This document shows positions 1-64,000 of a stretch of DNA of 64,000 bases, piece after piece. Under the pieces are notes generated by a model, which did no database searches, was not told the DNA's origin, and saw only the letters and a list, made by a program, of their open reading frames with translations. The position numbers and the translations under genes were made by a program. The first letter of the stretch is position 1, and the number at the start of each line of letters is the position of its first letter. Where the stretch lies: positions 1,208,120-1,272,119 of the forward strand of contig NZ_LMSE01000002.1 in the NCBI RefSeq assembly GCF_001428065.1, read 5' to 3'. Source of the DNA: Nostocoides sp. Soil756. Lineage in GTDB: Bacteria > Actinomycetota > Actinomycetes > Actinomycetales > Dermatophilaceae.

Positions 1-1076
1 AACGCCTCGGCCACCGCGCCGTAGGTGATCCGGCCGGCGTGCGTGTTCAGGCCCAGGGCCAGGGAGCGGTCGGCCCGAGAGGCGTCCTGCCAGCCCTGGT
101 CGGCGAGCTTGATGGCGTACGACAGCGTGGCGTTGGTGAGCGCCCAGGTGGAGGTGTGCGGCACCGCGCCGGGCATGTTCGCCACGCAGTAGTAGATCGA
201 GTCGTGCACCTGGAAGGTCGGCTCCGCGTGGGTGGTGGGCCGCGAGTGCTCGAAGCAGCCGCCCTGGTCGATGGCGACGTCGACCAGCACCGAGCCGGGC
301 TTCATCTGGGCCACCATCTCGTCGGTGACGAGCTTGGGGGCCTTGGCGCCGGGGATGAGCACGGTGCCGATGACCAGGTCGGCCCGCAGCACCTGCTCGC
401 GCACCGACATGGCGGAGGACGCGATCTGCGCGACGCGGTTGTCGTAGCGCCAGAAGCTCATCCGCAGCTTGTCGAGGTCGGTGTCGAGGAGGGTCACCTC
501 GGCGCCCATCCCGAGCGCGATGTTGGCCGCGTTCTGGCCGGCCACGCCGGCGCCGAGGACGACGACCTTGGCGTTGGCGACGCCGCCGACACCGCCCATG
601 AGCACCCCGCGCCCGCCCTGGGCCTTCATCATCGAGTGCGCGCCCACCTGGGGCGCGAGGCAGCCGGCGACCTCCGACATCGGGTAGAGCAGCGGCAGCA
701 GGCCCGAGGGCAGCTGCACCGTCTCGTAGGCGATGGCGGTGACCTTCTTCGCGACCAGCTCGCGGGTGAGCGCCTCGTCGGCCGCCAGGTGCAGGTACGT
801 GAAGAGGGTCAGGCCCTCGCGGAGGCGGTGGTACTCCTCGGCGACGGGCTCCTTGACCTTCATCACCATGTCGGACTCGCCCCACAGGTCGTCGGCCGAG
901 TCGACGATCCGCGCGCCGACGGCGCTGTACTCGTCGTCGGTGATGGAGGAGCCCAGGCCCGCGCCCTGCTGGACGAGCACGTCGTGGCCCCGGCGGGTGA
1001 GCTCGTGCACGCCGACCGGGGTGATGCCGACCCGGAACTCGTTGTTCTTGACCTCGGTGGGGATGCCGACCTTCAC
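1..1076 (-). CDS. ald: Alanine dehydrogenase (3' end cut off by window edge)
   Basis: NAD-dependent alanine dehydrogenase, interconverting L-alanine and pyruvate plus ammonia in the cytoplasm. The protein opens [19 protein letters not shown], the canonical Ald N-terminus, from a GTG at 1076-1074. The middle carries a Rossmann nucleotide loop ([14 protein letters not shown]), and the end includes the conserved [13 protein letters not shown] stretch. 358 codons lie inside the window. The family is about 370 residues, so only the last dozen or so codons and the stop are missing. It is transcribed away from a small membrane-protein gene starting at 1198, leaving a 121-bp divergent promoter region. 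Ald genes are often controlled by Lrp/AsnC regulators, but no such site was recognised. Confidence 0.95.
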
Positions 1077-1197
1077 GGATATCAGACCTGTCTCGTGTCG
1101 TGGCCCGGGGCGCCGTTGCCTCGAGCCGCCTCCGGCGGGAGCGCGATGGAAGTCTAGTGGCGACCCCGCACCATCCGGACACCGCAGGAGGCCCCCC

Positions 1198-1812
1198 GTG
1201 AAGCTGTACAGCGACCTGCCCGGCCGCCGGGCGGCCCAGGTGGCCGCCGACCTCGGCGTGCTGGCCTGGGTCTACCTGTGGGTGCGCATCGGCCAGCGCG
1301 TGCGCGAGGCGACCCTCTCGCTCGGCGAGCCCGGGCGCCGCCTCCAGGACGCCGGGGCCGGCTTCCGCGGCACCATGACCGACGCGGGCGACGCCGTCGA
1401 CCACCTGCCTCTGCTGGAGGACCGGATCGCCACGCCCTTCCGCTCGGCCGCGGGCCTGGGCACCGACTTCGAAGCGGCCGGGCGCGACCTCGTGAGCGCC
1501 GTCGACCGCTTCGCGCTGGTCCTGGCTCTGACGGTGACCCTGACCCCGATCGTGCTCGTGCTGCTCACCTGGCTGGTCCTGCGCTCGCGCTTCGTGCGGC
1601 GGGCCACCGCGGCGCAGCGGTTCGTCGACGCCGACCCCGACCTCGACCTGTTCGCGCTGCGGGCCATGGCGAACCAGCCGATGGCGCGGCTGGCCCGGAT
1701 CAGCCCCGACCCGGCCGGGGCGTGGCGGCGCGGGGACGCCGCCGTCATCCGCTCACTGGCGGAGCTGGAGCTGCGGGACGCCGGTCTGCGACCCCCGCCG
1801 GTCAGGGCGTGA
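1198..1812 (+). CDS. Hypothetical two-TM membrane protein
   Basis: 204-residue protein of unknown function. GTG at 1198 was chosen because AGGAGG sits 7 bp upstream; the same frame stays open far upstream only as antisense of ald. Two hydrophobic segments are visible, at about residues 16-36 ([18 protein letters not shown]) and 103-127 (a long Leu/Val/Thr run ending in [10 protein letters not shown]). Between them lies a soluble loop of about 65 residues that begins with an amphipathic [18 protein letters not shown] stretch. The C-terminal third is cytoplasm-like. The gene runs convergently into hisS and the two coding ends overlap by 11 bp. No known domain was recognised. Confidence 0.75.
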
Positions 1813-3208
1813 TGATGCTCGGACGCAGGTCGGCCGCGGGGCACTCCCACGTGGCGACGTCGGCGTCGGCCTGCTCGCCGGAGCGGATGTCCTTGACCTG
1901 GTCGCCGTCGTCGTCACCGGCACCGGGGAACCACACGAAGGGGATGCCGCGGCGGTCGGCGTAGCGGATCTGCTTGCCGAACTTCGCCGCCGTGGGGGCG
2001 ACCTCGCAGGGCACGCCCCGGGCCCGCAGCGCGGCGGCGACCGCGTCGGAGCGCGAGCGGCTCGCGTCGTCGACGACCGCCACCAGCACCGCCGCCGGGG
2101 TCGAGCGCGACGCGGTGAGGCCGCGCTTTGCCACCAGCAGGTGCACGAGGCGGGTCAGGCCGATCGAGATGCCGACCCCCGGGTAGGTGGTGCGGCCGTC
2201 GGAGGCCAGCGAGTCGTAGCGCCCGCCGGAGCAGACCGAGCCCCAGTCCTCGCTGCCGACGAGCTGGGTCTCGTAGACGGTGCCGGTGTAGTAGTCGAGC
2301 CCGCGGGCGATGCGCAGGTCGGCCACGAGCACCCCGGGCGCCCGCTCCATCCCGACCGCGATGACCGCGGCCAGCGCGTCGAGCCCCTCGTCGAGGGTGG
2401 GGTGCGCGACCCCGAGCGCCCGCACGGCGCCGACGAACGCGAGGTCGGTGCTGCGGATCTCGGCCAGCGCCAGCGCCAGCCGGGCCTGCTCGTCGGTGGC
2501 TCCGGCGGCGACGAGCTGCGCGGCGACCTCCTCGGGCCCGATCTTGTCGAGCTTGTCGACGATGCGCAGGGTGCCCGCGACGTCGGTGAGGCCGATCCCC
2601 AGGTAGAACCCCTCGGGGATGCGGCGGTTGTTGACCTGGATGCGGAACTCCCCCACCGGCAGCCGCCCGAACGCCTCGGCGATGACCAGGGGCATCTCGG
2701 CCTCGACGTGCGGCGCCAGCTCGCCCACGTCGACGACGTCGATGTCGGCCTGGGTGAACTCGCGGAAGCGCCCCTCCTGGGGCCGCTCGCCGCGCCACAC
2801 CTTCTGGATCTGGTAGCGGCGGAACGGGAAGGCGAGCTTCCCGGCGTTCTCGAGCACGTACCGCGCGAAGGGCACGGTGAGGTCGAAGTGCAGGCCCAGC
2901 TCGGCCTCGGCACCGGAGCGCTCCTCGGAGCGGCCCGCGAGGCGGGAGACCCCGTAGATCTCCTTGTCGGCGTCGCCGCCCTTGCCGAGCAGGCGGCTGG
3001 TCGGCTCGACCGCCCGGGTCTCGAGCGGGGCGAACCCGTGCAGCTCGAAGACCTCGCGGATGGTGTCGAGGAAGTGCAGCTCGACGAAGCGCTCGGCCGG
3101 CAGCAGCTCGGGGAAGCCCGAGATCGGCAGCACCTTCTCGACCCGGACCTTCTCCGCCCGCGGGGCGTTGCCCCCACCCGGCGCGATGTTCTCGACTGTC
3201 TCGCTCAC
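1802..3208 (-). CDS. hisS: Histidine--tRNA ligase
   Basis: Class II aminoacyl-tRNA synthetase that charges tRNA-His. Near the N-terminus is SGFPELLPAERFVELHFLDT. Next come the class II motif 2 region (FRRYQIQKVWRGERPQEGRFREFTQ, here around residues 120-145) and the HisS-specific RGLDYYTGTVYE signature, followed by a C-terminal anticodon-binding domain. At 468 residues it is slightly longer than typical HisS because of an N-terminal extension of about 25 residues. The start is GTG at 3208-3206. It overlaps the stop of the upstream MBL hydrolase gene by 4 bp (GTGA), so the two are translationally coupled. Confidence 0.95.
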   Translation of the reverse strand: MSETVENIAPGGGNAPRAEKVRVEKVLPISGFPELLPAERFVELHFLDTIREVFELHGFAPLETRAVEPTSRLLGKGGDADKEIYGVSRLAGRSEERSGAEAELGLHFDLTVPFARYVLENAGKLAFPFRRYQIQKVWRGERPQEGRFREFTQADIDVVDVGELAPHVEAEMPLVIAEAFGRLPVGEFRIQVNNRRIPEGFYLGIGLTDVAGTLRIVDKLDKIGPEEVAAQLVAAGATDEQARLALALAEIRSTDLAFVGAVRALGVAHPTLDEGLDALAAVIAVGMERAPGVLVADLRIARGLDYYTGTVYETQLVGSEDWGSVCSGGRYDSLASDGRTTYPGVGISIGLTRLVHLLVAKRGLTASRSTPAAVLVAVVDDASRSRSDAVAAALRARGVPCEVAPTAAKFGKQIRYADRRGIPFVWFPGAGDDDGDQVKDIRSGEQADADVATWECPAADLRPSIITP

Positions 3209-3906
3209 GCGTCCAATCCTCGCAGGTAGGGGTTGGTGGCCCGTTCGCGGCGCATCGTGGTGGCGGGGCCGTGCCCGGTGAGGACCAGGGTCGAGTCCGG
3301 CAGCGGCAGGACCACCTCGCGCAGCGACCGGCGCATGGCCGCGTCGCTGCCGCCGGCCAGGTCGGTGCGCCCGATGGAGCCGGCGAAGAGCACGTCCCCC
3401 GAGACCACCGTGCGGTCCAGGCCCTCCTCGGCCGGCAGGCCGTCCGGCACGACGTCGAGGGCGAACATCGCCGACCCCTCGGTGTGCCCCGGCGCGTGCA
3501 GCACCTCGAGCGAGAGCCCGGCGAGCTCCAGCCGCCCGCGGTCCTCGATCTCGACGACCCGCTCGGGCTCACGCCACGTGGCCCGCTGCCCGAACTGCGC
3601 CTCCATCATGGCCAGGGTCCCCGGGTCGATGCTCGCGACCGGGTCGGTGAGGCGGTAGCGGTCGTCGGTGTGGATGTAGGCCGCGGTGTCGCCGCCGCAC
3701 ACCGGCGTCACCGAGTAGACGTGGTCGAGGTGGCCGTGGGTGAGCAGGACCGCCGCCGGGCGGAGGCGGTGCTCCTGCAGCAGGGAGCGCAGGGTGTCCT
3801 CGACACCGATGCCCGGGTCGACGACCAGACACTCCTCGCCGGGCCCGGGGGCCAGGACGTAGCAGTTGGTCCCGAAGGCGGCAGCGGGGAAGGCGAGGGC
3901 GAGCAC
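3205..3906 (-). CDS. MBL-fold metallo-hydrolase (glyoxalase II-like)
   Basis: 233-residue metallo-beta-lactamase-fold hydrolase. The metal-binding signature is LLTHGHLDHVYSV. Further family landmarks are the N-terminal FGTNCYVLAPG, a second metal His in HAPGHTEGSAMF, an Asp in VVSGDVLFAGSIGRTDL and the terminal TGHGPATT. This layout is typical of the glyoxalase II-like subgroup that hydrolyses thioesters such as S-lactoyl conjugates; the true substrate is unknown. The start is GTG at 3906. The gene sits directly upstream of hisS, a common pairing in actinobacteria, and overlaps it by 4 bp. A 67-bp divergent spacer separates it from the cyclophilin gene. Confidence 0.85.
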   Translation of the reverse strand: MLALAFPAAAFGTNCYVLAPGPGEECLVVDPGIGVEDTLRSLLQEHRLRPAAVLLTHGHLDHVYSVTPVCGGDTAAYIHTDDRYRLTDPVASIDPGTLAMMEAQFGQRATWREPERVVEIEDRGRLELAGLSLEVLHAPGHTEGSAMFALDVVPDGLPAEEGLDRTVVSGDVLFAGSIGRTDLAGGSDAAMRRSLREVVLPLPDSTLVLTGHGPATTMRRERATNPYLRGLDA

Positions 3907-3973
3907 CGGGCGAGCGTAACGGGCCGGTGCCTACACTGGGCGCGCTGTCGGAGCGAGCACGGAGGATCACGGG

Positions 3974-4786
3974 GTGACCAAGAAGCAGGAGCGGGCGCGG
4001 GCACGACGGCGCTGGGAGAGGCGCCAGGCGAGCCTGGCCCGGCGCCGAGCCCGGCGGCAGCGCTGGGGCCGCATCGCCGCTGTCGTGGCCGTCGTGGCGC
4101 TGGTCGGCGGCCTCGTCACCGTCCTCGGGCTCACCCTGGGCTCACGCGGTTCCGACGCCGCGCCGGCCTCCACCCCGTCCGCCGCGAGCACGACGCTCGC
4201 GGGCTGCCCGCTGCCGCCGAAGCCGCTGGGCACCTCGGCCGAGCTGTCGCTGCCGGACAAGGCGACCGCGGCCGGCAAGACGTTCACGGCCACCCTCACC
4301 ACGAACTGCGGCGACATCGTGCTGAGCCTCGACGGGACCAAGGCCCCGCAGGCCACGGCCGCCTTCGTCGACCTGGCCCGCAGGAACTACTACATCGACG
4401 CGCCCTGCCACCGGCTCACCACCGCGCCCACCCTCAAGGTGCTCCAGTGCGGCGACCCCACCGGCACCGGCGAGGGCAGCCCCGGCTTCGGCTACGGCGT
4501 CGAGAACGCCCCGAAGGACGGGCGCTACCCCCGCGGCACGGTGGCCATGGCGCGCACCAGTGACCCGAAGAAGGGCACCGGCGGCCAGTTCTTCATCGTG
4601 TACGGCGACTCCACACTTCCGGACCCGAACGGATACACGGTGGTGGGCAAGGTCACCGCAGGGTTGGATATCGTCGACAAGGTTGCCGCCGCAGGAGTGG
4701 CGCCCAACCCCAAGAGCCCCGACGACGGGCCGCCCGCCGCACCGATCAGCATCCTGAGCGTTGCTGTCACCGAGGAGAAGTCCTGA
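3974..4786 (+). CDS. Membrane-anchored cyclophilin-type peptidyl-prolyl isomerase
   Basis: 270-residue cis-trans prolyl isomerase predicted to act outside the cytoplasmic membrane. The start is GTG at 3974, preceded by GGAGG at 3961. A very basic cytoplasmic tail (about 30 residues rich in Arg and Lys) leads into a single TM helix at about residues 35-56. A Ser/Thr/Ala-rich linker follows, and then the cyclophilin domain from about residue 95. Visible landmarks are FVDLARRNYYIDAPCHRL, GTGEGSPGFGYGVENAP, the GTVAMAR strand and GGQFFIVYGDS. The architecture is widespread in actinobacteria. The DUF349 gene follows after 2 bp, suggesting co-transcription. Confidence 0.9.
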   Translation: MTKKQERARARRRWERRQASLARRRARRQRWGRIAAVVAVVALVGGLVTVLGLTLGSRGSDAAPASTPSAASTTLAGCPLPPKPLGTSAELSLPDKATAAGKTFTATLTTNCGDIVLSLDGTKAPQATAAFVDLARRNYYIDAPCHRLTTAPTLKVLQCGDPTGTGEGSPGFGYGVENAPKDGRYPRGTVAMARTSDPKKGTGGQFFIVYGDSTLPDPNGYTVVGKVTAGLDIVDKVAAAGVAPNPKSPDDGPPAAPISILSVAVTEEKS

Positions 4787-4788
4787 CC

Positions 4789-6147
4789 GTGCCCGAGGAC
4801 CAGCCCATCCCCCGACCTCCCGTCCCCTCCCCCGCTGCTCTGGCGGGGCGCGTGGCACCCCGCCCGGTCGCCGCACCAGCGGCCCCGGCCCACTCCGGGT
4901 CGGCCCGCTTCGGCCGGGTCGACGAGCAGGGTCACGTCTTCGTCACCGTCGACGGCCAGGAGCGTGAGGTCGGGTCCTACCCCGGCGCCACCCCCGACGA
5001 GGCGTTGCAGTACTTCGCGCGCAAGTACGACGAGCTCGCGGCCTCGGCCGACCTGCTCGAGACCCGGCTGGCGAACCCCGAGGTGGCGGCCAAGGAGGTC
5101 GCCGACGGGCTGAAGACGCTCGAGGAGCACCTCGCCGACGCCCACGTGGTGGGCGACCTGGCGGCCCTGCACGCCACGGTGGAGCGGATCCGGGAGGCCC
5201 TGGCGGGCAAGCGCGCCGAGGAGGCCCAGCGCCGCCAGGAGGCCCGTGCCGCCGCGGCGGCCGAGCGGGAGGCGATCGTCGCCGAGGCCGAGAAGATCGC
5301 GGCCCAGCCGGCCGGCAGCACCCAGTGGAAGCAGAGCGGCGAGCGGATGCGCACCCTCCTCGAGGAGTGGAAGCGACACCAGCGCAGCTCGGCCAAGCTC
5401 GACAAGCCCACCGAGACCGCGCTGTGGCAGCGCTTCAGCCACGCGCGCAACGTCTTCGACAAGGGGCGCCGGACCTGGTTCGCCGAGCTCGAGACCACCC
5501 GGGCCGACGCGCTCGCGACCAAGAAGAAGCTCGTCGCCGAGGCCGAGGCGCTGGCCAGGAGCACCGACTGGGGGCCCACGGCGCGCGCCTACAAGCAGCT
5601 GATGGACCGGTGGCGCGCCGCCGGCCGAGCCTCCCGCTCCGAGGACGACGCGCTGTGGGAGCGGTTCCGCGCGGCCCAGGACGCCTTCTTCACCGCCAAG
5701 GACGCCGCGGCCGCCGTCGAGGACGAGGAGTTCCGCGGCAACCTCGCCGTCAAGGAGCAGCTGCTGGCCGAGGCCGAGGCCATCCTGCCCATCACCGACC
5801 TCGAGGCCGCCAAGGCGGCACTGCGCTCGGTCCAGGACCGCTGGGACGCCGCCGGCAAGGTGCCGCGCGGCGACATCGAGCGGGTCGAGAAGCGCATCCG
5901 TCGGGTCGAGACCGCCGTGCGCGAGGCCGAGGACAGCCGCTGGAAGCAGAGCAACCCCGAGGTCGCCGCGCGGGCTCGCTCGATGGTCGAGCAGCTCGAG
6001 GCCTCGGTGGCCTCCGTCGAGGCGGAGGTCGCCCAGGCCGAGCAGGCCGGCGACCAGAAGAAGGCCGCCGCCGCCCGTGAGCGGCTGGCCACCCAGCAGC
6101 AGTGGCTCGAGCAGGCCCGCGCCGGCCTCGACGAGTTCGGCGGCTGA
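4789..6147 (+). CDS. DUF349 domain-containing protein
   Basis: 452-residue cytoplasmic protein dominated by repeated DUF349 helices. Trp-centred repeats recur through the length (TQWKQSGERMRTLLEEWK, ALWQRFSHARNVFDKGR, DWGPTARAYKQLMDRWR, ALWERFRAAQDAFFTAK, AAKAALRSVQDRWDAAGKVPRG). Long Ala/Glu/Arg segments indicate extended coiled coil. A short N-terminal segment (residues about 35-65, with FVTVDGQEREVGSYPGATPDEAL) looks like a separate small fold. The start is GTG at 4789, 2 bp after the cyclophilin stop. Molecular function is not established for the family. The stop codon lies in the arm of a hairpin shared with the convergent rel gene. Confidence 0.85.
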   Translation: MPEDQPIPRPPVPSPAALAGRVAPRPVAAPAAPAHSGSARFGRVDEQGHVFVTVDGQEREVGSYPGATPDEALQYFARKYDELAASADLLETRLANPEVAAKEVADGLKTLEEHLADAHVVGDLAALHATVERIREALAGKRAEEAQRRQEARAAAAAEREAIVAEAEKIAAQPAGSTQWKQSGERMRTLLEEWKRHQRSSAKLDKPTETALWQRFSHARNVFDKGRRTWFAELETTRADALATKKKLVAEAEALARSTDWGPTARAYKQLMDRWRAAGRASRSEDDALWERFRAAQDAFFTAKDAAAAVEDEEFRGNLAVKEQLLAEAEAILPITDLEAAKAALRSVQDRWDAAGKVPRGDIERVEKRIRRVETAVREAEDSRWKQSNPEVAARARSMVEQLEASVASVEAEVAQAEQAGDQKKAAAARERLATQQQWLEQARAGLDEFGG

Positions 6148-6166
6148 GCCGAGGGGCCTCGGCTCA
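6145..6166. terminator. Bidirectional hairpin embracing both stop codons
   Basis: A perfect 22-bp inverted repeat with arms TGAGCCGAGG and CCTCGGCTCA around a 2-bp centre lies between convergent genes. The left arm begins with the TGA of the DUF349 gene. The right arm ends with the TCA that is the rel stop codon on the minus strand. There is no T-tract, as is usual in very GC-rich actinobacteria. The position suits a shared terminator. Confidence 0.6.
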
Positions 6167-8497
6167 GCCCTCGCGGCGCCCGCCGGTGACGCGCGCGGCG
6201 TCGAGCACGCCGTCGATGCGCTGTACGGCCCGGATGACGTGTCCCAGGTGCCCGGGGTCGCCCATCTCGAAGGTGAACCGCAGCACGGCCACCCGGTCGC
6301 GCGAGGTGTGCACCGAGGCCGACAGGATGTTGACGCCGTGGTCGGAGATGACCCGGGTGACGTCCGACAGCAGGCGCGAGCGGTCGAGCGCCTCGACCTG
6401 CAGCTGCACCAGGAACAGGCTGCCCGAGGTGGGCGCCCACTCGACCTCGATGATCTTCTCGGGCTGGGACAGCAGCGAGGCGGCGTTCGTGCAGTCGCGC
6501 CGGTGCACCGAGACCCCGTTGCCCCGGGTGACGAAGCCCAGGATGTCGTCGCCGGGCACCGGGGTGCAGCAGCGCGCGAGCTTGACCCAGACGTCGGACA
6601 GGTCCTTGACGACCACTCCCGGGTCGCCCCCGCGGCGATGGCCGGAGCGGGACAGCACCGAGGAGGCGGCCTCGGCGATGTCCTCGCTGGCGCCCTCCTC
6701 CCCCCCGACCGACGCGACGAGCCGGGCCACGACGTGCTGTGCCGAGACGTGGCCCTCGCCGACGGCGGCGTACAGCGCCTCGATGCCGGGGTAGCGCAGC
6801 TCCTCGGCCACCCCGGTGAGCGACTCGAGCGAGGTCATCCGCTGCAGGGGCAGCCCCTGCTTGCGCATGACCTTGGCGAGGGCGTCCTTGCCCTCCTCGA
6901 TCATCTCCTCGCGGCGTTCCTTGGTGAACCAGTGCTTGATCTTGTTGCGCGCCCGGGCCGAGCGGACGAAGCCCAGCCAGTCGCGCGAGGGGCCGGCGGA
7001 GTCGGCCTTGGAGGTCAGGACCTCGACGACGTCGCCGTTGTCGAGCCGGCTCTCGAGCGGCACCAGGCGCCCGTTGACGCGGGCGCCGATGCAGTGGTGG
7101 CCGACCTCGGTGTGCACGGCGTAGGCGAAGTCGACCGGCGTCGCCCCGGCCGGCAGGCCGACCAGCTGGCCCTTGGGCGTGAAGACGTAGACCTCGCTGG
7201 CGGTGATCTCGAAGCGCAGGGACTCCAGGAACTCGCCCGGGTCGGAGGTCTCCTTCTGCCAGTCCAGCAGCTGGCGCAGCCACGCCATGTCGTTGACCGG
7301 GCCGGTCTGGCCGTCGCGCGCCTGGGCGCCCGGGGTCCCCCCGGAGCCCTTGACCGTCGGGTCCTCCTTGTACTTCCAGTGCGCCGCGACGCCGTACTCG
7401 GCCCGCCGGTGCATCGTGTGGGTGCGGATCTGGATCTCGACCGCCTTGCCCCCGGGGCCGATGACCGTCGTGTGCAGCGACTGGTACATGTTGAACTTCG
7501 GCATCGCGATGTAGTCCTTGAAGCGCCCCGGCACCGGGTTCCAGCGGGCGTGCAGCGCGCCGAGGGCGGCGTAGCAGTCGCGGACGGTGTCGACCAGGAC
7601 GCGCACCGCCACCAGGTCGTAGATCTGCTCGAAGTCGCGGCCCCCCACGATCATCTTCTGGTACACGGAGTAGTAGTGCTTGGGCCGGCCGGTGACCGTG
7701 GCCTTGATCTTCGCGGCCTTGAGGTCGCTGCCGACCTCCTCGCGCACCCCGGCGAGGTACTCCTCCCGAGCGGGCGCACGGTCGGCCACCAGGCGCACGA
7801 TCTCGTCGTAGACCTTGGGGTAGAGCGCCTGGAAGGAGAGGTCCTCGAGCTCCCACTTGATGGTGTTCATGCCGAGGCGGTGCGCCAGCGGCGCGTAGAT
7901 CTCGAGGGTCTCCTTGGCCTTGCGCTGCGCGCTCTCGGCCGAGACGTAGCGCCAGGTGCGGGCGTTGTGCAGCCGGTCGGCCAGCTTGATGACCAGGACC
8001 CGGATGTCGCGCGCCATGGCCACGACCATCTTGCGCACGGTCTCGGCCTGGGCGGCCTGGCCGTAGGTGACCTTGTCGAGCTTGGTCACCCCGTCGACGA
8101 GCATGGCGATCTCTTCGCCGAAGTCACGGCGCAGGGCCTCGAGGCTGTAGGCGGTGTCCTCGACGGTGTCGTGCAGCAGGGCGGCCGCCAGCGTGGTGGG
8201 GGTCATGCCCAGCTCGGCCAGGATGGTGGTGACGGCCAGCGGATGGGTGATGTAGTCGTCACCGCTGCGGCGCTTCTGGCCCTCGTGCGCCCGCTCGGCC
8301 ACGGCGTAGGCGCGCTCGACCAGGGCGATGTCGGCCTTGGGGTGGGTGCTGCGCACGACCTGGAGCAGCGGTTCGAGGACCGGGTTGCTCGGCGGCTTGT
8401 TGCGCCCGACGCGCGCCAGGGCGGCCCGGGCCCGCGCCCGGGACCCCGCACCCGCGGAGGTGGCTCCCGGGGCGGCGGTCGTCGTGTTCTCCGCCAT
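6164..8497 (-). CDS. rel: Bifunctional (p)ppGpp synthetase/hydrolase
   Basis: 777-residue RelA/SpoT homologue that makes and degrades the stringent-response alarmones. The hydrolase HD domain is intact: [10 protein letters not shown] places His109-Asp110 and Glu113-Asp114. The synthetase domain shows [52 protein letters not shown] and EIQIRT. It is followed by a TGS domain ([20 protein letters not shown]) and a C-terminal ACT domain. Both catalytic halves look functional. The start is ATG at 8497. It is the last gene of a minus-strand run after secDF and apt, an arrangement conserved across actinobacteria, 22 bp downstream of apt. Confidence 0.96.
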
Positions 8498-8519
8498 GGA
8501 GGGAGTCTAGTCGCGGGCC

Positions 8520-9062
8520 TCAGTCGACCCGGTGCAGGGACCTGACCGGGCGATCGCCCATCCGCGCACGGCCCCCGAGGAACGCGAGCTCGACGACGCA
8601 CTCGAAGCCCACGACGTGTCCGCCCACCTGCTCGAGCAGGTCCCATGCGGCCACGGCGGTGCCGCCGGTGGCCAGGACGTCGTCGACGAGGACGACGCGG
8701 CGGCCGCTCGCCAGGGCGTCGGCGTGCACCTCGATGGTCGCCGACCCGTACTCGAGGTCGTAGCTGACGGCGACGGTCTCACCGGGCAGCTTGCCGGCCT
8801 TGCGGACCGGCACGAAGCCGACGCCGAGCTCGTAGGCCAGGGCGGCCCCCACGACGAACCCGCGGGCCTCCACGCCGGCGACCAGGTCCACCTGGCCCCG
8901 GTGGCTGTCGGCCAGGGCCCGGGTGACCGTGGCGAAGGCGTCGGGGTCGGCCAGCAGCGGCGTGATGTCCTTGAAGACCACCCCGGTGGAGGGGAAGTCG
9001 GGGATGTCGCGCAGACCCCGGGCGACCACCCGGGAGACCTCGTCGGCGTCGAGCGGGCTCAC
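8520..9062 (-). CDS. apt: Adenine phosphoribosyltransferase
   Basis: 180-residue purine salvage enzyme converting adenine and PRPP to AMP. Visible are GLRDIPDFPSTGVVFKDITPLL near the N-terminus, DLVAGVEARGFVVGAALAYELGVGFVPVRKAGKLP, and the PRPP-binding loop VVLVDDVLATGGTAVAA. The frame is open into secF, so the start was set at GTG 9062, giving the usual Apt length. The gene begins 5 bp after the secF stop, and rel follows closely, so it probably shares the secDF-apt-rel transcript. Confidence 0.93.
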   Translation of the reverse strand: MSPLDADEVSRVVARGLRDIPDFPSTGVVFKDITPLLADPDAFATVTRALADSHRGQVDLVAGVEARGFVVGAALAYELGVGFVPVRKAGKLPGETVAVSYDLEYGSATIEVHADALASGRRVVLVDDVLATGGTAVAAWDLLEQVGGHVVGFECVVELAFLGGRARMGDRPVRSLHRVD

Positions 9063-9067
9063 CCGGC

Positions 9068-10234
9068 CTACCGCTTCGACCGGGGCGGGCGCTTGGGCTG
9101 GTTGCGCGGACCGCCGCGGGCGTACTGGTGCACGGCGCGCCCGGTGAGGGTCGAGCCCTCCTCGCGCACGGGGGTGCCGCCGGCGCCCACCGGGACGGCG
9201 TCGCCGCCGACGGGTGCCGGACCCTCGTCGTCGCCGGCCGCCTGGACGCGGGCCACCTTGGCCTGGTGGCGCGCGGCCCGCTTGCCCAGCTCGACGACCG
9301 CGTCGTCGCCCCGCCGCAGGGTGACCAGGACGGGGGTGGCGATGAAGATCGAGGAGTACGCGCCGACCATGATGCCGACGAAGAGCACCAGGGACAGGTC
9401 GAGGAGCACGCCCGGCCCGAGGAAGATCGAGCCCACGACCAGGACCGCCGCGATGGGCAGCAGCCCGATGACGGTGGTGTTGATCGAGCGCACCATCGTC
9501 TGGTTGACGGCCAGGTTGGCCGCCTGGGCGTAGGTCATCCGCCCCGTGCCGAAGGCCTCGGTGGTGTTCTCGCGGACCTTGTCGAAGACCACCACCGTGT
9601 CGTAGAGGCTGTAGCCGAGGACGGTGAGGAAGCCGATCATCGTCGCCGGGGTGATCTCGAACCCGCTGAGGGCGTAGATGCCCACCGTGATGGCGAGGTC
9701 GTGCACCAGGGCCACCAGGGCGGCGGCGGCCATCTTCCAGTTGCGGAAGTAGATGCTCAGCATCACCACCACGCCGATGAGGAAGATGATGAGCGCCCGC
9801 AGCGCCTGCTGGCTGACCGAGGCCCCCCACGAGGGCCCGATGAAGGTGGCGCTGACGTCCTGCTCGGAGACCCCGAAGGCCTTCGCCAGCGCTGCGCGCA
9901 CGTCCTGGCTGGCGGTGTCGTCCAGGCGTTCGGTCTGCACCCGCACCGTGTCGTTGCCCACGAGGGTCACGTTGACCCCGTTCTCGCCCTCGGCGGCGCC
10001 GACCGCGTCGCGGGCGATCGCCTCGTAGTCCGAGGGCGCCGAGGTGGTGGCGACCCGGAACTCGGACCCGCCACGGAACTCCAGCCCCAGGTTCAGGCCC
10101 TGGACGGCCAGGCCGAGCGCCGCGACCACCAGCAGCACGAGGGAGACGGCGTAGAAGCGGCGACGCAGGGAGACGACCGGGACCGAGCGCTTCCCGGTGT
10201 AGAGGTCGTTGCCGAAATCCGAGAAGCGGCTCAT
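9068..10234 (-). CDS. secF: Protein translocase subunit SecF
   Basis: 388-residue membrane subunit of the SecDF complex, which uses the proton motive force to help pull secreted proteins across the membrane. It starts MSRFSDFGNDLYTGKRSVPVV, followed by TM1. A periplasmic domain contains the typical LNLGLEFRGGSEF sequence. The C-terminal half has five more TM helices and the family motifs LVHDLAITVGIYALSGFEITPATMIGFLTVLGYSLYDTVVVFDKVREN and MVRSINTTVIGLLP. The C-terminal tail (about 70 residues) is basic and disordered. ATG at 10234 overlaps the secD stop by 4 bp (ATGA). Confidence 0.95.
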   Translation of the reverse strand: MSRFSDFGNDLYTGKRSVPVVSLRRRFYAVSLVLLVVAALGLAVQGLNLGLEFRGGSEFRVATTSAPSDYEAIARDAVGAAEGENGVNVTLVGNDTVRVQTERLDDTASQDVRAALAKAFGVSEQDVSATFIGPSWGASVSQQALRALIIFLIGVVVMLSIYFRNWKMAAAALVALVHDLAITVGIYALSGFEITPATMIGFLTVLGYSLYDTVVVFDKVRENTTEAFGTGRMTYAQAANLAVNQTMVRSINTTVIGLLPIAAVLVVGSIFLGPGVLLDLSLVLFVGIMVGAYSSIFIATPVLVTLRRGDDAVVELGKRAARHQAKVARVQAAGDDEGPAPVGGDAVPVGAGGTPVREEGSTLTGRAVHQYARGGPRNQPKRPPRSKR

Positions 10235-12018
10235 GCTCGGCTCCCTTCGGGCTCACGGACGGCGGGCGGGGCGCTGGTGAACCGCCCCCGGCCGGCGTAC
10301 CGGGTGGTGGTGACCCCCAGTCGGCGCGGGTCCAGGCCCGACCACGGGTGGCCGTCGCGGAAGAACGGCAGGCGGGTCAGCAGGGTCAGCACCGGGTGGG
10401 TGAACCAGAAGACGATGAGGATGTCGATCAGCGTCGTCAGGCCCAGGGTGAAGGCGAAGCCTCGCACGCTCGAGCTGGCCAGCAGGTAGAGCACGATCGC
10501 GGCCAGGAAGTTGACGCCGTCGGCGATCAGGATGGTGCGCTTGGCGCGGCTCCAGGCGGTCTGCACGGCCGAGGCCAGGGAGCGGCCGTCGCGCAGCTCG
10601 TCACGGACCCGCTCGAAGTAGACGATGAAGCTGTCGGCAGTGAACCCGATGGCCACGATGAGGCCGGTGACGCCGGCCATGTCGAGGCGGTAGTTCTGCG
10701 CCCAGCCCAGGACGGTGATGGTCAGGTAGGTGAGCAGCGCCGCGACCACGATCGAGGCGATGGTCACGAACCCGAGCACCCGGTACTGCACCAGCGAGTA
10801 GCCGACGACCAGCAGCAGGCCGATGAGGCCGGCGACCAGGCCGTAGCGCAGCTGCTCGCTCCCGAGGGTCGGGCTGATGTCGACGCTGCTCTGCTCGACG
10901 AACGACAGCGGCAGCGCGCCGAACTTGAGCTGGTCGGCCAGCGCACGCGCTGACTCGATGGTGAAGTTGCCGGTGATGCTGGCCCGGCCGTTGGGGATGG
11001 CCTCGTTGAACTGCGGCGCCACGATGACCTTGGAGTCGAGGGTGGCGGCCAGCTGGTTGCGCGGCGGGGGCAGCGAGACCATGGTGCGGCTGATGTCGGC
11101 GTACTTCTGGGTGCCCACGGCGTCGAAGGACAGCGCGATCTCGACCCGGCTGGTCGGCACCCCCTGCTGGTTGGTCTGGTACCCCGCGGTGGCGTCGCTG
11201 ATGTGGTCGCCGGAGACGACCACCGGGCCCAGGATGTACTTGGCCCCGTCGTCGACCCCGCAGGTCACCAGCGGCTTGTCCGGGTCGTCCTGGATGTTGT
11301 CGAGGGCGCCGGGGTCGGAGCAGTTGAGCGCGGCGAACTGCTGCTGCAGCTCGGGGGTGATCCACGCCAGGTCGGTCGGCCCGTTCGGGGCGCTCGACCC
11401 CGAGGGTGCCGGCGACGGGCTGGCCGCGGGTGACGGGCTGTCGGTCGGCGACGGGCTGGGCGAGGCGGCGGTGAGCGCGTCGTTGACCGCGCTGTTCGAC
11501 GTCGAGGTCGGGGCGGGGCTGGCGGTCGAGCCGGCCGGGGTGCTCGGGCTGGCCGTCGGCGCGCCGGGGGCCGAGACCGAGGGTGCTGCCGACGGGCTGG
11601 CACTGGGGGTGGGCTGCGGGGTGCCTGCGGCCACCGCGAGCACGGGGCGGAACTGCATCTGCGAGGACTTGCTGATGGCGTCGCGGACCGCCTGGGTCGG
11701 GATCTCGGGGATGCTGACCACGATGTTGCGGTCGCCCTGGGTGGTGACCTCGGCGCCGGAGACGCCGTTGGAGTCGACGCGCTGGACGATGATGTCGCGG
11801 GCCTGGTTCAGCTGGGCCGCCGAGATGCTCTGCCCGGAGTTGCCGCGCGGCTCCAGGATGATCTGGGTGCCGCCCTTGAGGTCGAGGCCGAGCTTGGGGG
11901 TGAGCTGCCCGTTGCTCCAGACGATGGAGCCGGCGAGCAGGCCGCCGAGCGCCACGACGAGCACGGTGAGGGCGGTGAGCGCGCGGCGCGCGAGGGTCTT
12001 CGGGGGGGTGGCCGCCAT
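10231..12018 (-). CDS. secD: Protein translocase subunit SecD with long Pro/Ala/Ser insert
   Basis: 595-residue SecD, partner of SecF. TM1 lies at residues 12-34. The signature GLDLKGGTQIILEP follows, then a periplasmic domain and a C-terminal block of five TMs with VTGLIVAIGFTADSFIVYFERVRDELRDGRSL and TLIDILIVFWFTHPVLTLL. Residues about 131-214 form an 84-residue segment of almost only Pro, Ser, Ala and Thr, inserted in the periplasmic domain before DLAWITPELQQQF. Cys pairs flank the following region (LNCSDPG and LVTCGVDDG). The start is ATG at 12018, one base after the yajC stop. Confidence 0.95.
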   Translation of the reverse strand: MAATPPKTLARRALTALTVLVVALGGLLAGSIVWSNGQLTPKLGLDLKGGTQIILEPRGNSGQSISAAQLNQARDIIVQRVDSNGVSGAEVTTQGDRNIVVSIPEIPTQAVRDAISKSSQMQFRPVLAVAAGTPQPTPSASPSAAPSVSAPGAPTASPSTPAGSTASPAPTSTSNSAVNDALTAASPSPSPTDSPSPAASPSPAPSGSSAPNGPTDLAWITPELQQQFAALNCSDPGALDNIQDDPDKPLVTCGVDDGAKYILGPVVVSGDHISDATAGYQTNQQGVPTSRVEIALSFDAVGTQKYADISRTMVSLPPPRNQLAATLDSKVIVAPQFNEAIPNGRASITGNFTIESARALADQLKFGALPLSFVEQSSVDISPTLGSEQLRYGLVAGLIGLLLVVGYSLVQYRVLGFVTIASIVVAALLTYLTITVLGWAQNYRLDMAGVTGLIVAIGFTADSFIVYFERVRDELRDGRSLASAVQTAWSRAKRTILIADGVNFLAAIVLYLLASSSVRGFAFTLGLTTLIDILIVFWFTHPVLTLLTRLPFFRDGHPWSGLDPRRLGVTTTRYAGRGRFTSAPPAVREPEGSRA

Positions 12019-12019
12019 G

Positions 12020-12298
12020 TCAGGCCACCTCGCCCGAGCGCATGCCGATGGCGCGCCGGTCGAACCGCAGGACCGTGCCGGAGCCGACGTCGAGGGTCGC
12101 GACCTTGTCGTCGAGGGCGGTGATCGTCCCGTAGAGGCCCGATGTGGTCACGACCTCGTCACCCACCTCGAGGGAGGACTGCAGGGTCTGCACCTGCTGG
12201 GCCCGCTTGCGCTGGGTGAAGAACATCCACAGGATGAGCAGGAACGGCAGTCCCAGGATGAGCAGGTAGGCGAGGCCGGAGCCGGAGCCTTGAGACAT
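12020..12298 (-). CDS. yajC: Preprotein translocase accessory subunit YajC
   Basis: 92-residue inner-membrane protein associated with SecDF. One TM helix lies at residues about 8-26 (LAYLLILGLPFLLILWMFF). The conserved QRKRAQQVQTLQSSLEVGDEVVTTSGLYGTI and a small beta domain follow. An open frame extends 32 codons upstream, but ATG at 12298 (MSQGSGSG) gives the normal family length and starts just before the TM segment. The gene is followed at once by secD. About 130 bp separate it from ruvB upstream, so it probably has its own promoter. Confidence 0.92.
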   Translation of the reverse strand: MSQGSGSGLAYLLILGLPFLLILWMFFTQRKRAQQVQTLQSSLEVGDEVVTTSGLYGTITALDDKVATLDVGSGTVLRFDRRAIGMRSGEVA

Positions 12299-12429
12299 CG
12301 GTGTTGGTCCTTCGGAACGGGTGCGCCCCGCGGGGGCGTGGGATCGGCCCGGACGCGCCGGGCCGAGGACCCACTGTAGGCGAGAGCCGGACACCCCACC
12401 AACGAACCGCCCGGTCCCGGCGTGCCCCG

Positions 12430-13551
12430 TCAGGTGCCGAAACGTCCCGGTCCCTCGTCCTCGAGCGGCAGTGCCCCCTGGTGCGCCTGGTGCTGCGGGA
12501 CGGGCAGGCCGAGGTGGCGCCAGGCGGCCGCCGTCGCGGCCCGACCGCGGGGGGTACGCAGGATGTAGCCCTCGCGCACCAGGTAGGGCTCGGCCACCGT
12601 CTCGACGGTGTCGGACTCCTCCCCCACCGCCACCGCGAGCGTCGACAGGCCCACCGGCCCACCGCCGAACCTCCGGCAGAGGGCCTCGAGGACGGCCCGG
12701 TCGAGGCGGTCGAGGCCGGCCTCGTCGACATCGAAGAGGGCCAGTGCCTCGCGGGCGGCGTGCCGGTCGACCCAGCCCTCGCCGTGGACCTGGGCCCAGT
12801 CACGGACGCGGCGCAGCAGCCGGTTGGCGATGCGCGGGGTGCCGCGCGAACGACCTGCGATCTCGTGCACGCCGGGGGCGTCGGCCTGGACCCCGAGCAG
12901 CCCGGCGGAGCGGTGCAGGATCGTGACGAGGTCGGCGACGTCGTAGAAGTCGAGGTGCCCGGTGAAGCCGAACCGGTCACGCAACGGGGCGGGCAGCAAC
13001 CCCGCGCGGGTGGTGGCGCCGACGACCGTGAACGGGGGCAGCTCGAGCGGGATGGCCGTGGCCCCGGGCCCCTTGCCCACGACCACGTCGACCCGGAAGT
13101 CCTCCATGGCGAGGTAGAGCATCTCCTCAGCCGAGCGGCTCATCCGGTGGATCTCGTCGAGGAAGAGCACCTCGCCCTCGTCGAGGCTGGACAGGACGGC
13201 GGCGAGGTCACCCGCGTGCTGGATGGCCGGGCCGCTGGTGATCCGCAGCGGCCGCTCGAGCTCGGCGGCCACGATCATGGCGAGGGTCGTCTTGCCCAGG
13301 CCGGGGGGCCCCGAGAGCAGGACGTGGTCGGGCGGGCTGCCGCGGCGCCGCGCGGCCTCGAGCACCAGGCCGAGCTGCTCGCGCACCCGCGGCTGGCCGG
13401 GGAACTCGCTGAGCCGGCGGGGGCGCAGGGCAGCCTCGACCGCCCGCTCGTCGTCGCTGCCGGCGGGGTCGACCACGCGGGCCGTGGCGTCGAGCGAGCC
13501 GTCGGCCTCACGGACCTCGCTGAGGAAGCCGCCCGGCGGCTGGGCGCTCAT
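12430..13551 (-). CDS. ruvB: Holliday junction branch migration ATPase RuvB
   Basis: 373-residue AAA+ hexameric motor that drives branch migration with RuvA. Walker A is [11 protein letters not shown], Walker B is LFLDEIHRM, sensor 1 is [11 protein letters not shown], and the arginine-finger/sensor region is APLRDRFGF. The C-terminal winged-helix part contains [24 protein letters not shown] and [17 protein letters not shown]. The start is ATG at 13551, overlapping the ruvA stop by 4 bp. N- and C-terminal extensions are short and poorly conserved. Confidence 0.96.
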
Positions 13552-14162
13552 CGGCGCATCTCGCGCAGCGCCAGGCGCAGGTAGGTGGCGACGTCGGCGT
13601 CCGCGGGCGCGCTGCCGGCGACCCGCTCGACGGCATCGGCCGCCTGCTTGCTGCTCCACCCGAGGCCGACCAGGGCGTCGGAGACCTGCTCGCGCCAGGG
13701 CTCGCCGGACCCGGCGCCGCCCGACGTGGCCGCCCCGCCAGGGGTCGTGCCGGTGCCGTGCAGCGCGGCCACCTTGTCCTTGAGCTCGAGCACCAGCCGC
13801 TGGGCCGACTTGGCACCGATGCCGGGGATGGTGGTGAGGGCCTTGGCGTCGCCGCGCGCGAGGGCGCCGGCCAGCTCGTCGGGGCCCATCACCGAGAGCA
13901 TCGCCAGCGCCAGGCGCGGCCCGACCCCCGAGACGGTCTGCACCGTTTCGAACATGTCCCGTTCGGAGGTGGCACCGAAGCCGTAGAGGGTGAGGGAGTC
14001 CTCGCGGACGACGAGGCTGGTGGCCAGGCTCGCCTCCTGCCCGCGACGGCATCCGGAGGCGGTCGCGGGGGTGGTGTGCACGAGCATCCCCACGCCCCCG
14101 ACCTCGACGACGACGTGGTCGAGACCGACGTGGCCGACCGGGCCGCGGACCGAGGCGATCAT
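13548..14162 (-). CDS. ruvA: Holliday junction DNA helicase subunit RuvA
   Basis: 204-residue junction-recognition protein that loads RuvB. It begins [25 protein letters not shown]. The two helix-hairpin-helix elements are present ([16 protein letters not shown] and [20 protein letters not shown]). A Gly/Thr/Ala linker leads to the C-terminal RuvB-binding domain ([24 protein letters not shown]). ATG at 14162 overlaps ruvC by 4 bp. Upstream extensions of the frame are antisense noise. Confidence 0.95.
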
Positions 14163-14671
14163 CGGCGCGCCGCCTCGGCCAGGGCCGTGAGCCGCGCGCT
14201 CTGCGCCCCACGCCAGGAGTGGCAGATGGCCAGGGCGAGGGCGTCGGCGGCATCGGCCGGTCTCGGCGGTGCGTCGAGCCCGAGGATGCGGGTGACCATG
14301 GCGGTGACCTGCACCTTGTCGGCCCGGCCGCTGCCGGTGACCGCGGCCTTGACCTCGGTGGGGGTGTGGAACACGACCGGGAGGCCGCGGCGGGCGGCCG
14401 CGAGCAGCGCCACCGCGGTGGCGTGGGCGGTGGTCATCACGGTGGCGACGTTGACATCGGCGAAGACCCGCTCGATGGCCACGACCTCGGGGTCGTAGCG
14501 CTCGAGCCACGCCTGCACCTCCTGCTCGAGGTAGAGCAGCCGGGCGCCGGGCTCGGCATCACCGGGCGTGCGCACCACCCCCACGGCCACCATCACGGCC
14601 TTGCCGGGCCGGCCGTCGACGACGCCGAGGCCGCACCGGGTGAGGCCGGGGTCGACACCGAGGACGCGCAC
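14159..14671 (-). CDS. ruvC: Crossover junction endodeoxyribonuclease RuvC
   Basis: 170-residue Holliday junction resolvase. Acidic catalytic residues are recognisable: Asp7 in [14 protein letters not shown], the Glu in [16 protein letters not shown], and the paired Asps in [17 protein letters not shown] at 14671 was preferred to a start 42 bp upstream because AGGAG lies just before it and the protein then begins exactly at the family's first strand. It is the first gene of a tightly overlapping ruvC-ruvA-ruvB set, about 90 bp after yebC. Confidence 0.94.
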
Positions 14672-14761
14672 GATCGTCTCCTCCGGGGGGTAGAACACCT
14701 GTTCGGAGACCACGCTACGGGAGGACGGTCGGCCCGCACCGCAGCGACACGCCCCGCCGGC

Positions 14762-15523
14762 TCAGTCCTCGGAGTCCTCGAGCTGGGCCAGCACGTCGTC
14801 GGGGATGTCGCCGTTGGCGAAGACGTCCTGGACGTCGTCGGAGTCCTCGAGGGCCTCGACGACGCGGATCATCTTGCGGGCGCCCTCGAGGTCGAGGGGC
14901 ACCTGGAGGTTCGGCACCCACGACGCCTCGGCCGAGTCGTAGTCGACACCGGCCTCCTGCAGGGCGGTGCGCACCGCGACGAAGTCGGTGGCCTCGGACA
15001 CGATCTGCCACGAGTCCCCGTGGTCGTTGACCTCCTCGGCGCCGGCGTCGAGGACGATCTCGAGCAGCTCGTCCTCGGAGCGCTCGGACTTGGGGACGAC
15101 CACCACGCCCTTGCGGTCGAAGACGTAGCTGACCGAGCCGGGGTCGGCCAGGGCGCCGCCGTTGCGGGTGAGCGCGGTCCGGACCTCGGCCGCGGCACGG
15201 TTGCGGTTGTCGGTGAGGCACTCGATGAGGACGGCCACCCCACCGGGCGCGTACCCCTCGTAGGTGATGGTCTCCCAGTCGGCACCGCCGGCGGTGGCCC
15301 CCGACCCGCGCTTGACCGCGTTGTCGATGTTGTTGTTGGGGACCGAGGACTTCTTGGCCTTCTGGATCGCGTCGTACAGCGTCGGGTTGCCCGAGATGTC
15401 ACCGCCGCCCGAGCGGGCCGCGACCTCGATGTTCTTGATGAGCTTGGCGAAGAGCTTGCCGCGCTTGGCGTCGATCGCCGCCTTCTTGTGCTTGGTGGTC
15501 GCCCACTTGGAGTGGCCGCTCAT
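14762..15523 (-). CDS. yebC: YebC/PmpR family protein
   Basis: 253-residue protein of the YebC/TACO1 family, described in other bacteria as transcriptional regulators and more recently as factors aiding translation of difficult motifs. The N-terminus [30 protein letters not shown] is diagnostic, followed by [36 protein letters not shown] and a C-terminal [14 protein letters not shown] at 15523 was chosen although the frame is open far upstream. The position upstream of ruvC and downstream of pdxT is conserved across actinobacteria. Confidence 0.95.
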
Positions 15524-15695
15524 GAACGCTCCCTCAGACTCTGTACCCGGTGGCGGCGGGGTCCGGCGGACCCGGCTGGATCGCCACCCACCTCGGGGGA
15601 CGCCCCGGCGGGGTCCGCTCCCGCGCGGCGTCGATCCTACCCGCGCGGTCCCGGAGTCCCCGACGCGCCGGGGTGCCCCCTCGGGTCGGCCTCGG

Positions 15696-16316
15696 TCACT
15701 CTCCCCGGCGGGCGGCCTGCACCATGTCGACGAACAGCCGGTGCAGCCGGTGGTCGCCGGTGACCTCGGGGTGGAAGGAGGTGACCAGCAGCGCGCCCTG
15801 GCGGGCGGCCACGATGCGGCCGGCGGCGGGGCCGGTCTCGACGCGGGCCAGCACCTCGACGGCGGGGCCGGCCTCCTCCACCCAGGGGGCGCGGATGAAG
15901 ACGGCCCGTACCGGCTCGCCGCCCACCTCGCGGATGTGCAGGTCCTCCTCGAAGGAGTCGACCTGGCGGCCGAAGGCGTTGCGGCGCACGAGGATGTCCA
16001 TCCCGCCGAGGGTCTGCTGGCCGGCGGCACCGTCGGCCAGGCGGTCGGCGAGCAGGATCATCCCGGCGCAGGAGCCGTACACGGGCAGGCCGGCCGCGAT
16101 GCGCGCGCGCAGGGGCTCCTGGAGGTCGAAGGCGCGCACGAGCTTGTCGATGGTGGTCGACTCGCCGCCGGGCACGACCAGCCCGTCGACGGCCTCGACC
16201 TCGGCCGGGCGGCGCACGGTGACGGCCCGCGCCCCGCCGCGCTCGAGAGCCACGAGGTGCTCGCGGACGTCGCCCTGGACGGCCAGGACCCCGACGACGG
16301 GTGCGGTGGTGGTCAC
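15696..16316 (-). CDS. pdxT: Pyridoxal 5'-phosphate synthase glutaminase subunit
   Basis: 206-residue glutaminase that feeds ammonia to PdxS for PLP synthesis. It has the class I amidotransferase triad: Cys83 in [14 protein letters not shown], and His and Glu in [13 protein letters not shown]. The family signature [15 protein letters not shown] is present near residue 50. GTG at 16316 starts the protein directly at [14 protein letters not shown]. Its partner pdxS is about 3 kb upstream at 19337-20239; in most actinobacteria the two are adjacent. A 172-bp GC-rich gap separates it from yebC. Confidence 0.95.
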
Positions 16317-16355
16317 GGCCACCGATGCTACGGCGACCCTGCCTAGGCTGCGGGG

Positions 16356-16892
16356 GTGGGTACCTCCTCCGACGTGGCGCTGCGTGAGCGCCGGCCCGAC
16401 GACCTGCCCCGCCTCGTGGAGGTGCTCACCGCGCAGCAGGCCGACAGCGGCTACCCGGTGCGCTGGCCGCTGCCGTTCCCGGTGGAGGACTTCGTGGTGC
16501 GCGCGGGCGAGCTCGGCGCGTGGGTGGCGGAGATCGAGGGGGTCGTGGCCGGGCACGTGGCGCTGCTGCACCCGGCATCCGGCTGGGAGGCCGATGCGTT
16601 CGCCGAGGCCATGGACCTATCGGCGGAGCGGATGGCGACGATGTCGACGCTGTTCGTCGACGCGCAGCGACGGGGCGCCGGCATCGGGACGCGGCTGATC
16701 GACGTCGCGGTGGCGCACGCGCGGGCGCTGGGTAGGGTCCCCGTGCTCGACGTGGTCCAGGAGCACTCCCCGGCCGCCGCCCTCTACCGCCGGCGGGGCT
16801 GGCGCGTGGTCGGCCAGGCCCGTCCGCACTGGCTCCCGGCCGACCGCGAGCCGGTCCTGCTGATGACCCTCGACGACCCGGTGGGCGGCTGA
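16356..16892 (+). CDS. GNAT family N-acetyltransferase
   Basis: 178-residue acetyltransferase of the GNAT superfamily with unknown substrate. The N-terminal [22 protein letters not shown] is followed by the acetyl-CoA-binding motif A region [28 protein letters not shown]. The end is [27 protein letters not shown]. The start is GTG at 16356. It is transcribed divergently from pdxT (39-bp spacer). A GC-rich palindrome (CCGCCGCGGCGG) just after the stop could be a terminator. The repeat-rich spacer begins directly downstream. Confidence 0.85.
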
Positions 16893-16907
16893 CCCGCCGC
16901 GGCGGCG

Positions 16908-17049
16908 GGGACGGGGCCGCTGGCGGGCCCCGAGCCGGCGCGGGTGCGGGGACGGGGCCGCTGGCAAGCCCCGAGCCGGCGCGCAGGCGGGGGCGGCGCC
17001 GCTGTCGAGCTCCGAGCCGGCGCGCACCGCTGGCGAGCCCCGAGCAGGC
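16908..17049. repeat. About 41-bp direct repeats, three copies plus a fragment
   Basis: Degenerate direct repeats with core GCCGCTGGC...CCCCGAGCCGGCGCG. The GCCGCTG element recurs at 16916, 16957 and 16998 (exact 41-bp spacing), with a shortened copy near 17026. No coding potential was recognised. This is the first of three repeat families that fill the 640-bp gene-free interval between the GNAT gene and kynU. Confidence 0.75.
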
Positions 17050-17068
17050 GGCAGGTGTCGCGCAGGAA

Positions 17069-17245
17069 GGTCCGGATGCTCCGGTTCCTGAGCCACCCCG
17101 TCTGCTCCCCCCGTGGAGCACATGGACGGATGCTCCGATCGGTGGGCCACGACGGACGCCACTCCCGGCCCGCGTCTCGGAGCACCTGTGGGGATGCTCC
17201 GGATGTCGAGCCGTGGGGTGGCCCGGGATCGGGAGCATCCGGACC
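17069..17245. repeat. Dispersed GGATGCTCC elements including an exact inverted pair
   Basis: GGTCCGGATGCTCC at 17069-17082 is matched exactly in inverse by GGAGCATCCGGACC at 17232-17245, with weaker similarity continuing beyond both. Two more GGATGCTCC copies lie near 17128 and 17192. The pair could fold a long-range stem enclosing about 150 bp, or mark the ends of an inserted element. No ORF with recognisable product lies between them. Confidence 0.65.
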
Positions 17246-17262
17246 TCTCCGGCAGACACCCC

Positions 17263-17480
17263 CTCTGGCCGCCGATCCTCGGACCCACCTCTGTCCGCCG
17301 ACCCTCGGACCCACGCCGCCTCCGCCCCTCCACCCTGCGGACCCCTCCCTCTGCTCGCCGACGCTCGGACCCACGCCGCCCCTGCCCCTCCACCCTGCGG
17401 ACCCCTCCCTCTGCCCGGCGAATCTCGGACCCGCCGCCCCTGCCCATTCGCCCTACGGACCCCTGGCTCTGCCCGCCGGC
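17263..17480. repeat. 60-bp tandem repeat array
   Basis: Tandem copies with period 60 bp. 17301-17360 and 17361-17420 differ at only a handful of positions. A third copy from 17421 is about 59 bp and more diverged, and partial copies flank both ends. The unit contains CTCGGACCCACGCCGCC, CCACCCTGCGGACCCCTCC and CTCTGC. The repeats keep a frame open on both strands, but the result is low-complexity and resembles no protein. There are no CRISPR-like conserved repeat/unique spacer features. Confidence 0.8.
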
Positions 17481-17538
17481 CCTCGGACCCCGCTCGCCCC
17501 CGAGGCGCCCACCGCCCTCCACCCGCTAGCGTCGTGCC

Positions 17539-18777
17539 ATGTCGTCAGCGCTGATGGACCGGGCCCGCGGGCTCGACACCGAGCACGCCGCCACCGACCT
17601 GCGCGGCCGCTTCCGCCTCCCGGCCGGGCTGGTCTACCTCGACGGCAACTCCCTCGGTGCGCTGCCCGTCGGCGTGGCCGAGGCCGTGGCCGACGTCGTG
17701 CACCGCCAGTGGGGCAACCGCCTCATCGCCAGCTGGAACGAGGCCGACTGGTGGGGCGCCCCGACCCGCGTCGGCGACCGCATCGGCGCGCTCGTGGGGG
17801 CCGGCGAGGGCCAGGTCGTCTGCACCGACTCGACCACCGTGAACCTCTACAAGTGCGTCGTCGCGGCCGCGCGGATGCGCCCCGGGCGGCGGGTCGTCCT
17901 CACCGACCCCGCCTCCTTCCCGACCGACCTCTACGTGACCCGGGCTGCGGCCCGCGACGCCGGGCTGACCGTCGAGCTCGTCACCCCCACCGACGCCCCG
18001 GCCCGCATCGCTGCGCTCGGCGACGACCTGGCCCTGGTCTCCTACAGCTCGGTCGACTACCGCACCGGCGAGCTCTGGGACCTGGCCGCCATCACCGAGG
18101 CCGCGCACGCCGTCGGCGCCCTGGCGTGCTGGGACCTCTGCCACTCCGCCGGCGTGCTGGAGGTGGGCCTCGACGAGCACGGCGCGGACCTGGCCGTGGG
18201 CTGCGGCTACAAGTACCTCAACGGCGGCCCCGGGGCCCCGGCCTTCCTCTACGTCGCCCGACGCCACCAGGACGACTTCGACCAACCGCTGTCGGGATGG
18301 AACGGGCACGCCACCCCGTTCGCGATGGCCCCCGAGTTCACGCCCGCCCCCGGCATCGCCCGCGGACGGGTCGGCACGCCACCGCTGCTCTCGATGCTCT
18401 CGCTCGAGGCCGCGCTGCACGCGTACGACGCCGTCCGGGTCGCCGACCTGCGCACGCGCTCGCTCTCGCTCACCGCGTTCTTCCTCGAGTGCCTCGATGC
18501 CCTCGCGCCAGAGGTCGAGGTCGTCACCCCGCGCGAGCCCGGCCGCCGCGGCTCGCAGGTGAGCCTGCGGCATCCGGCCGCCTACGCGGTGGTGCAGGCG
18601 CTCATCGCGCGCGACGTCGTCGGCGACTTCAGGGAGGCCGACATCGTGCGCCTCGGCTTCGCGCCGATGTACCTCTCGCACGTCGACGTCGTCCGCGCGG
18701 CCGAGCACCTGCGGGCCGTCCTCGACGGCCGTGAGTACGAGCGCCCCGAGTTCGCGCGCCGCGCCACGGTGACCTGA
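17539..18777 (+). CDS. kynU: Kynureninase
   Basis: 412-residue PLP enzyme of tryptophan catabolism that cleaves kynurenine to anthranilate and alanine. Recognisable are [12 protein letters not shown], the [20 protein letters not shown] stretch, the cofactor Asp region [15 protein letters not shown] with [10 protein letters not shown], and the PLP lysine in [20 protein letters not shown] (Lys225). The start is ATG at 17539 after the repeat region. No other kynurenine-pathway gene is near, and the only neighbour on this strand is a GNAT gene. It is likely an insertion into the ancestral pdxS-pdxT interval. Confidence 0.93.
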
Positions 18778-18801
18778 GCGGCCGACCGGCGAGCGGGGCG
18801 G

Positions 18802-19332
18802 TCAGCCCGCGACCGCTCCCCCGGCCTGGTGCAGCACCCACAGGAACTCGTCGGCGTAGCGCCGCTCGCGCAGGTCCTTGAGGTCGTTGCCCATCCACTG
18901 GTTGATGTGCTCGTGGCTGACGGTGGCGTTCACCCGGCCGGTGGCCGGGGTCTCGAGCCACACCTCCTGCCGGGCGAGCACGCTGTTCTTGCCGGCGCGC
19001 ACCTGGTGGGCGGGGACGACCCAGGTGGGCGGGCTCTGCGGGCCGGCCGGGTGGAAGCCGAGCCACCCGTTCTCGACGCGCAGCACCCCGACCTGCTGCC
19101 CCGGCAGCACCATCCCACCGCCCGGCGAGAGCTGGGCGTTCCACTGCCCCACGGGCGTGCCGGGCGGGGCGACGGGGTCGTAGCCCGCCGCCGCCACCGC
19201 GGCCCCGACCGAGGCCGGGACCCGAGGGCGTCGGCTCCGCAGCCAGAGCACGAGCACGATCCCGGCCACCGCGAGCGGCAGCAGGCCGACGACGGCGCCG
19301 ACCAGGCCGATCACCGCGTCGACGCCGAGCAT
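18802..19332 (-). CDS. Hypothetical single-TM protein with PH-like/DUF domain
   Basis: 176-residue protein with one N-terminal TM helix (residues about 8-30, VIGLVGAVVGLLPLAVAGIVLVLWL) and a globular remainder. The middle contains LRVENGWLGFHPAG and PTWVVPAHQVRAGKN, a pattern of short strands. The end is SHEHINQWMGNDLKDLRERRYADEFLWVLHQAGG. Function is unknown. It begins 4 bp after the pdxS stop on the same strand and is probably co-transcribed with it. It faces kynU convergently. Confidence 0.7.
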   Translation of the reverse strand: MLGVDAVIGLVGAVVGLLPLAVAGIVLVLWLRSRRPRVPASVGAAVAAAGYDPVAPPGTPVGQWNAQLSPGGGMVLPGQQVGVLRVENGWLGFHPAGPQSPPTWVVPAHQVRAGKNSVLARQEVWLETPATGRVNATVSHEHINQWMGNDLKDLRERRYADEFLWVLHQAGGAVAG

Positions 19333-19336
19333 CGGC

Positions 19337-20239
19337 TCACCAGCCGCGCTCGGCCAACCGGTGCGGCTGCGGGATCTCGTCGACGTTGATGCCGACCATC
19401 GCCTCGCCGAGCCCGCGCGAGACCTTGGCGATCACGTCGGGGTCGTCGTGGAAGGTCGTGGCCTTGACGATGGCCTCCGCACGCTGGGCCGGGTTGCCCG
19501 ACTTGAAGATGCCCGAGCCCACGAACACGCCCTCGGCGCCCAGCTGCATCATCATCGCGGCGTCGGCCGGGGTCGCGATGCCGCCGGCGGTGAAGAGCAC
19601 CACCGGGAGCTTGCCGGCCTCGGCGACCTCCTTGACCAGGTCGTACGGGGCCTGCAGCTCCTTGGCCGCGACGTAGAGCTCGTCGGGGGACATCGAGCGC
19701 AGCCGGTTGATCTCGGCGCGCAGGGTGCGCATGTGGGTGGTGGCGTTCGAGACGTCGCCGGTGCCGGCCTCGCCCTTGGAGCGGATCATGGCTGCACCCT
19801 CGGTGATGCGGCGCAGGGCCTCGCCGAGGTTGGTGGCGCCGCAGACGAACGGCACCGTGAACTGCCACTTGTCGATGTGGTTGGCGTAGTCGGCCGGGGT
19901 GAGGACCTCGGACTCGTCGATGTAGTCGACCCCGAGGCTCTGCAGGACCTGGGCCTCGACGAAGTGGCCGATGCGGGCCTTGGCCATCACCGGGATGGAG
20001 ACCTCGGCGATGATGCCGTCGATCATGTCGGGGTCGCTCATCCGCGAGACCCCGCCCTGGGCCCGGATGTCGGCCGGGACGCGCTCGAGCGCCATGACGG
20101 CGACGGCGCCGGCGTCCTCGGCGATTCGGGCCTGCTCGGGGGTGACGACGTCCATGATGACGCCGCCCTTGAGCATCTCGGCCATGCCGCGCTTGACGCG
20201 GGTGGTGCCGGTGCTCGGGACGCTGTGCTGTTCGGTCAT
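19337..20239 (-). CDS. pdxS: Pyridoxal 5'-phosphate synthase lyase subunit
   Basis: 300-residue (beta/alpha)8 synthase that builds PLP from ribose 5-phosphate, glyceraldehyde 3-phosphate and ammonia supplied by PdxT. It is highly conserved throughout: [43 protein letters not shown], the active-site [16 protein letters not shown] and the phosphate-binding [31 protein letters not shown]. The start is ATG at 20239. The partner pdxT lies at 15696-16316, split off by a plus-strand island. Confidence 0.97.
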
Positions 20240-20291
20240 GTCGCGATTCTAGGACCGCCAGAGTCCGCGCCCGACCAGGGGTTGAGGGTTC

Positions 20292-20891
20292 TCAGCGAGC
20301 CAGCGCGGCGGGCAGCTCGTCGGTGAACTCGACGCGCTCGGGCAGGGCCGCGTGCCCCGAGAGCCGGAAGGCTCGCACGACCCACTTCTCGCGCACCCGG
20401 CGCACCTCGCGCACGGCGTCGTTGTGGAACCGGCGCGCCATCCGCACCCGCAGGGCGCTGGCGGCGATCCGGTCGAGGCTGTCGTCGACCAGCTCGTCGC
20501 CGCGCGAGCGCAGGTCGGCCACGACCTCGTCGGTGAGGGTGACCGCCAGGATCTCGCTGAGCGAGGCCTCGACCTCCTCGCGGCCCCCGAAGTGCTGGCC
20601 GTCGAGGAGGTCCTCGGCCAGCGGGTGCTCGGTGGTGCGTTCGACCGACTCGGTGGCGGCATCGGCCAGGAGCAGCGCGGTGGCCGGGTCGAGCGCGCCG
20701 CTGTTGGCGAGCTCGAGGGTCGCCTCGGCCCGGCGCACCAGCTGGGCGTCCAACGCCGACATGGCCCCTTCGACCTTGGCGTGCAGCCGGTCGAGCCGGG
20801 CGGCCGCGTACGAGAGGTACCAGGCCGCCGCGATGAGCACGATGACCACGAAGGTCGTGACCTGCAGGATGTCGACGTTGAGGCTGCTCAC
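20292..20891 (-). CDS. Membrane-anchored LemA-like protein
   Basis: 199-residue protein: N-terminal TM helix (residues about 10-30), then an all-helical domain. The pattern LDRLHAKVEGAMSALDAQLVRRAEATLELAN near the start and RRFHNDAVREVRRVREKWVVRAF near the end resembles LemA-type helical bundles, in which an NxxV motif follows a long helix. This is inferred from appearance only. It overlaps pimA by 4 bp and precedes pdxS by 52 bp, the same neighbourhood as conserved small proteins near pimA in other actinobacteria. Confidence 0.7.
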   Translation of the reverse strand: MSSLNVDILQVTTFVVIVLIAAAWYLSYAAARLDRLHAKVEGAMSALDAQLVRRAEATLELANSGALDPATALLLADAATESVERTTEHPLAEDLLDGQHFGGREEVEASLSEILAVTLTDEVVADLRSRGDELVDDSLDRIAASALRVRMARRFHNDAVREVRRVREKWVVRAFRLSGHAALPERVEFTDELPAALAR

Positions 20892-22075
20892 GGCCGGTCA
20901 CCCCCGGGCACGCTGCGCACCAGGCGACCCCACAGCCCGCGCGGCCCCTCGACGAGCTCGGCGTGCGCGCCGGCCAGGGCGGTCTCGTACACGGCCATGA
21001 CCTGGCGCGAGACCGGCTCCCAGTCGAAGACCCGCGCCCGCTCGCGCCCGGCGGCGCTGAGGCTCGCGCGGCGGGCGGGGTCGCCGAGCAGCCCGAGCAC
21101 GGCGGCGGCCAGGGCCGGGGCCGACCCCACCTCGTGGAGCACACCGGTGCGGCCGTCGTCGAGGACGCGGACGAACGCGGGCAGGTCGGAGGCGACGACG
21201 GGGGCTCCGGCCGCCATCGCCTCGACGAGCACGATGCCGAAGCTCTCGCCCCCGAGGTGGGGGGCGACGTAGGCGTCGACCGAGCGCAGCAGGGACTCCT
21301 TGTCGGCGTCGCTCACCGCGCCGAGGACCTCGACCGCCGCGCGGACCGGCGGCGCGGCCTTGCGCAGCAGGTCGCCGGCGTCGCCGGGACCCGCGACCAG
21401 CAGGCGGGTGCCGGGCCGGGCCTCGAGCACGGTGGGCAGCGCGCGCAGCAGGACCTCGAGCCCCTTGCGCGGCTCGTCGACCCGGCCGAGGAACGCCAGG
21501 GTGGGTCGGTCGTCCGTCCCGGTCCAGGCCTCGCGCCGCGGGGCCCGGGCGAACCGGTCGACGTGCACGCCGTTGGGGATGATGTAGGTCTCGCCCCCCA
21601 GGTGGCGCCGGACCGTGGCCGCAGCATCCTCGGACACCGCGATCCGGGCGCGGATCTTCTCGAGCGAGCCGCGCAGCACGGGGTTCGCGGCGTGCATGGC
21701 GCGCGAGCGGCTCGTTGCGGTGTGGAAGGTGGCGACGACGGGCTCCTCGGCGGCCCAGAGCGTCATCAGCGAGACCGACGGGGTGACCGGCTCGTGCAGG
21801 TGCACCACGTCGAAACGGCCGGACTCCAGCCAGCGGGTGACCCGGGCGGAGGTGACCGGACCGAAGGTCAGCCGCGCCACCGAGCCGTTGTAGCGCACCG
21901 GTACCGCGCGCCCGCACGACACGAGGTAGGGCGGCACGGTGGCGCCGTCGTCGGCCGGCGCGAGCACCGAGACGTCGTGCCCCTGGGCCAGGAAGACCTC
22001 CGCGAGGTCGCGCACGTGGAACTGCACTCCCCCGGGCACGTCGAAGGAGTACGGGCACACCATCCCGATCCTCAC
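20888..22075 (-). CDS. pimA: Phosphatidyl-myo-inositol mannosyltransferase (GT4)
   Basis: 395-residue GT-B glycosyltransferase predicted to transfer the first mannose from GDP-mannose to phosphatidylinositol on the inner membrane face. The start VRIGMVCPYSFDVPGGVQFHVRDLAEVF is close to mycobacterial PimA. The C-terminal donor-binding domain has FLGRVDEPRKGLEVLLRAL, the EX7E-type motif GGESFGIVLVEAMAAGAPVVASDLPAF and a final amphipathic helix. GTG at 22075 overlaps the acyltransferase stop by 4 bp. Position between the acyltransferase and a LemA-like gene supports the name. Confidence 0.93.
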   Translation of the reverse strand: MRIGMVCPYSFDVPGGVQFHVRDLAEVFLAQGHDVSVLAPADDGATVPPYLVSCGRAVPVRYNGSVARLTFGPVTSARVTRWLESGRFDVVHLHEPVTPSVSLMTLWAAEEPVVATFHTATSRSRAMHAANPVLRGSLEKIRARIAVSEDAAATVRRHLGGETYIIPNGVHVDRFARAPRREAWTGTDDRPTLAFLGRVDEPRKGLEVLLRALPTVLEARPGTRLLVAGPGDAGDLLRKAAPPVRAAVEVLGAVSDADKESLLRSVDAYVAPHLGGESFGIVLVEAMAAGAPVVASDLPAFVRVLDDGRTGVLHEVGSAPALAAAVLGLLGDPARRASLSAAGRERARVFDWEPVSRQVMAVYETALAGAHAELVEGPRGLWGRLVRSVPGGDRP

Positions 22076-23007
22076 GGCGCGACCGCCGGAGCCCGAGCGG
22101 GGTCGAGGTCGTCGACGAAGACCCGCTGGAGCATGTGCCAGTCGGAGGTGTGCCGGCGCACGGCCTCGCCCAGGACGTCGGCGCACGCCTGCGTCATCGC
22201 CACGACCTTCTCGCGGGTCGCCCCGGTGGCGGGCACCTCCACCGGGGGGTGGAAGACGATGACGATGCCCCAGCCGCGGCCCCGACGTTCGTGCCGGATG
22301 GTGACGGGGAACAGCGGGCGGCGCTCGGCCAGGGCCAGGGCCGCGGGCCCGGGCGCCATCCGGGCCGGCAGGCCGCAGAAGTCGACAGTGACGCCCTGGC
22401 GGGTGAGGTCGCGGTCGGCCAGCAGGGGGATGACCTGCGGGGTACGGGCGGCCTCGCGCAGCGCGGGGAACACCTCGGGGCCGCCGGTGAGGGGCAGGAT
22501 CGTCATCCCCAGGCCCTCGCGGAACTCGAGGAACTCGCGGAAGACCTCCTCGGGCTCGAGCCGCTCGGCCACCGTGGTCACGGGGCCGAGGAACTGGGTC
22601 CCCCAGGCGCCGGCGAGGTCCCAGTTGCCCAGGTGCCCCAGGAAGCAGACGACCGAGCCGCCGGCGTCGAGGACCGCGCGCACGGCATCGTCGCCCTCGA
22701 CCCGCACCCGGGACAGGATGGCGTCGCGGTCGAGCACCGGCAGCCGGAAGGCCTCGCAGTAGTAGCGCAGGTAGGACCGCATCCCCTCGCGGACCAGGGC
22801 GTCGAGCGCGGCCTCGTCGAGCTCGGGCCGTACCCGGGCGTAGTTGGCGCGCATCCGGGCCGCTCCCCCGCGGGCGACGGTGACGTCGGCGACGGCGTCG
22901 AAGAGCCGGTAGGCGGCGCGCTCGGGCAGGCGGCGGACGGCGGCCCAGCCCAGGCGGTGGCCCGCGACGGCCGCGGAGGCCGCGAGGTCGGCCGGCAGCC
23001 CCCTCAC
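22072..23007 (-). CDS. PIM lauroyl/acyl acyltransferase (LpxL/HtrB family)
   Basis: 311-residue membrane-associated acyltransferase. The HX4D/E-type catalytic motif is SVVCFLGHLGNWDLAGAWG (His124). Other landmarks are RVRVEGDDAVRAVLDAGG, PLTGGPEVFPALREA and DFCGLPARMAPGPAALALAERRP. In mycobacteria the gene at this place (Rv2611c type) acylates the mannose of PIMs. Overlaps of 4 bp with pgsA upstream and pimA downstream show tight coupling. The start is GTG at 23007. Confidence 0.9.
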   Translation of the reverse strand: MRGLPADLAASAAVAGHRLGWAAVRRLPERAAYRLFDAVADVTVARGGAARMRANYARVRPELDEAALDALVREGMRSYLRYYCEAFRLPVLDRDAILSRVRVEGDDAVRAVLDAGGSVVCFLGHLGNWDLAGAWGTQFLGPVTTVAERLEPEEVFREFLEFREGLGMTILPLTGGPEVFPALREAARTPQVIPLLADRDLTRQGVTVDFCGLPARMAPGPAALALAERRPLFPVTIRHERRGRGWGIVIVFHPPVEVPATGATREKVVAMTQACADVLGEAVRRHTSDWHMLQRVFVDDLDPARAPAVAP

Positions 23008-23618
23008 CGGGCGACCAGGGCCTGACGGCGGACCTCGAGGATCCGCTGGACGACGGTGACCAGGCTCGCGAGGGCCAGCAGGGCCAGGACGACGCCGAGG
23101 AAGACGGTGGGGATGCCGAACAGCCCGGTGAGCCCGGTGGCGACGAGCACCGTGACGAGCCGGTCGGCGCGCTCGGCGATGCCCACGTTGGCCGTCATCC
23201 CGAGCCCCTCGGCCCGGGCCTTGGCGTACGACACGACGCTGCCGAGGATGAGGCAGGCCAGGGCCAGCGCCGCCATGTAGGCGTTGCCACCGTTGCCGGC
23301 GTACCAGAGGACCAGGCCCCCGAAGACGGCGGCGTCACCCACCCGGTCGAGCGTCGAGTCGAGGTAGGCGCCCCAGTTGCCCGACCGGCCGATCCGGCGC
23401 GCCATGATGCCGTCGACGGTGTCGGAGAACACGAAGGCGGTGACCACGAGGGTGCCGACGAAGAACTGGCCGCGGGGGTAGAACGCCAGCGCGCCGAAGG
23501 TCACGCCGAGGGTGCCGATGACGGTCACGACGTCGGGGCTGATGCCGAGTCGGATGAAGGTGACGGCCACCGGGGTCAGGAGCTTGGTGAAGAAGGCGCG
23601 CGCGTATCGGTTGAGCAT
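23004..23618 (-). CDS. pgsA: CDP-alcohol phosphatidyltransferase (PI-phosphate synthase)
   Basis: 204-residue integral membrane enzyme, likely condensing CDP-diacylglycerol with inositol 1-phosphate to start PI synthesis. The complete CDP-alcohol motif is present: Asp66, Asp69-Gly70, Ala73-Arg74, Gly83, Asp87 and Asp91 in DTVDGIMARR...GAYLDSTLDRVGD. Around it are five to six hydrophobic helices. The start is ATG at 23618. It opens the pgsA-acyltransferase-pimA transcript, 78 bp after the HIT gene, as in mycobacteria. Confidence 0.94.
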   Translation of the reverse strand: MLNRYARAFFTKLLTPVAVTFIRLGISPDVVTVIGTLGVTFGALAFYPRGQFFVGTLVVTAFVFSDTVDGIMARRIGRSGNWGAYLDSTLDRVGDAAVFGGLVLWYAGNGGNAYMAALALACLILGSVVSYAKARAEGLGMTANVGIAERADRLVTVLVATGLTGLFGIPTVFLGVVLALLALASLVTVVQRILEVRRQALVAR

Positions 23619-23696
23619 GGTGCGGCCAGCGTAGTGGGGACGGTGCGGAGGCGTCGCTGCGCACCGGCCCGGCGAGGGTCCGGCGACGGTCCGGAC

Positions 23697-24236
23697 TCAG
23701 GCGGGCCAGTGCTCCGCGAGGCGCGAGCGGACGTCTTCGAGCAGCATCGGGAGGGCCTTGGTGCGGGCCACGATGGGCAGGAAGTTGCTGTCGCCACCCC
23801 AGCGCGGGACGACGTGCTGGTGCAGGTGCGCGGCCACGCCGGCTCCCGCGACCGCGCCCTGGTTCATCCCGAGGTTGAAGCCCATCGGCGCCGAGGCCGC
23901 CTCGAGCGCCCGGATCGCGGCCTTGGTCAGGGCGGTGAACTCCGTGGTCTCGTCGTCGGTGAGGTCGACGTAGAGCGGCACGTGCCGGTAGGGGCAGACC
24001 AGCACGTGGCCGGGGTTGTAGGGGAAGAGGTTCATCACGACGTAGCAGTGCTCGCCGCGGTGCACGACCAGGCCCTCGGCGTCCCCCTTGGCGGGCGCGG
24101 CGCAGAACGGGCACCCGGCGCCGGCGTCGTCGGCGGGGCGCTCCCCCTGGATGTAGACCATGCGGTGAGGGGTCCAGAGGCGTTCGAAGCCGTCGGGCTC
24201 CCCGGTGAAGTCGGCGACGTCCTCGGGCTCCGGCAT
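23697..24236 (-). CDS. HIT-domain nucleotide hydrolase/phosphorylase
   Basis: 179-residue histidine triad protein. The catalytic triad is HLHQHVVPR; a Cys-based zinc motif CPFCAAP lies near residue 45, and the fold core is YVVMNLFPYNPGHVLVCPYRHV. Homologues at this position (between thrS and pgsA in mycobacteria) act on dinucleoside polyphosphates such as Ap4A; the exact substrate here is inferred. The start is ATG at 24236. Confidence 0.9.
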   Translation of the reverse strand: MPEPEDVADFTGEPDGFERLWTPHRMVYIQGERPADDAGAGCPFCAAPAKGDAEGLVVHRGEHCYVVMNLFPYNPGHVLVCPYRHVPLYVDLTDDETTEFTALTKAAIRALEAASAPMGFNLGMNQGAVAGAGVAAHLHQHVVPRWGGDSNFLPIVARTKALPMLLEDVRSRLAEHWPA

Positions 24237-24285
24237 GCCGCGATCCTAGGGCGGGTGCGCGGCGGGGGGCTCGAGACCCCGGTTC

Positions 24286-24346
24286 GTCAGGCTCACCCCG
24301 GTTCCGAACCGGGGTCAGCCTGACATTTCGGGGTGACCCCGAAATG
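24286..24346. repeat. Two abutting palindromes (39 bp and 23 bp)
   Basis: 24286-24324 is a 39-bp inverted repeat with 19-bp arms (left GTCAGGCTCACCCCGGTTC) and one mismatch. It shares its last base with a second, perfect 23-bp palindrome at 24324-24346 (arms CATTTCGGGGT and ACCCCGAAATG). They lie between the SDR stop (24363) and the HIT start (24236) on the minus strand. They could terminate the SDR transcript or be a REP-like mobile hairpin. No T-tract is present. Confidence 0.7.
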
Positions 24347-24362
24347 TGGAGGTAGCGCGGGG

Positions 24363-25178
24363 TCAGCGCAGGTAGGAGGCCCCGTTGAAGTCGACGACCG
24401 CGCCCGAGGCCCACTCGGCGCCCGGCGACGCCAGGGTGAACACCGCGCCCGCGACCTCCTCGGGGATGGCGACACGGTGGAACGGGCTCTGCGCCCGGGT
24501 GGCCTCCGCGGCCTCGGGGTCGGCCATGGCGTAGCCGGCCATCTCGGTCGCGATGAAGCCAGGAGCCAGCGAGGTGACGGCGATGCCGTGCGGGGCCAGG
24601 TGCTGGGCCATCGATTGGCCGAACGCGTGCAGGCCCGCCTTGCCGGCGCCGTAGGCGGGGATGTCGGGCTCGCCACGGTAGGCACCGCGCGAGCCCACGT
24701 TGACGATGCGTCCCACGGCCACCCCCGGGGCGGGCGCGACGTCGATCATCCGCCGGGCGACGCACCAGGTGAGGTTGGCCGGCCCGAGCAGGTTCGTGGC
24801 CAGGGTGCGCTCCCAGACCTCGACCCAGTCGGCGTACGACGTGGCGTCGAGGGGATGGTCGCCGCGGCGGCTGCTCGAGGAGCCCGGCGGCACGATCATG
24901 GCGGCGTTGTTGACCAGCACGTCGACCCGGCCGAGCGCCTCGTGCGCCTCGGCGGCCAGCCGCTCGACGGCGGCGGGATCGGACAGGTCGGCCGCGAGGC
25001 GCGTGTGCCCGGAGCCGTCGAGGGAGGCCAGCACGTCGTCGGCCCGCTCCCGGCTCGCGTCACCGCGGTGGTGCACCACCACCCGGTCCCCTGCTGCGGC
25101 GAAGGCCCGCGCGACCGCCGCCCCGACGCCGCGGGAGGAACCGGTGACCAGGACGCCGCGGGAGGGGTGCTCGCTCAT
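24363..25178 (-). CDS. SDR family oxidoreductase
   Basis: 271-residue short-chain dehydrogenase/reductase of unknown substrate. The cofactor motif GSSRGVGAAVARAF starts at about residue 13, followed by LVNNAAMIVPPG and the active-site segment IVNVGSRGAYRGEPDIPAYGAGKAGLHAFGQ (Ser, Tyr, Lys all present). PGFIATEM follows the catalytic Lys. It looks like a 3-oxoacyl reductase-type SDR. It starts at ATG 25178, 9 bp after the GNAT gene, and probably shares its transcript. Confidence 0.88.
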   Translation of the reverse strand: MSEHPSRGVLVTGSSRGVGAAVARAFAAAGDRVVVHHRGDASRERADDVLASLDGSGHTRLAADLSDPAAVERLAAEAHEALGRVDVLVNNAAMIVPPGSSSSRRGDHPLDATSYADWVEVWERTLATNLLGPANLTWCVARRMIDVAPAPGVAVGRIVNVGSRGAYRGEPDIPAYGAGKAGLHAFGQSMAQHLAPHGIAVTSLAPGFIATEMAGYAMADPEAAEATRAQSPFHRVAIPEEVAGAVFTLASPGAEWASGAVVDFNGASYLR

Positions 25179-25187
25179 GCGCCCACC

Positions 25188-25673
25188 CTAGTGAGGCGGG
25201 TCGAGCCGCAGCTCCATCAGCCGCGCGGAGGGGGTGGCGAACCCGACGCGCTCGTACAGCCCCCGCGCGGCCGGTACGGCGTTCAGCTGGATGCGGGTGA
25301 CGTCGTCGGTCCGGGCCCAGGCGACGAGCTCGCGCAGCAGCCGCTCCCCCAGCCCCGCCCCCCGGGCGTCGCGCGTGACGAAGAGCAGGCTCACGTGGAA
25401 CCACGCCTCGGCGGGACGGTGGGCGCTCGGCAGCTTCTGGACGCGGGTGCCGTGGATGGTTCCGAGCGGCCGGCCGCCGGCGTCCTCGGCCAGCCAGGTG
25501 CGCCGGGCGCGGTCGCGCAGCCAGGCGTCGGCGAAGGCGTCGAGGAAGCCAGGGGGCGTGGTGGCGCCCCGCTCGCGCTCGTCCTGGATGTGCAGCGCAG
25601 CGACCGAGAACGCGTCGGTGGGCACGGCGCGGCGCACGCGCACGGCTCGGCTGGTCTCCACACGGCCCAGCAT
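25188..25673 (-). CDS. GNAT family N-acetyltransferase
   Basis: 161-residue acetyltransferase. The CoA-binding core is LLFVTRDARGAGLGERLLRELVAWARTDDVTRIQLNAV, followed by the typical ending AARGLYERVGFATPSARLMEL. It starts at ATG 25673, just downstream of a GC-rich hairpin (25681-25715) and a 15-bp tandem repeat. Substrate unknown. The SDR gene follows after 9 bp. Confidence 0.85.
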   Translation of the reverse strand: MLGRVETSRAVRVRRAVPTDAFSVAALHIQDERERGATTPPGFLDAFADAWLRDRARRTWLAEDAGGRPLGTIHGTRVQKLPSAHRPAEAWFHVSLLFVTRDARGAGLGERLLRELVAWARTDDVTRIQLNAVPAARGLYERVGFATPSARLMELRLDPPH

Positions 25674-25680
25674 GACCCAT

Positions 25681-25753
25681 CCCCCACGCCGCCGCTGCGC
25701 GAACCTGCGTGGGGGGCAGCGGCTCCCGCCGTAGCGGCTCCCGCCGTAGCGGC
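25681..25753. repeat. Leader hairpin and 15-bp tandem repeat before the GNAT gene
   Basis: CCCCCACGC (25681) and GCGTGGGGG (25707) form a hairpin just ahead of the GNAT start codon. Next to it, AGCGGCTCCCGCCGT is repeated exactly at 25718-25732 and 25733-25747, with a third partial copy. The hairpin would sit immediately before the ribosome-binding region of the minus-strand GNAT mRNA. Confidence 0.55.
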
Positions 25754-25770
25754 CTCCCCGGACGAAGGGT

Positions 25771-25946
25771 GAGGCCCCGGGAAGTATGAGTTCCCGGGGC
25801 CTCGGGTGACACGGAGTGATGGTCTGTGTCTCACGAGGAGGGTCCGGCGTCCACCACCCGCATCACCGGGCGGCTCCTCGCGGCCGAAACCGCTTGGCAT
25901 GGAAGCCTTCTCCTTCTCGATCCCTCCGCCACCGAAGTGGTGGAGT
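25771..25946 (-). ncRNA. Candidate small RNA or leader between thrS and the GNAT gene
   Basis: The 454-bp gene-free stretch 25674-26127 has promoter-like and terminator-like elements on the minus strand. A possible -35 TTGCGG (25981-25976) is separated by 17 bp from a possible -10 TAGAAA (25958-25953). A hairpin CCACC/GGTGG follows at once (25945-25928). A strong 13-bp stem with a 7-nt loop sits at 25771-25803 (arms GAGGCCCCGGGAA and TTCCCGGGGCCTC). Together they would give an RNA of about 175 nt. A short ORF from an ATG near 25903 behind GAGAAGGAGAAGG runs through the hairpin and is not convincing as a protein. This is inference from sequence only; no known RNA family was recognised. Confidence 0.35.
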
Positions 25947-26127
25947 GGGATATTTCTAGTCCCGTCCGGGGCCGCCCGCAAGGGCCGGGCGACGGAAATC
26001 TCGCGGCTCGTGCGAACGTCGGCGTGTCGCCGGTGTGTCGTGGGACGCACGGGACGTGAGCACCGCAGCGGGAACACCGAGCCGGCATGGCGTCCAGCAT
26101 CCGGACGCCCGGCTCCGTCGGCGCTGC

Positions 26128-28113
26128 TCAGACCTGGCGCTTGTCCTCGATGGCCGCGACGATCTCGGCGATGGCCTCGGCCACCGGGACCCCGTTCTTC
26201 TGCGACCCGTCGCGGTAGCGGAAGGACACGGCCCCGGCGGAGCGGTCGTCCTCCCCCGCGATGAGCACGTAGGGGACCTTGGCCTTGCTGGCGTTGCGGA
26301 TCTTCTTGGGGAACCGGTCGTCGCTGGCGTCGAGCTCGGTGCGGATGCCGTGGGTGCGCATCTGGTCGAGGACGCCGCGCAGGTAGTCGTCGAACTCCTC
26401 GGCCACGGGCACACCGAGGGCCTGCACCGGCGAGAGCCACACCGGGAAGGCCCCGGCGTAGTGCTCGACCAGTACCCCGATGAAGCGCTCGATGGAGCCG
26501 AACTTGGCCGAGTGGATCATCACCGGCTCCTGGCGGGACCCGTCGGCCGCCTGGTACTCGAGCCCGAAGCGGTGCGGCTGGTTGAAGTCGTACTGGATGG
26601 TCGACATCTGCCAGGTGCGCCCGATGGCGTCGCGGGCCTGCACGCTGATCTTGGGGCCGTAGAAGGCCGCGCCGCCCGGGTCCTCGACGAGGTCGACACC
26701 GAACTGGGCGGCGGTGTCGCGCAGCACCGAGGTCGCGACCTCCCACTGCTCATCGGAGCCGATGAACTTGTCCTTCTTCTCGCCCTCGGTCGCGCGCGTC
26801 GAGATCTCGAAGTAGTAGTCGTCGAGCCCGAAGTCCTTGAGCAGCCCGGTGACGAAACGCAGCAGGTGCTCGATCTCGGCCGGCGCCTGCTCGGGCGTGA
26901 CGTAGGAGTGCGAGTCGTCCTGGGTCATGGCGCGCACCCGCGTGAGCCCGTGCACCACACCGGACTTCTCGAAGCGGTACACCGAGCCGAACTCGAACAG
27001 CCGCATCGGCAGCTCGCGGTAGGAGCGCCCCCGCGAGCGGAAGATGAGGTTGTGCATCGGGCAGTTCATCGCCTTGAGGCGGTACTCGGCGTGCTCCATC
27101 TCCATCGGCGGGAACATGGTGTCGGCGTAGTACGGCAGGTGCCCGGAGGTGTGGAACAGCCCCGCCTTGCTGATGTGGGGGGTTCCGACGTACTGGAAGC
27201 CCTCCTCGATGTGCCGGCGCCGGACGTAGTCCTCCATCTCGCGCTTGATGACCCCGCCCTTGGGGTGGAACACGGCCATCCCGGAGCCCAGCTCGTCGGG
27301 GAAGGAGTAGAGGTCGAGCTCGGCGCCGAGCTTGCGGTGGTCGCGCTTCTCGGCCTCGGCCAGCCGGTCGAGGTAGGCCTTGAGCTCGTCCTTGGTCGGC
27401 CACGCCGTGCCGTAGACGCGCTGCAGCTGCGGGTTCTTCTCGGACCCGCGCCAGTACGCGGCGGCACTGCGCATGAGCTTGAACGCGTTGCCGAGGACCT
27501 TGGTCGTGGGCACGTGCGGGCCCCGGCACAGGTCGCCCCAGGCCACGCTGCCGTCGCGGCGGACGTTGTCGTAGATCGTCAGCTGGGCCCCGCCGACCTC
27601 GACGCTCGCGCCCTCGGCGGCGTCCTCGGCCGCGCCGCCCTTGAGCCCGATGAGCTCGATCTTGTAGGGCTCGGCGGCCAGCTCGCGGGCGGCGGCGTCG
27701 TCGGACACCTCGCGGCGCCGGAAGGTCTGACCCTCGTTGACGATGCGCTGCATGGTCTTCTCGAGGGCCTTGAGGTCCTCGGGGGTGAAGGGCGTCTCGA
27801 CGTCGAAGTCGTAGTAGAAGCCGTCGCGGATGGGCGGGCCGATGCCCAGCTTCGCGTCGGGGTGCAGCTCCTGGACGGCCTGGGCCAGGACGTGCGCGGC
27901 CGAGTGGCGCAGCACGTCGAGGCCGTCCTGCTCGGCGGCGGTGACGGGCTCGACGGCCTCACCGTCGGCGGCCGGCAGGTGCAGGTCGCGCAGCTCGCCG
28001 CCGACCCGGGCGACGAGCACGCTGCGGTCGCCCTCGAAGAGGTCGCCGTAGGTGGTCCCCTCGGTCACCGATCGCTCGCTCCCGGCGACGTGGACGGTGA
28101 TCTCGGCGGGCAT
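26128..28113 (-). CDS. thrS: Threonine--tRNA ligase
   Basis: 661-residue class II synthetase. It has an N-terminal TGS domain ([22 protein letters not shown]), then the editing domain with the HxxxH motif ([13 protein letters not shown]) and [10 protein letters not shown]. In the catalytic core, [10 protein letters not shown] supplies the zinc Cys, and [27 protein letters not shown] is motif 2. The C-terminal anticodon-binding domain follows ([12 protein letters not shown]). ATG at 28113 with GAGGAG upstream was preferred to a start 48 bp earlier. It heads the conserved thrS-HIT-pgsA-acyltransferase-pimA neighbourhood, here interrupted by GNAT and SDR genes. Confidence 0.96.
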
Positions 28114-28221
28114 GGTGGTGCTCTCCTCGCGGTGGGGACGCTCGCCGGGACCCCGGCGCACCCGTCGATGCTATCCAGGCGGGTCCGGGGCGGTCGCGCG
28201 AGTTCGTCCTAGGGTGGCGGG

Positions 28222-30105
28222 ATGACCACGACCGCCCCCTACGGCACCTGGCCCTCCCCCGTCACGCCCGAGTCGATGACCGGCGGGCAGGTGGTGCTCT
28301 CGGAGGTCCGGGTCGACGGCCCCGACACCTACTGGCTCGAGGGTCGCCCGGCGGAGGGCGGTCGCCAGGTGCTGGTGCGCCACGACGGCTCGACGGTCCG
28401 CGACGTGCTGGCCGCCCCCTGGAACGCCCGCACGGCCATCCACGAGTACGGCGGCGGGTCCTACGCCGTGGCCGGCGGACGCGTGGTGTTCTCGCACGCG
28501 GGCGACGGCCGCCTGTACCGGCTCGACCCCGGCGCCCAGGAGCCGGTGGCGCTCACCCCCGAGGGGCCGTGGCGCTACGGCGGCCTCGTCCTGCAGGACG
28601 GCGTCGTCCTCGCGGTGCGCGAGGACCTGGCGCGCGAGCCCGAGCCCGCCGACGAGCTCGTCCGCATCCCGCTCGACGGCGACACCGCCGGGGTCGCCGA
28701 CGTCCTGTTCGGGGGCACCGACTTCGTCTCGCGCCCCGCGGTCTCGCCCGATGGCCGCAGCCTCGCCTGGGTCGTCTGGGACCACCCCAACATGCCGTGG
28801 GACTCGACCCGCCTGCTGCGCGCCACCCTCGGCGCCGACGGCCTCGGCGAACCGCAGGTCGTCGCCGGCGGCGAGGGCATTTCGGTGGCCCAGCCCGTCT
28901 TCGGGCCCGACGGCGCCCTGTGGTTCGTCTCGGACGCCTCCGGCTGGTGGCTGGTGCACCGCGACGCCGGCGACGGGCCGGTGGCCGTCCACGACGTCGA
29001 GGCCGACCACGCCACCCCACCGTGGGTCCTCGGGGTGCACGACCTGGCCGTGCTCGACGCCGACCACGCCCTCGTGCACTGGTGGGAGGGCTCCGGACAG
29101 GGGCTCGGGGTCCTCGACGCCACGACCGGCGAGGTGACCGTCTCGGACGACGGGGGCGCGGTCCACGACTCGTTGGTGGCCGCCGGTGACGGCGAGGTCG
29201 CCCTGAAGCGCGGCCACGTCGACGCCCTGCCCGCCGTGGTGCGCGGACCGGCCGCGGGCCCGTACCGGGTGCTGGCGACCTCGGCCGACGAGGTGCTCGA
29301 CCCGGGCTACGTCTCCGTCCCGCAACCGTGGACCTGGACCGACACCGCGGGCCTCGACGTGCACGGCCTGCTGTTCCGTCCGCGCCACCCCGAGCTCGTC
29401 GGGCCCGAGGGCGAGCGGCCGCCCCTCGTGGTCATGGTGCACGGTGGCCCGACCAGCCGCAGCGAGGCCGGCTTCTCCTCGGCGGTGCACTTCTGGACCA
29501 CCCGGGGCTTCGCGGTCCTCGACGTCAACTACTCCGGGAGCACCGGGTACGGACGGGCCTACCGCGACCGCCTGCTCGGGCAGTGGGGCGTCATCGACAT
29601 CGACGACTGCGTCACCGGCGCCCGGTCGCTGGCCGACGCCGGCGTCGTGGACGGCGACCGCCTGGTCATCCGCGGCGGGAGCGCGGGCGGGTACGCGGTG
29701 CTGCGGGCGATGACCACCAGCGACGCCTTCGCAGCCGGGACCAGCCTGTTCGGGGTGGGCGACATCGCGGCGCTGGCGCAGGACACCCACAAGTTCGAGT
29801 CGCGCTACACCGACCGGCTCATCGCGCCGTGGCCGGAGGGCGAGGAGGTCTACCGCGACCGCTCCCCCGTGCTCCACGCCGACCGGCTGCACGGCGAGCT
29901 GCTGCTGCTCCAGGGCGACGCCGACCTCGTGGTGCCACTGGCCCAGGCCGAGACCATGGCCGCCGCGATGCGAGCCGCCGGCCGCGACGTCGAGCTCACC
30001 GTCTACGAGGGCGAGGGCCACGGCTTCCGTCGGAGCGAGAGCATCATCGACGCCTACGAGCGCGAGCTCGCCTTCTACCGGCGGGTGCTCGCCCTGGGGG
30101 GCTGA
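28222..30105 (+). CDS. S9 family peptidase (prolyl oligopeptidase-like)
   Basis: 627-residue serine peptidase. The N-terminal two thirds is beta-propeller-like, with repeated short strands and motifs such as VSPDGRSLAWVVWDHPNMPWD. The C-terminal alpha/beta-hydrolase begins about residue 380 with PLVVMVHGGPTSRSEAGFS. The catalytic Ser487 lies in GGSAGGYAVL, the Asp is probably Asp568 in QGDADLVVP, and His600 is in EGHGF. No signal peptide, so cytoplasmic. It is transcribed divergently from thrS (108-bp spacer) and runs convergently to within 7 bp of the MFS/patatin fusion gene. Substrates unknown. Confidence 0.9.
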   Translation: MTTTAPYGTWPSPVTPESMTGGQVVLSEVRVDGPDTYWLEGRPAEGGRQVLVRHDGSTVRDVLAAPWNARTAIHEYGGGSYAVAGGRVVFSHAGDGRLYRLDPGAQEPVALTPEGPWRYGGLVLQDGVVLAVREDLAREPEPADELVRIPLDGDTAGVADVLFGGTDFVSRPAVSPDGRSLAWVVWDHPNMPWDSTRLLRATLGADGLGEPQVVAGGEGISVAQPVFGPDGALWFVSDASGWWLVHRDAGDGPVAVHDVEADHATPPWVLGVHDLAVLDADHALVHWWEGSGQGLGVLDATTGEVTVSDDGGAVHDSLVAAGDGEVALKRGHVDALPAVVRGPAAGPYRVLATSADEVLDPGYVSVPQPWTWTDTAGLDVHGLLFRPRHPELVGPEGERPPLVVMVHGGPTSRSEAGFSSAVHFWTTRGFAVLDVNYSGSTGYGRAYRDRLLGQWGVIDIDDCVTGARSLADAGVVDGDRLVIRGGSAGGYAVLRAMTTSDAFAAGTSLFGVGDIAALAQDTHKFESRYTDRLIAPWPEGEEVYRDRSPVLHADRLHGELLLLQGDADLVVPLAQAETMAAAMRAAGRDVELTVYEGEGHGFRRSESIIDAYERELAFYRRVLALGG

Positions 30106-30112
30106 GCTCCCC

Positions 30113-33100
30113 TCAGGCGGCCGGGAGCTCCCCGTCCGAGGGAGTGTCCGGCGGCAGGGCCGAGAGGTCGCCCCCGGTGCGCTCGAGCAGGAGCCGGGCG
30201 GCGGCGCGGCCGGCCTCGACCATCCGGTCGAGCTGGTGGAACTCGAGGAGCCCGACGCCCATGGACGACGGCCCGAGGACCCACGCCCCCTGCCGCCGCG
30301 CGGCCTCCACGGCACCCCCACTGCCGATCATCATGGTCCGCATCAGGGTGTCCCCCAGGGCCGGGACGGGTGGCCGCCCCGGACGAGAGCGGGCACCGCC
30401 GGTCCCGATCGCCACCGCGACCACCGGCCCCTCGTCACGCTGCACGAGGAGGTCGGTCGGCAGCGCGTCCAGGACGCTCCCGTCGACGAGCAGGCGACCG
30501 TCGTCGGTCGGGATGGGAGCCCAGAGCACGGGGAGGCGGCAGGAGGCCAGGGTGGCGTCGACGATGCTCCCCCGGTCATGGACCTGGCGCCGCCGGCTGG
30601 TGAGGTCGACGCTGACCATGCGCAGCTGCCGCGGCAGCCCCTCCAGGACCTCGCCGGCCCCGAGGACGCGCTCGACGGCGTGGCGCACCCGGGAACCCTT
30701 GGAGACGGAGGCGATGGGAGCGCGCCAGTCACCGAACGGCCGCCGGCGGACGAACTCCTCGAAACACAGGTCCTCCAGCGTGCCACCGTCCGCCCCGGAC
30801 GCGTAGACGGCGGCCACGATGGCTCCGAGGCTCGACCCGGCCACCCGGTCGACGTGCAGCCCCGCCTCCTCGAGCTCGCGGATGACCCCGATGTGCGAGA
30901 AGGCCCGTGCGCCACCCGCACCCAGGACCAGGCCCAGGGACCGGCCGGCGAGCCGGTCGGCGAGCGCGCGCACCCCGAGCGTCAGGTCCCCCTCGACCCA
31001 GGTGAGCCGCCAGGCGTCGGTCGCCCGCACCCACTCGGCACGGTGGGCGGCCGTGACGCCGCCGCCCACGAGCACCACCTCGGGTCGCCGACCGCCCACG
31101 GACGTGTGCTCCGTGACCACCGGGGCGTGCGCGTCGGCCACCAGCACCACGACGTCGGCCTGCCGGACGCAGAAGTCGCGCCAGGCCGCTCCGCCCGGTT
31201 CGTCCGCCTCCCCGGGTCCGTCGGGCGCGACGAGCACCACGCGGTCGTGGTCCACCTCCGCGCGAGCCAGCCCGTCGGGACCGACCCGTCCCAGCAGCAC
31301 CACGTCGAGGTGATGGCGCAGGCGTGCCGTCAGCGCCTCTGCCACCTCGACCGCCGGCGCCGCGCGGTGCGCCGCGACCACCGCGATGACGCTCGGGCGT
31401 TCCGGCGGCGGCGACGTCGGCCCCGGGGCCGCGGTGCGTAGCCGTTCCGCGACCTGCCCGAGCAGGTGCCGCGAGGCCGACGCGTCGGAGGCCAGCACGC
31501 CCTCGACCGCGTCCCGCGGCAGCTCCAGGACGGTGCTGTCGCGACGGGCCCGGACGGTGGCCGAGCGCGACTCGCCCGTCAGCAGCGCCAACTCGCCCAG
31601 CACCTCGCCCGGCCCGACCTCGCGCACGACGCGCGGCCCGACGAGGATCTCGAGACGGCCCCGACGCACGACGTACAAGGACCCGGGCGGGTCGCCCTCG
31701 CGGACGAGGTCCTCACCGGCCAGGACCTCGACCAGGCGGGAGGCCTCCTCGAGGCGCTGTCGCGCGGCGGGGGGCAGCGCTGCGACCAGGGGTACCGCCC
31801 CCAGGTCGGTCGACTCCGCCGACGGGGAGGTGGACCGGAGGCGCCACGACGGCGGGGGGTCGGGGAGGTGCAGCGCCGCCGGCCGGTCGGCGTCGCCCGT
31901 CTCCTGGTCCAGGGCGGGGCGCAGCCGGCCGAGGGGGAGGGACAGGAGCGCGACGGCGACGAAGGCCGCGACCGAGAGCAGCCAGCCGTCACGGAAGGCC
32001 GCCACCGCGGTCGCCGGGGTCGGGTTGCCGATGACGACCACGAGCACCGCGATGCCCAGCACGCCGCCCACCTGCCGCGCGGCCGAGCTGATGGCCGACG
32101 CCGTGGCGTAGCGGCCGCCGGGGACCTGGGACAGCGAGGCGCTGCCGAGGAGCGGGAGGGTGGCTCCCACCCCGATCCCGCTGAGCAGCTGGCCGGGCAT
32201 CCACTCGGCCCAGAACGCCGGCGCCAGCCCCACCCGCTGGTGGTACCAGAGGTAGGCGCCGGCCCACACGAGGGCGCCGGGCACCACGAACCAGCGGTAG
32301 CCGAAGCGCTGCGCGAGCGGCCCCAGACGGGACGCCACGACGGCCGCGACGACGGCGCCCGGCACCAACGCCAGGCCGGCCTCCAGCACCGCGTAGCCCC
32401 AGACGTACTGCAGCCACAGGACGTTGGTCAGCAGGTACGCGTAGAAGCCGAAGCCCGCGAGCACGGAGGCGACGGACCCGACGCTGAAGGAGCGGACCCG
32501 CAGCAGCGCCGCGGGGACCAGCGGCGAGCGGTGACGTCGGGAGCTGACGCCGAACACCCCGAAGAGGACCAGCGCGCCCACGAAGGACCCGAGGACGCCC
32601 GCGCTCAGCCAGCCCCAGTCCGACCCCTGGATGATGCCCAGGTTGAGCAGCCCGATGGCGGCGGCGAGGGTGGTCGCGCCGAGCAGGTCGGGAACGACTC
32701 GCCGCCCGGGCGCCCGGCTCTCGATCAGGTGGCGGCGCGCCAGCCACAGGGCCACCAGGCCGAAGGGCAGGTTGACCAGGAAGGCCCAGCGCCACCCCCA
32801 GTACTCGGTCAGCGCCCCGCCGATGGGAGGCCCGAGGCCGGCGGCCACCGCGGCGGACGCGCCCCAGAGGCCGATGGCGTGGGCGCGCCGCTCGGCGGGG
32901 AAGGCCGCGACGACCAGGGCCAGGGAGGCCGGGACCAGCGCGGCAGCGCCGAGGGCCTGCAGGACGCGCGCGGCGACCAGCAGGTCGACGGAGGGGGCGA
33001 GCCCGCACAGCACCGAGGCGAGGGTGAAGACGAGGGCCCCACCGACGAAGGACCGCCGGCGGCCCAGGAGGTCGGTGAGGCGTCCGAAGACGATGAGGAA

Positions 33101-33349
33101 CGCCGCGAAGACGATGTTGTACGCGTTCAGGACCCAGGACAGCTCGCTGATCCGGACCGTGGGGAAGCTGGCGCGGATCGAGGGGAACGCCACGTTGACG
33201 ACGGTGGCGTCCAGGAAGGCCAGGAAGGCTCCGAAGCAGGCGATCAGGAGGATGCGCCCGGGGGGTGTACGCGGTGTGGACGCGGGGCGGGCGCGGGCGC
33301 TCGGTGCGCGTGAGAGATCGTCCTGCAGGCCCCTCGTCGCGCTCGGCAC
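30113..33349 (-). CDS. MFS transporter / cyclic-nucleotide-binding / patatin phospholipase fusion
   Basis: 1078-residue three-part protein. Residues about 32-475 are a 14-TM DHA2-type (EmrB/QacA) drug efflux permease with FLDATVVNVAFPSI and GRLTDLLGRRRSFVGG. Residues about 520-635 form a cNMP-binding domain (LVREGDPPGSLYVVRRGRLEIL, GPGEVLGELALLTGESRSATVRA). A Rossmann-like region (653-790) follows. Residues 804-980 form a patatin domain with oxyanion GAGGAR (810-815), nucleophile Ser840 in GSSLG and catalytic Asp956 in DGS (usually DGG). The last two thirds resembles bacterial neuropathy-target-esterase-like lysophospholipases. GTG at 33349 has only a distant AGGAG, so the start is uncertain by a few codons. 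The MBL gene lies 54 bp upstream on the same strand. Confidence 0.88.
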   Translation of the reverse strand: MPSATRGLQDDLSRAPSARARPASTPRTPPGRILLIACFGAFLAFLDATVVNVAFPSIRASFPTVRISELSWVLNAYNIVFAAFLIVFGRLTDLLGRRRSFVGGALVFTLASVLCGLAPSVDLLVAARVLQALGAAALVPASLALVVAAFPAERRAHAIGLWGASAAVAAGLGPPIGGALTEYWGWRWAFLVNLPFGLVALWLARRHLIESRAPGRRVVPDLLGATTLAAAIGLLNLGIIQGSDWGWLSAGVLGSFVGALVLFGVFGVSSRRHRSPLVPAALLRVRSFSVGSVASVLAGFGFYAYLLTNVLWLQYVWGYAVLEAGLALVPGAVVAAVVASRLGPLAQRFGYRWFVVPGALVWAGAYLWYHQRVGLAPAFWAEWMPGQLLSGIGVGATLPLLGSASLSQVPGGRYATASAISSAARQVGGVLGIAVLVVVIGNPTPATAVAAFRDGWLLSVAAFVAVALLSLPLGRLRPALDQETGDADRPAALHLPDPPPSWRLRSTSPSAESTDLGAVPLVAALPPAARQRLEEASRLVEVLAGEDLVREGDPPGSLYVVRRGRLEILVGPRVVREVGPGEVLGELALLTGESRSATVRARRDSTVLELPRDAVEGVLASDASASRHLLGQVAERLRTAAPGPTSPPPERPSVIAVVAAHRAAPAVEVAEALTARLRHHLDVVLLGRVGPDGLARAEVDHDRVVLVAPDGPGEADEPGGAAWRDFCVRQADVVVLVADAHAPVVTEHTSVGGRRPEVVLVGGGVTAAHRAEWVRATDAWRLTWVEGDLTLGVRALADRLAGRSLGLVLGAGGARAFSHIGVIRELEEAGLHVDRVAGSSLGAIVAAVYASGADGGTLEDLCFEEFVRRRPFGDWRAPIASVSKGSRVRHAVERVLGAGEVLEGLPRQLRMVSVDLTSRRRQVHDRGSIVDATLASCRLPVLWAPIPTDDGRLLVDGSVLDALPTDLLVQRDEGPVVAVAIGTGGARSRPGRPPVPALGDTLMRTMMIGSGGAVEAARRQGAWVLGPSSMGVGLLEFHQLDRMVEAGRAAARLLLERTGGDLSALPPDTPSDGELPAA

Positions 33350-33403
33350 GCGGCGAAATGTACTCCTGGCGAGAGCCGAGCACGACAGGCCGTCCAGGGG
33401 CGC

Positions 33404-34213
33404 TCAGACCTGTAGAACCATGCCCTCCCGGGCGGTGACGACCTCGAGGTCGGTGGGGACGACCTGGGCCATGGTGTCGAGGGCGTCGTCCTCACGGTGC
33501 GGGCCGTGGTGGAAGAGCACCAGCCGGCGAGCACCGACCCGCTCCCCCAGGTGGACGGCATCGTCGACGGTGGCATGCCCGTAGTCGCGCGCCCGGGGGC
33601 GCTCCCACTCGAGGAACTGCGCGTCGTGCACCAGGACGTCCACCCCCTGCAGAGCCGCGAGGAGCTCGTCGGACACCCCCACGGCCGGAGCGTGGTCGGG
33701 CACGTACGCCACGCGTCGCCCGTCCTCCTCCAGCACGTAGCCGAAGGTCCGCCCACCCTTGTGCTCCACGTCGACGGCGGTGACCCCGAAGCCCTCGACC
33801 ACGCTGTTCCCCGCGTCGATCGCGTCGAAACGCCAGTCCCCGACCAGCCCCTCGGGCTCGATGGGGAACCCCGGGGGCGACATCAGCTGCGCGAGGAGGT
33901 CGCGCCCGCTGGCGCCCCCCTGGGCCGGGACGTGCACGGTGACCCGGGCGTCCTCGCGGTCGCCGGCGGCGAAGAACGGCAGCCCCTGCACGTGGTCCCA
34001 GTGCAGGTGGCTCACCAGGACGCTGCCGCGGTACGGCTGCCCGCCGAGCATCGCGGACGCGGCGCGGATCCCGGTCCCGGCGTCCAGGAGCAGGACGGGC
34101 CGCTCCCCACCACGAGCCGTGACGGCCACGCAGGCGGTGTGGCCGCCGTACCGGACGAACTGGGGGCCGGGGGCACAGGTCGAGCCGCGGACCCCCAGGA
34201 AGGTCAGCTGCAC
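33404..34213 (-). CDS. MBL-fold hydrolase, possible cyclic nucleotide phosphodiesterase
   Basis: 269-residue MBL hydrolase. It opens MQLTFLGVRGSTCAPGPQFVRYGGHTACVAV, a start common in the Lactamase_B_2 group that includes RNase Z-like and class II cAMP phosphodiesterase-like enzymes. Metal ligands are visible in LVSHLHWDHVQGLP, the Asp in VLVHDAQF, and the late His in LFHHGPHREDD. The start is GTG at 34213 with GGAGG nearby. It lies directly upstream of the cNMP-binding fusion gene and divergent (108 bp) from a cyclase gene. That context suggests, but does not prove, a role in cyclic nucleotide turnover. Confidence 0.8.
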   Translation of the reverse strand: MQLTFLGVRGSTCAPGPQFVRYGGHTACVAVTARGGERPVLLLDAGTGIRAASAMLGGQPYRGSVLVSHLHWDHVQGLPFFAAGDREDARVTVHVPAQGGASGRDLLAQLMSPPGFPIEPEGLVGDWRFDAIDAGNSVVEGFGVTAVDVEHKGGRTFGYVLEEDGRRVAYVPDHAPAVGVSDELLAALQGVDVLVHDAQFLEWERPRARDYGHATVDDAVHLGERVGARRLVLFHHGPHREDDALDTMAQVVPTDLEVVTAREGMVLQV

Positions 34214-34321
34214 GTGGACCTCCGTCGGGACACGATCCGCGGTCGCCGGCGTGGCGGTGCTGGACCGTGCGGGATACTACAGCGCGGGTCGCGCGAGCGC
34301 CCGTCGACCGCGAGGAGCGAT

Positions 34322-37300
34322 GTGACCGACCTGCGCCGCCACCTCCCGCCGCTGGTCCTGCGGTGGGACGACGAGGCACCCGGTGCGTCCTGGCGCGAGG
34401 TGGACGGCACGCTCGTGTTCGCCGACGTGTCGGGGTTCACCGCGCTGACCGAGCGGCTCGCTCGCCGGGGCCGCATCGGCGCCGAGGAGATCGTCGAGAC
34501 CCTCAACCGGGTCTTCGGGCCCATGCTGCGCCTCAGTGCCGCCCGCGGCGGCGAGATGCTCAAGTTCGGCGGCGACGCCATGCTCTTCCTCTTCCGCGGC
34601 CCGGGCCACGCCGAACAGGCCTGTGACGCAGCGGTGGAGATGCGCCGCTCGCTACGGGACACCGCCCCGCTCCCGACGGCCGTGGGACGGCTGCGCCTCT
34701 CGATGTCGGTGGGCGTGCACTCGGGCCCGGTCCACCTCTTCCTCGTGGGCTCGCCCACCCGCGAGCTGCTGGTCCTGGGGCCGGCGGCCTCCGCCACGGC
34801 GGCGGCCGAACAGGCGGCGGACGCGGGCCAGGTGGTGGTCACGCCCGCCACCGCGGGCCGGCTGTCCCCCGGCTCGTCGCGGCCGCGGGCCGACGGGGCC
34901 CTCGTCCTGCGGCGCCGGGTGGCGCACACGGTGCCCTCCGGCGCCGCCGGGATGCCGCCGGCCCCGGCGGCACGCCTCGCCGGACTCTTCCCCCGCAGCC
35001 TCGGCGAGTACCTCGACCCGGGCGCCCCCGAGCCCGAGCACCGGCTCGCGACGATCGCCTTCGTGCGCTTCTCGGGCACCGACGGCGTCTTCCACGACCA
35101 CGGGCCGGACCGGCTGGCGACGATGCTCGACGCCACCGTGAGCACCGTCGAGGCGGCCCTGGCCGTCGAGGGGGTGACCCTGCTGGCCACCGACCTCGAC
35201 ACCGACGGCGTCAAGTTCTTCCTCGGCTCCGGGGTCCCGGTGGCCGGGGAGGACGACGAGGGACGGATGCTGCGTGCCCTGCGCCGGATCGCGACGTCCG
35301 ACCTCCCCCTGCCGGTCCAGCTGGGGGCCAACCGCGGCCATGTGTTCGCGGCCGAGCTGGGGGTCCCCGAACGGGCCGCGTACTCGGCCATGGGCGACAC
35401 CACCAACACCGCCGCCCGCATCATGTCCAAGGCCCCACCGGGGACCGTCTTCGCGCACCCGGGCGTGCTCGAGCACTCCCGCAGCGTCTTCGCGACCGCA
35501 CCGGTCGGGCCGTTCGCGATGAAGGGCAAGGCCGTGCCGCTGCACCTCGCCACCGTCGGCGAGGAGACCGGGAACCGGGACCTGCGCCACAGCGGGCGCC
35601 TGCCGTTCCTCGGGCGCGACGCCGAGCTGGCACAGGTCACGCGGATGCTCACCGACGCGGCCGCGGGAGCCGGCGGGGTCCTCACGGTCGAGGGCGCGAC
35701 CGGGTCCGGGAAGTCGAGGCTGGTGCGCGAGGCCTCGGCGCTGGCCGCCCCCACCGCGCGGCTGCTGCTGCTGCACGCCGAGCCCTACGGGGTCTCGAGC
35801 TCCTACCGGGTGCTGCGCGACCCGCTCCGGGCACTGCTGGGCGTCACGCGCGACACGCCGGAGCGGATGGGGGCGGCGGTGCTGGAGACCCTGCGGCGGG
35901 TGGCTCCCGAGCTGCTGCCGATGGCACCGCTCCTGGCCGACGTCGTCCAGGTCGTCGTCCCGCCGACCGTCGAGGCGAGCCGCATCGACCCGGCCTACCA
36001 GCCCGAGCGGGTGGCCGACGTCGTCGTCACCCTGCTGGAGCGGCTGCTGCCGGGGCCCCTGGCCGTGCTCGTCGAGGACGCCCACTGGGCTGATGGTGCC
36101 TCTGTCGCCCTCCTGGGCCGGGTGGCGGCCGCGGCCGGCTCGAGGCCGTGGGCGCTGCTCGTCGTGCGACGTGAGGGGCCTGGGGGGTTCGTCCCCGAGG
36201 GCGGGGCACTGCTGACCCTGCCCCCTCTGCACCCCGCCACCGTGGAGCAGCTGGTCATCGCAGCCACCCGCGAGCACCCGCTGCGTCCGCACGAGGTCGC
36301 GGTGGTGGCGCGGCGGGCTGCCGGCAGCCCGCTCTTCGTCGAGGAGGTCACCGAGATCATCCGCGGCGGCGGCGCGATCGACACCCTGCCGGACTCGGTG
36401 CAGGCGGCCATGGCGGCCCAGATCGACCGCCTCTCCCCTCGGCTCCGCCAGGTCCTGCGGCACGCCTCGGTGCTCGGTCGCAGCTTCCGTCGCGAGATCA
36501 TCACCGCGACCCTGGCGGTCGACGGCACCCCGATCGACCCCACCGTGCTCGAGGGTCTGCGCGCCTTCCTCGAGCCCGACGGGCCGGCCCGGCTCGCGTT
36601 CCGCAACAGCCTGGTGCGCGACACTGCGTACGAGGGACTGTCGTTCCGGGTCCGCGCCCGGATCCACCAGATCGCGGGCGAGGTCCTGGAACGGATGAGC
36701 ACCGACCTCGACGCCGACTCCCCCACGCTCGCCCTCCACTTCGACCGCGCCGGAGACCACGCCCGGACGTGGCGCTTCGCGCAGCGGGCGGCGGCCCTCG
36801 CCCGGCGTTCGTTCGCGAACGCCGATGCCGCCGACCTCCTGGTCCGGGCGCTGGCCGTGGCGCCCTCGCTCCCCGACGTCACCGACCGTGACCGCGCCGA
36901 CCTCTGGACGGCCGTCGGTGAGCTGCGCGAGCTGGCCGGGATGTTCGAGGAGTCGCTCGAGGCCTACCGGCGCGCCGCCCGGCTCGTCCGCGACGACCTG
37001 CTGGCGCACGCCGCCCTGCTGGACCGGCAGGCCATCGTGCTCCTGCGGACCGGCCGGCCGACCACGGCCCTGCGGGTGGTGGGGAGGGCCCGGACCCTGC
37101 TGGGCGCCGCGGGTGACGCCGGGGCGGCGACCCTGGTGCGGCTCGACAACCTCACGGCCCGGGTGCGGATCGAGCAGGAACGCCCGACCGAGGCGTTGCG
37201 CTGGGCCGAACGTGCGGCCGAGCGCGCGCGGGAGGTGGGTGACCGCGAGACCCTGGTACGGGCCCTGATCCTGCTCGACAGCATCGAGATCTCGATGGGC

Positions 37301-38104
37301 GTCCCGGGTCTCGGGGCACGCCACCTCGAGGCGCTCGGCATCTGCGTCGAGGAGGAATGGCGCCCGCTCGAGGAGACCGTCCGCGGCAACCTGGGGACCA
37401 TCGCCTACTACGCGGGCCGCTGGACCGAGGCCGCCGAGTGGTACGGCGGCGCCCGCCGCGTGGCGCTCGAGGTCGGCAAGGACTTCGGCGCCGCCGAGAC
37501 GGCCGTCAACCTGGCCGAGCTGCTCATCAACCAGGGCCGGCTCGACGAGGCCGAGGTGCTCCTCGAGGACGCACTGCGGGTGCTGCGGGCCGCGGGGGCG
37601 CTGTCCTTCCTCGCCCAGGGCGAGATCCAGCTCGCCCGACTCCACCTCACCCGCGCCGACCACGAGAAGGCCGAAGCCCTCGCGGCGCAGGTCGCCGCGA
37701 CCCTGCTGTCCCTCGGCAAGCCCACGACGGCGCTGGAGGCGTCGCTGGTCCGGGCCGACGCGATGATCCGCGAGGGGCAGCCCGACCAGGCCCTGGAGAT
37801 CCTCGATGCCGCCGAGCGGGAGGCCCGCGCCGAGGCCGCCGCCTCCCTCCCCCGGCTCTGTCACCAGCGCGCGCGGGCCCTCCTGGCGCTCGGTCGCTTC
37901 GCCGAGGCCGACGAGCTGGCCGAGACCGGGCTCGTCGCCGCGCGCGAGCAGGACCTGCCCTACGACGAGGCGCTGCTGCTGCGGGTGGTGAGCCGGGTCC
38001 GCCGGCACCAGGGCGACGTCGAGGGGTCGGACCAGAGCTGGGCCCGGGCCGAGGCACAGCTCGCCGCGCTGGGCGCGCGCGCCTCCGTCCCGGGCGTGGG
38101 ATGA
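34322..38104 (+). CDS. Tandem class III nucleotide cyclase with AAA ATPase and TPR region
   Basis: 1260-residue cytoplasmic protein. Cyclase domain 1 (about 28-180) has both metal Asp candidates, Asp35 in VFADVSGFT and Asp85 in MLKFGGDAML. Domain 2 (about 240-400) keeps the Asn/Arg pair in MGDTTNTAARIM but reads FVRFSGTD where the first metal Asp is expected. An AAA/STAND-type NTPase follows, with Walker A GATGSGKS (458-465) and Walker B AVLVEDAHWAD (581-591). From about residue 780 to the end are TPR-like helices. GTG at 34322 has GAGGAG 6 bp upstream; the frame is open 825 bp further, but that part is antisense of the MBL gene. Similar multi-domain cyclases occur in mycobacteria. Confidence 0.87.
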   Translation: MTDLRRHLPPLVLRWDDEAPGASWREVDGTLVFADVSGFTALTERLARRGRIGAEEIVETLNRVFGPMLRLSAARGGEMLKFGGDAMLFLFRGPGHAEQACDAAVEMRRSLRDTAPLPTAVGRLRLSMSVGVHSGPVHLFLVGSPTRELLVLGPAASATAAAEQAADAGQVVVTPATAGRLSPGSSRPRADGALVLRRRVAHTVPSGAAGMPPAPAARLAGLFPRSLGEYLDPGAPEPEHRLATIAFVRFSGTDGVFHDHGPDRLATMLDATVSTVEAALAVEGVTLLATDLDTDGVKFFLGSGVPVAGEDDEGRMLRALRRIATSDLPLPVQLGANRGHVFAAELGVPERAAYSAMGDTTNTAARIMSKAPPGTVFAHPGVLEHSRSVFATAPVGPFAMKGKAVPLHLATVGEETGNRDLRHSGRLPFLGRDAELAQVTRMLTDAAAGAGGVLTVEGATGSGKSRLVREASALAAPTARLLLLHAEPYGVSSSYRVLRDPLRALLGVTRDTPERMGAAVLETLRRVAPELLPMAPLLADVVQVVVPPTVEASRIDPAYQPERVADVVVTLLERLLPGPLAVLVEDAHWADGASVALLGRVAAAAGSRPWALLVVRREGPGGFVPEGGALLTLPPLHPATVEQLVIAATREHPLRPHEVAVVARRAAGSPLFVEEVTEIIRGGGAIDTLPDSVQAAMAAQIDRLSPRLRQVLRHASVLGRSFRREIITATLAVDGTPIDPTVLEGLRAFLEPDGPARLAFRNSLVRDTAYEGLSFRVRARIHQIAGEVLERMSTDLDADSPTLALHFDRAGDHARTWRFAQRAAALARRSFANADAADLLVRALAVAPSLPDVTDRDRADLWTAVGELRELAGMFEESLEAYRRAARLVRDDLLAHAALLDRQAIVLLRTGRPTTALRVVGRARTLLGAAGDAGAATLVRLDNLTARVRIEQERPTEALRWAERAAERAREVGDRETLVRALILLDSIEISMGVPGLGARHLEALGICVEEEWRPLEETVRGNLGTIAYYAGRWTEAAEWYGGARRVALEVGKDFGAAETAVNLAELLINQGRLDEAEVLLEDALRVLRAAGALSFLAQGEIQLARLHLTRADHEKAEALAAQVAATLLSLGKPTTALEASLVRADAMIREGQPDQALEILDAAEREARAEAAASLPRLCHQRARALLALGRFAEADELAETGLVAAREQDLPYDEALLLRVVSRVRRHQGDVEGSDQSWARAEAQLAALGARASVPGVG

Positions 38105-38138
38105 CCGGGACCTGCGTGACCCGGCCGGACCCGGGGCG

Positions 38139-39515
38139 TCAGTAGCGCATCCCGGCGTCGCCGTAGACGTAGACGACGTCGTGCGAGCTGACGGTGTCGG
38201 GGTCGCCGTCGACCGGGCGCGCGCTGCGCGAGACGACGCAGGCGAACTGCGTGCCCGCCAGGTCCGGCTCCTGGTCCATCGCGGCCGTGATCGACCCCGC
38301 GGGGTAGCCGGCGAAGCGGCCGGTGTCGTCGAACGTGGGGTTCGGACACCACCCGAGCGTCACCGTGGTGCCGGGAGTGGGGTACTCGTAGTCGACCTTC
38401 AGGTCGGGAAGGGCCGTCGTCCCGGCCGTCTCCGGGAAGCGCCAGGTGAGGTCCCACAGGAACTGCGCAGTGGTCTGGCTGTCGAGCGGCTTGAGGAACT
38501 GCGCGTAGGCAGGTGCGGTGTCCAGGGAGTACGGCACCGGGACACAGGAGCTGGCGTCGGCGTTGCCGAGGCGGTACACGCTGACCTGCGGCGCGTCGGC
38601 GGACGCGGCGATCGTGCGCGTCGAGGCCCCGCAGTCGAGCACACCGTCGGCCACCTGGACGATCGAGGCGTTCGGCGTCGACAGCGGCGACTGCGGGTCG
38701 ACCTGGCCGTCACCGCCGCCCTCGAGGCTGAAGGAGCCGCTGACCGCCGTCAGGGTGAGCTCGTCGAACACGATCCCGTCGTCGGCACCGAGCCAGGACG
38801 GCGTGCTGACCGGCCAGCGGCAGTTGTCGCCCACCCCCGCGTCGGGGCCGGAGTCGGCACTGCTGGTGCAGTTCGTGACGGCCGTCGCCGTCACCCCTCC
38901 CGGGAGCGGGGCGGGTGCGATGATCGAGGAACCGCTGCGCAGCTCGAAGACGCCGGTGACGGCCCCCTTGAGCTTCGCGGTCGCCATGATCTGGGCGCCC
39001 TGCTTCAGCTCCACGTCGAGGGAGGCCGCGGACGCCACGACGTCGGGGCCGAGGGCGCTGCGCAGCGCCGCCCCGAGGGAGACCCTCAGGCTCTCGGACG
39101 GCGAGCCGACCTGGTAGCACGAGACGCCGCTCTTCTTCTCCTTCACCCCGATGGAGCCACTGGCGAAGGACGCGAGGGACTCGCTGTAGCTCTTGCCCGT
39201 GGACCCGGAGAACGAGAGGTAACGCGAGGGGGCCGCGCCCTGGGCCATCCCGCAGTCGGCGGCCTGCGCGAGCGTCTGGGCCGCGCCGGTCCGGCCCCCG
39301 GGCCCGTTGAGCGTGATCGAGGGGCTGGTGCCGGTGTCGAGGGCGACCCACCTCGTCGAGGACGAGGCGGTGCCGACCGCTGCGGCGCTCGCGGCGGGCG
39401 AGAGCGTCGTGGCGGCGTCGGGACGGGGTAGGTGGAGCACGGCCAGGGCCACGGGGAGGACCCCCACGGCGGTCGTGGCGGCCACGACCTGGACGGCTCT
39501 GCTTCTGGTGCTCAT
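38139..39515 (-). CDS. Unknown exported protein
   Basis: 458-residue protein with an N-terminal signal-like segment (MSTRSRAVQVVAATTAVGVLPVALAVLHL) and an extracytoplasmic remainder rich in Ser, Thr, Gly and Asp. Cysteines come in widely spaced pairs (DCGMAQG, VSCYQVG, TNCTSS, NCRWP, LDCGAST, SSCVPVP, GWCPNP, FACVV), suggesting disulfides. TNCTSSADSGPDAGVGDNCRWP and QTTAQFLWDLTWRFPE look like beta-sandwich surface-protein sequence. No domain was recognised. ATG at 39515 has GGAGGG upstream; the longer open frame is antisense noise. It faces the cyclase gene convergently, 34 bp apart. Confidence 0.7.
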   Translation of the reverse strand: MSTRSRAVQVVAATTAVGVLPVALAVLHLPRPDAATTLSPAASAAAVGTASSSTRWVALDTGTSPSITLNGPGGRTGAAQTLAQAADCGMAQGAAPSRYLSFSGSTGKSYSESLASFASGSIGVKEKKSGVSCYQVGSPSESLRVSLGAALRSALGPDVVASAASLDVELKQGAQIMATAKLKGAVTGVFELRSGSSIIAPAPLPGGVTATAVTNCTSSADSGPDAGVGDNCRWPVSTPSWLGADDGIVFDELTLTAVSGSFSLEGGGDGQVDPQSPLSTPNASIVQVADGVLDCGASTRTIAASADAPQVSVYRLGNADASSCVPVPYSLDTAPAYAQFLKPLDSQTTAQFLWDLTWRFPETAGTTALPDLKVDYEYPTPGTTVTLGWCPNPTFDDTGRFAGYPAGSITAAMDQEPDLAGTQFACVVSRSARPVDGDPDTVSSHDVVYVYGDAGMRY

Positions 39516-39745
39516 GGGGGTCCCTCCGCGCGGTGCACACCGGCGAGAGAGAGCCGGGCTCGCCACGGACGGCGCCCCCGACGGCCTTCCCCTGCGACGG
39601 CCTGCCAGGTAGTGGTTCCATCGGCCGTGGTGGCACGGCTCGACGGCCAGCGCCCACGACAGGTCGTGCGCGGGCCCGCTCATGCTAGGGGCGCGGTGTG
39701 ATGGGCGCCATAGCCCGAACGAGCCATGTCGAAGGTTGCGGCGCG
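39516..39745. other. 230-bp gene-free interval
   Basis: This lies between the start of the exported-protein gene and the stop of the htdX-like gene, both on the minus strand. It holds the GGAGGG ribosome-binding site of the former. No clear promoter hexamers, operators or terminator hairpins were recognised. Confidence 0.5.
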
Positions 39746-40618
39746 TCAGCGCTCCGGGGGCGCCTCGACGGCCACGAGCACCTGGGGGTTCGACGGGTCC
39801 CGGCGCGGCCGGAGGGCGGCCAGCACGACGCCGTCGTCGCGGGCCCCTCGGACCAGCTCGACGGTACTGGGCAGGAGCACGGGCGCGGTGAACCACACCC
39901 GGCTGGTCGACGGGCCGAGCGAGCCGCGGCCCAGCGCTGCCAGGGTGCGCGCGTACGTCCACATCCCGTGCGCGAGGTGCCGCGGGAACCCCACCGCGCG
40001 GGCCGCCAGCGGGTGCAGGTGGATGGGGTTGACGTCGCCCGAGACGGCGGCGTACTCGCGGCCGAGGTTCTCGGGGAGGCGCCACACCGCCACGGCGGGG
40101 CCGCCGGGCGCCTTCGGCGGGGAGTCGCCGCGCGGGGCGTCCTCGGTCCCGCGGCCGCGGGCGAGGTAGACGCTGTCGCACTCCCAGACCAGCTCGCCGG
40201 CGACCCGGGCCTCGAGCCGGACGTCGAGCGTGCGGCCGCGGCGGTGCGGCCGCAGCGCGCCGGCTGTCACGTCGAGCGTCAGCGGCTCGGCGGCGTCGAG
40301 GCGCCGATGGGTGGTCACCCTGTTCTCGAGATGCACCAGCCCCGGCAGCGCCACCGGGAAGTCGGGGCGGGTCATCAGCGCCGTCTGCACCGGGAAGGCC
40401 AGCACCCACGGGTACGGCTGGGGCAGCGCGTCCCCCACGTCGTACCCGGTCAGCCGCTGGTAGGCGGCCAGGCGGGTGCGGTCGACACGCACGTCATCGA
40501 CCCGCAGGGTGCGTTCGGGGACGGTGCTCCCCCGCCGGCCGCGCGCGGTGAGCGCAGCCCGGACCAGCAGCGGTGCGGTCGACGGCATCCCGGCCAGCGT
40601 CTCGACGACCACGCTCAC
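39746..40618 (-). CDS. htdX: MaoC-family (R)-3-hydroxyacyl dehydratase, HtdX-like
   Basis: 290-residue double-hotdog dehydratase. The hydratase-2 motif is YAAVSGDVNPIHLHPLAARAVGFPRHLAHGMW in the C-terminal half (catalytic Asp and His present). The N-terminal half is a degenerate hotdog (RTRLAAYQRLTGYDVGDALPQPYPWVLAFPVQ). Length and neighbourhood match M. tuberculosis Rv0241c (HtdX), which accompanies fabG4 and fadA2. It likely dehydrates 3-hydroxyacyl thioesters. GTG at 40618 overlaps the fabG4-like stop by 4 bp. Confidence 0.85.
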   Translation of the reverse strand: MSVVVETLAGMPSTAPLLVRAALTARGRRGSTVPERTLRVDDVRVDRTRLAAYQRLTGYDVGDALPQPYPWVLAFPVQTALMTRPDFPVALPGLVHLENRVTTHRRLDAAEPLTLDVTAGALRPHRRGRTLDVRLEARVAGELVWECDSVYLARGRGTEDAPRGDSPPKAPGGPAVAVWRLPENLGREYAAVSGDVNPIHLHPLAARAVGFPRHLAHGMWTYARTLAALGRGSLGPSTSRVWFTAPVLLPSTVELVRGARDDGVVLAALRPRRDPSNPQVLVAVEAPPER

Positions 40619-41967
40619 GCCCCCAGCAGGCTCTGCCCGCAGACCCGCACCACGGTGCCGGAGACCGCCGCCTGCGCGTCGGCCGCGAAGAACGCGATGG
40701 TCTCGGCGACGTCGACCGGCAGGCCGCCCTGGGCCAGGCTGTTGAGCCGGCGGCCGATCTCGCGGTTGGCCAGAGGGATCCGCGCCGTCATCTCGGTCTC
40801 GATGAACCCCGGGGCCACGGCGTTGACGGTGATGCCCCGCGCGGCCAGGTCCTCGTCGGCGGCGTACCCGTCCACCAGGCCGATGACGCCGGCCTTGGAC
40901 GCGGCGTAGCTGCTCTGGCCCCGGTTGCCGGCGATGCCCGCGATGGAGGACACCAGCACCACCCGGCCGCCGTCGCGCAGACCGTCGGGCGCCAGCAGGG
41001 CCTCGTTCATCCGCAGGATCGAGAGCAGGTTGACCTCGAGGACCGAGGCCCAGCGGTCGGCGTCGGTGTTGGCCAGCAGCTTGTCGCGGGTGATGCCCGC
41101 GTTGTGCACGACGACGTGGAGGCCGCCGTGCCGGGTGCGGGCGTGCTCGGCGATGCGGGCGCCGGCGTCGTGGCCCGTGACGTCGACCTGGAGGGCGGTG
41201 CCGCCGACCTCGTTGGCGACCGCGGCCAGCGAGGCGCCGGCGGCGGGGACGTCGACGCAGACCACGGTCGCGCCGTCACGGCCGAGGGTGCGGGCGATGT
41301 CGGCCCCGATACCGCGGGCGGCGCCGGTGACGACCGCGACCTTGCCGGCCAGCGGACGCTCGGGGTCGGAGGCGTCGGCGGGGACGTCGGCGGTGCCGAC
41401 GCGGAAGACCTGGCCGTCGACGTAGGCCGAGCGCCCCGAGAGGAGGAACACCACGGCGCCGAGGGCCGCGGTCTCCGCGCCCTCGGTGACCAGGACGAGG
41501 TTGGCGGTGGCGCCGGCGCGCAGCTCCTTGCCGACCGAGCGCGTGATGCCCTCGAGCGCGCGCCGGGCGGCCCGCTCGGCCACGCTCGACGCGTGCGCGG
41601 GATGGCGCCCGACGACGACGACCCGGGCGCACCGGCCGAGCCGCTTCAGGGCGGGGGCGAGGGTGGCGCGCAGCGACTCGAGGTCGGCGGGGGTGGCAGC
41701 GGCGGTGAGGTCGACGACGACCCCGCCGAGGCGGGTGCCCTCCGGCACGGTCTCGGTGAGGGTGACCCCGGCCGCGGTGAGCCCGGCGCGCAGGGCAGCG
41801 ACGGCGGGGGTGTCGCCGTGCCCGCCCACGAGCACCGGGCCGTCGGCCGGTGGGGCACCCGGGGTGTGGCGGCGCAGCGGGACCGGCTGCGGCAGACCGA
41901 GGGTCGCGGCCAGCTTCTGGCCGAGGCCACGGTTGACGAAGGCGGTGTAGGCGTCGGAGCGCGCCAT
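40615..41967 (-). CDS. fabG4: High-molecular-weight 3-oxoacyl reductase, FabG4-like
   Basis: 450-residue SDR with two Rossmann-like halves, as in mycobacterial FabG4. The N-terminal half (1-200) is a flavodoxin-like pseudo-SDR without a cofactor loop. The catalytic half has TGAARGIG (214-221), HNAGITRDKLL, and Ser341, Tyr354 and Lys358 in LVSSIAGIAGNRGQSSYAASKAG, then PGFIETEM. It is predicted to reduce 3-oxoacyl thioesters, NADH-dependent in the characterised homologue. The start is ATG at 41967, one base after the thiolase stop. It forms an operon with the thiolase and dehydratase. Confidence 0.9.
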   Translation of the reverse strand: MARSDAYTAFVNRGLGQKLAATLGLPQPVPLRRHTPGAPPADGPVLVGGHGDTPAVAALRAGLTAAGVTLTETVPEGTRLGGVVVDLTAAATPADLESLRATLAPALKRLGRCARVVVVGRHPAHASSVAERAARRALEGITRSVGKELRAGATANLVLVTEGAETAALGAVVFLLSGRSAYVDGQVFRVGTADVPADASDPERPLAGKVAVVTGAARGIGADIARTLGRDGATVVCVDVPAAGASLAAVANEVGGTALQVDVTGHDAGARIAEHARTRHGGLHVVVHNAGITRDKLLANTDADRWASVLEVNLLSILRMNEALLAPDGLRDGGRVVLVSSIAGIAGNRGQSSYAASKAGVIGLVDGYAADEDLAARGITVNAVAPGFIETEMTARIPLANREIGRRLNSLAQGGLPVDVAETIAFFAADAQAAVSGTVVRVCGQSLLGA

Positions 41968-41968
41968 C

Positions 41969-43252
41969 TCAGGCGGCCTCGAGGATGGCCACGACGCCCT
42001 GCCCGCCCGCGGCACAGACGGACACCAGCCCGCGTGCGCCCGAGCCCTTCTCGTGCAGGAGCTTGGCCAGGGTCGCGACGATGCGGCCGCCGGTGGCGGC
42101 GAACGGGTGCCCGGCCGCCAGGGACGAGCCGTTGACGTTGAGGCGCGCTCGGTCGATGGCGCCCAGGGGGGCATCGAGGCCGAGCCGGTCGCGGCAGAAC
42201 TCGGGGTCCTCCCAGGCCTTGAGGGTCGACAGCACGGTCGATGCGAACGCCTCGTGGATCTCGTAGAGGTCGAAGTCCTGCAGGCTCATCCCCTGGCGCG
42301 CGAGCATCCGCGACACGGCGTAGGCCGGGGCCATCAGCAGGCCCTCGTCACCCGAGAGGTAGTCGACCGCCGCGGTCTCGCCGTCGACGAACCACGCCAA
42401 CGGCTTCAGGCCGTGCGTCTCGGCCCATTCGGCCGAGCCCAGCAGGACCGCCGAGGCGCCGTCGCTGAGCGGGGTCGAGTTGCCGGCCGTCATGGTGGCC
42501 TCAAGCCCGGTGCCGAACGCGGTACGCAGCGACGCGAGCTTCTCGATCGTGCTGTCCGGGCGCAGGTTCTGGTCGCGGGTCAGGCCCAGGTAGGGCGTCA
42601 TCAGGTCGTCGAAGAAGCCGCGCTCGTAGGCGGCGGCCAGGTGGTGGTGGCTGGCCAGGGCCAGTTCGTCCTGCGCCTCGCGGGTGACGCCCCAGCGGGC
42701 GGCGGTGACGGCCATGTGCTCACCCATCGACATCCCGGTGCGCGGCTCGGTGGCGGCGGGGACCTGGATCCCGAGGTCGGTGGGGCGGATGGCGAGCGCG
42801 GCGCGGGCCCGCTCGGCCGGGCTCTTGGCCCGGTTGAGGCGCAGCAGCTTGCGGCGCAGCCGCTCGGGCACCACGATCGGCGCGTCGGACGCGGAGTCGA
42901 CACCGCCCGCGATACCGGAGTCGGCCTGTCCGAGAGCGATCTTGTTCGCCACGAGGATGGTGGCCTCGAGGCCGGTGCCGCACGCCTGCTGGATGTCGTA
43001 GGCCGGGGTGTCGGCGGCCAGGCTGGAGCCCAGCACAGCCTCGCGGGTGAGGTTGAAGTCGCGGCTGTGCTTGATCACGGCCCCCGCGACGACCTCGCCG
43101 ACGCGCTCACCGGCCAGCCCGTGGCGGGCAACGAGGCCCTCCAGCGCGGCCGTGAGCATGTCCTGGTTGGAGGCCTCGGCGTAGGGGCCGAACTGCCGGG
43201 CGAAGGGGATGCGGTTGCCGCCGAGGACGGCGGCGCGGCGGGTGGTGGTCAC
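41969..43252 (-). CDS. fadA2: Acetyl-CoA acetyltransferase / thiolase, FadA2-like
   Basis: 427-residue thiolase. The acyl-enzyme Cys91 is in IQQACGTGLEA. The His-containing EIHEAFAST and NVNGSSLAAGHPFAATGGRI are present, and the second catalytic Cys lies in SVCAAGGQGV. It degrades or extends acyl-CoA chains together with the FabG4- and HtdX-like proteins. The start is GTG at 43252. A divergent TetR gene and a palindromic operator lie immediately upstream, so the operon is probably ligand-controlled. Confidence 0.92.
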   Translation of the reverse strand: MTTTRRAAVLGGNRIPFARQFGPYAEASNQDMLTAALEGLVARHGLAGERVGEVVAGAVIKHSRDFNLTREAVLGSSLAADTPAYDIQQACGTGLEATILVANKIALGQADSGIAGGVDSASDAPIVVPERLRRKLLRLNRAKSPAERARAALAIRPTDLGIQVPAATEPRTGMSMGEHMAVTAARWGVTREAQDELALASHHHLAAAYERGFFDDLMTPYLGLTRDQNLRPDSTIEKLASLRTAFGTGLEATMTAGNSTPLSDGASAVLLGSAEWAETHGLKPLAWFVDGETAAVDYLSGDEGLLMAPAYAVSRMLARQGMSLQDFDLYEIHEAFASTVLSTLKAWEDPEFCRDRLGLDAPLGAIDRARLNVNGSSLAAGHPFAATGGRIVATLAKLLHEKGSGARGLVSVCAAGGQGVVAILEAA

Positions 43253-43305
43253 CGGGATGGCTCCTCGTGGTCGGGACGGCGACCTCTGGACGACGCCACC
43301 GTGCT

Positions 43306-43338
43306 GTATCCGATACCGACGGTACCAGGTACCCTCGG
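43306..43338. promoter_or_regulatory. Probable TetR operator between fadA2 and tetR
   Basis: Two adjacent palindromes lie in the 107-bp divergent spacer. GTATCCGATAC (43306-43316) is perfect around a central C. A 23-bp near-perfect inverted repeat follows at 43316-43338 (arms CCGACGGTACC and GGTACCCTCGG, one mismatch, central A). Their centres are 16 bp apart. Size and symmetry suit binding by a TetR dimer pair that controls both genes. Confidence 0.65.
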
Positions 43339-43359
43339 TGCCTGCTACCGTCCTGACCC

Positions 43360-44016
43360 GTGACCTCCACCGCCCCCGTCCCCGACGGACGCAGCGCCCG
43401 CTGGGACGAGCACCGGCTGGCCCGCCGCCGCGAGCTGGTCGAGGCCGCCGTGCGGGCGGTCCGCGAGCACGGTGCCCAGGTCGGGATGGACGAGGTGGCC
43501 GCTACCGCCGGCACCTCCAAGACGGTGCTGTACCGCCACTTCGCCGACCGCGCGGGCCTCTACGCCGCCGTCGCCGACCGGGTCGACGGCACCATCGTGC
43601 GCGGCATCACGCGCGCCGCCGGCGCCGGCGAGGAGCCCAGCGCCGCCCGGGAGCCGCGGGGCGTCATCCGCTCCGTCATCGCCGCTTACCTGCACCTGGT
43701 CGAGGACGACCCCGAGGTGTACCGCTTCATCGTCAACGCGCCGATGGTGCCGCCCGGCGAGCGGCCCGAGGGCGACGTCACCGCCGGGATGACCGGGCGC
43801 ATCGCCGAGCACGTCGCCGGCATCATCGGCGCCGGCCTGGGCTCCCGCGCGGCCGGGCCCACCGCGCAGCTGTGGGGGGTCGCGCTGGTCGGGATGGTGC
43901 GGGCCGCCGCCGACGCCTGGCTGGCCGAGGGCGGAGCCGACAGCGGGCGCACCGCCGACGACCTCGCCGACGACCTGACCACCGTGGTCTGGGACGGCCT
44001 GCGGCCCCGCCCCTGA
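43360..44016 (+). CDS. TetR family transcriptional regulator
   Basis: 218-residue one-component repressor. The N-terminal helix-turn-helix is LVEAAVRAVREHGAQVGMDEVAATAGTSKTVLYRHFADRAGLYAAV. The C-terminal ligand-binding helices carry no recognisable specificity motif. GTG at 43360 begins 22 bp after the palindromic operator, consistent with autoregulation and control of the divergent fadA2-fabG4-htdX operon. An acyl-CoA or fatty-acid ligand would fit the context, but this is inference. Confidence 0.9.
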   Translation: MTSTAPVPDGRSARWDEHRLARRRELVEAAVRAVREHGAQVGMDEVAATAGTSKTVLYRHFADRAGLYAAVADRVDGTIVRGITRAAGAGEEPSAAREPRGVIRSVIAAYLHLVEDDPEVYRFIVNAPMVPPGERPEGDVTAGMTGRIAEHVAGIIGAGLGSRAAGPTAQLWGVALVGMVRAAADAWLAEGGADSGRTADDLADDLTTVVWDGLRPRP

Positions 44017-44026
44017 GGCTCCCGCC

Positions 44027-44058
44027 GAGCGCCCGCCCGGTCAGCCGGCCGGGCGCTC
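44027..44058. terminator. Hairpin between convergent tetR and tmsB
   Basis: A stem of 14 bp with one mismatch (left arm GAGCGCCCGCCCGG) and a 4-nt TCAG loop lies between the two convergent stop codons at 44016 and 44072. It probably terminates both transcripts. No T-tract. Confidence 0.6.
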
Positions 44059-44071
44059 CACCGTCAGCGGG

Positions 44072-45331
44072 TCAGGCGCTCCACCACGGCCGCAGCGGCA
44101 GCCCGGTGCCCCCGCGCGCGTCGGGCTTTACCGCCAGGACCTGGTGCAGCTGCACCTCGTTCCGCTCGAACCCGAGCCGCGAGCCGGCCATGTAGAGACC
44201 CCACACCCGGGCGGTGCCCTCGCCGACCTCGGCCACGCAGTCGTCCCAGTGGTCGACCAGGTTGCGGCACCAGCCGGCCAGGGTGAGGGCGTAGTGCTCG
44301 CGCAGGTTCTCCTCGTGCAGGACTTCGAGCCCCACGTCCTGGGCCTCGGTGATGATCCGCCCGGAGCCGGTGAGCTCGCCGTCCGGGAAGACGTAGCGGT
44401 CGATGAAGGCCCCGGTGGAGGTCGGGCGGTTGTGGGGGCGGGTGATGCAGTGGTTGAGCAGCCGGCCGCCGGTGCGCAGCCGCGCCTGGATGAAGCGGAA
44501 GTAGGCCGGGTAGTTGCGCACCCCGATGTGCTCGGTGAGCCCGATCGAGGACACCGCGTCGAAGCCGGTCTCGGTGACGGCGCGGTAGTCGCTGTGGCGG
44601 ATCTCGGCCAGGTCGGCCAGGCCCTCGTCGGCCACGGCCTTCTGCGCCCACTGGGCCTGCTCGCGCGAGAGCGTCACGCCCAGCACGCTGACGCCGCGGT
44701 GGGCGGCGTAGCGCACCATCCCGCCCCAGCCGCAGCCGATGTCGAGGAGCCGGTCGCCGGCCTGCAGCCCCAGCTTGTCGAACACCAGGCGGTACTTGTT
44801 CTCCTGGGCCTCCTCGAGGGTGCTGTCGGGCGAGGGGTAGCACGCGCAGGTGTAGGTCATCGACGGGCCGAGGACCATCTCGTAGAACCGGTTCGAGACG
44901 TCGTAGTGGTGGTGGATGGCCTCGGCGTCGCGGGTCATCGAGTGGCGCAGGCCCTCGGCGACGCGGCGCCAGCGCGGGAGGCTCTCCTGCGGCGGCGGGG
45001 GCGGCGGGGTGAGCGCCTTGAGGCCGAGGGTGCGCGACAGCTCGAGGACCTGGTCCTTGCCGGGGCGGCGGAAGCGCACCTCGGCCAGGTCGCGCAGGAC
45101 GTCGTAGGGGTCGCCCGGGTGGACGCCGTGCACCGACAGGTCGCCGGCCACGTAGGCCCGCGCCAGCCCGAGGTCGCCGGGGGCGGTCGCGAGGTAGGAG
45201 ATGCCGCGCGGGGTGTTGATGCTGAGCCGGCGGGGGGCCTCGTCGGGCCCGGTGGCCGACCCGTCGAACGCCTCGACGCGCAAGGGCAGCGGTCCGTCGA
45301 CGACGGACTCGACGATGTGGGCGATGCTCAC
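44072..45331 (-). CDS. tmsB: SAM-dependent fatty-acid methyltransferase (CFA-synthase family), TmsB/BfaB-like
   Basis: 419-residue enzyme of the cyclopropane-fatty-acid synthase family. HHHYDVSNRFYEMVLGPSMTYTCACY (from residue 140) and the SAM-binding LLDIGCGWGG (to residue 204) are typical; TEHIGVRNYPAYF supplies the bicarbonate-site Glu. Downstream elements include NHCITRPHNRP and FPDGELTGSG. Directly upstream is an FAD oxidoreductase gene. In mycobacteria and other actinobacteria this pair (BfaB/BfaA, also called TmsB/TmsA) adds a methyl to the C10 double bond of phospholipid oleoyl chains, then reduces the methylene to give 10-methylstearate. The start is ATG at 45331. Confidence 0.88.
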   Translation of the reverse strand: MSIAHIVESVVDGPLPLRVEAFDGSATGPDEAPRRLSINTPRGISYLATAPGDLGLARAYVAGDLSVHGVHPGDPYDVLRDLAEVRFRRPGKDQVLELSRTLGLKALTPPPPPPQESLPRWRRVAEGLRHSMTRDAEAIHHHYDVSNRFYEMVLGPSMTYTCACYPSPDSTLEEAQENKYRLVFDKLGLQAGDRLLDIGCGWGGMVRYAAHRGVSVLGVTLSREQAQWAQKAVADEGLADLAEIRHSDYRAVTETGFDAVSSIGLTEHIGVRNYPAYFRFIQARLRTGGRLLNHCITRPHNRPTSTGAFIDRYVFPDGELTGSGRIITEAQDVGLEVLHEENLREHYALTLAGWCRNLVDHWDDCVAEVGEGTARVWGLYMAGSRLGFERNEVQLHQVLAVKPDARGGTGLPLRPWWSA

Positions 45332-45349
45332 GGGGTGTTCCTCCTGGAA

Positions 45350-46750
45350 TCAGGCACCGCGCACGGCCTTCGCGTAGAGGTCGGGCAACCGGTGGTCGGG
45401 GTCGTAGCGCTCCTTGAGCGCGGGGTAGTCGGCGCCGCCGTAGTGGCGCCAGAAGGTCTCCTCGTCGTAGAAGGCCTCCGAGTAGAGGGACTTGTGGCCG
45501 CCGAGGGCGCTCACCTCGTCCTCGATGCGACGGTTGGTGGCCCCGGGGCCGGCCGCCGGGTCGGCGGGCACGGTGGACCAGAAGCCGACGTTGACGTAGG
45601 TCTCGCCCGGCTCGAGCGGGTAGAGCGTCCACGACCGGTCATCGCGCAGGCGTAGCGGGCACAGCCAGATCGGCTCGATGGGGACCTCGCGCAGGAACCA
45701 CCGCAGGAACTGGGCCGTGGTCGACAGCGGGATCTCGACGTCCTGCACCACCCGCTCGCGCGGCGGGCGGCCCCGGCGCGCCTCGAGCCGGTCGGCGACG
45801 TCGAAGCGGCGGTCGAGGGCCACGAGCTTCCAGTAGACGCTCGAGCGCAGCCAGCGCCGCGGCCAGACCCGGCGCACCAGGGGGTTCTGGGCCCCGAAGG
45901 CGCGCGAGCACCAGAACCAGTCGGTGTCCCAGCGCCAGAGGTAGTCGAGGGTGCTCAAGGTGTCGCGCACCGGGCGCGGCCGGTCGTGCTGGATGGACCG
46001 GTAGTAGATGCCCTGGCCGGTGTAGTCGCTGGTGGGGCCGGGCTCGTCGGAGCGGGCGCCGAGGGTCAGGTAGGACTCGTCGGCGCCGAACACGACGCCG
46101 TCGAGGTAGTCGACCGTCTCGCCCTCGTACTCGCCGGCCGCCACGATCTCGCCGAGGGTGGCGACCAGGGCGTCGAGGTCGTGGAAGCGCACGTGCCGCA
46201 GCGAGACCGTGCGCCCGACCGGCTCGAGCGCGATGCGCAGCCGGGTGGCGTAGCCGAGGGTGCCGTAGGAGTTGGGGAAGCCGCGGAAGAGGTCGGTGTT
46301 CCGGCTGGTGGGGTCGGTCGTCACGACCTCGCCGGTGCCGGTGAGCACGTCCATCTCGAGGACCGACTCGTGCGGCAGGCCGTTGCGGAACGACGACGAC
46401 TCGATGCCCAGCCCCGTGACGGCCCCGCCGAGGGTGATGGTGCGCAGCTGGGGCACCACGAGCGGGCTGAGGCCGTGGGCCAGGGTGGCGTCGACGAGGT
46501 CCTCGTAGGTGCACATGCCCTGGACGTCGGCGGTGCGGCCCTCGGGGTCGATGTCGACGACGCCGGTGAGGCCCCTGGTGTCGAGCCCCGGCACGTCGGT
46601 GGCGGCGCGGGCGCGGAAGAGGTTGCTGGTGCGTTTGGCCAGCCGGACCGGCGAACCGGCCGGGATGGCCCGGTAGCTGGCGACCAGCCGGTCGACCCCG
46701 GAGCGGTGGGCGGCCGCGCCGGTGGTGAGGTCACGGTCGAGCAGGCTCAT
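45350..46750 (-). CDS. tmsA: FAD-binding oxidoreductase, TmsA/BfaA-like
   Basis: 466-residue PCMH-type FAD protein (DHCR24-like group). The FAD domain reads VVDIDPEGRTADVQGMCTYEDLVDATLAHGLSPLVVPQLRTITLGGAVTGLGIESSSFRNGLPHESVLEMDVLTG. The C-terminal substrate domain contains PLRLRDDRSWTLYPLEPGETYVNVGFW and a terminal YDPDHRLPDLYAKAV. Predicted to reduce the 10-methylene intermediate made by the neighbouring methyltransferase (gap 18 bp, same strand). ATG at 46750 overlaps the upstream MOSC-like gene by 4 bp. Confidence 0.88.
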   Translation of the reverse strand: MSLLDRDLTTGAAAHRSGVDRLVASYRAIPAGSPVRLAKRTSNLFRARAATDVPGLDTRGLTGVVDIDPEGRTADVQGMCTYEDLVDATLAHGLSPLVVPQLRTITLGGAVTGLGIESSSFRNGLPHESVLEMDVLTGTGEVVTTDPTSRNTDLFRGFPNSYGTLGYATRLRIALEPVGRTVSLRHVRFHDLDALVATLGEIVAAGEYEGETVDYLDGVVFGADESYLTLGARSDEPGPTSDYTGQGIYYRSIQHDRPRPVRDTLSTLDYLWRWDTDWFWCSRAFGAQNPLVRRVWPRRWLRSSVYWKLVALDRRFDVADRLEARRGRPPRERVVQDVEIPLSTTAQFLRWFLREVPIEPIWLCPLRLRDDRSWTLYPLEPGETYVNVGFWSTVPADPAAGPGATNRRIEDEVSALGGHKSLYSEAFYDEETFWRHYGGADYPALKERYDPDHRLPDLYAKAVRGA

Positions 46751-47091
46751 GCGCCGCCCTCCACGACCTCCACGACGTCACCGACGCGCACCGTGCCGGC
46801 TTCGCCGACCGCGGCGTGGAGACCCGGGCAGGCGTTGCCCGTGGGTTCGACCGCCAGCACGACCCCACCGACCCGCACCACGCGACCGCCGAGCGTCTCC
46901 ACCTCGGCGGTGGGCACGTCGAGCACGAGGTTCGCGCGGGTGTGCGGGGAGTCGTTGCCGACCAGGGAGACCGCGGCCTTCTTGGGCCGGTCACCGCTGA
47001 GTCCCGTGGTGTCCACCGCGCAGTGGTCGTGAGCCGCCCCGGCCTCGCCGCGCGTGGGGAAGGTCAGGATGGCGCGCACGCTCATCGTCAT
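46747..47091 (-). CDS. Small MOSC-like domain protein
   Basis: 114-residue protein with a compact MOSC-like pattern: GLSGDRPKKAAVSLVGNDSPHTRANLVLDVPTAEVETLGG, then NACPGLHAAVGEAGTVRVGDVVEVV. MOSC domains are linked to sulfur-carrier and molybdenum cofactor chemistry, but such small stand-alone forms are not functionally assigned. It overlaps the tmsA-like gene by 4 bp and is its upstream operon partner, so a role in the same lipid pathway is possible. ATG at 47091 or 47085 are both plausible starts. Confidence 0.65.
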   Translation of the reverse strand: MTMSVRAILTFPTRGEAGAAHDHCAVDTTGLSGDRPKKAAVSLVGNDSPHTRANLVLDVPTAEVETLGGRVVRVGGVVLAVEPTGNACPGLHAAVGEAGTVRVGDVVEVVEGGA

Positions 47092-47165
47092 ACGTCAATG
47101 CATACACCCGCGGACCGACACGCGTCGCCACCGGCCCCTCGACGTGCTGCGCGTGGGGATGCGCG

Positions 47166-47197
47166 AAGCCCCCGCTCGCTGGCGCGATCGGGGGCTT
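47166..47197 (-). terminator. Hairpin downstream of tRNA-Val
   Basis: An inverted repeat (arms AAGCCCCCG/CGGGGGCTT on the minus strand, about 15-nt loop that can pair further) lies 5 bp after the 3' end of the tRNA gene. The position fits termination of the tRNA transcript. Confidence 0.65.
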
Positions 47198-47201
47198 TCG
47201 G

Positions 47202-47275
47202 TGGATGTGAAGGGACTCGAACCCCTGACCTCTCGCGTGTGAAGCGAACGCTCTAACCAACTGAGCTACACATCC
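47202..47275 (-). tRNA. tRNA-Val (anticodon CAC)
   Basis: 74-nt cloverleaf on the minus strand. The acceptor stem GGATGTG pairs with CACATCC, the D arm is GCTCAGTTGGTTAGAGC, the anticodon loop is TTCACAC within a TTCGC/GCGAG stem, and the T arm contains GGTTCGAGTCC. The discriminator base is A. CCA is not encoded. It reads valine GUG codons. Confidence 0.97.
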
Positions 47276-47349
47276 GGGTGCTGCGGCCTGCCGAGGATAC
47301 CCAACCGGCCCGGCGGGCGGAAATCCGGGCGCACCGGCGCCGCCGTGGG

Positions 47350-47793
47350 TCACAGCGCCAGGGTCGCCTCCAGCCAGCGGGTGAGCCCGTCGGGGAGGAA
47401 CCCCGGCAGCCCCGTGAGGCGGAAGGTCAGCCAGAGCACGCCGGCCACGAACGTGAACGTCAGCAGCACCACGAGCGCCTGCACGCCGCGCGACTGCGCC
47501 GTGACCCACCGCTCCCACCGGCGCACCTGCCGCTTGACCCACTCGAGCAGGTCGGAGGCCGGCTCGATCTCGGAAGCCCACACCGCGAGGCCGAGGATGA
47601 CGATCAGCCAGCCGGGGCCGGGCAGCGGGACGAGGGCGAAGCCGCCGAGCACGAGCACGAGGCCGGCGACGGCGACGACCACGCGGAGGCCGAGGCGCGT
47701 GCCCGCGTTGGCCCGCAGCCGGCGGCGCCACTCCCACTCGTCCTCGTCGTGGGGGGGCCGGAAGAAGGGCCGCTTCGGCTCGGTCTCGGTCAC
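47350..47793 (-). CDS. PGPGW / TIGR02611-type transmembrane protein
   Basis: 147-residue membrane protein. The motif VPLPGPGWLIVILGLAVWASEI sits in the second of about three TM helices. A charged N-terminus (KRPFFRPPHDEDEWEWRRRLRAN) precedes TM1, and a third helix (VQALVVLLTFTFVAGVLWLTF) follows an Arg/Trp-rich linker. Function unknown in the family. GTG at 47793 overlaps pabC by 4 bp, so it is probably translated from the pabB-pabC message. Confidence 0.85.
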   Translation of the reverse strand: MTETEPKRPFFRPPHDEDEWEWRRRLRANAGTRLGLRVVVAVAGLVLVLGGFALVPLPGPGWLIVILGLAVWASEIEPASDLLEWVKRQVRRWERWVTAQSRGVQALVVLLTFTFVAGVLWLTFRLTGLPGFLPDGLTRWLEATLAL

Positions 47794-48632
47794 GGGTCGT
47801 CGCTCCGCTCGGCGTGGCGGGCCCAGACGCCCTGCACGGTCCTGGTCACCGGGCCCGGGGCGGGCAGGGGGCGGCCGTCGACCGCTGAGACCGGCATGAC
47901 GTCCTTGATGGAGGAGGTGATGAAGACCTCCTCGGCGCGCTGGAGCACGTCGAGCGGCAGGTCCTCCTCACACACCTCGACCCCGTCGGCGGCACACCAC
48001 TCGAGCACCAGCGCTCGGGTGATGCCGGCCAGGCAGCCGCTGGACAGCGGCGGGGTGCGCACGACACCGTCGAGCACGACGAACACGTTGCTCCCGGTGG
48101 CCTCGCACAGCTCGCCGCGGGTGTTGGCGAAGACGGCCTCCACGGCGCCCCGCTCCTGGGCGTGGGCGAGCGCCACGACGTTGTCGGCGTACGACGTGGT
48201 CTTCAGCCCGGCGGTCGCCGACCGCTCGTTGCGTACCCAGGGCACCGTGACCACCGCCCCCGACGCGGCCGGGGGCTCGTGCGGCACCGCGGTGACGATG
48301 TGGGTGAGGCGCGAGCCGAGGCGGTCCGAGCCCAGCGGCCCGGGCCCGGCCGTCACCGTCCAGCGCAGCCGGCCGAATGCGATCGGGTCACCGCCCAGCA
48401 CGTCCGCCACGCCGGCGCGGATCAGGTCGTGGTCGGCCGGGGGCAGCCCGAGCCCGGCCATACTGCGGTCCAGACGGGCCAGGTGCCGGCTGACGGCGAA
48501 CGCGCGCCCACCGACGACCTTGGCCGTCTCGAAGGCACCGTCGCCCACGGTGACCCCGTGGTCGACCGCACTGACCGCCGGGCCGTCGGCGGGCACCCGG
48601 CCACCGTCGACCCACACGCGGACGTCCGTCAT
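47790..48632 (-). CDS. pabC: Aminodeoxychorismate lyase / class IV aminotransferase
   Basis: 280-residue PLP enzyme of fold type IV. The pattern VSAVDHGVTVGDGAFETAKVVGGRAFAVSRHLARLDRS is followed by the PLP Lys in AGLKTTSYADNVVALAHA and GELCEATGSNVFVVLDG. Coupling to pabB argues for 4-amino-4-deoxychorismate lyase in folate synthesis; a branched-chain or D-amino-acid aminotransferase is the alternative. ATG at 48632 overlaps pabB by 4 bp. An upstream in-frame extension was dropped because a GGAGGG site precedes this ATG. Confidence 0.87.
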   Translation of the reverse strand: MTDVRVWVDGGRVPADGPAVSAVDHGVTVGDGAFETAKVVGGRAFAVSRHLARLDRSMAGLGLPPADHDLIRAGVADVLGGDPIAFGRLRWTVTAGPGPLGSDRLGSRLTHIVTAVPHEPPAASGAVVTVPWVRNERSATAGLKTTSYADNVVALAHAQERGAVEAVFANTRGELCEATGSNVFVVLDGVVRTPPLSSGCLAGITRALVLEWCAADGVEVCEEDLPLDVLQRAEEVFITSSIKDVMPVSAVDGRPLPAPGPVTRTVQGVWARHAERSDDP

Positions 48633-49672
48633 GGACCCACCCTCCCAGACGTGGTGTGGCGACCGCCCGCAAGCGCGACCAGACGCGCCGCCTTCAGCAC
48701 GGTCTCCTCCCACTCCGAGGCGGCCGAGCTGCCCCAGGTGATCCCCGCTCCGGTGCCGAACCGCAGCACCCGCCGCCCGTCGTCACGGCGGCCGGCCCAG
48801 AAGGTGCGGATGCCGACCGCGAGCGACGCCTCGCTCCGGTCGGCGTCCACCCAGCCGACGGCGCCGCAGTACGGTCCGCGCGGAACCGGCTCGAGGTCGG
48901 CGATCGCCTGGAGCGCGGTGTGCTTGGGCGCCCCGCTCACCGAGCCCGGGGGGAACGTCGCGGCCATCACCTCGCGCCACCCCACACCGGGCCGCAGCCG
49001 CCCGGACACCTCCGAGACCAGATGCACCAGGCCGGGATGCTCCTCGAGCCGGCACAGCGCGTCGACCTCGACGGTGCCGGGGCGGCACACCGACGCCAGG
49101 TCGTGGCGCACGAGATCGACGATCATCACGTTCTCGGCGAAGTCCTTGGCCAGGAGGCCCGCGGCGGTCCGGGCGGTCCCCTTGATCGGCCCCGACGTCA
49201 GCCGTTCCCCGCGGCGCCGCAGGAAGAGCTCGGGCGAGGCGCACGCGACCTCCAGCCCGGCCTCGGGCAGGTCGATGGTGGCCGAGTACGGCGCCGGGTT
49301 GCCCCGCGCCAGGCGCTGCCCGAGCGCGGCCAGCGAGGCACCGTCGGGAAGGTCGTGCTCGAGCACCCGGCAGAGGTTGACCTGGTAGACCGTGCCGGCC
49401 GCCACCCGCCGCCGCACCTCGTCGACGCCGGCCCGGTAGGCGGCCTCGTCCAGGGTGGTGCGCCACTCCCCCTCCAGCGCCGGCCAGTCCTCGTCCGGCT
49501 CCGTGCGCGGCATCGGCACCCCACGCCGGACCTGGGCCATCCGCACCGCGGTGAAGCCGCCCTCGAAGGTGCGCACGACCACCCAGAAGCCGCCGCGGTC
49601 GAGGTCCTCCACGTCGTGGCTGACGGCCTCGACCCCGCGGGCGAGCACCGACCCGAACCGTGCCTCCGCCAC
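48629..49672 (-). CDS. pabB: Aminodeoxychorismate synthase component I
   Basis: 347-residue chorismate-binding enzyme. LTSGPIKGTARTAAG contains the PIKGT Lys that distinguishes aminodeoxychorismate synthases from anthranilate synthases (PIAGT). AENVMIVDLVRHDLASVC, FPPGSVSGAPKHTALQAI and YCGAVGWVDAD are the other core motifs. HDL replaces the usual NDL. It lacks the N-terminal subdomain seen in longer homologues, which is common in actinobacteria. No pabA amidotransferase is in the window; a shared TrpG may serve. It is divergent from the NmrA-like gene. Confidence 0.9.
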   Translation of the reverse strand: MAEARFGSVLARGVEAVSHDVEDLDRGGFWVVVRTFEGGFTAVRMAQVRRGVPMPRTEPDEDWPALEGEWRTTLDEAAYRAGVDEVRRRVAAGTVYQVNLCRVLEHDLPDGASLAALGQRLARGNPAPYSATIDLPEAGLEVACASPELFLRRRGERLTSGPIKGTARTAAGLLAKDFAENVMIVDLVRHDLASVCRPGTVEVDALCRLEEHPGLVHLVSEVSGRLRPGVGWREVMAATFPPGSVSGAPKHTALQAIADLEPVPRGPYCGAVGWVDADRSEASLAVGIRTFWAGRRDDGRRVLRFGTGAGITWGSSAASEWEETVLKAARLVALAGGRHTTSGRVGP

Positions 49673-49748
49673 GACCGCAGCCTAGGGGTCCCACCGCCCC
49701 GCGGACCGCCGCCGGAATACGTCCGCGGGCATGCGGCGTTGGGGCGTC

Positions 49749-50582
49749 ATGACCCTCGCCATCACCGGCTCGACCGGCGCCCTCGGCGGCGCCGTGGCCC
49801 GTCTCCTCGCCGACCTCTCCCCTCGGCTCGTCGTGCGTGACGCCTCGCGGGCCCCGGCCATCGACGGCAGCGAGGTCGTGGTGGCCGGCTACGCCGACGA
49901 CGACGCGGCCGTGCGTGCCCTCACCGGTGTCGACACCCTCTTCATGGTCTCGGGCGCCGAGGCCGTCGACCGCCGGGCCCAGCACCGCGGGTTCGTCGCG
50001 GCGGCGGCCCGTGCCGGTGTCGGGCACATCGTCTACACCTCCTTCGCGGGCGCGGCCACCGACGCCACCTTCACCCTCGGGCGCGACCACCACGACACCG
50101 AGGACGCCATCGCCGCCAGCGGGATGCGCGCGACCCTGCTGCGCGACAACTTCTACGCGGAGGTGCTGCCGCTGTTCGCCGACGCCGAGGGGGTCATCCG
50201 CGGACCGGCCGGCGCCGGGCGGGTGGCCCTGGTCAGCCGGCTCGACGTCGCCGACGTCGCCGCCGCCGTGCTCCGCTCCCCCGCCGAGCACGTCGGGGCC
50301 ACCTACGAGCTGACCGGCCCCGAGGCCCTCACCCTCGATGAGGCCGCCCGCCGGGCGGGCGCGGTCCTCGGGCGCGACCTGCGCTTCGAGGACGAGAGCG
50401 TCGAGGAGGCCTACGCCTCCCGCCGGGCCGCCTACGACGCCGAGCAGTGGCAGCTCGACGCGTGGGTCAGCACCTACACCGCCATCGCCGACGGCTCGAC
50501 CGCCCGGGTCACCGACCACGTCGAGCGGGTGGCCGAGCATCCCGCCCGCACCGTCGAGGCGGCGCTGGCCGCCATCGCCTGA
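49749..50582 (+). CDS. NmrA-like NAD(P)-binding protein
   Basis: 277-residue atypical SDR of the NmrA/quinone reductase (QorB-like) group. The nucleotide loop is LAITGSTGALGGAVARLL at the N-terminus; GVGHIVYTSFAGA and RATLLRDNFYAEVLPLF are family signatures. There is no catalytic Tyr-x3-Lys, so it may be a sensor or reductase of quinones. An ATG 18 bp upstream is in frame, but neither start has a strong ribosome-binding site; the ATG nearest the first strand was chosen. Confidence 0.85.
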   Translation: MTLAITGSTGALGGAVARLLADLSPRLVVRDASRAPAIDGSEVVVAGYADDDAAVRALTGVDTLFMVSGAEAVDRRAQHRGFVAAAARAGVGHIVYTSFAGAATDATFTLGRDHHDTEDAIAASGMRATLLRDNFYAEVLPLFADAEGVIRGPAGAGRVALVSRLDVADVAAAVLRSPAEHVGATYELTGPEALTLDEAARRAGAVLGRDLRFEDESVEEAYASRRAAYDAEQWQLDAWVSTYTAIADGSTARVTDHVERVAEHPARTVEAALAAIA

Positions 50583-50583
50583 C

Positions 50584-50611
50584 CCGGCGCCGGCGCCCAC
50601 GCCGGCGCCGG
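50584..50611. terminator. Perfect hairpin between convergent genes
   Basis: A perfect 12-bp stem (CCGGCGCCGGCG/CGCCGGCGCCGG) with a 4-nt CCCA loop lies between the stops of the NmrA-like gene (50582) and pckG (50615). Probable bidirectional terminator without T-tract. Confidence 0.75.
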
Positions 50612-50614
50612 CCG

Positions 50615-52474
50615 TCAGACCTCGACCGTGGCCTCCGCCTCCAGGGCGGCGGCCACCCGGCGGTGCGCCTCCCAGATCTCCTCGGGCAGGTTCGCGAACT
50701 GCTTCAGGTGCTCCTCCCGGTGCCCCATCTCCTCGCGCCAGCGCTCGACGTCGATGGTGAGCAGGGTGTCGAGCTCGTCGCTGTCGATCTCGAGGCCGTC
50801 GAGGTTCAGCTCCTCGCGCAGCGGGACGACCCCCACCGGGGTGCGGCGCCCGGTGACCTGCCCCTTCTTGTACTGCACCAGCCACAGCAGGGCGCGCAGG
50901 TTCTCGCGGTACCCGGGCCAGAGGAAGTGACCGTCCTCGGGGTCGCGCTGGAACCAGTTGACGTGCGCGAACACCGGCTGTTCCGTCGCGGCACCGACGA
51001 CGGTCAGCCAGTGCGCGGCGTAGGCGCCCTCGGGGTAGGACATGAACGGGCGCATCGACATCGGGTCGTAGCGCAGCTTGCCCTCGACGCCCTCGGCGGC
51101 AGCGGTGGCCTCGGCGCCCAGGGTCAGGCCGTCGTAGACGCCCTCGGCCAGGTCGTCGATGGCGCGCACCAGTGGCTCCCGGTCGCGGGTGCGCCCGCCG
51201 AAGATGATCGCGTCGATCGCGACCCCGTGCGGGTTCTCGAAGTCGGCCGCCACGTTGGGCACGTTCGCCAGCGTGGTGGTGAAGCGGCTGTTGGGGTGGG
51301 CCCAGGGGTCGCCGGCCTCGTCGGGGTTGCGGTCGGCGATGAGCTCGCCCTTCCAGTCCCGCCAGCCCGTGGCGTCGGCCGGGCGGGCCGGGGTCCTGCC
51401 CTCCCACCACACCTCGTGGGTGTCCTCGTTGTAGGCGACGTTGGTGAACAGGGCCTGGGTGCCCTCCTGGATCGCGTCGAGGGCGGTGGGGTTGGTGTCC
51501 TCGTTGGTGTCCTTGGCGACGCCGAACACCCCGTTCTCGGGGTTGAGGCCGTACAGCCGGCCGTCGGAGGCCACCCACAGCCAGGCGATGTCGTCGCCGT
51601 AGAACGACACGTGGTAGCGCTCGCCCAGGGCGTCGGGCGCCAGGGTCATCGCGAGGTTGGTCTTGCCCGAGGCGCTGGGGAACCCGCCGCAGATGTGGTG
51701 GGTCTCGCCGGTCTCCTTGTCGGTGATGCCGAGGAGCATGAACTGCTCGCCGAGGAACTCCCCCGACGCCCAGCCGTCGTAGGCCGCCTGCCGCAGGCCG
51801 TGGGCGATCTTGCCGAGCAGCGCGTTGCCGCCGTAGCTGCTGCCGAAGTGCAGGATGGTGCGCTCGTCGGCCACCGTCACGAAGTAGCGCTGGTCGTCGC
51901 CAGTGCCCTGCCCGAGGTTCGGCAGGTCGCCGGTCACGTGGACCGCCCGCACGAACATGGCGGGGTCGGCCAGGCCGTTGATGAGGTCGACGCCGACCCG
52001 CGCCATCCGGATCATGTGCAGGCACACGGTGCGGTTGTCGGTGATCTCGACCCCGGCCGCGAAGCGCTCCAGCGGGCTTCCGGGCGGCGCCATCAGGTAC
52101 GGGATGACGTACATCGTCCGGCCCGCCATGGCGCCCTTCATGTGCCCCTCGACGACGGGACGGATCTCGTCGGAGTGTCGCCAGTTGTTGTAGACGCCCT
52201 GGTCCTGCGGGCGGCTGGTGGCGACGATGGTGCGCTCCTCGGAGCGGGCGGTGTCCTTGGCGTAGCTGCGCGAGTAGTACAGGCCCTCCCCCGCCGGCTG
52301 GATCTCGTCGGCGGCCAGGGACTCCTGGATCAGCCGGGCGTCGTCGGAGGCGCTGACCACCTCGATGCGCTCGGCTCCGAGGTACTGCGCCCAGTGCAGG
52401 ACGTACTCCCGGACCGCGGGGTTGGTCAGCCCCGCGTCGTCCAACGGCTTCTCCAGGTCGGCCACGATGCTCAC
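50615..52474 (-). CDS. pckG: Phosphoenolpyruvate carboxykinase (GTP)
   Basis: 619-residue gluconeogenic enzyme converting oxaloacetate and GTP to PEP, CO2 and GDP. GGFPSASGKTNLAMTLAP is the P-loop with the active-site Ser region. GRTMYVIPYLMAPPGSP, WLWVASDGRLYGLNPENGVFGVAKDTNEDTNP and FQRDPEDGHFLWPGYRENLRALLWL are diagnostic of the GTP class. The start is set at GTG 52474 (MSIVADLEKP). A GTG 9 bp later is equally plausible because GAGAAGG would then have a better spacing. A 176-bp gap separates it from the acyltransferase gene upstream. Confidence 0.95.
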   Translation of the reverse strand: MSIVADLEKPLDDAGLTNPAVREYVLHWAQYLGAERIEVVSASDDARLIQESLAADEIQPAGEGLYYSRSYAKDTARSEERTIVATSRPQDQGVYNNWRHSDEIRPVVEGHMKGAMAGRTMYVIPYLMAPPGSPLERFAAGVEITDNRTVCLHMIRMARVGVDLINGLADPAMFVRAVHVTGDLPNLGQGTGDDQRYFVTVADERTILHFGSSYGGNALLGKIAHGLRQAAYDGWASGEFLGEQFMLLGITDKETGETHHICGGFPSASGKTNLAMTLAPDALGERYHVSFYGDDIAWLWVASDGRLYGLNPENGVFGVAKDTNEDTNPTALDAIQEGTQALFTNVAYNEDTHEVWWEGRTPARPADATGWRDWKGELIADRNPDEAGDPWAHPNSRFTTTLANVPNVAADFENPHGVAIDAIIFGGRTRDREPLVRAIDDLAEGVYDGLTLGAEATAAAEGVEGKLRYDPMSMRPFMSYPEGAYAAHWLTVVGAATEQPVFAHVNWFQRDPEDGHFLWPGYRENLRALLWLVQYKKGQVTGRRTPVGVVPLREELNLDGLEIDSDELDTLLTIDVERWREEMGHREEHLKQFANLPEEIWEAHRRVAAALEAEATVEV

Positions 52475-52650
52475 CCTTCTCGGTCGGTCGCGTGTCGGCC
52501 CGTGAGCGAGGCGCCCGCCATCGGGTGTCCGCTCCACGAGACGCCCATTGCACCGCACCCGGGCGACCGGTGACCACCCGCGCACCCACCGGACATGGGA
52601 GGCGTATGTCACATCGCGACCCGCTCCGAGACCTGGGTCACAGGAACCCG

Positions 52651-53427
52651 TCAGCAGGCGGGAGCGCGGGCCGGGCCGTCGGCCTCCGCCACGGCCCGCA
52701 GGTCGAGCTCACGCGCGGCGTCGGGCCGTGGGGCACCCCCGCCCCGATGGGCGGGCCACCACCAGGCGGCGGCCGGGTCGGCCGGCACGTCGGGGTAGCG
52801 GTCGAGCAGACCCTCGACCAGCTCGCGCAGGGCGGCGTGGAGCCGGTCGGTGAGCTCGGCCGCGCTCTCGCCCGGGGCCGGATCCAGGGGTTCCCCCACC
52901 TGGATGCCGACCCAGCGGCCCCGCCGCAGCGACCAGCGCGGCCCGACCGTGAACACCCGGTGCAGGCCCCAGTGGGCCACCGGCACCAGCCGGGCGCCGG
53001 TGGCCAGCGCCAGAGCGGCGGCACCGAGCCGGAGGTCGTCGCGGTCCTTCAGGCTGAAGGCGTGGCCGATGGTGGCCTCGGGGTAGACGCCGACCACCTC
53101 GCCCTCCAGGAGGGCGCGACGGGCCCGCAGGGCTGCGGCCGTGCCCGAGCGGCGGTCGACGGGGATGTGCCGCATCCCGCGCATCAGCGGGCCCCCTGCG
53201 GCCGAGCGGAACACCGACTGCTTGGCCATGAACCGCACCAGCCGCCCGCGCTCATCGGCCGGTAGCCCCACGACCATGAAGTCGACGAAGCTCGAGTGGT
53301 TGGCGGCGAGGACCACCGGGCCGGTGGCCGGGATGCGGTCCGCCCCGCGCACGTCGAGGCGCAGGCCGAGCACCCGGAACAGCCCGCGGGCGACCCCGAT
53401 GACCACGCGGTAGAGGACGTCGCTCAC
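52651..53427 (-). CDS. plsC: 1-acyl-sn-glycerol-3-phosphate acyltransferase family protein
   Basis: 258-residue PlsC-fold acyltransferase. Catalytic block I is VVLAANHSSFVDFMVVG (HX4D) and block III is VGVYPEATIGHAF (instead of the more common PEGTRS). A single hydrophobic segment lies near the N-terminus. GTG at 53427 with AGGGG upstream was preferred to a longer start. It probably makes phosphatidic acid, although a PIM or other lipid acyl acceptor cannot be excluded. The slipin relic lies just upstream on the other strand. Confidence 0.82.
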   Translation of the reverse strand: MSDVLYRVVIGVARGLFRVLGLRLDVRGADRIPATGPVVLAANHSSFVDFMVVGLPADERGRLVRFMAKQSVFRSAAGGPLMRGMRHIPVDRRSGTAAALRARRALLEGEVVGVYPEATIGHAFSLKDRDDLRLGAAALALATGARLVPVAHWGLHRVFTVGPRWSLRRGRWVGIQVGEPLDPAPGESAAELTDRLHAALRELVEGLLDRYPDVPADPAAAWWWPAHRGGGAPRPDAARELDLRAVAEADGPARAPAC

Positions 53428-53514
53428 CCCTGTGGTTCGGTGCGGGCGACCGGCCGGATGCCGCGTTCCCTCCCCTGGTGCTCTGGTCACCAGCTCCCGT
53501 CACCGGCCTGGCGA

Positions 53515-53796
53515 GAGCGGGGTGACATCCAGCTCCCCGACAGCATGAAGCGGGCCTAGGCGCGCCAAGCCGAGGCCGAGCGCGAGAAGCGCGCCAAGAT
53601 CATCAACGCCGAGGGCGAGTCGCTGGCCGCCGCGGCCCTGGAGGACGCCTCCGACACGATGATGGCCCACCCGCTGGCGCTCCAGATGCGCAACCTGCAG
53701 AGCGTGGTCGAGATCGGCGTCGACAAGAACAGCACCCTCGTCTTCCCTGCGCCCCTGATGACCGCGATCGCCGAGCTCGGCTCGTTCTGCCGGCCC
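53515..53796 (+). pseudogene. Relic of a slipin/stomatin (SPFH) gene, C-terminal part only
   Basis: The plus strand reads DIQLPDSMKRA, stop, ARQAEAEREKRAKIINAEGE, then ASDTMMAHPLALQMRNLQ and VEIGVDKNSTLVFPAPLMTAIAELGSF. This is the well-conserved C-terminal end of bacterial slipins. A TAG at 53557-53559 replaces the Met expected in MKRAMARQAEAERE. The N-terminal membrane segment and most of the SPFH domain are missing, and the end passes into unrelated sequence. It is clearly decayed. No functional slipin gene is in the window. Confidence 0.8.
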
Positions 53797-53813
53797 ACGG
53801 CGCGACGACCGCG

Positions 53814-55004
53814 TCAGGGCACCAGGGTCAGCGGCGGCTGCGCGAGCACCGCGCGGTAGATCTCCTCGTGGGCCCGGTCGAGCGCATCGCGCTCGGCGAG
53901 ACGCTCGGCCTGGGCGGCACGCCACTGCGGGCGCACCGCGTGGGCGCGGGTGACGGCGTCCGCCAGTGACGCGTCGTCGCCGGCCGTGTACGAGAGCACC
54001 GGCCGCTGCTCGGCGTAGTACCCGCAGTCGGGGGCCAGGACGATCGTGCCGAGGTCGTGACACGCCTCCAGCCACCCCGAGTGGGTGCCGAAGCGGTAGG
54101 GAAGCACCGACACGTCGAGCGAGCCCAGGTAGTCGAACAGCTCGTCGTCGGTGAAGTAGTCGTGCACGCGCAGGTCGAGGGCGCCGGTGCGCTCGAGCAC
54201 GCGCAGCCGGTCGGCCAGCGCGGGGGCGTGGCGGGGGTTCCCCGCACTCATGACGTCGGTGTGCGCGTCGACGCGCAACGTGGCGTCCGGCATCCCGCGC
54301 AGGACCCGGGCCAGGGTCTCGACGACGGGCAGCGGGTCCATCCCCGCGCGCAGGCTCTTGCAGTGGACGCCGACGACGAACCCCTCGTGCGGGACGCGGG
54401 GGCGGCGCAGCCGGTCGAGGTCGACGACGTGCGGATGGGGCAGCACGCGCGCGGTGCGGCCGAAGCGCTCACGGATCTCGCGCGCGGCGCCCGGGGTCAG
54501 GGTGATGACCGCGTCGGCCCGGGCCAGCAGGGCCCCGAGCTGGGCGTCGTGCAGCGCGGGGTCGTCGTGGTGGGGGTTGCGCAGGTCGTGCACGGTGACG
54601 ACCAGCGGCTTGCCGAGGCGGTGCAGGGTCTCGGCCCACGCGGCCAGGCTCTCGGGGCTCACCGCGTCGAAGCCGAAGTGCACGTGTACGACGTCGAGCT
54701 CGTCGGCGTGCTCGCGCACCCATCCCGGCTCCAGGATCCGCGGGGGCCACCATGCGGCACCCGTGACGGCGCGGTCGGGGCGCGGATCGGGCAGCCGCCG
54801 CACCGCCCCCGAGGGCGCCACCGCCTCCAGGTGGCGGACGTACACGTGGCCACTGGGCACCGAGGCCACCCGCACCGGCGTCGCCCCCCGCTGCGCCGAG
54901 CGCAGGGACCGCCCGGCGTGGTGCGCGAGGGACGGGGCGACGTGCTGGGCCACGGGCTCTCCTGGGGGTCGGGAGGGCCTGGTCGTCCTGGCGTCGTTCG
55001 ACAC
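53814..55004 (-). CDS. GT4-type glycosyltransferase
   Basis: 396-residue GT-B protein. The N-terminal domain includes DVVHVHFGFDAVSPESLAAWAETLHRLGKPLVVTVHDLRNPH. ADAVITLTPGAAREIRERFGRTARVLPHPHVV marks the linker. The C-terminal domain has DDELFDYLGSLDVSVLPYRFGTHSGWLEACHDLGTIVLAPDCG, in which the usual EX7E Glu pair is only partly visible. GTG at 55004 with AGGAG upstream fits better than a longer ATG start. Donor and acceptor unknown; the lone location among redox genes gives no pathway. Confidence 0.8.
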   Translation of the reverse strand: MSNDARTTRPSRPPGEPVAQHVAPSLAHHAGRSLRSAQRGATPVRVASVPSGHVYVRHLEAVAPSGAVRRLPDPRPDRAVTGAAWWPPRILEPGWVREHADELDVVHVHFGFDAVSPESLAAWAETLHRLGKPLVVTVHDLRNPHHDDPALHDAQLGALLARADAVITLTPGAAREIRERFGRTARVLPHPHVVDLDRLRRPRVPHEGFVVGVHCKSLRAGMDPLPVVETLARVLRGMPDATLRVDAHTDVMSAGNPRHAPALADRLRVLERTGALDLRVHDYFTDDELFDYLGSLDVSVLPYRFGTHSGWLEACHDLGTIVLAPDCGYYAEQRPVLSYTAGDDASLADAVTRAHAVRPQWRAAQAERLAERDALDRAHEEIYRAVLAQPPLTLVP

Positions 55005-55230
55005 GGGAGCTCCTGGCGGGAGGTGGAGGGGGTTCGTGGCGTACCTACCCGTTCGCCGGGTCCGCAACCAGCGTCCGCGCCGGGGGTTGGCGCCCCCCGG
55101 CCGGCGGGTACGACACCGTCGTCACCCCGCTGAGGTGCTCGGTCGTTCCCTCCGCCGGCGACGGCGGCCGGCCCGACCCGGGGCGACGAGCTGGGCCGCG
55201 CCCGACCCCGCCACCGACCAGGAGGACCCG

Positions 55231-55725
55231 ATGACCGACGAACGACGCCTGCACCGCCCCCACGTGTCCCGCTCGGTGGCCGCCCCCGCCGAGGCCGTGT
55301 GGGACGTGGTCCGCGATGGCTGGCAGTACGCGACGTGGGTCGTCGGCACCAGCCGGGTCCGCGACGTGGACCCGGGATGGCCCCAGCCCGGGACCCGGCT
55401 GCACCACAGCGTGGGACTGTGGCCCGCCACCCTCTCCGACATCACCGTCGTCGAGGAGGTCGACCCGCCGCGGCGCATCCTCCTCACCGCCCGCGGATGG
55501 CCGGTCGGCGAGGCCCGCGTCGAGATCGAGGTGGTCGCCGACGGACCGCAGGCCTGCACGGTCTCGATCGCCGAGGACGCCTCCCACGGCCCCGGGCGCC
55601 TGGTGCCGGCGCCGGTGCGGCAGGCGCTGATCCTCCCGCGCAACCGCGAGACGCTGCTGCGGCTCGCCCTGGTGGCCGAGGGCCGCTACCGGCTGGCCCG
55701 GGGACAGGACACCCCGCCCGCGTGA
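55231..55725 (+). CDS. SRPBCC / polyketide-cyclase-like family protein
   Basis: 164-residue START/Bet v1-fold protein. It begins with the standard HVSRSVAAPAEAVWDVVRDGWQYATWVVGTSRVRDVDPGWPQPGTRL and continues with alternating strands (ITVVEEVDPPRRILLTARG, EARVEIEVVADG). The ligand is unknown. The last 40 residues, RQALILPRNRETLLRLALVAEG, form the closing helix. ATG at 55231 has AGGAGG 5 bp upstream. It is divergent from the glycosyltransferase gene (226-bp spacer with no motif recognised) and convergent with the FAD oxidoreductase gene. Confidence 0.85.
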   Translation: MTDERRLHRPHVSRSVAAPAEAVWDVVRDGWQYATWVVGTSRVRDVDPGWPQPGTRLHHSVGLWPATLSDITVVEEVDPPRRILLTARGWPVGEARVEIEVVADGPQACTVSIAEDASHGPGRLVPAPVRQALILPRNRETLLRLALVAEGRYRLARGQDTPPA

Positions 55726-55760
55726 CCCCCGTCCGCCGGGCCCCCGGGCGCGGCCGGGAG

Positions 55761-57359
55761 TCAGCGATCCGGTCGCAGCACCCGCGCCCAGGCGGTGCGG
55801 GCCAGCGCCCGGCGGGCGGGGCCGAGCGGGCCGTGCTGCGCCAGGGCGACGACGGCGGCGTTCCACCCGCAGGCCCCGTGGACGCCACCCCCCGGGTGGG
55901 CCGAGGCACTGGCGAGGAACAGGCCCGGGACCGGTGTCTCCGGGCGGCCGAGGCCGCGGGTGGGGCGGAACACCAGCTGCTGGTGCAGCGCCGCCGTCCC
56001 GCCGTTGAGCGAGCCCCGGCTGAGGTTGGCGTCCGCCCCCTCCAGCGAGGCCGGCGACTGCACGTGCCGCGCCAGCACGCTCGCGCCGAACCCCGGCGCC
56101 ACGCGCTCCACCTCGTGCTCCATCCGCTCGACCTGCCGGGCCACCACCTGCGGGTCGCGGGCCGCCGCCCGCGGCAGGTGGCTGTAGGCCCACGCCGACT
56201 CGGTCCCGGCCGGTGACCTGCTCGGGTCGGCGGTCGTCATCTGGCCGAACAGCACGAAGGGGTGCTCGGGCACGCGGTCGACCGCCAGGTCGGCCGCCAC
56301 CCCGACCAGGCCGTCGTCGTCGGCGCCCAGGTGGACGGTGCCGGCGCCGCGTACCGCGGGCGACACCCACGGCACCGGCTGCGCCAGGGCCCAGTCGACC
56401 TTGATCGTCGCCGGGTCCCACTGGAAGCGCCGCAGGTCCGCGCGGAGGCGGTCGGGCAGGACCTCGTCGGCCAGGAGGCCGTCGTAGAGGGCCGGCGCCG
56501 ACACGTCGGCCACCACGGCGCGACGGGCGCGGACCCTCCGACCGTCGGCGAGGCGGACCCCGCGCGCCCGCCCCGCGACGACCTCGACCACCTCGGCGCG
56601 CACCCCGCACAGGACCTGCACCCCGCGGGACTCGGCCCGGCGCCGCAGCGCGTCCGCGAGCCGCCCGGCACCGCCCTGCGGTACGGGGAAGCCCACGTCC
56701 TGGCCCAGCATCATCAGGAGCCACCCGAACAGTGCGCTCCCCGCACCGTCGGGCGGGAGGTCGCTGTGCATCGCGTTGCCGGTGAACAGGACCCGGGCCT
56801 GCTCGCTGCGGAACTCCTCGTGCCCGAACCGGCGGACCGAGGTCAGGGCCAGGCGCGCGAGGTCCAGCGAGCCGGCGACCTGGGCCGCGCGGGCCAGTCG
56901 CAGCGCGGGGCGTACCGGCGGCAGCGGCGTGAAGAGGGCGTCGAGCAGCGGGTCGCGGATGCGCTGCCACTGCTGCACCAGGCGCAGCCACGCGTCGCCG
57001 TCCCCGTGGGCGTGCTCCTCCAGGCCGGCCGCCGTGTCCGCGGCCCGGGCGCGCAGCACCGCGCCGCGGCCGTCGGGGAGGGCGTGCGCGACGGGGTCAG
57101 GGGCCCGGACCCAGCTCAGGCCGTGCGACCCCAGGTCGAGGTCGCGGATGACGGGGCTGGCCGCGGCGAGCGGGTAGAACGCGCTGAACAGGTCGGTGAC
57201 GAAGCCGGGCGCGGTGACCTCGGCGCTGCGCACGGCGCCGCCGACCTCGCCCTGCTCCTCCACCAGCACCACGTCCCAGCCGGCATCGGCGAGGGCGATG
57301 GCGGCCACCAGGCCGTTGGGGCCGGCCCCGACGACGACGGCGTCACAGGTCAGCGTCAT
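55761..57359 (-). CDS. Phytoene-dehydrogenase-like FAD/NAD(P) oxidoreductase
   Basis: 532-residue flavoprotein of the CrtI/amine oxidase fold. The dinucleotide loop is VVVGAGPNGLVAAIALADAGWDVVLVEEQGEVGGAVRS at residues 9-45. GGAGRLADALRRRAESRGVQVLCG is the second family block. The C-terminal FAD motif is PVPGLFLASASAHPGGGVHGACGWNAA. No carotenoid genes are nearby, so the substrate is open. ATG at 57359. It lies 43 bp downstream of the Zn-alcohol dehydrogenase on the same strand. Confidence 0.87.
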   Translation of the reverse strand: MTLTCDAVVVGAGPNGLVAAIALADAGWDVVLVEEQGEVGGAVRSAEVTAPGFVTDLFSAFYPLAAASPVIRDLDLGSHGLSWVRAPDPVAHALPDGRGAVLRARAADTAAGLEEHAHGDGDAWLRLVQQWQRIRDPLLDALFTPLPPVRPALRLARAAQVAGSLDLARLALTSVRRFGHEEFRSEQARVLFTGNAMHSDLPPDGAGSALFGWLLMMLGQDVGFPVPQGGAGRLADALRRRAESRGVQVLCGVRAEVVEVVAGRARGVRLADGRRVRARRAVVADVSAPALYDGLLADEVLPDRLRADLRRFQWDPATIKVDWALAQPVPWVSPAVRGAGTVHLGADDDGLVGVAADLAVDRVPEHPFVLFGQMTTADPSRSPAGTESAWAYSHLPRAAARDPQVVARQVERMEHEVERVAPGFGASVLARHVQSPASLEGADANLSRGSLNGGTAALHQQLVFRPTRGLGRPETPVPGLFLASASAHPGGGVHGACGWNAAVVALAQHGPLGPARRALARTAWARVLRPDR

Positions 57360-57402
57360 CGGATGTCCCCGCCGGCCTGGCGACGGGGGGCGGCGTGGGC
57401 GC

Positions 57403-58602
57403 TCACGCGGGCCGGATCCCGCCGGGCTTCAGCACGACCTTGACCATCGCGTCCTCCTTGGCCTGGAAGGTGGCGTAGGCCTCCGGCGCGTCCTCGATGC
57501 TCATCCGGTGGGTGGCGAAACCGTCGACGCCCAGCGGGTCGTCGTCGGTGAGCAGCGGGAGGATGTCGGGCACCCATCGCTTGACATTGGCCTGACCCAT
57601 CCGGATCTGCACCTGCTTGTCGAACAGCGTCATCATCGGCATCGGGTCGGCCATCCCACCGTAGACCCCGCTGAGCGAGACCGTGCCACCACGGCGCACC
57701 GCGTCGAAGGCCGAGTACAGGGCGGCCAGGCGGTCGACGCCGACCCGGGTCATGATCGGCCGGGCCAGCGCGGAGGGCAATGCCTCGACGACGCGCTGCG
57801 ACAGCTTCGCCACCCCCGAGCCGTGCGCCTCCATCCCCACGGCGTCGACCACGGCGTCGGCCCCCCGACCCGAGGTGAGCTCGCGCACGGCGTCGCCGAC
57901 GTCGTCGACCTCGCGCAGGTCGACCGTCTCGACGCCCCGGGCGCGGGCCCGCGCCAGCCGCGCGTCGACGAGGTCGACGGCGATGACCCGGCGGACGCCC
58001 CGCTGCTGCGCGATCCGGCAGGCCATGTCGCCGATCGGGCCCAACCCCAGCACCAGCAGGGTGCCGTCGGGCTCGGGGTCGGCGTACGCCACGCCCTGCC
58101 AGGCGGTCGGCAGCACGTCCGAGAGGTAGACGAAGCGCTCGTCGGGGGGCCCGTCGGGGACCTTCACGTGGGTGTAGCCGGCGTGGGGCACCCGCAGGTA
58201 CTCGGCCTGGCCGCCCGGCACCGACCCGTAGAGCTCGGAGTAGCCGAACAGGGCCGCGCCGGTGCCCTGGTCGCGCACCTGGGTCGTCTCGCACTGGCTC
58301 TGCAGGCCACGCTCGCACATCCAGCAGTGCCCGCAGCACACCTGGAAGGGGATGACGACACGGTCGCCGACAGCGAGGTCGCCCACGTCGGTCCCCACCT
58401 CCTCGACGACACCCATCGCCTCGTGCCCCAGCACGTCACCGGGGCGCATGAACGCGCTCAGCGGCTCGTAGAGATGCAGGTCGGAGCCGCAGATGTTGGT
58501 GCTCGTGACCCGGATGACCGCGTCGGTGGGCTGCTCGATCCGGGGATCGGGGACGTCCTCGACGCGCACGTCCTTCGGTCCTTGCCACGTCACTGCTCGC
58601 AC
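57403..58602 (-). CDS. Zinc-dependent alcohol dehydrogenase (FDH-like class)
   Basis: 399-residue MDR enzyme. Catalytic zinc ligands are Cys38 (NICGSDLH) and His60-Glu61 (GHEAMG). The structural zinc uses Cys90, Cys93, Cys96 and Cys104 (CCGHCWMCERGLQSQC). The NAD-binding loop is VLGLGPIGDMACRIA. The length and an insert of about 50 residues after GADAVVDAVGMEAHG resemble glutathione-independent formaldehyde dehydrogenases. GTG at 58602 has AGGAGG 7 bp upstream. The physiological substrate is unknown. Confidence 0.9.
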   Translation of the reverse strand: MRAVTWQGPKDVRVEDVPDPRIEQPTDAVIRVTSTNICGSDLHLYEPLSAFMRPGDVLGHEAMGVVEEVGTDVGDLAVGDRVVIPFQVCCGHCWMCERGLQSQCETTQVRDQGTGAALFGYSELYGSVPGGQAEYLRVPHAGYTHVKVPDGPPDERFVYLSDVLPTAWQGVAYADPEPDGTLLVLGLGPIGDMACRIAQQRGVRRVIAVDLVDARLARARARGVETVDLREVDDVGDAVRELTSGRGADAVVDAVGMEAHGSGVAKLSQRVVEALPSALARPIMTRVGVDRLAALYSAFDAVRRGGTVSLSGVYGGMADPMPMMTLFDKQVQIRMGQANVKRWVPDILPLLTDDDPLGVDGFATHRMSIEDAPEAYATFQAKEDAMVKVVLKPGGIRPA

Positions 58603-58818
58603 GGTCTACCTCCTGGTGGAATCCTCCCGGTTCCGGACCCCTACCCCGGGGTGGCCCGACGCACACCCGGCGTCCGGCGCAGGACGTGCGACGCCACCCC
58701 CGCGACACGCGCCCCCGGCGGCGACCGGACGCTCGCGACGTATAGGTTCTGCTCCGAGAGGGCCGGACGTCAGACCACGCGCGGACCGCCCTCCCGGACT
58801 TTTCGAGGAACGACCCCG
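58603..58818. other. 216-bp divergent intergenic region
   Basis: This separates the alcohol dehydrogenase (minus) from the GAF-ANTAR gene (plus). It contains the AGGAGG site of the former and GAGGA of the latter. No operator palindrome, DosR-like box or convincing -35/-10 pair was recognised. Confidence 0.4.
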
Positions 58819-59592
58819 TTGAGCCACGAGTACGACCCCGACGAGACGCAGCTGGTCCAGGTGGGTGCCCAGTTCGCCGAGCTCGCCCGCGTCCTGCAGG
58901 CCGGGAGCGGCCCCCAGGTCGACCCCGAGCGCCTGGTGCAGGTGGCGCTGAAGGCCCTGCCGCACGCCGACCACTGCAGCGTCACCGTCCTGCGCCCCCA
59001 GCGACCGCCGAGCACCATCGCCGCCACCGGGGACGTCCCGCGACGCGTCGACGACCTCCAGTACACCCTCGGTGAGGGCCCGTGCCTCGACGCCGCCGTG
59101 GACGACCACGCCACCCTGGCCACCGACCTGCGCAGCGAGACGCGCTGGCCGTCCTTCGCCCGCCGGTGCGTGGCCGAGACCGGCGTGCACGGCATCCTCG
59201 GGCTACGGCTGGTGCTCGGGGGCGCCGACCACGCCGCCCTCAACCTGTACTCCTGCGAGGCCGGGCGTCTCGACGCCCAGGACGTCGCGGTGGCCTCGAT
59301 CTTCGCGCCCTTCGCGGCCCTGGCCGTCGAGAGCATCCTGCGCCAGCAGGACGTGACCAACCTGCGTGACGCCCTCACGAGCAGCCGCCAGATCGGGACG
59401 GCCGTGGGCATCATCATGTCGCGCGAACTGCTCAGCGCCGAGGACGCGTTCGCGGTCCTGCGGCGCACCAGCCAGGAGCTCAACCGCAAGCTGCGCGACA
59501 TCGCCGTGGAGGTCGCCATGACCGGTGCCGTCCCCCGCGGTCCACGCGCCGACGACCCTGCCGACGGCGCACCCGAGGACGGGGCCTGCTGA
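58819..59592 (+). CDS. GAF and ANTAR domain regulator
   Basis: 257-residue putative RNA-binding antiterminator. The GAF domain spans about residues 30-175 (YTLGEGPCLDAAVDDHATLATDLRSETRWPSFARRC). The C-terminal ANTAR domain reads LTSSRQIGTAVGIIMSRELLSAEDAFAVLRRTSQELNRKLRDIAVEVAMTG, with the aromatic/Leu pattern of the three-helix fold. The start is TTG at 58819 with GAGGA 9 bp upstream; the frame is open further up, but no better start is visible. It faces a second GAF-ANTAR gene convergently. Confidence 0.85.
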   Translation: MSHEYDPDETQLVQVGAQFAELARVLQAGSGPQVDPERLVQVALKALPHADHCSVTVLRPQRPPSTIAATGDVPRRVDDLQYTLGEGPCLDAAVDDHATLATDLRSETRWPSFARRCVAETGVHGILGLRLVLGGADHAALNLYSCEAGRLDAQDVAVASIFAPFAALAVESILRQQDVTNLRDALTSSRQIGTAVGIIMSRELLSAEDAFAVLRRTSQELNRKLRDIAVEVAMTGAVPRGPRADDPADGAPEDGAC

Positions 59593-59619
59593 CGACGGGC
59601 CCACGCTGGGCGGACGGCC

Positions 59620-60342
59620 TCAGCTGGTCACGATGCCGCGCTCGCGCGTGCACGAGAACGCGAGCGCGCCGGACAGGACCTCGTGCGCGCTGCTCGCCAC
59701 GCTCTGGCCGTGCGAGTAGGCGTGGGCCCTGATCAGGGCCAGCGCCTCCTGGTCGCGCACGTGCAGCTGCGAGACCACCATGCCGGTGGCCCGGTGCACC
59801 TCCGCGCGCTCGGACCACGGCCCTCTCCCCTCCTCCCCCTGCGACGCGCCGTCGGCGACGAGGGCCCCGATCACCACCCTGGCCACCGTGGCGGCGTCAC
59901 GCAGGTCGATCTCGGTCTGCTCGCCGCGGCGGTACACGGTCAGGACGCCCAGGACGACGTCACCGTGCACGAGGGGCACGGCGTGCACGGTCACGGGGGC
60001 GAGGTCGGCCAGGTCCTCGCCCTCCAGCAGGGGCCAGCGGGCGTCGGTCCCGGTGCCGGGCTGGGGCAGGTCGAAGCGGGCGTAGTGCCCGCTGCGGAAG
60101 GCTTCCGGCCCCGGCCCCTCCCCGACGACGTCCTGGACCTGCTCGATCGCCAGGGCCGCGGCATCGGTGGTGCACAGGGTCACCCGCTCGGGTTCGGTGT
60201 ACGCCAGGGTCACCGCCCCTCCGTCGCCGTGCAGCACCTGGGTGGCGGCGCGACAGAGGCGTACCGGGAGCGGGACCCCCCGCGCGGCGTCCACCCCCAC
60301 GTCGCGAGCCATCCGCAGGACCACGTCGTCGATGTCGCCCAT
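59620..60342 (-). CDS. GAF and ANTAR domain regulator (second copy type)
   Basis: 240-residue protein. The GAF domain includes LCRAATQVLHGDGGAVTLAYTEPERVTLCTTDAAALAIEQVQDVVGEGPGPEAF. The ANTAR domain reads RAEVHRATGMVVSQLHVRDQEALALIRAHAYSHGQSVASSAHEVLSG. It is clearly diverged from the neighbouring GAF-ANTAR protein, so not a recent duplication. ATG at 60342 follows a GGAGGG site; an ATG 21 bp upstream would include that site within the coding region. Confidence 0.85.
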   Translation of the reverse strand: MGDIDDVVLRMARDVGVDAARGVPLPVRLCRAATQVLHGDGGAVTLAYTEPERVTLCTTDAAALAIEQVQDVVGEGPGPEAFRSGHYARFDLPQPGTGTDARWPLLEGEDLADLAPVTVHAVPLVHGDVVLGVLTVYRRGEQTEIDLRDAATVARVVIGALVADGASQGEEGRGPWSERAEVHRATGMVVSQLHVRDQEALALIRAHAYSHGQSVASSAHEVLSGALAFSCTRERGIVTS

Positions 60343-60396
60343 GGTGCGGTGCCCTCCCTTCATCGGGGGCGTGTCGGAGCACCCACCTCCTCCCTA

Positions 60397-61304
<908 letters not shown>

Positions 61305-61335
61305 CGTCGGGCCGCCGCGTCCCGGTCGGGGCGGC

Positions 61336-61350
61336 GGGACCTATGGCCCT
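61336..61350 (+). promoter_or_regulatory. DosR/DevR-like box upstream of universal stress genes
   Basis: GGGACCTATGGCCCT, 57 bp before the usp start codon. The remembered mycobacterial DosR consensus GGGACTTNNGNCCCT is matched at all but one specified position. Universal stress genes are classic members of the DosR regulon, and a DosS-like sensor gene lies 1.5 kb downstream. The assignment is by eye only. Confidence 0.55.
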
Positions 61351-61406
61351 GCCCTCGTCCCGCTCCCCGTCCGAGGATGGGGGGAGTCCAGCCCGAGGAG
61401 TGCACC

Positions 61407-64000
<2,594 letters not shown>

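Follow-up and report, generated by a model that had tools for sequence, protein, structure and literature searches.

A putative modular make-sense-break cyclic-nucleotide cassette with an MBL-fold hydrolase as its constant part

The common picture of bacterial cAMP and cGMP signalling is of a single diffuse pool fed by many cyclases, with few enzymes dedicated to its removal. Lysophospholipases of the NTE/PNPLA6 type carry one or more CNB domains upstream of a patatin lipase, patatin-like phospholipases are marked by a GxSxG nucleophile and a DG[G/A/S] aspartate, and the mycobacterial proteins Rv3239c and Rv3728 presumably join MFS, CNB and patatin parts in that order. In human sAC (ADCY10), which we take to run from C1-C2 into an ATPase and TPR region, K334 and T405 (Thr/Asp) are assumed here to be the adenine-recognition residues. 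One account gives the MBL fold together with a [T/S]HXHXDH motif as the signature of atypical class II PDEs, with X positions that tend toward hydrophobic or small residues (PMC9293780). MBL-fold hydrolases of cNMPs also exist, as exemplified by phage Apyc1 (PMC9117128). A search of the open-licence PMC literature by title and abstract opening returned no published account of the cassette proposed below, although one may exist in print.

The window, a 64,000-nt stretch of DNA from Nostocoides sp. Soil756 to whose full length all coordinates refer, contains three neighbouring genes whose ORFs, spacings and domains are as the first-pass annotation had given them, judged by the ORF list and Pfam. 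They are arranged as follows.

30113 to 33349, minus strand: MFS-CNB-patatin fusion, candidate reader/effector, 1078 aa
33350 to 33403: 54-bp gap from the MBL gene to the fusion gene, both on the minus strand
33404 to 34213, minus strand: MBL-fold hydrolase, putative phosphodiesterase and eraser, 269 aa
34214 to 34321: 108-bp divergent spacer between the MBL and cyclase genes
34322 to 38104, plus strand: tandem class III cyclase with AAA/TPR region, candidate writer, 1260 aa

We favour, with somewhat better than even confidence, the reading that these genes are one variant of a modular make-sense-break cyclic-nucleotide cassette of which the MBL is the constant part. The AAA/TPR part of the cyclase, which we label STAND-like, would serve as a sensor, and the fused two-domain class III cyclase would produce a cyclic mononucleotide. 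This messenger would bind the CNB domain of the membrane MFS-lipase fusion and thereby switch its lipase and/or permease activity, and the adjoining MBL enzyme would hydrolyse the messenger and reset the circuit. We infer that the MBL acts as a phosphodiesterase, and likewise which messenger is used and whether it turns the lipase and transporter up or down. The circuit need not be insulated, because an Rv1339-like MBL and a second class III cyclase gene lie elsewhere in the genome.

The cyclase matches Pfam models for two PF00211 domains, AAA_16 and TPR, with C1 at residues ~20-190, C2 at ~235-412, a Walker A motif (GATGSGKS) of AAA_16 at 458 and TPR thereafter, which is the order that we presume for sAC. 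Its closest solved relative is human sAC, in an alignment that spans both cyclase domains, and it shares with ADCY10 and sAC-like bacterial cyclases the C1-C2 tandem, the C1 metal Asp pair (D35 and D85) and the C2 Asn/Arg transition-state pair (N362 and R366), all four residues being invariant in 16 aligned rows. It differs from ADCY10 in having Asp295 in place of Lys334 and Ser355 in place of Thr405, and position 295 is variable in the family, with Asp in most rows and otherwise Asn, Gly or Lys. Membership of the class III, sAC-like fold family stands despite these changed base-reading residues, which are ambiguous as a guide to ATP or GTP; the sequence does not support an assignment of ATP specificity.

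The MBL protein matches Lactamase_B_2 (PF12706, 94 bits) and belongs to the clan of RNase Z and the atypical class II PDEs. Eight residues, H69, H71, D73, H74, H151, D173, H213 and H235, which include the metal ligands, are invariant in 20 rows. The [T/S]HxHxDH motif, here SHLHWDH at 68, is present in 79 of 81 MBL rows, and the Trp at its second X contrasts with the tendency described in PMC9293780. With the atypical class II PDEs Rv1339, YhfI and C. glutamicum CpdA the protein shares the fold (YhfI-like), PF12706, the motif, the metal ligands and a similar length. It differs in scoring 44.6 bits against the curated cyclic-nucleotide PDE model NF041851, far under a cut-off of 400 that is very strict: the Rv1339-like gene of the same genome (L079) reaches 213.6, and all 14 control genomes, C. 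glutamicum among them, fall short of that cut-off. That gene, a distinct and better match, led us to reject Rv1339 orthology for the window MBL. Linkage to cyclase and CNB genes is seen here for this MBL family. The MBL is probably a phosphodiesterase and the constant part of the proposed cassette. That the messenger is cAMP is not established, given both this score and the Asp at the sAC adenine Lys position.

The third protein matches MFS_1, cNMP_binding (72 bits) and Patatin (88 bits), in the order DHA2-type MFS permease, CNB domain, linker domain and patatin lipase, as we presume for Rv3239c and Rv3728. Its MFS part scores 245.2 bits against the DHA2/EmrB model TIGR00711, above the cut-off of 230.2. 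Across 20 aligned rows, 18 of them distinct (L086/L063 and L089/L066 are identical pairs), G585-E586 and R595 of the CNB domain are invariant and supply the predicted ribose-binding Glu and phosphate-binding Arg, which bears out the first-pass assignment of a cNMP-binding domain. S840 and D956, the predicted Ser-Asp dyad of the lipase, are likewise invariant in these rows. Fold searches match the CNB domain to the cNMP-bound domains of MlotiK1, PKA and PKG, and the patatin domain to PlpD (TMt 0.82), with the CBASS effectors CapV and CapE also close. Relative to NTE/PNPLA6, the window protein differs in its fusion to a DHA2-type MFS permease and in its intact phosphate-binding cassette.

The 54-bp gap between the co-directional MBL and fusion genes is compatible with a single transcript, and a scan of 33200-34500, with a promoter model of one sigma-70 type, gave no promoter or terminator match: there is neither a terminator-like site in this gap nor a sigma-70-like site in the 108-bp spacer. 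A Crp/GlxR-like site in the spacer was also rejected, as there is no TGTGA-N6-TCACA at up to two mismatches. The trio lies between conserved housekeeping genes, with thrS and MaoC-FabG at its two ends, a setting that recurs at L082 (Phycicoccus) and L083 (Ornithinibacter) and is absent at L081 and G030. The whole 3.47-Mb genome has only two class III cyclase genes and three CNB genes (E <= 0.001), one of each flanking the MBL, and a chance grouping of the trio is therefore unlikely. A candidate fourth co-directional gene 3' of the cyclase, the plus-strand ORF 38181-39431, was discarded although it is conserved in genome G006, because its codon-position GC shows that it is not the frame that codes; the coding signal matches the minus strand.

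A set of 58 genomes, counting the window's own, was searched for the MBL (identity of 60% or more), the sAC-like cyclase (59% or more) and a full-length MFS-CNB-patatin protein; all three occur together in five genomes, and none of them in any other. The MBL and cyclase genes are adjacent and divergent in all five, and the fusion adjoins the MBL in three of them. In a class-level sample of 394 genomes (360 good, 138 genera; three family searches taken as one set), the MBL is found in 45, the cyclase in 29 and CNB-patatin in 18. Pairs exceed expectation throughout, in counts that are partly due to shared ancestry: MBL with cyclase in 15 genomes (3.3 expected; Fisher 2e-8), MBL with CNB-patatin in 9 (2.1 expected; Fisher 3e-5) and cyclase with CNB-patatin in 8 (1.3 expected; Fisher 8e-6).

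These data bear on the best-surviving alternative, which we regard as unlikely, that the MBL and cyclase form a cNMP make-and-break unit and the MFS-CNB-patatin protein is a loose neighbour that answers a general cAMP pool. In its favour, the CNB-lipase lies on a different contig from the MBL-cyclase pair in G011 and G030, and 9 of the 394 genomes of the class-level sample have a full-length or partial CNB-patatin homologue but no detected MBL. Against it stand the excess of MBL/CNB-patatin co-occurrence just given and the adjacency of the two genes in differing orientations across lineages, co-directional in the window genus and convergent at five loci (L086, L088, L089, L090 and L092). At L130 a patatin fragment lies at the contig start, upstream of the MBL and on the same strand.

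To return to the modular reading, the neighbourhoods of MBL homologues were surveyed at loci picked by the MBL only, namely the best 80 of 349 confirmed ones, a sample that leans to close relatives; these named loci (L081-L160) overlap the genome samples, L082 for instance being G011:C5, and the two sets were never summed. Within 5 kb of the MBL, 54 of the best 80 loci have a class III cyclase gene and 61 a CNB gene; 47 have both, 68 either or both and 12 neither, counts to which shared ancestry again contributes. The 706 kb of sequence near the MBL contain 55 cyclase genes and 65 CNB genes, and the 517 kb farther out 3 and 4, densities that differ ~13-fold and ~12-fold, respectively, with the reservation that the HMMs were trained on the domains of these very loci and iterated, so that other subtypes may be under-detected in the far flanks. 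Pfam agreed with the HMM calls in sampled cases (cyclase 2/2; CNB 6/6 and 3/3), L094 among the CNB cases standing at 24.9 bits, under the 27.5 cut-off. The 12 partnerless loci include a supported five-member clade, L154-L158. Its member L157 sits on a contig of 4 kb, and at L154 and L155, both checked, a flavin reductase adjoins the MBL.

Partners also change identity. Typed within 6 kb, with rows lacking a partner of the kind in question omitted, the cyclases are sAC-like or of the response-regulator type, and the CNB partners among the loci listed include N-domain-CNB, MFS-CNB, SulP-CNB, glutaminase-CNB and CNB-patatin, the N-terminal domain in the first having no Pfam match. On the MBL tree for the best 80 loci, the type of cyclase switches no fewer than 8 times and that of the CNB partner no fewer than 12, and the linkage is therefore not one inherited block. 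The labels are rule-made: a quick tree with the first labels gave 11 cyclase and 14 CNB changes, a careful tree with corrected labels 8 and 13, and this became 8 and 12 once L136 and L151 had been reassigned to the N-domain-CNB family, to which their proteins can be aligned.

Relatives often retain this putative eraser while the writers and readers next to it vary, which suggests that the cassette may be a general one. The trio that the first-pass annotation proposed as a functional unit thus holds as a grouping, in co-occurrence and in the 68 partnered loci, and fails as a fixed set: the exact adjacent trio is confined to 3 of the 12 genomes sampled from the genus, counting that of the window, and what is conserved much more widely is MBL linkage to cyclase or CNB genes. 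The CNB-lipase, taken there as the sensor of the unit, becomes only one among several interchangeable sensors. A bolder extension, to which we give a little less than even credence, is that one MBL subfamily marks general swappable cassettes across Actinomycetota and into Chloroflexota/Dormibacterota MAGs, each with a dedicated eraser and with a cyclase (sAC-like or response-regulator type) and a CNB effector peculiar to it, the effector being a lipase-permease, an MFS protein, a sulphate permease, a glutaminase or an uncharacterised N-domain, and that these would form insulated local circuits, possibly with a messenger other than cAMP.

It is improbable, and more so than the loose-neighbour alternative, that the MBL processes RNA or other phosphoesters in an RNase Z-like or PhnP-like manner unrelated to cNMPs, its clustering being historical. 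RNase Z, PhnP-family proteins and YhfI are its nearest folds, and it scores 65 bits against the RNase Z model TIGR02651, below the cut-off of 293. The H151-D173 spacing is 22 residues, as against ~71 in RNase Z 1y44 (D211 by alignment), a comparison in which we take H140 to be a metal ligand and presume the placement of the exosite. An RNase Z role was rejected on this lack of exosite-length spacing and on the patchy distribution: presence in 5 of 58 genomes at the above identity argues that the MBL is not housekeeping. The enrichment of CNB and cyclase genes beside the MBL in the best 80 of 349 loci, and the swapping of partners around it, also count against this alternative.

The least probable reading is a Pycsar-like antiphage system, in which the sensor cyclase would make a cNMP alarm, a patatin effector that damages membranes would respond to it and the MBL would be the off switch. 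The locus shares a class III-fold cyclase and a CNB effector with Pycsar (PycC plus CNB effector), PADLOC reports domain-level matches to PycC at 37 bits and to PycTIR at 57 bits, the lipase fold is near CapV and CapE and effector swapping is, in our own comparison, akin to that of defence systems. We nevertheless do not call it Pycsar, because these PADLOC matches are weak and single-domain and the locations are housekeeping ones, L081 and G030 excepted. The PycC models matched have 226-486 positions, far fewer than the 1260 aa of the cyclase, and a candidate PDE lies inside the cassette. Partners elsewhere are lipase, transport or metabolic proteins, among them glutaminase, SulP and MFS transporters, which are not obvious killing effectors.

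If writer, reader and eraser do travel together while writer and reader are swapped, the cassette would be a compact system in which to study insulated cyclic-nucleotide circuits. It would also provide a hypothesis for the stimulus of MFS-CNB-lipase proteins, and candidate functions for an MBL subfamily that we could place in no curated family and for the CNB-fused N-terminal domain.

The first-pass annotation had proposed that three neighbouring genes make, sense and break one cyclic nucleotide (cNMP), and their open reading frames have exactly the coordinates it assigned:

30113-33349, minus strand: fusion of 1078 aa with a DHA2-type MFS permease, a cNMP-binding (CNB) domain, a linker and a patatin lipase (Pfam)
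33404-34213, minus strand: metallo-beta-lactamase (MBL) protein of 269 aa, Lactamase_B_2 (Pfam)
34322-38104, plus strand: cyclase of 1260 aa with two Guanylate_cyc stretches, AAA_16 and TPR repeats (Pfam)

All parts of this cassette fall in known families or superfamilies. The closest solved relative of the cyclase is human soluble adenylyl cyclase (sAC), with both cyclase domains covered using a 16-row profile. The metal-binding Asp pair (D35, D85) is retained in C1 and the Asn/Arg pair (N362, R366) in C2, all invariant across the 16 aligned rows, and a single competent composite site, like that of sAC, is expected. Adenine is read by a Lys in sAC; in the same alignment Asp295 occupies this position and Ser355 that of Thr405, so the base of the product is not predictable. 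In the fusion, the MFS part scores above the TIGR00711 cut-off, and the CNB phosphate-binding residues whose absence was to have spoken against cNMP sensing, E586 and R595, are kept in 20 of 20 aligned rows (18 distinct), as are S840 and D956 of the lipase. When the CNB-lipase half was modelled (pLDDT 83), its CNB part resembled cyclic-nucleotide-bound CNB domains and its lipase part PlpD and the CBASS lipases CapV and CapE.

The most likely mechanism, which we consider probable, is a circuit in which a signal would act on the AAA/TPR part of the cyclase protein, the cyclase would produce cNMP, the CNB domain would gate the lipase, the permease or both, and the MBL protein would reset the system; its rivals partly overlap, so the likelihoods we attach to the readings do not sum to one.

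A profile search of genome contigs with the MBL alignment gave 349 confirmed loci, and around the best 80, selected by MBL alone, cyclase and CNB genes were found by HMMs built in this analysis. Among these 80, a class III cyclase lies within 5 kb of MBL in 54 and a CNB gene in 61; 47 loci have the two together, 68 have at least one and 12 lack both. The corresponding figures for the 49 with 5 kb on both sides are 35, 39, 32 (both) and 42 (at least one). The 706 kb closest to MBL contains 55 cyclase genes and the more distant 517 kb contains 3; for CNB genes the counts are 65 and 4. Conservation of the neighbourhood holds for MBL with a cyclase and/or CNB gene, but the exact three-gene order occurs in only 3 of 12 genomes sampled in the genus (G000-G011). 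Besides these three, G011 keeps the MBL-cyclase pair and carries the fusion on a separate contig. All three genes lie within about 10 kb, in a looser arrangement, at loci L090 and L095 of the best 80, while L130 carries a patatin fragment, MBL and a single-domain cyclase at a contig end that cuts the locus. In five of the 12 partnerless loci (L125, L126, L129, L157, L160) the sequence on one or both sides of MBL falls short of 5 kb. The supported clade L154-L158 is unlinked throughout, L157 sitting on a 4-kb contig, and a flavin reductase adjoins MBL in the two clade loci checked (L154, L155).

Two main architectures are found among the best 80 loci. In architecture A the sAC-like tandem cyclase, MFS-CNB-patatin or both accompany MBL, and the order may be divergent, co-directional or convergent. 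Architecture B, assigned by rule-made labels (6 kb) to 36 of the 81 rows that the loci and the window make up, has a receiver-type cyclase (receiver domain by Pfam in both checked, L114 and L101) divergent from an N-domain-CNB protein whose gene closely precedes or slightly overlaps MBL. This N-terminal domain, about 210-240 aa long and marked by an SLSWIPSE-like start and by FPRHW, is joined to a C-terminal CNB in proteins encoded beside MBL at L114:8992-9700, L101:8868-9700 and further loci, and was seen in 8 aligned proteins and 4 more N-termini; the rule labels it in 44 of the 81 rows, which are MBL-chosen loci plus the window, and the two proteins scanned have no Pfam match outside CNB. 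Further CNB partners are MFS-CNB and small CNB proteins (L094, L098). At L143:10840-13029, plus strand, a SulP-type sulphate permease with STAS and CNB adjoins an MBL-tandem cyclase pair, and a glutaminase with a C-terminal CNB lies one gene from the cyclase of a cyclase-MBL pair at L081:2969-4807 and L085:2204-4696, both plus strand, which suggests cNMP control of glutaminase. A flavin amine-oxidoreductase-like gene (L114:10834-12279, plus strand) overlaps the MBL gene end, and genes of similar size follow MBL in L110, L117, L118, L134 and L136.

On the 81-row MBL tree there are at least 8 changes of cyclase type and at least 12 of CNB type, fewer than in 20 label shuffles on that tree (16-20 and 18-20), so partner types are partly inherited yet repeatedly swapped. 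That the roles persist while the parts are exchanged is the best argument for a functional unit. A loose MBL-cyclase pair plus a general cAMP effector is an unlikely rival, and an MBL protein that acts on a substrate other than cNMP is less likely still.

Genome content was also compared. Two class III cyclase genes and three CNB genes are present in the window's genome (3.47 Mb). One of the CNB genes encodes the fusion; on reading their translations, the others appear to encode a Crp-like regulator and a second, MFS-type transporter-CNB fusion of about 600 aa. The latter (L163, about 83429 on contig G000:C3) lies far from the trio and is alignable with other MFS-CNB proteins. Across 58 genomes including this one, MBL at 60% identity or more, cyclase at 59% or more and the fusion in its full length all occur in the same five (G000, the window's own; G006; G009; G011; G030) and in none other at those levels; below them are an MBL at 33% in G008, a cyclase at 34% in G028 and shorter matches elsewhere. 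A second fusion, at 57%, is present in G009. In all five, MBL and cyclase are divergent neighbours, and the fusion adjoins MBL in three. A class sample of 394 genomes, the window's among them, gives threshold-dependent counts of 45 for MBL, 29 for tandem cyclase and 18 for CNB-patatin, with overlaps of 15 (3.3 expected), 9 (2.1) and 8 (1.3) and Fisher p values, shared ancestry ignored, of 2e-8, 3e-5 and 8e-6; 9 of the 18 CNB-patatin genomes have no detected MBL.

In the MBL protein, H69, H71, D73, H74, H151, D173, H213 and H235 do not vary across 20 aligned rows. The nearest fold to its AlphaFold2 model (pLDDT 88) is RNase Z, the top ten matches include a PhnP-family diphosphatase and B. subtilis YhfI, and yeast PDE1 ranks 50. 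In RNase Z two metal ligands, H140 and D211 (D211 from alignment), bracket the exosite; the spacing of these ligands is 22 residues in MBL versus about 71 in RNase Z, which makes a tRNase role unlikely. PMC9293780 gives [T/S]HxHxDH as the signature of atypical class II cyclic-nucleotide phosphodiesterases (PDEs), and 79 of 81 MBL family rows contain it. MBL falls under the curated cyclic-nucleotide PDE cut-off, a weak test because 0 of 14 control genomes, C. glutamicum included, reach it. A separate Rv1339-like gene lies elsewhere in the window's genome.

In the window, G006 and G009 the trio is flanked by thrS and a MaoC-FabG pair, which also flank the MBL-cyclase pair in L082 (Phycicoccus, G011:C5) and L083 (Ornithinibacter); these flanks were not found around the pair in L081 (Actinotalea) or G030. 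In this family the site is a stable chromosomal one rather than an obvious mobile island, which counts against pure defence. A Pycsar-like role, suggested by the likeness of the lipase model to CapV and CapE, is the most doubtful reading. The Actinotalea MBL (78% identity) is as similar as that of Phycicoccus (77%), so between-family transfer is possible. Between cyclase and MaoC, window 38139-39700 has a coding signal fitting the minus strand, convergent with the cyclase; the ORF that encloses it matches nothing in Pfam or NCBIfam.

Judged by title and abstract opening, no paper listed in searches of open-licence literature describes the cassette. Hobbs et al. (PMC9117128) mention homologues of Apyc1 in bacteria and suggest that these may have a role in host cNMP signalling; the cassette makes that role testable for a different MBL subfamily.
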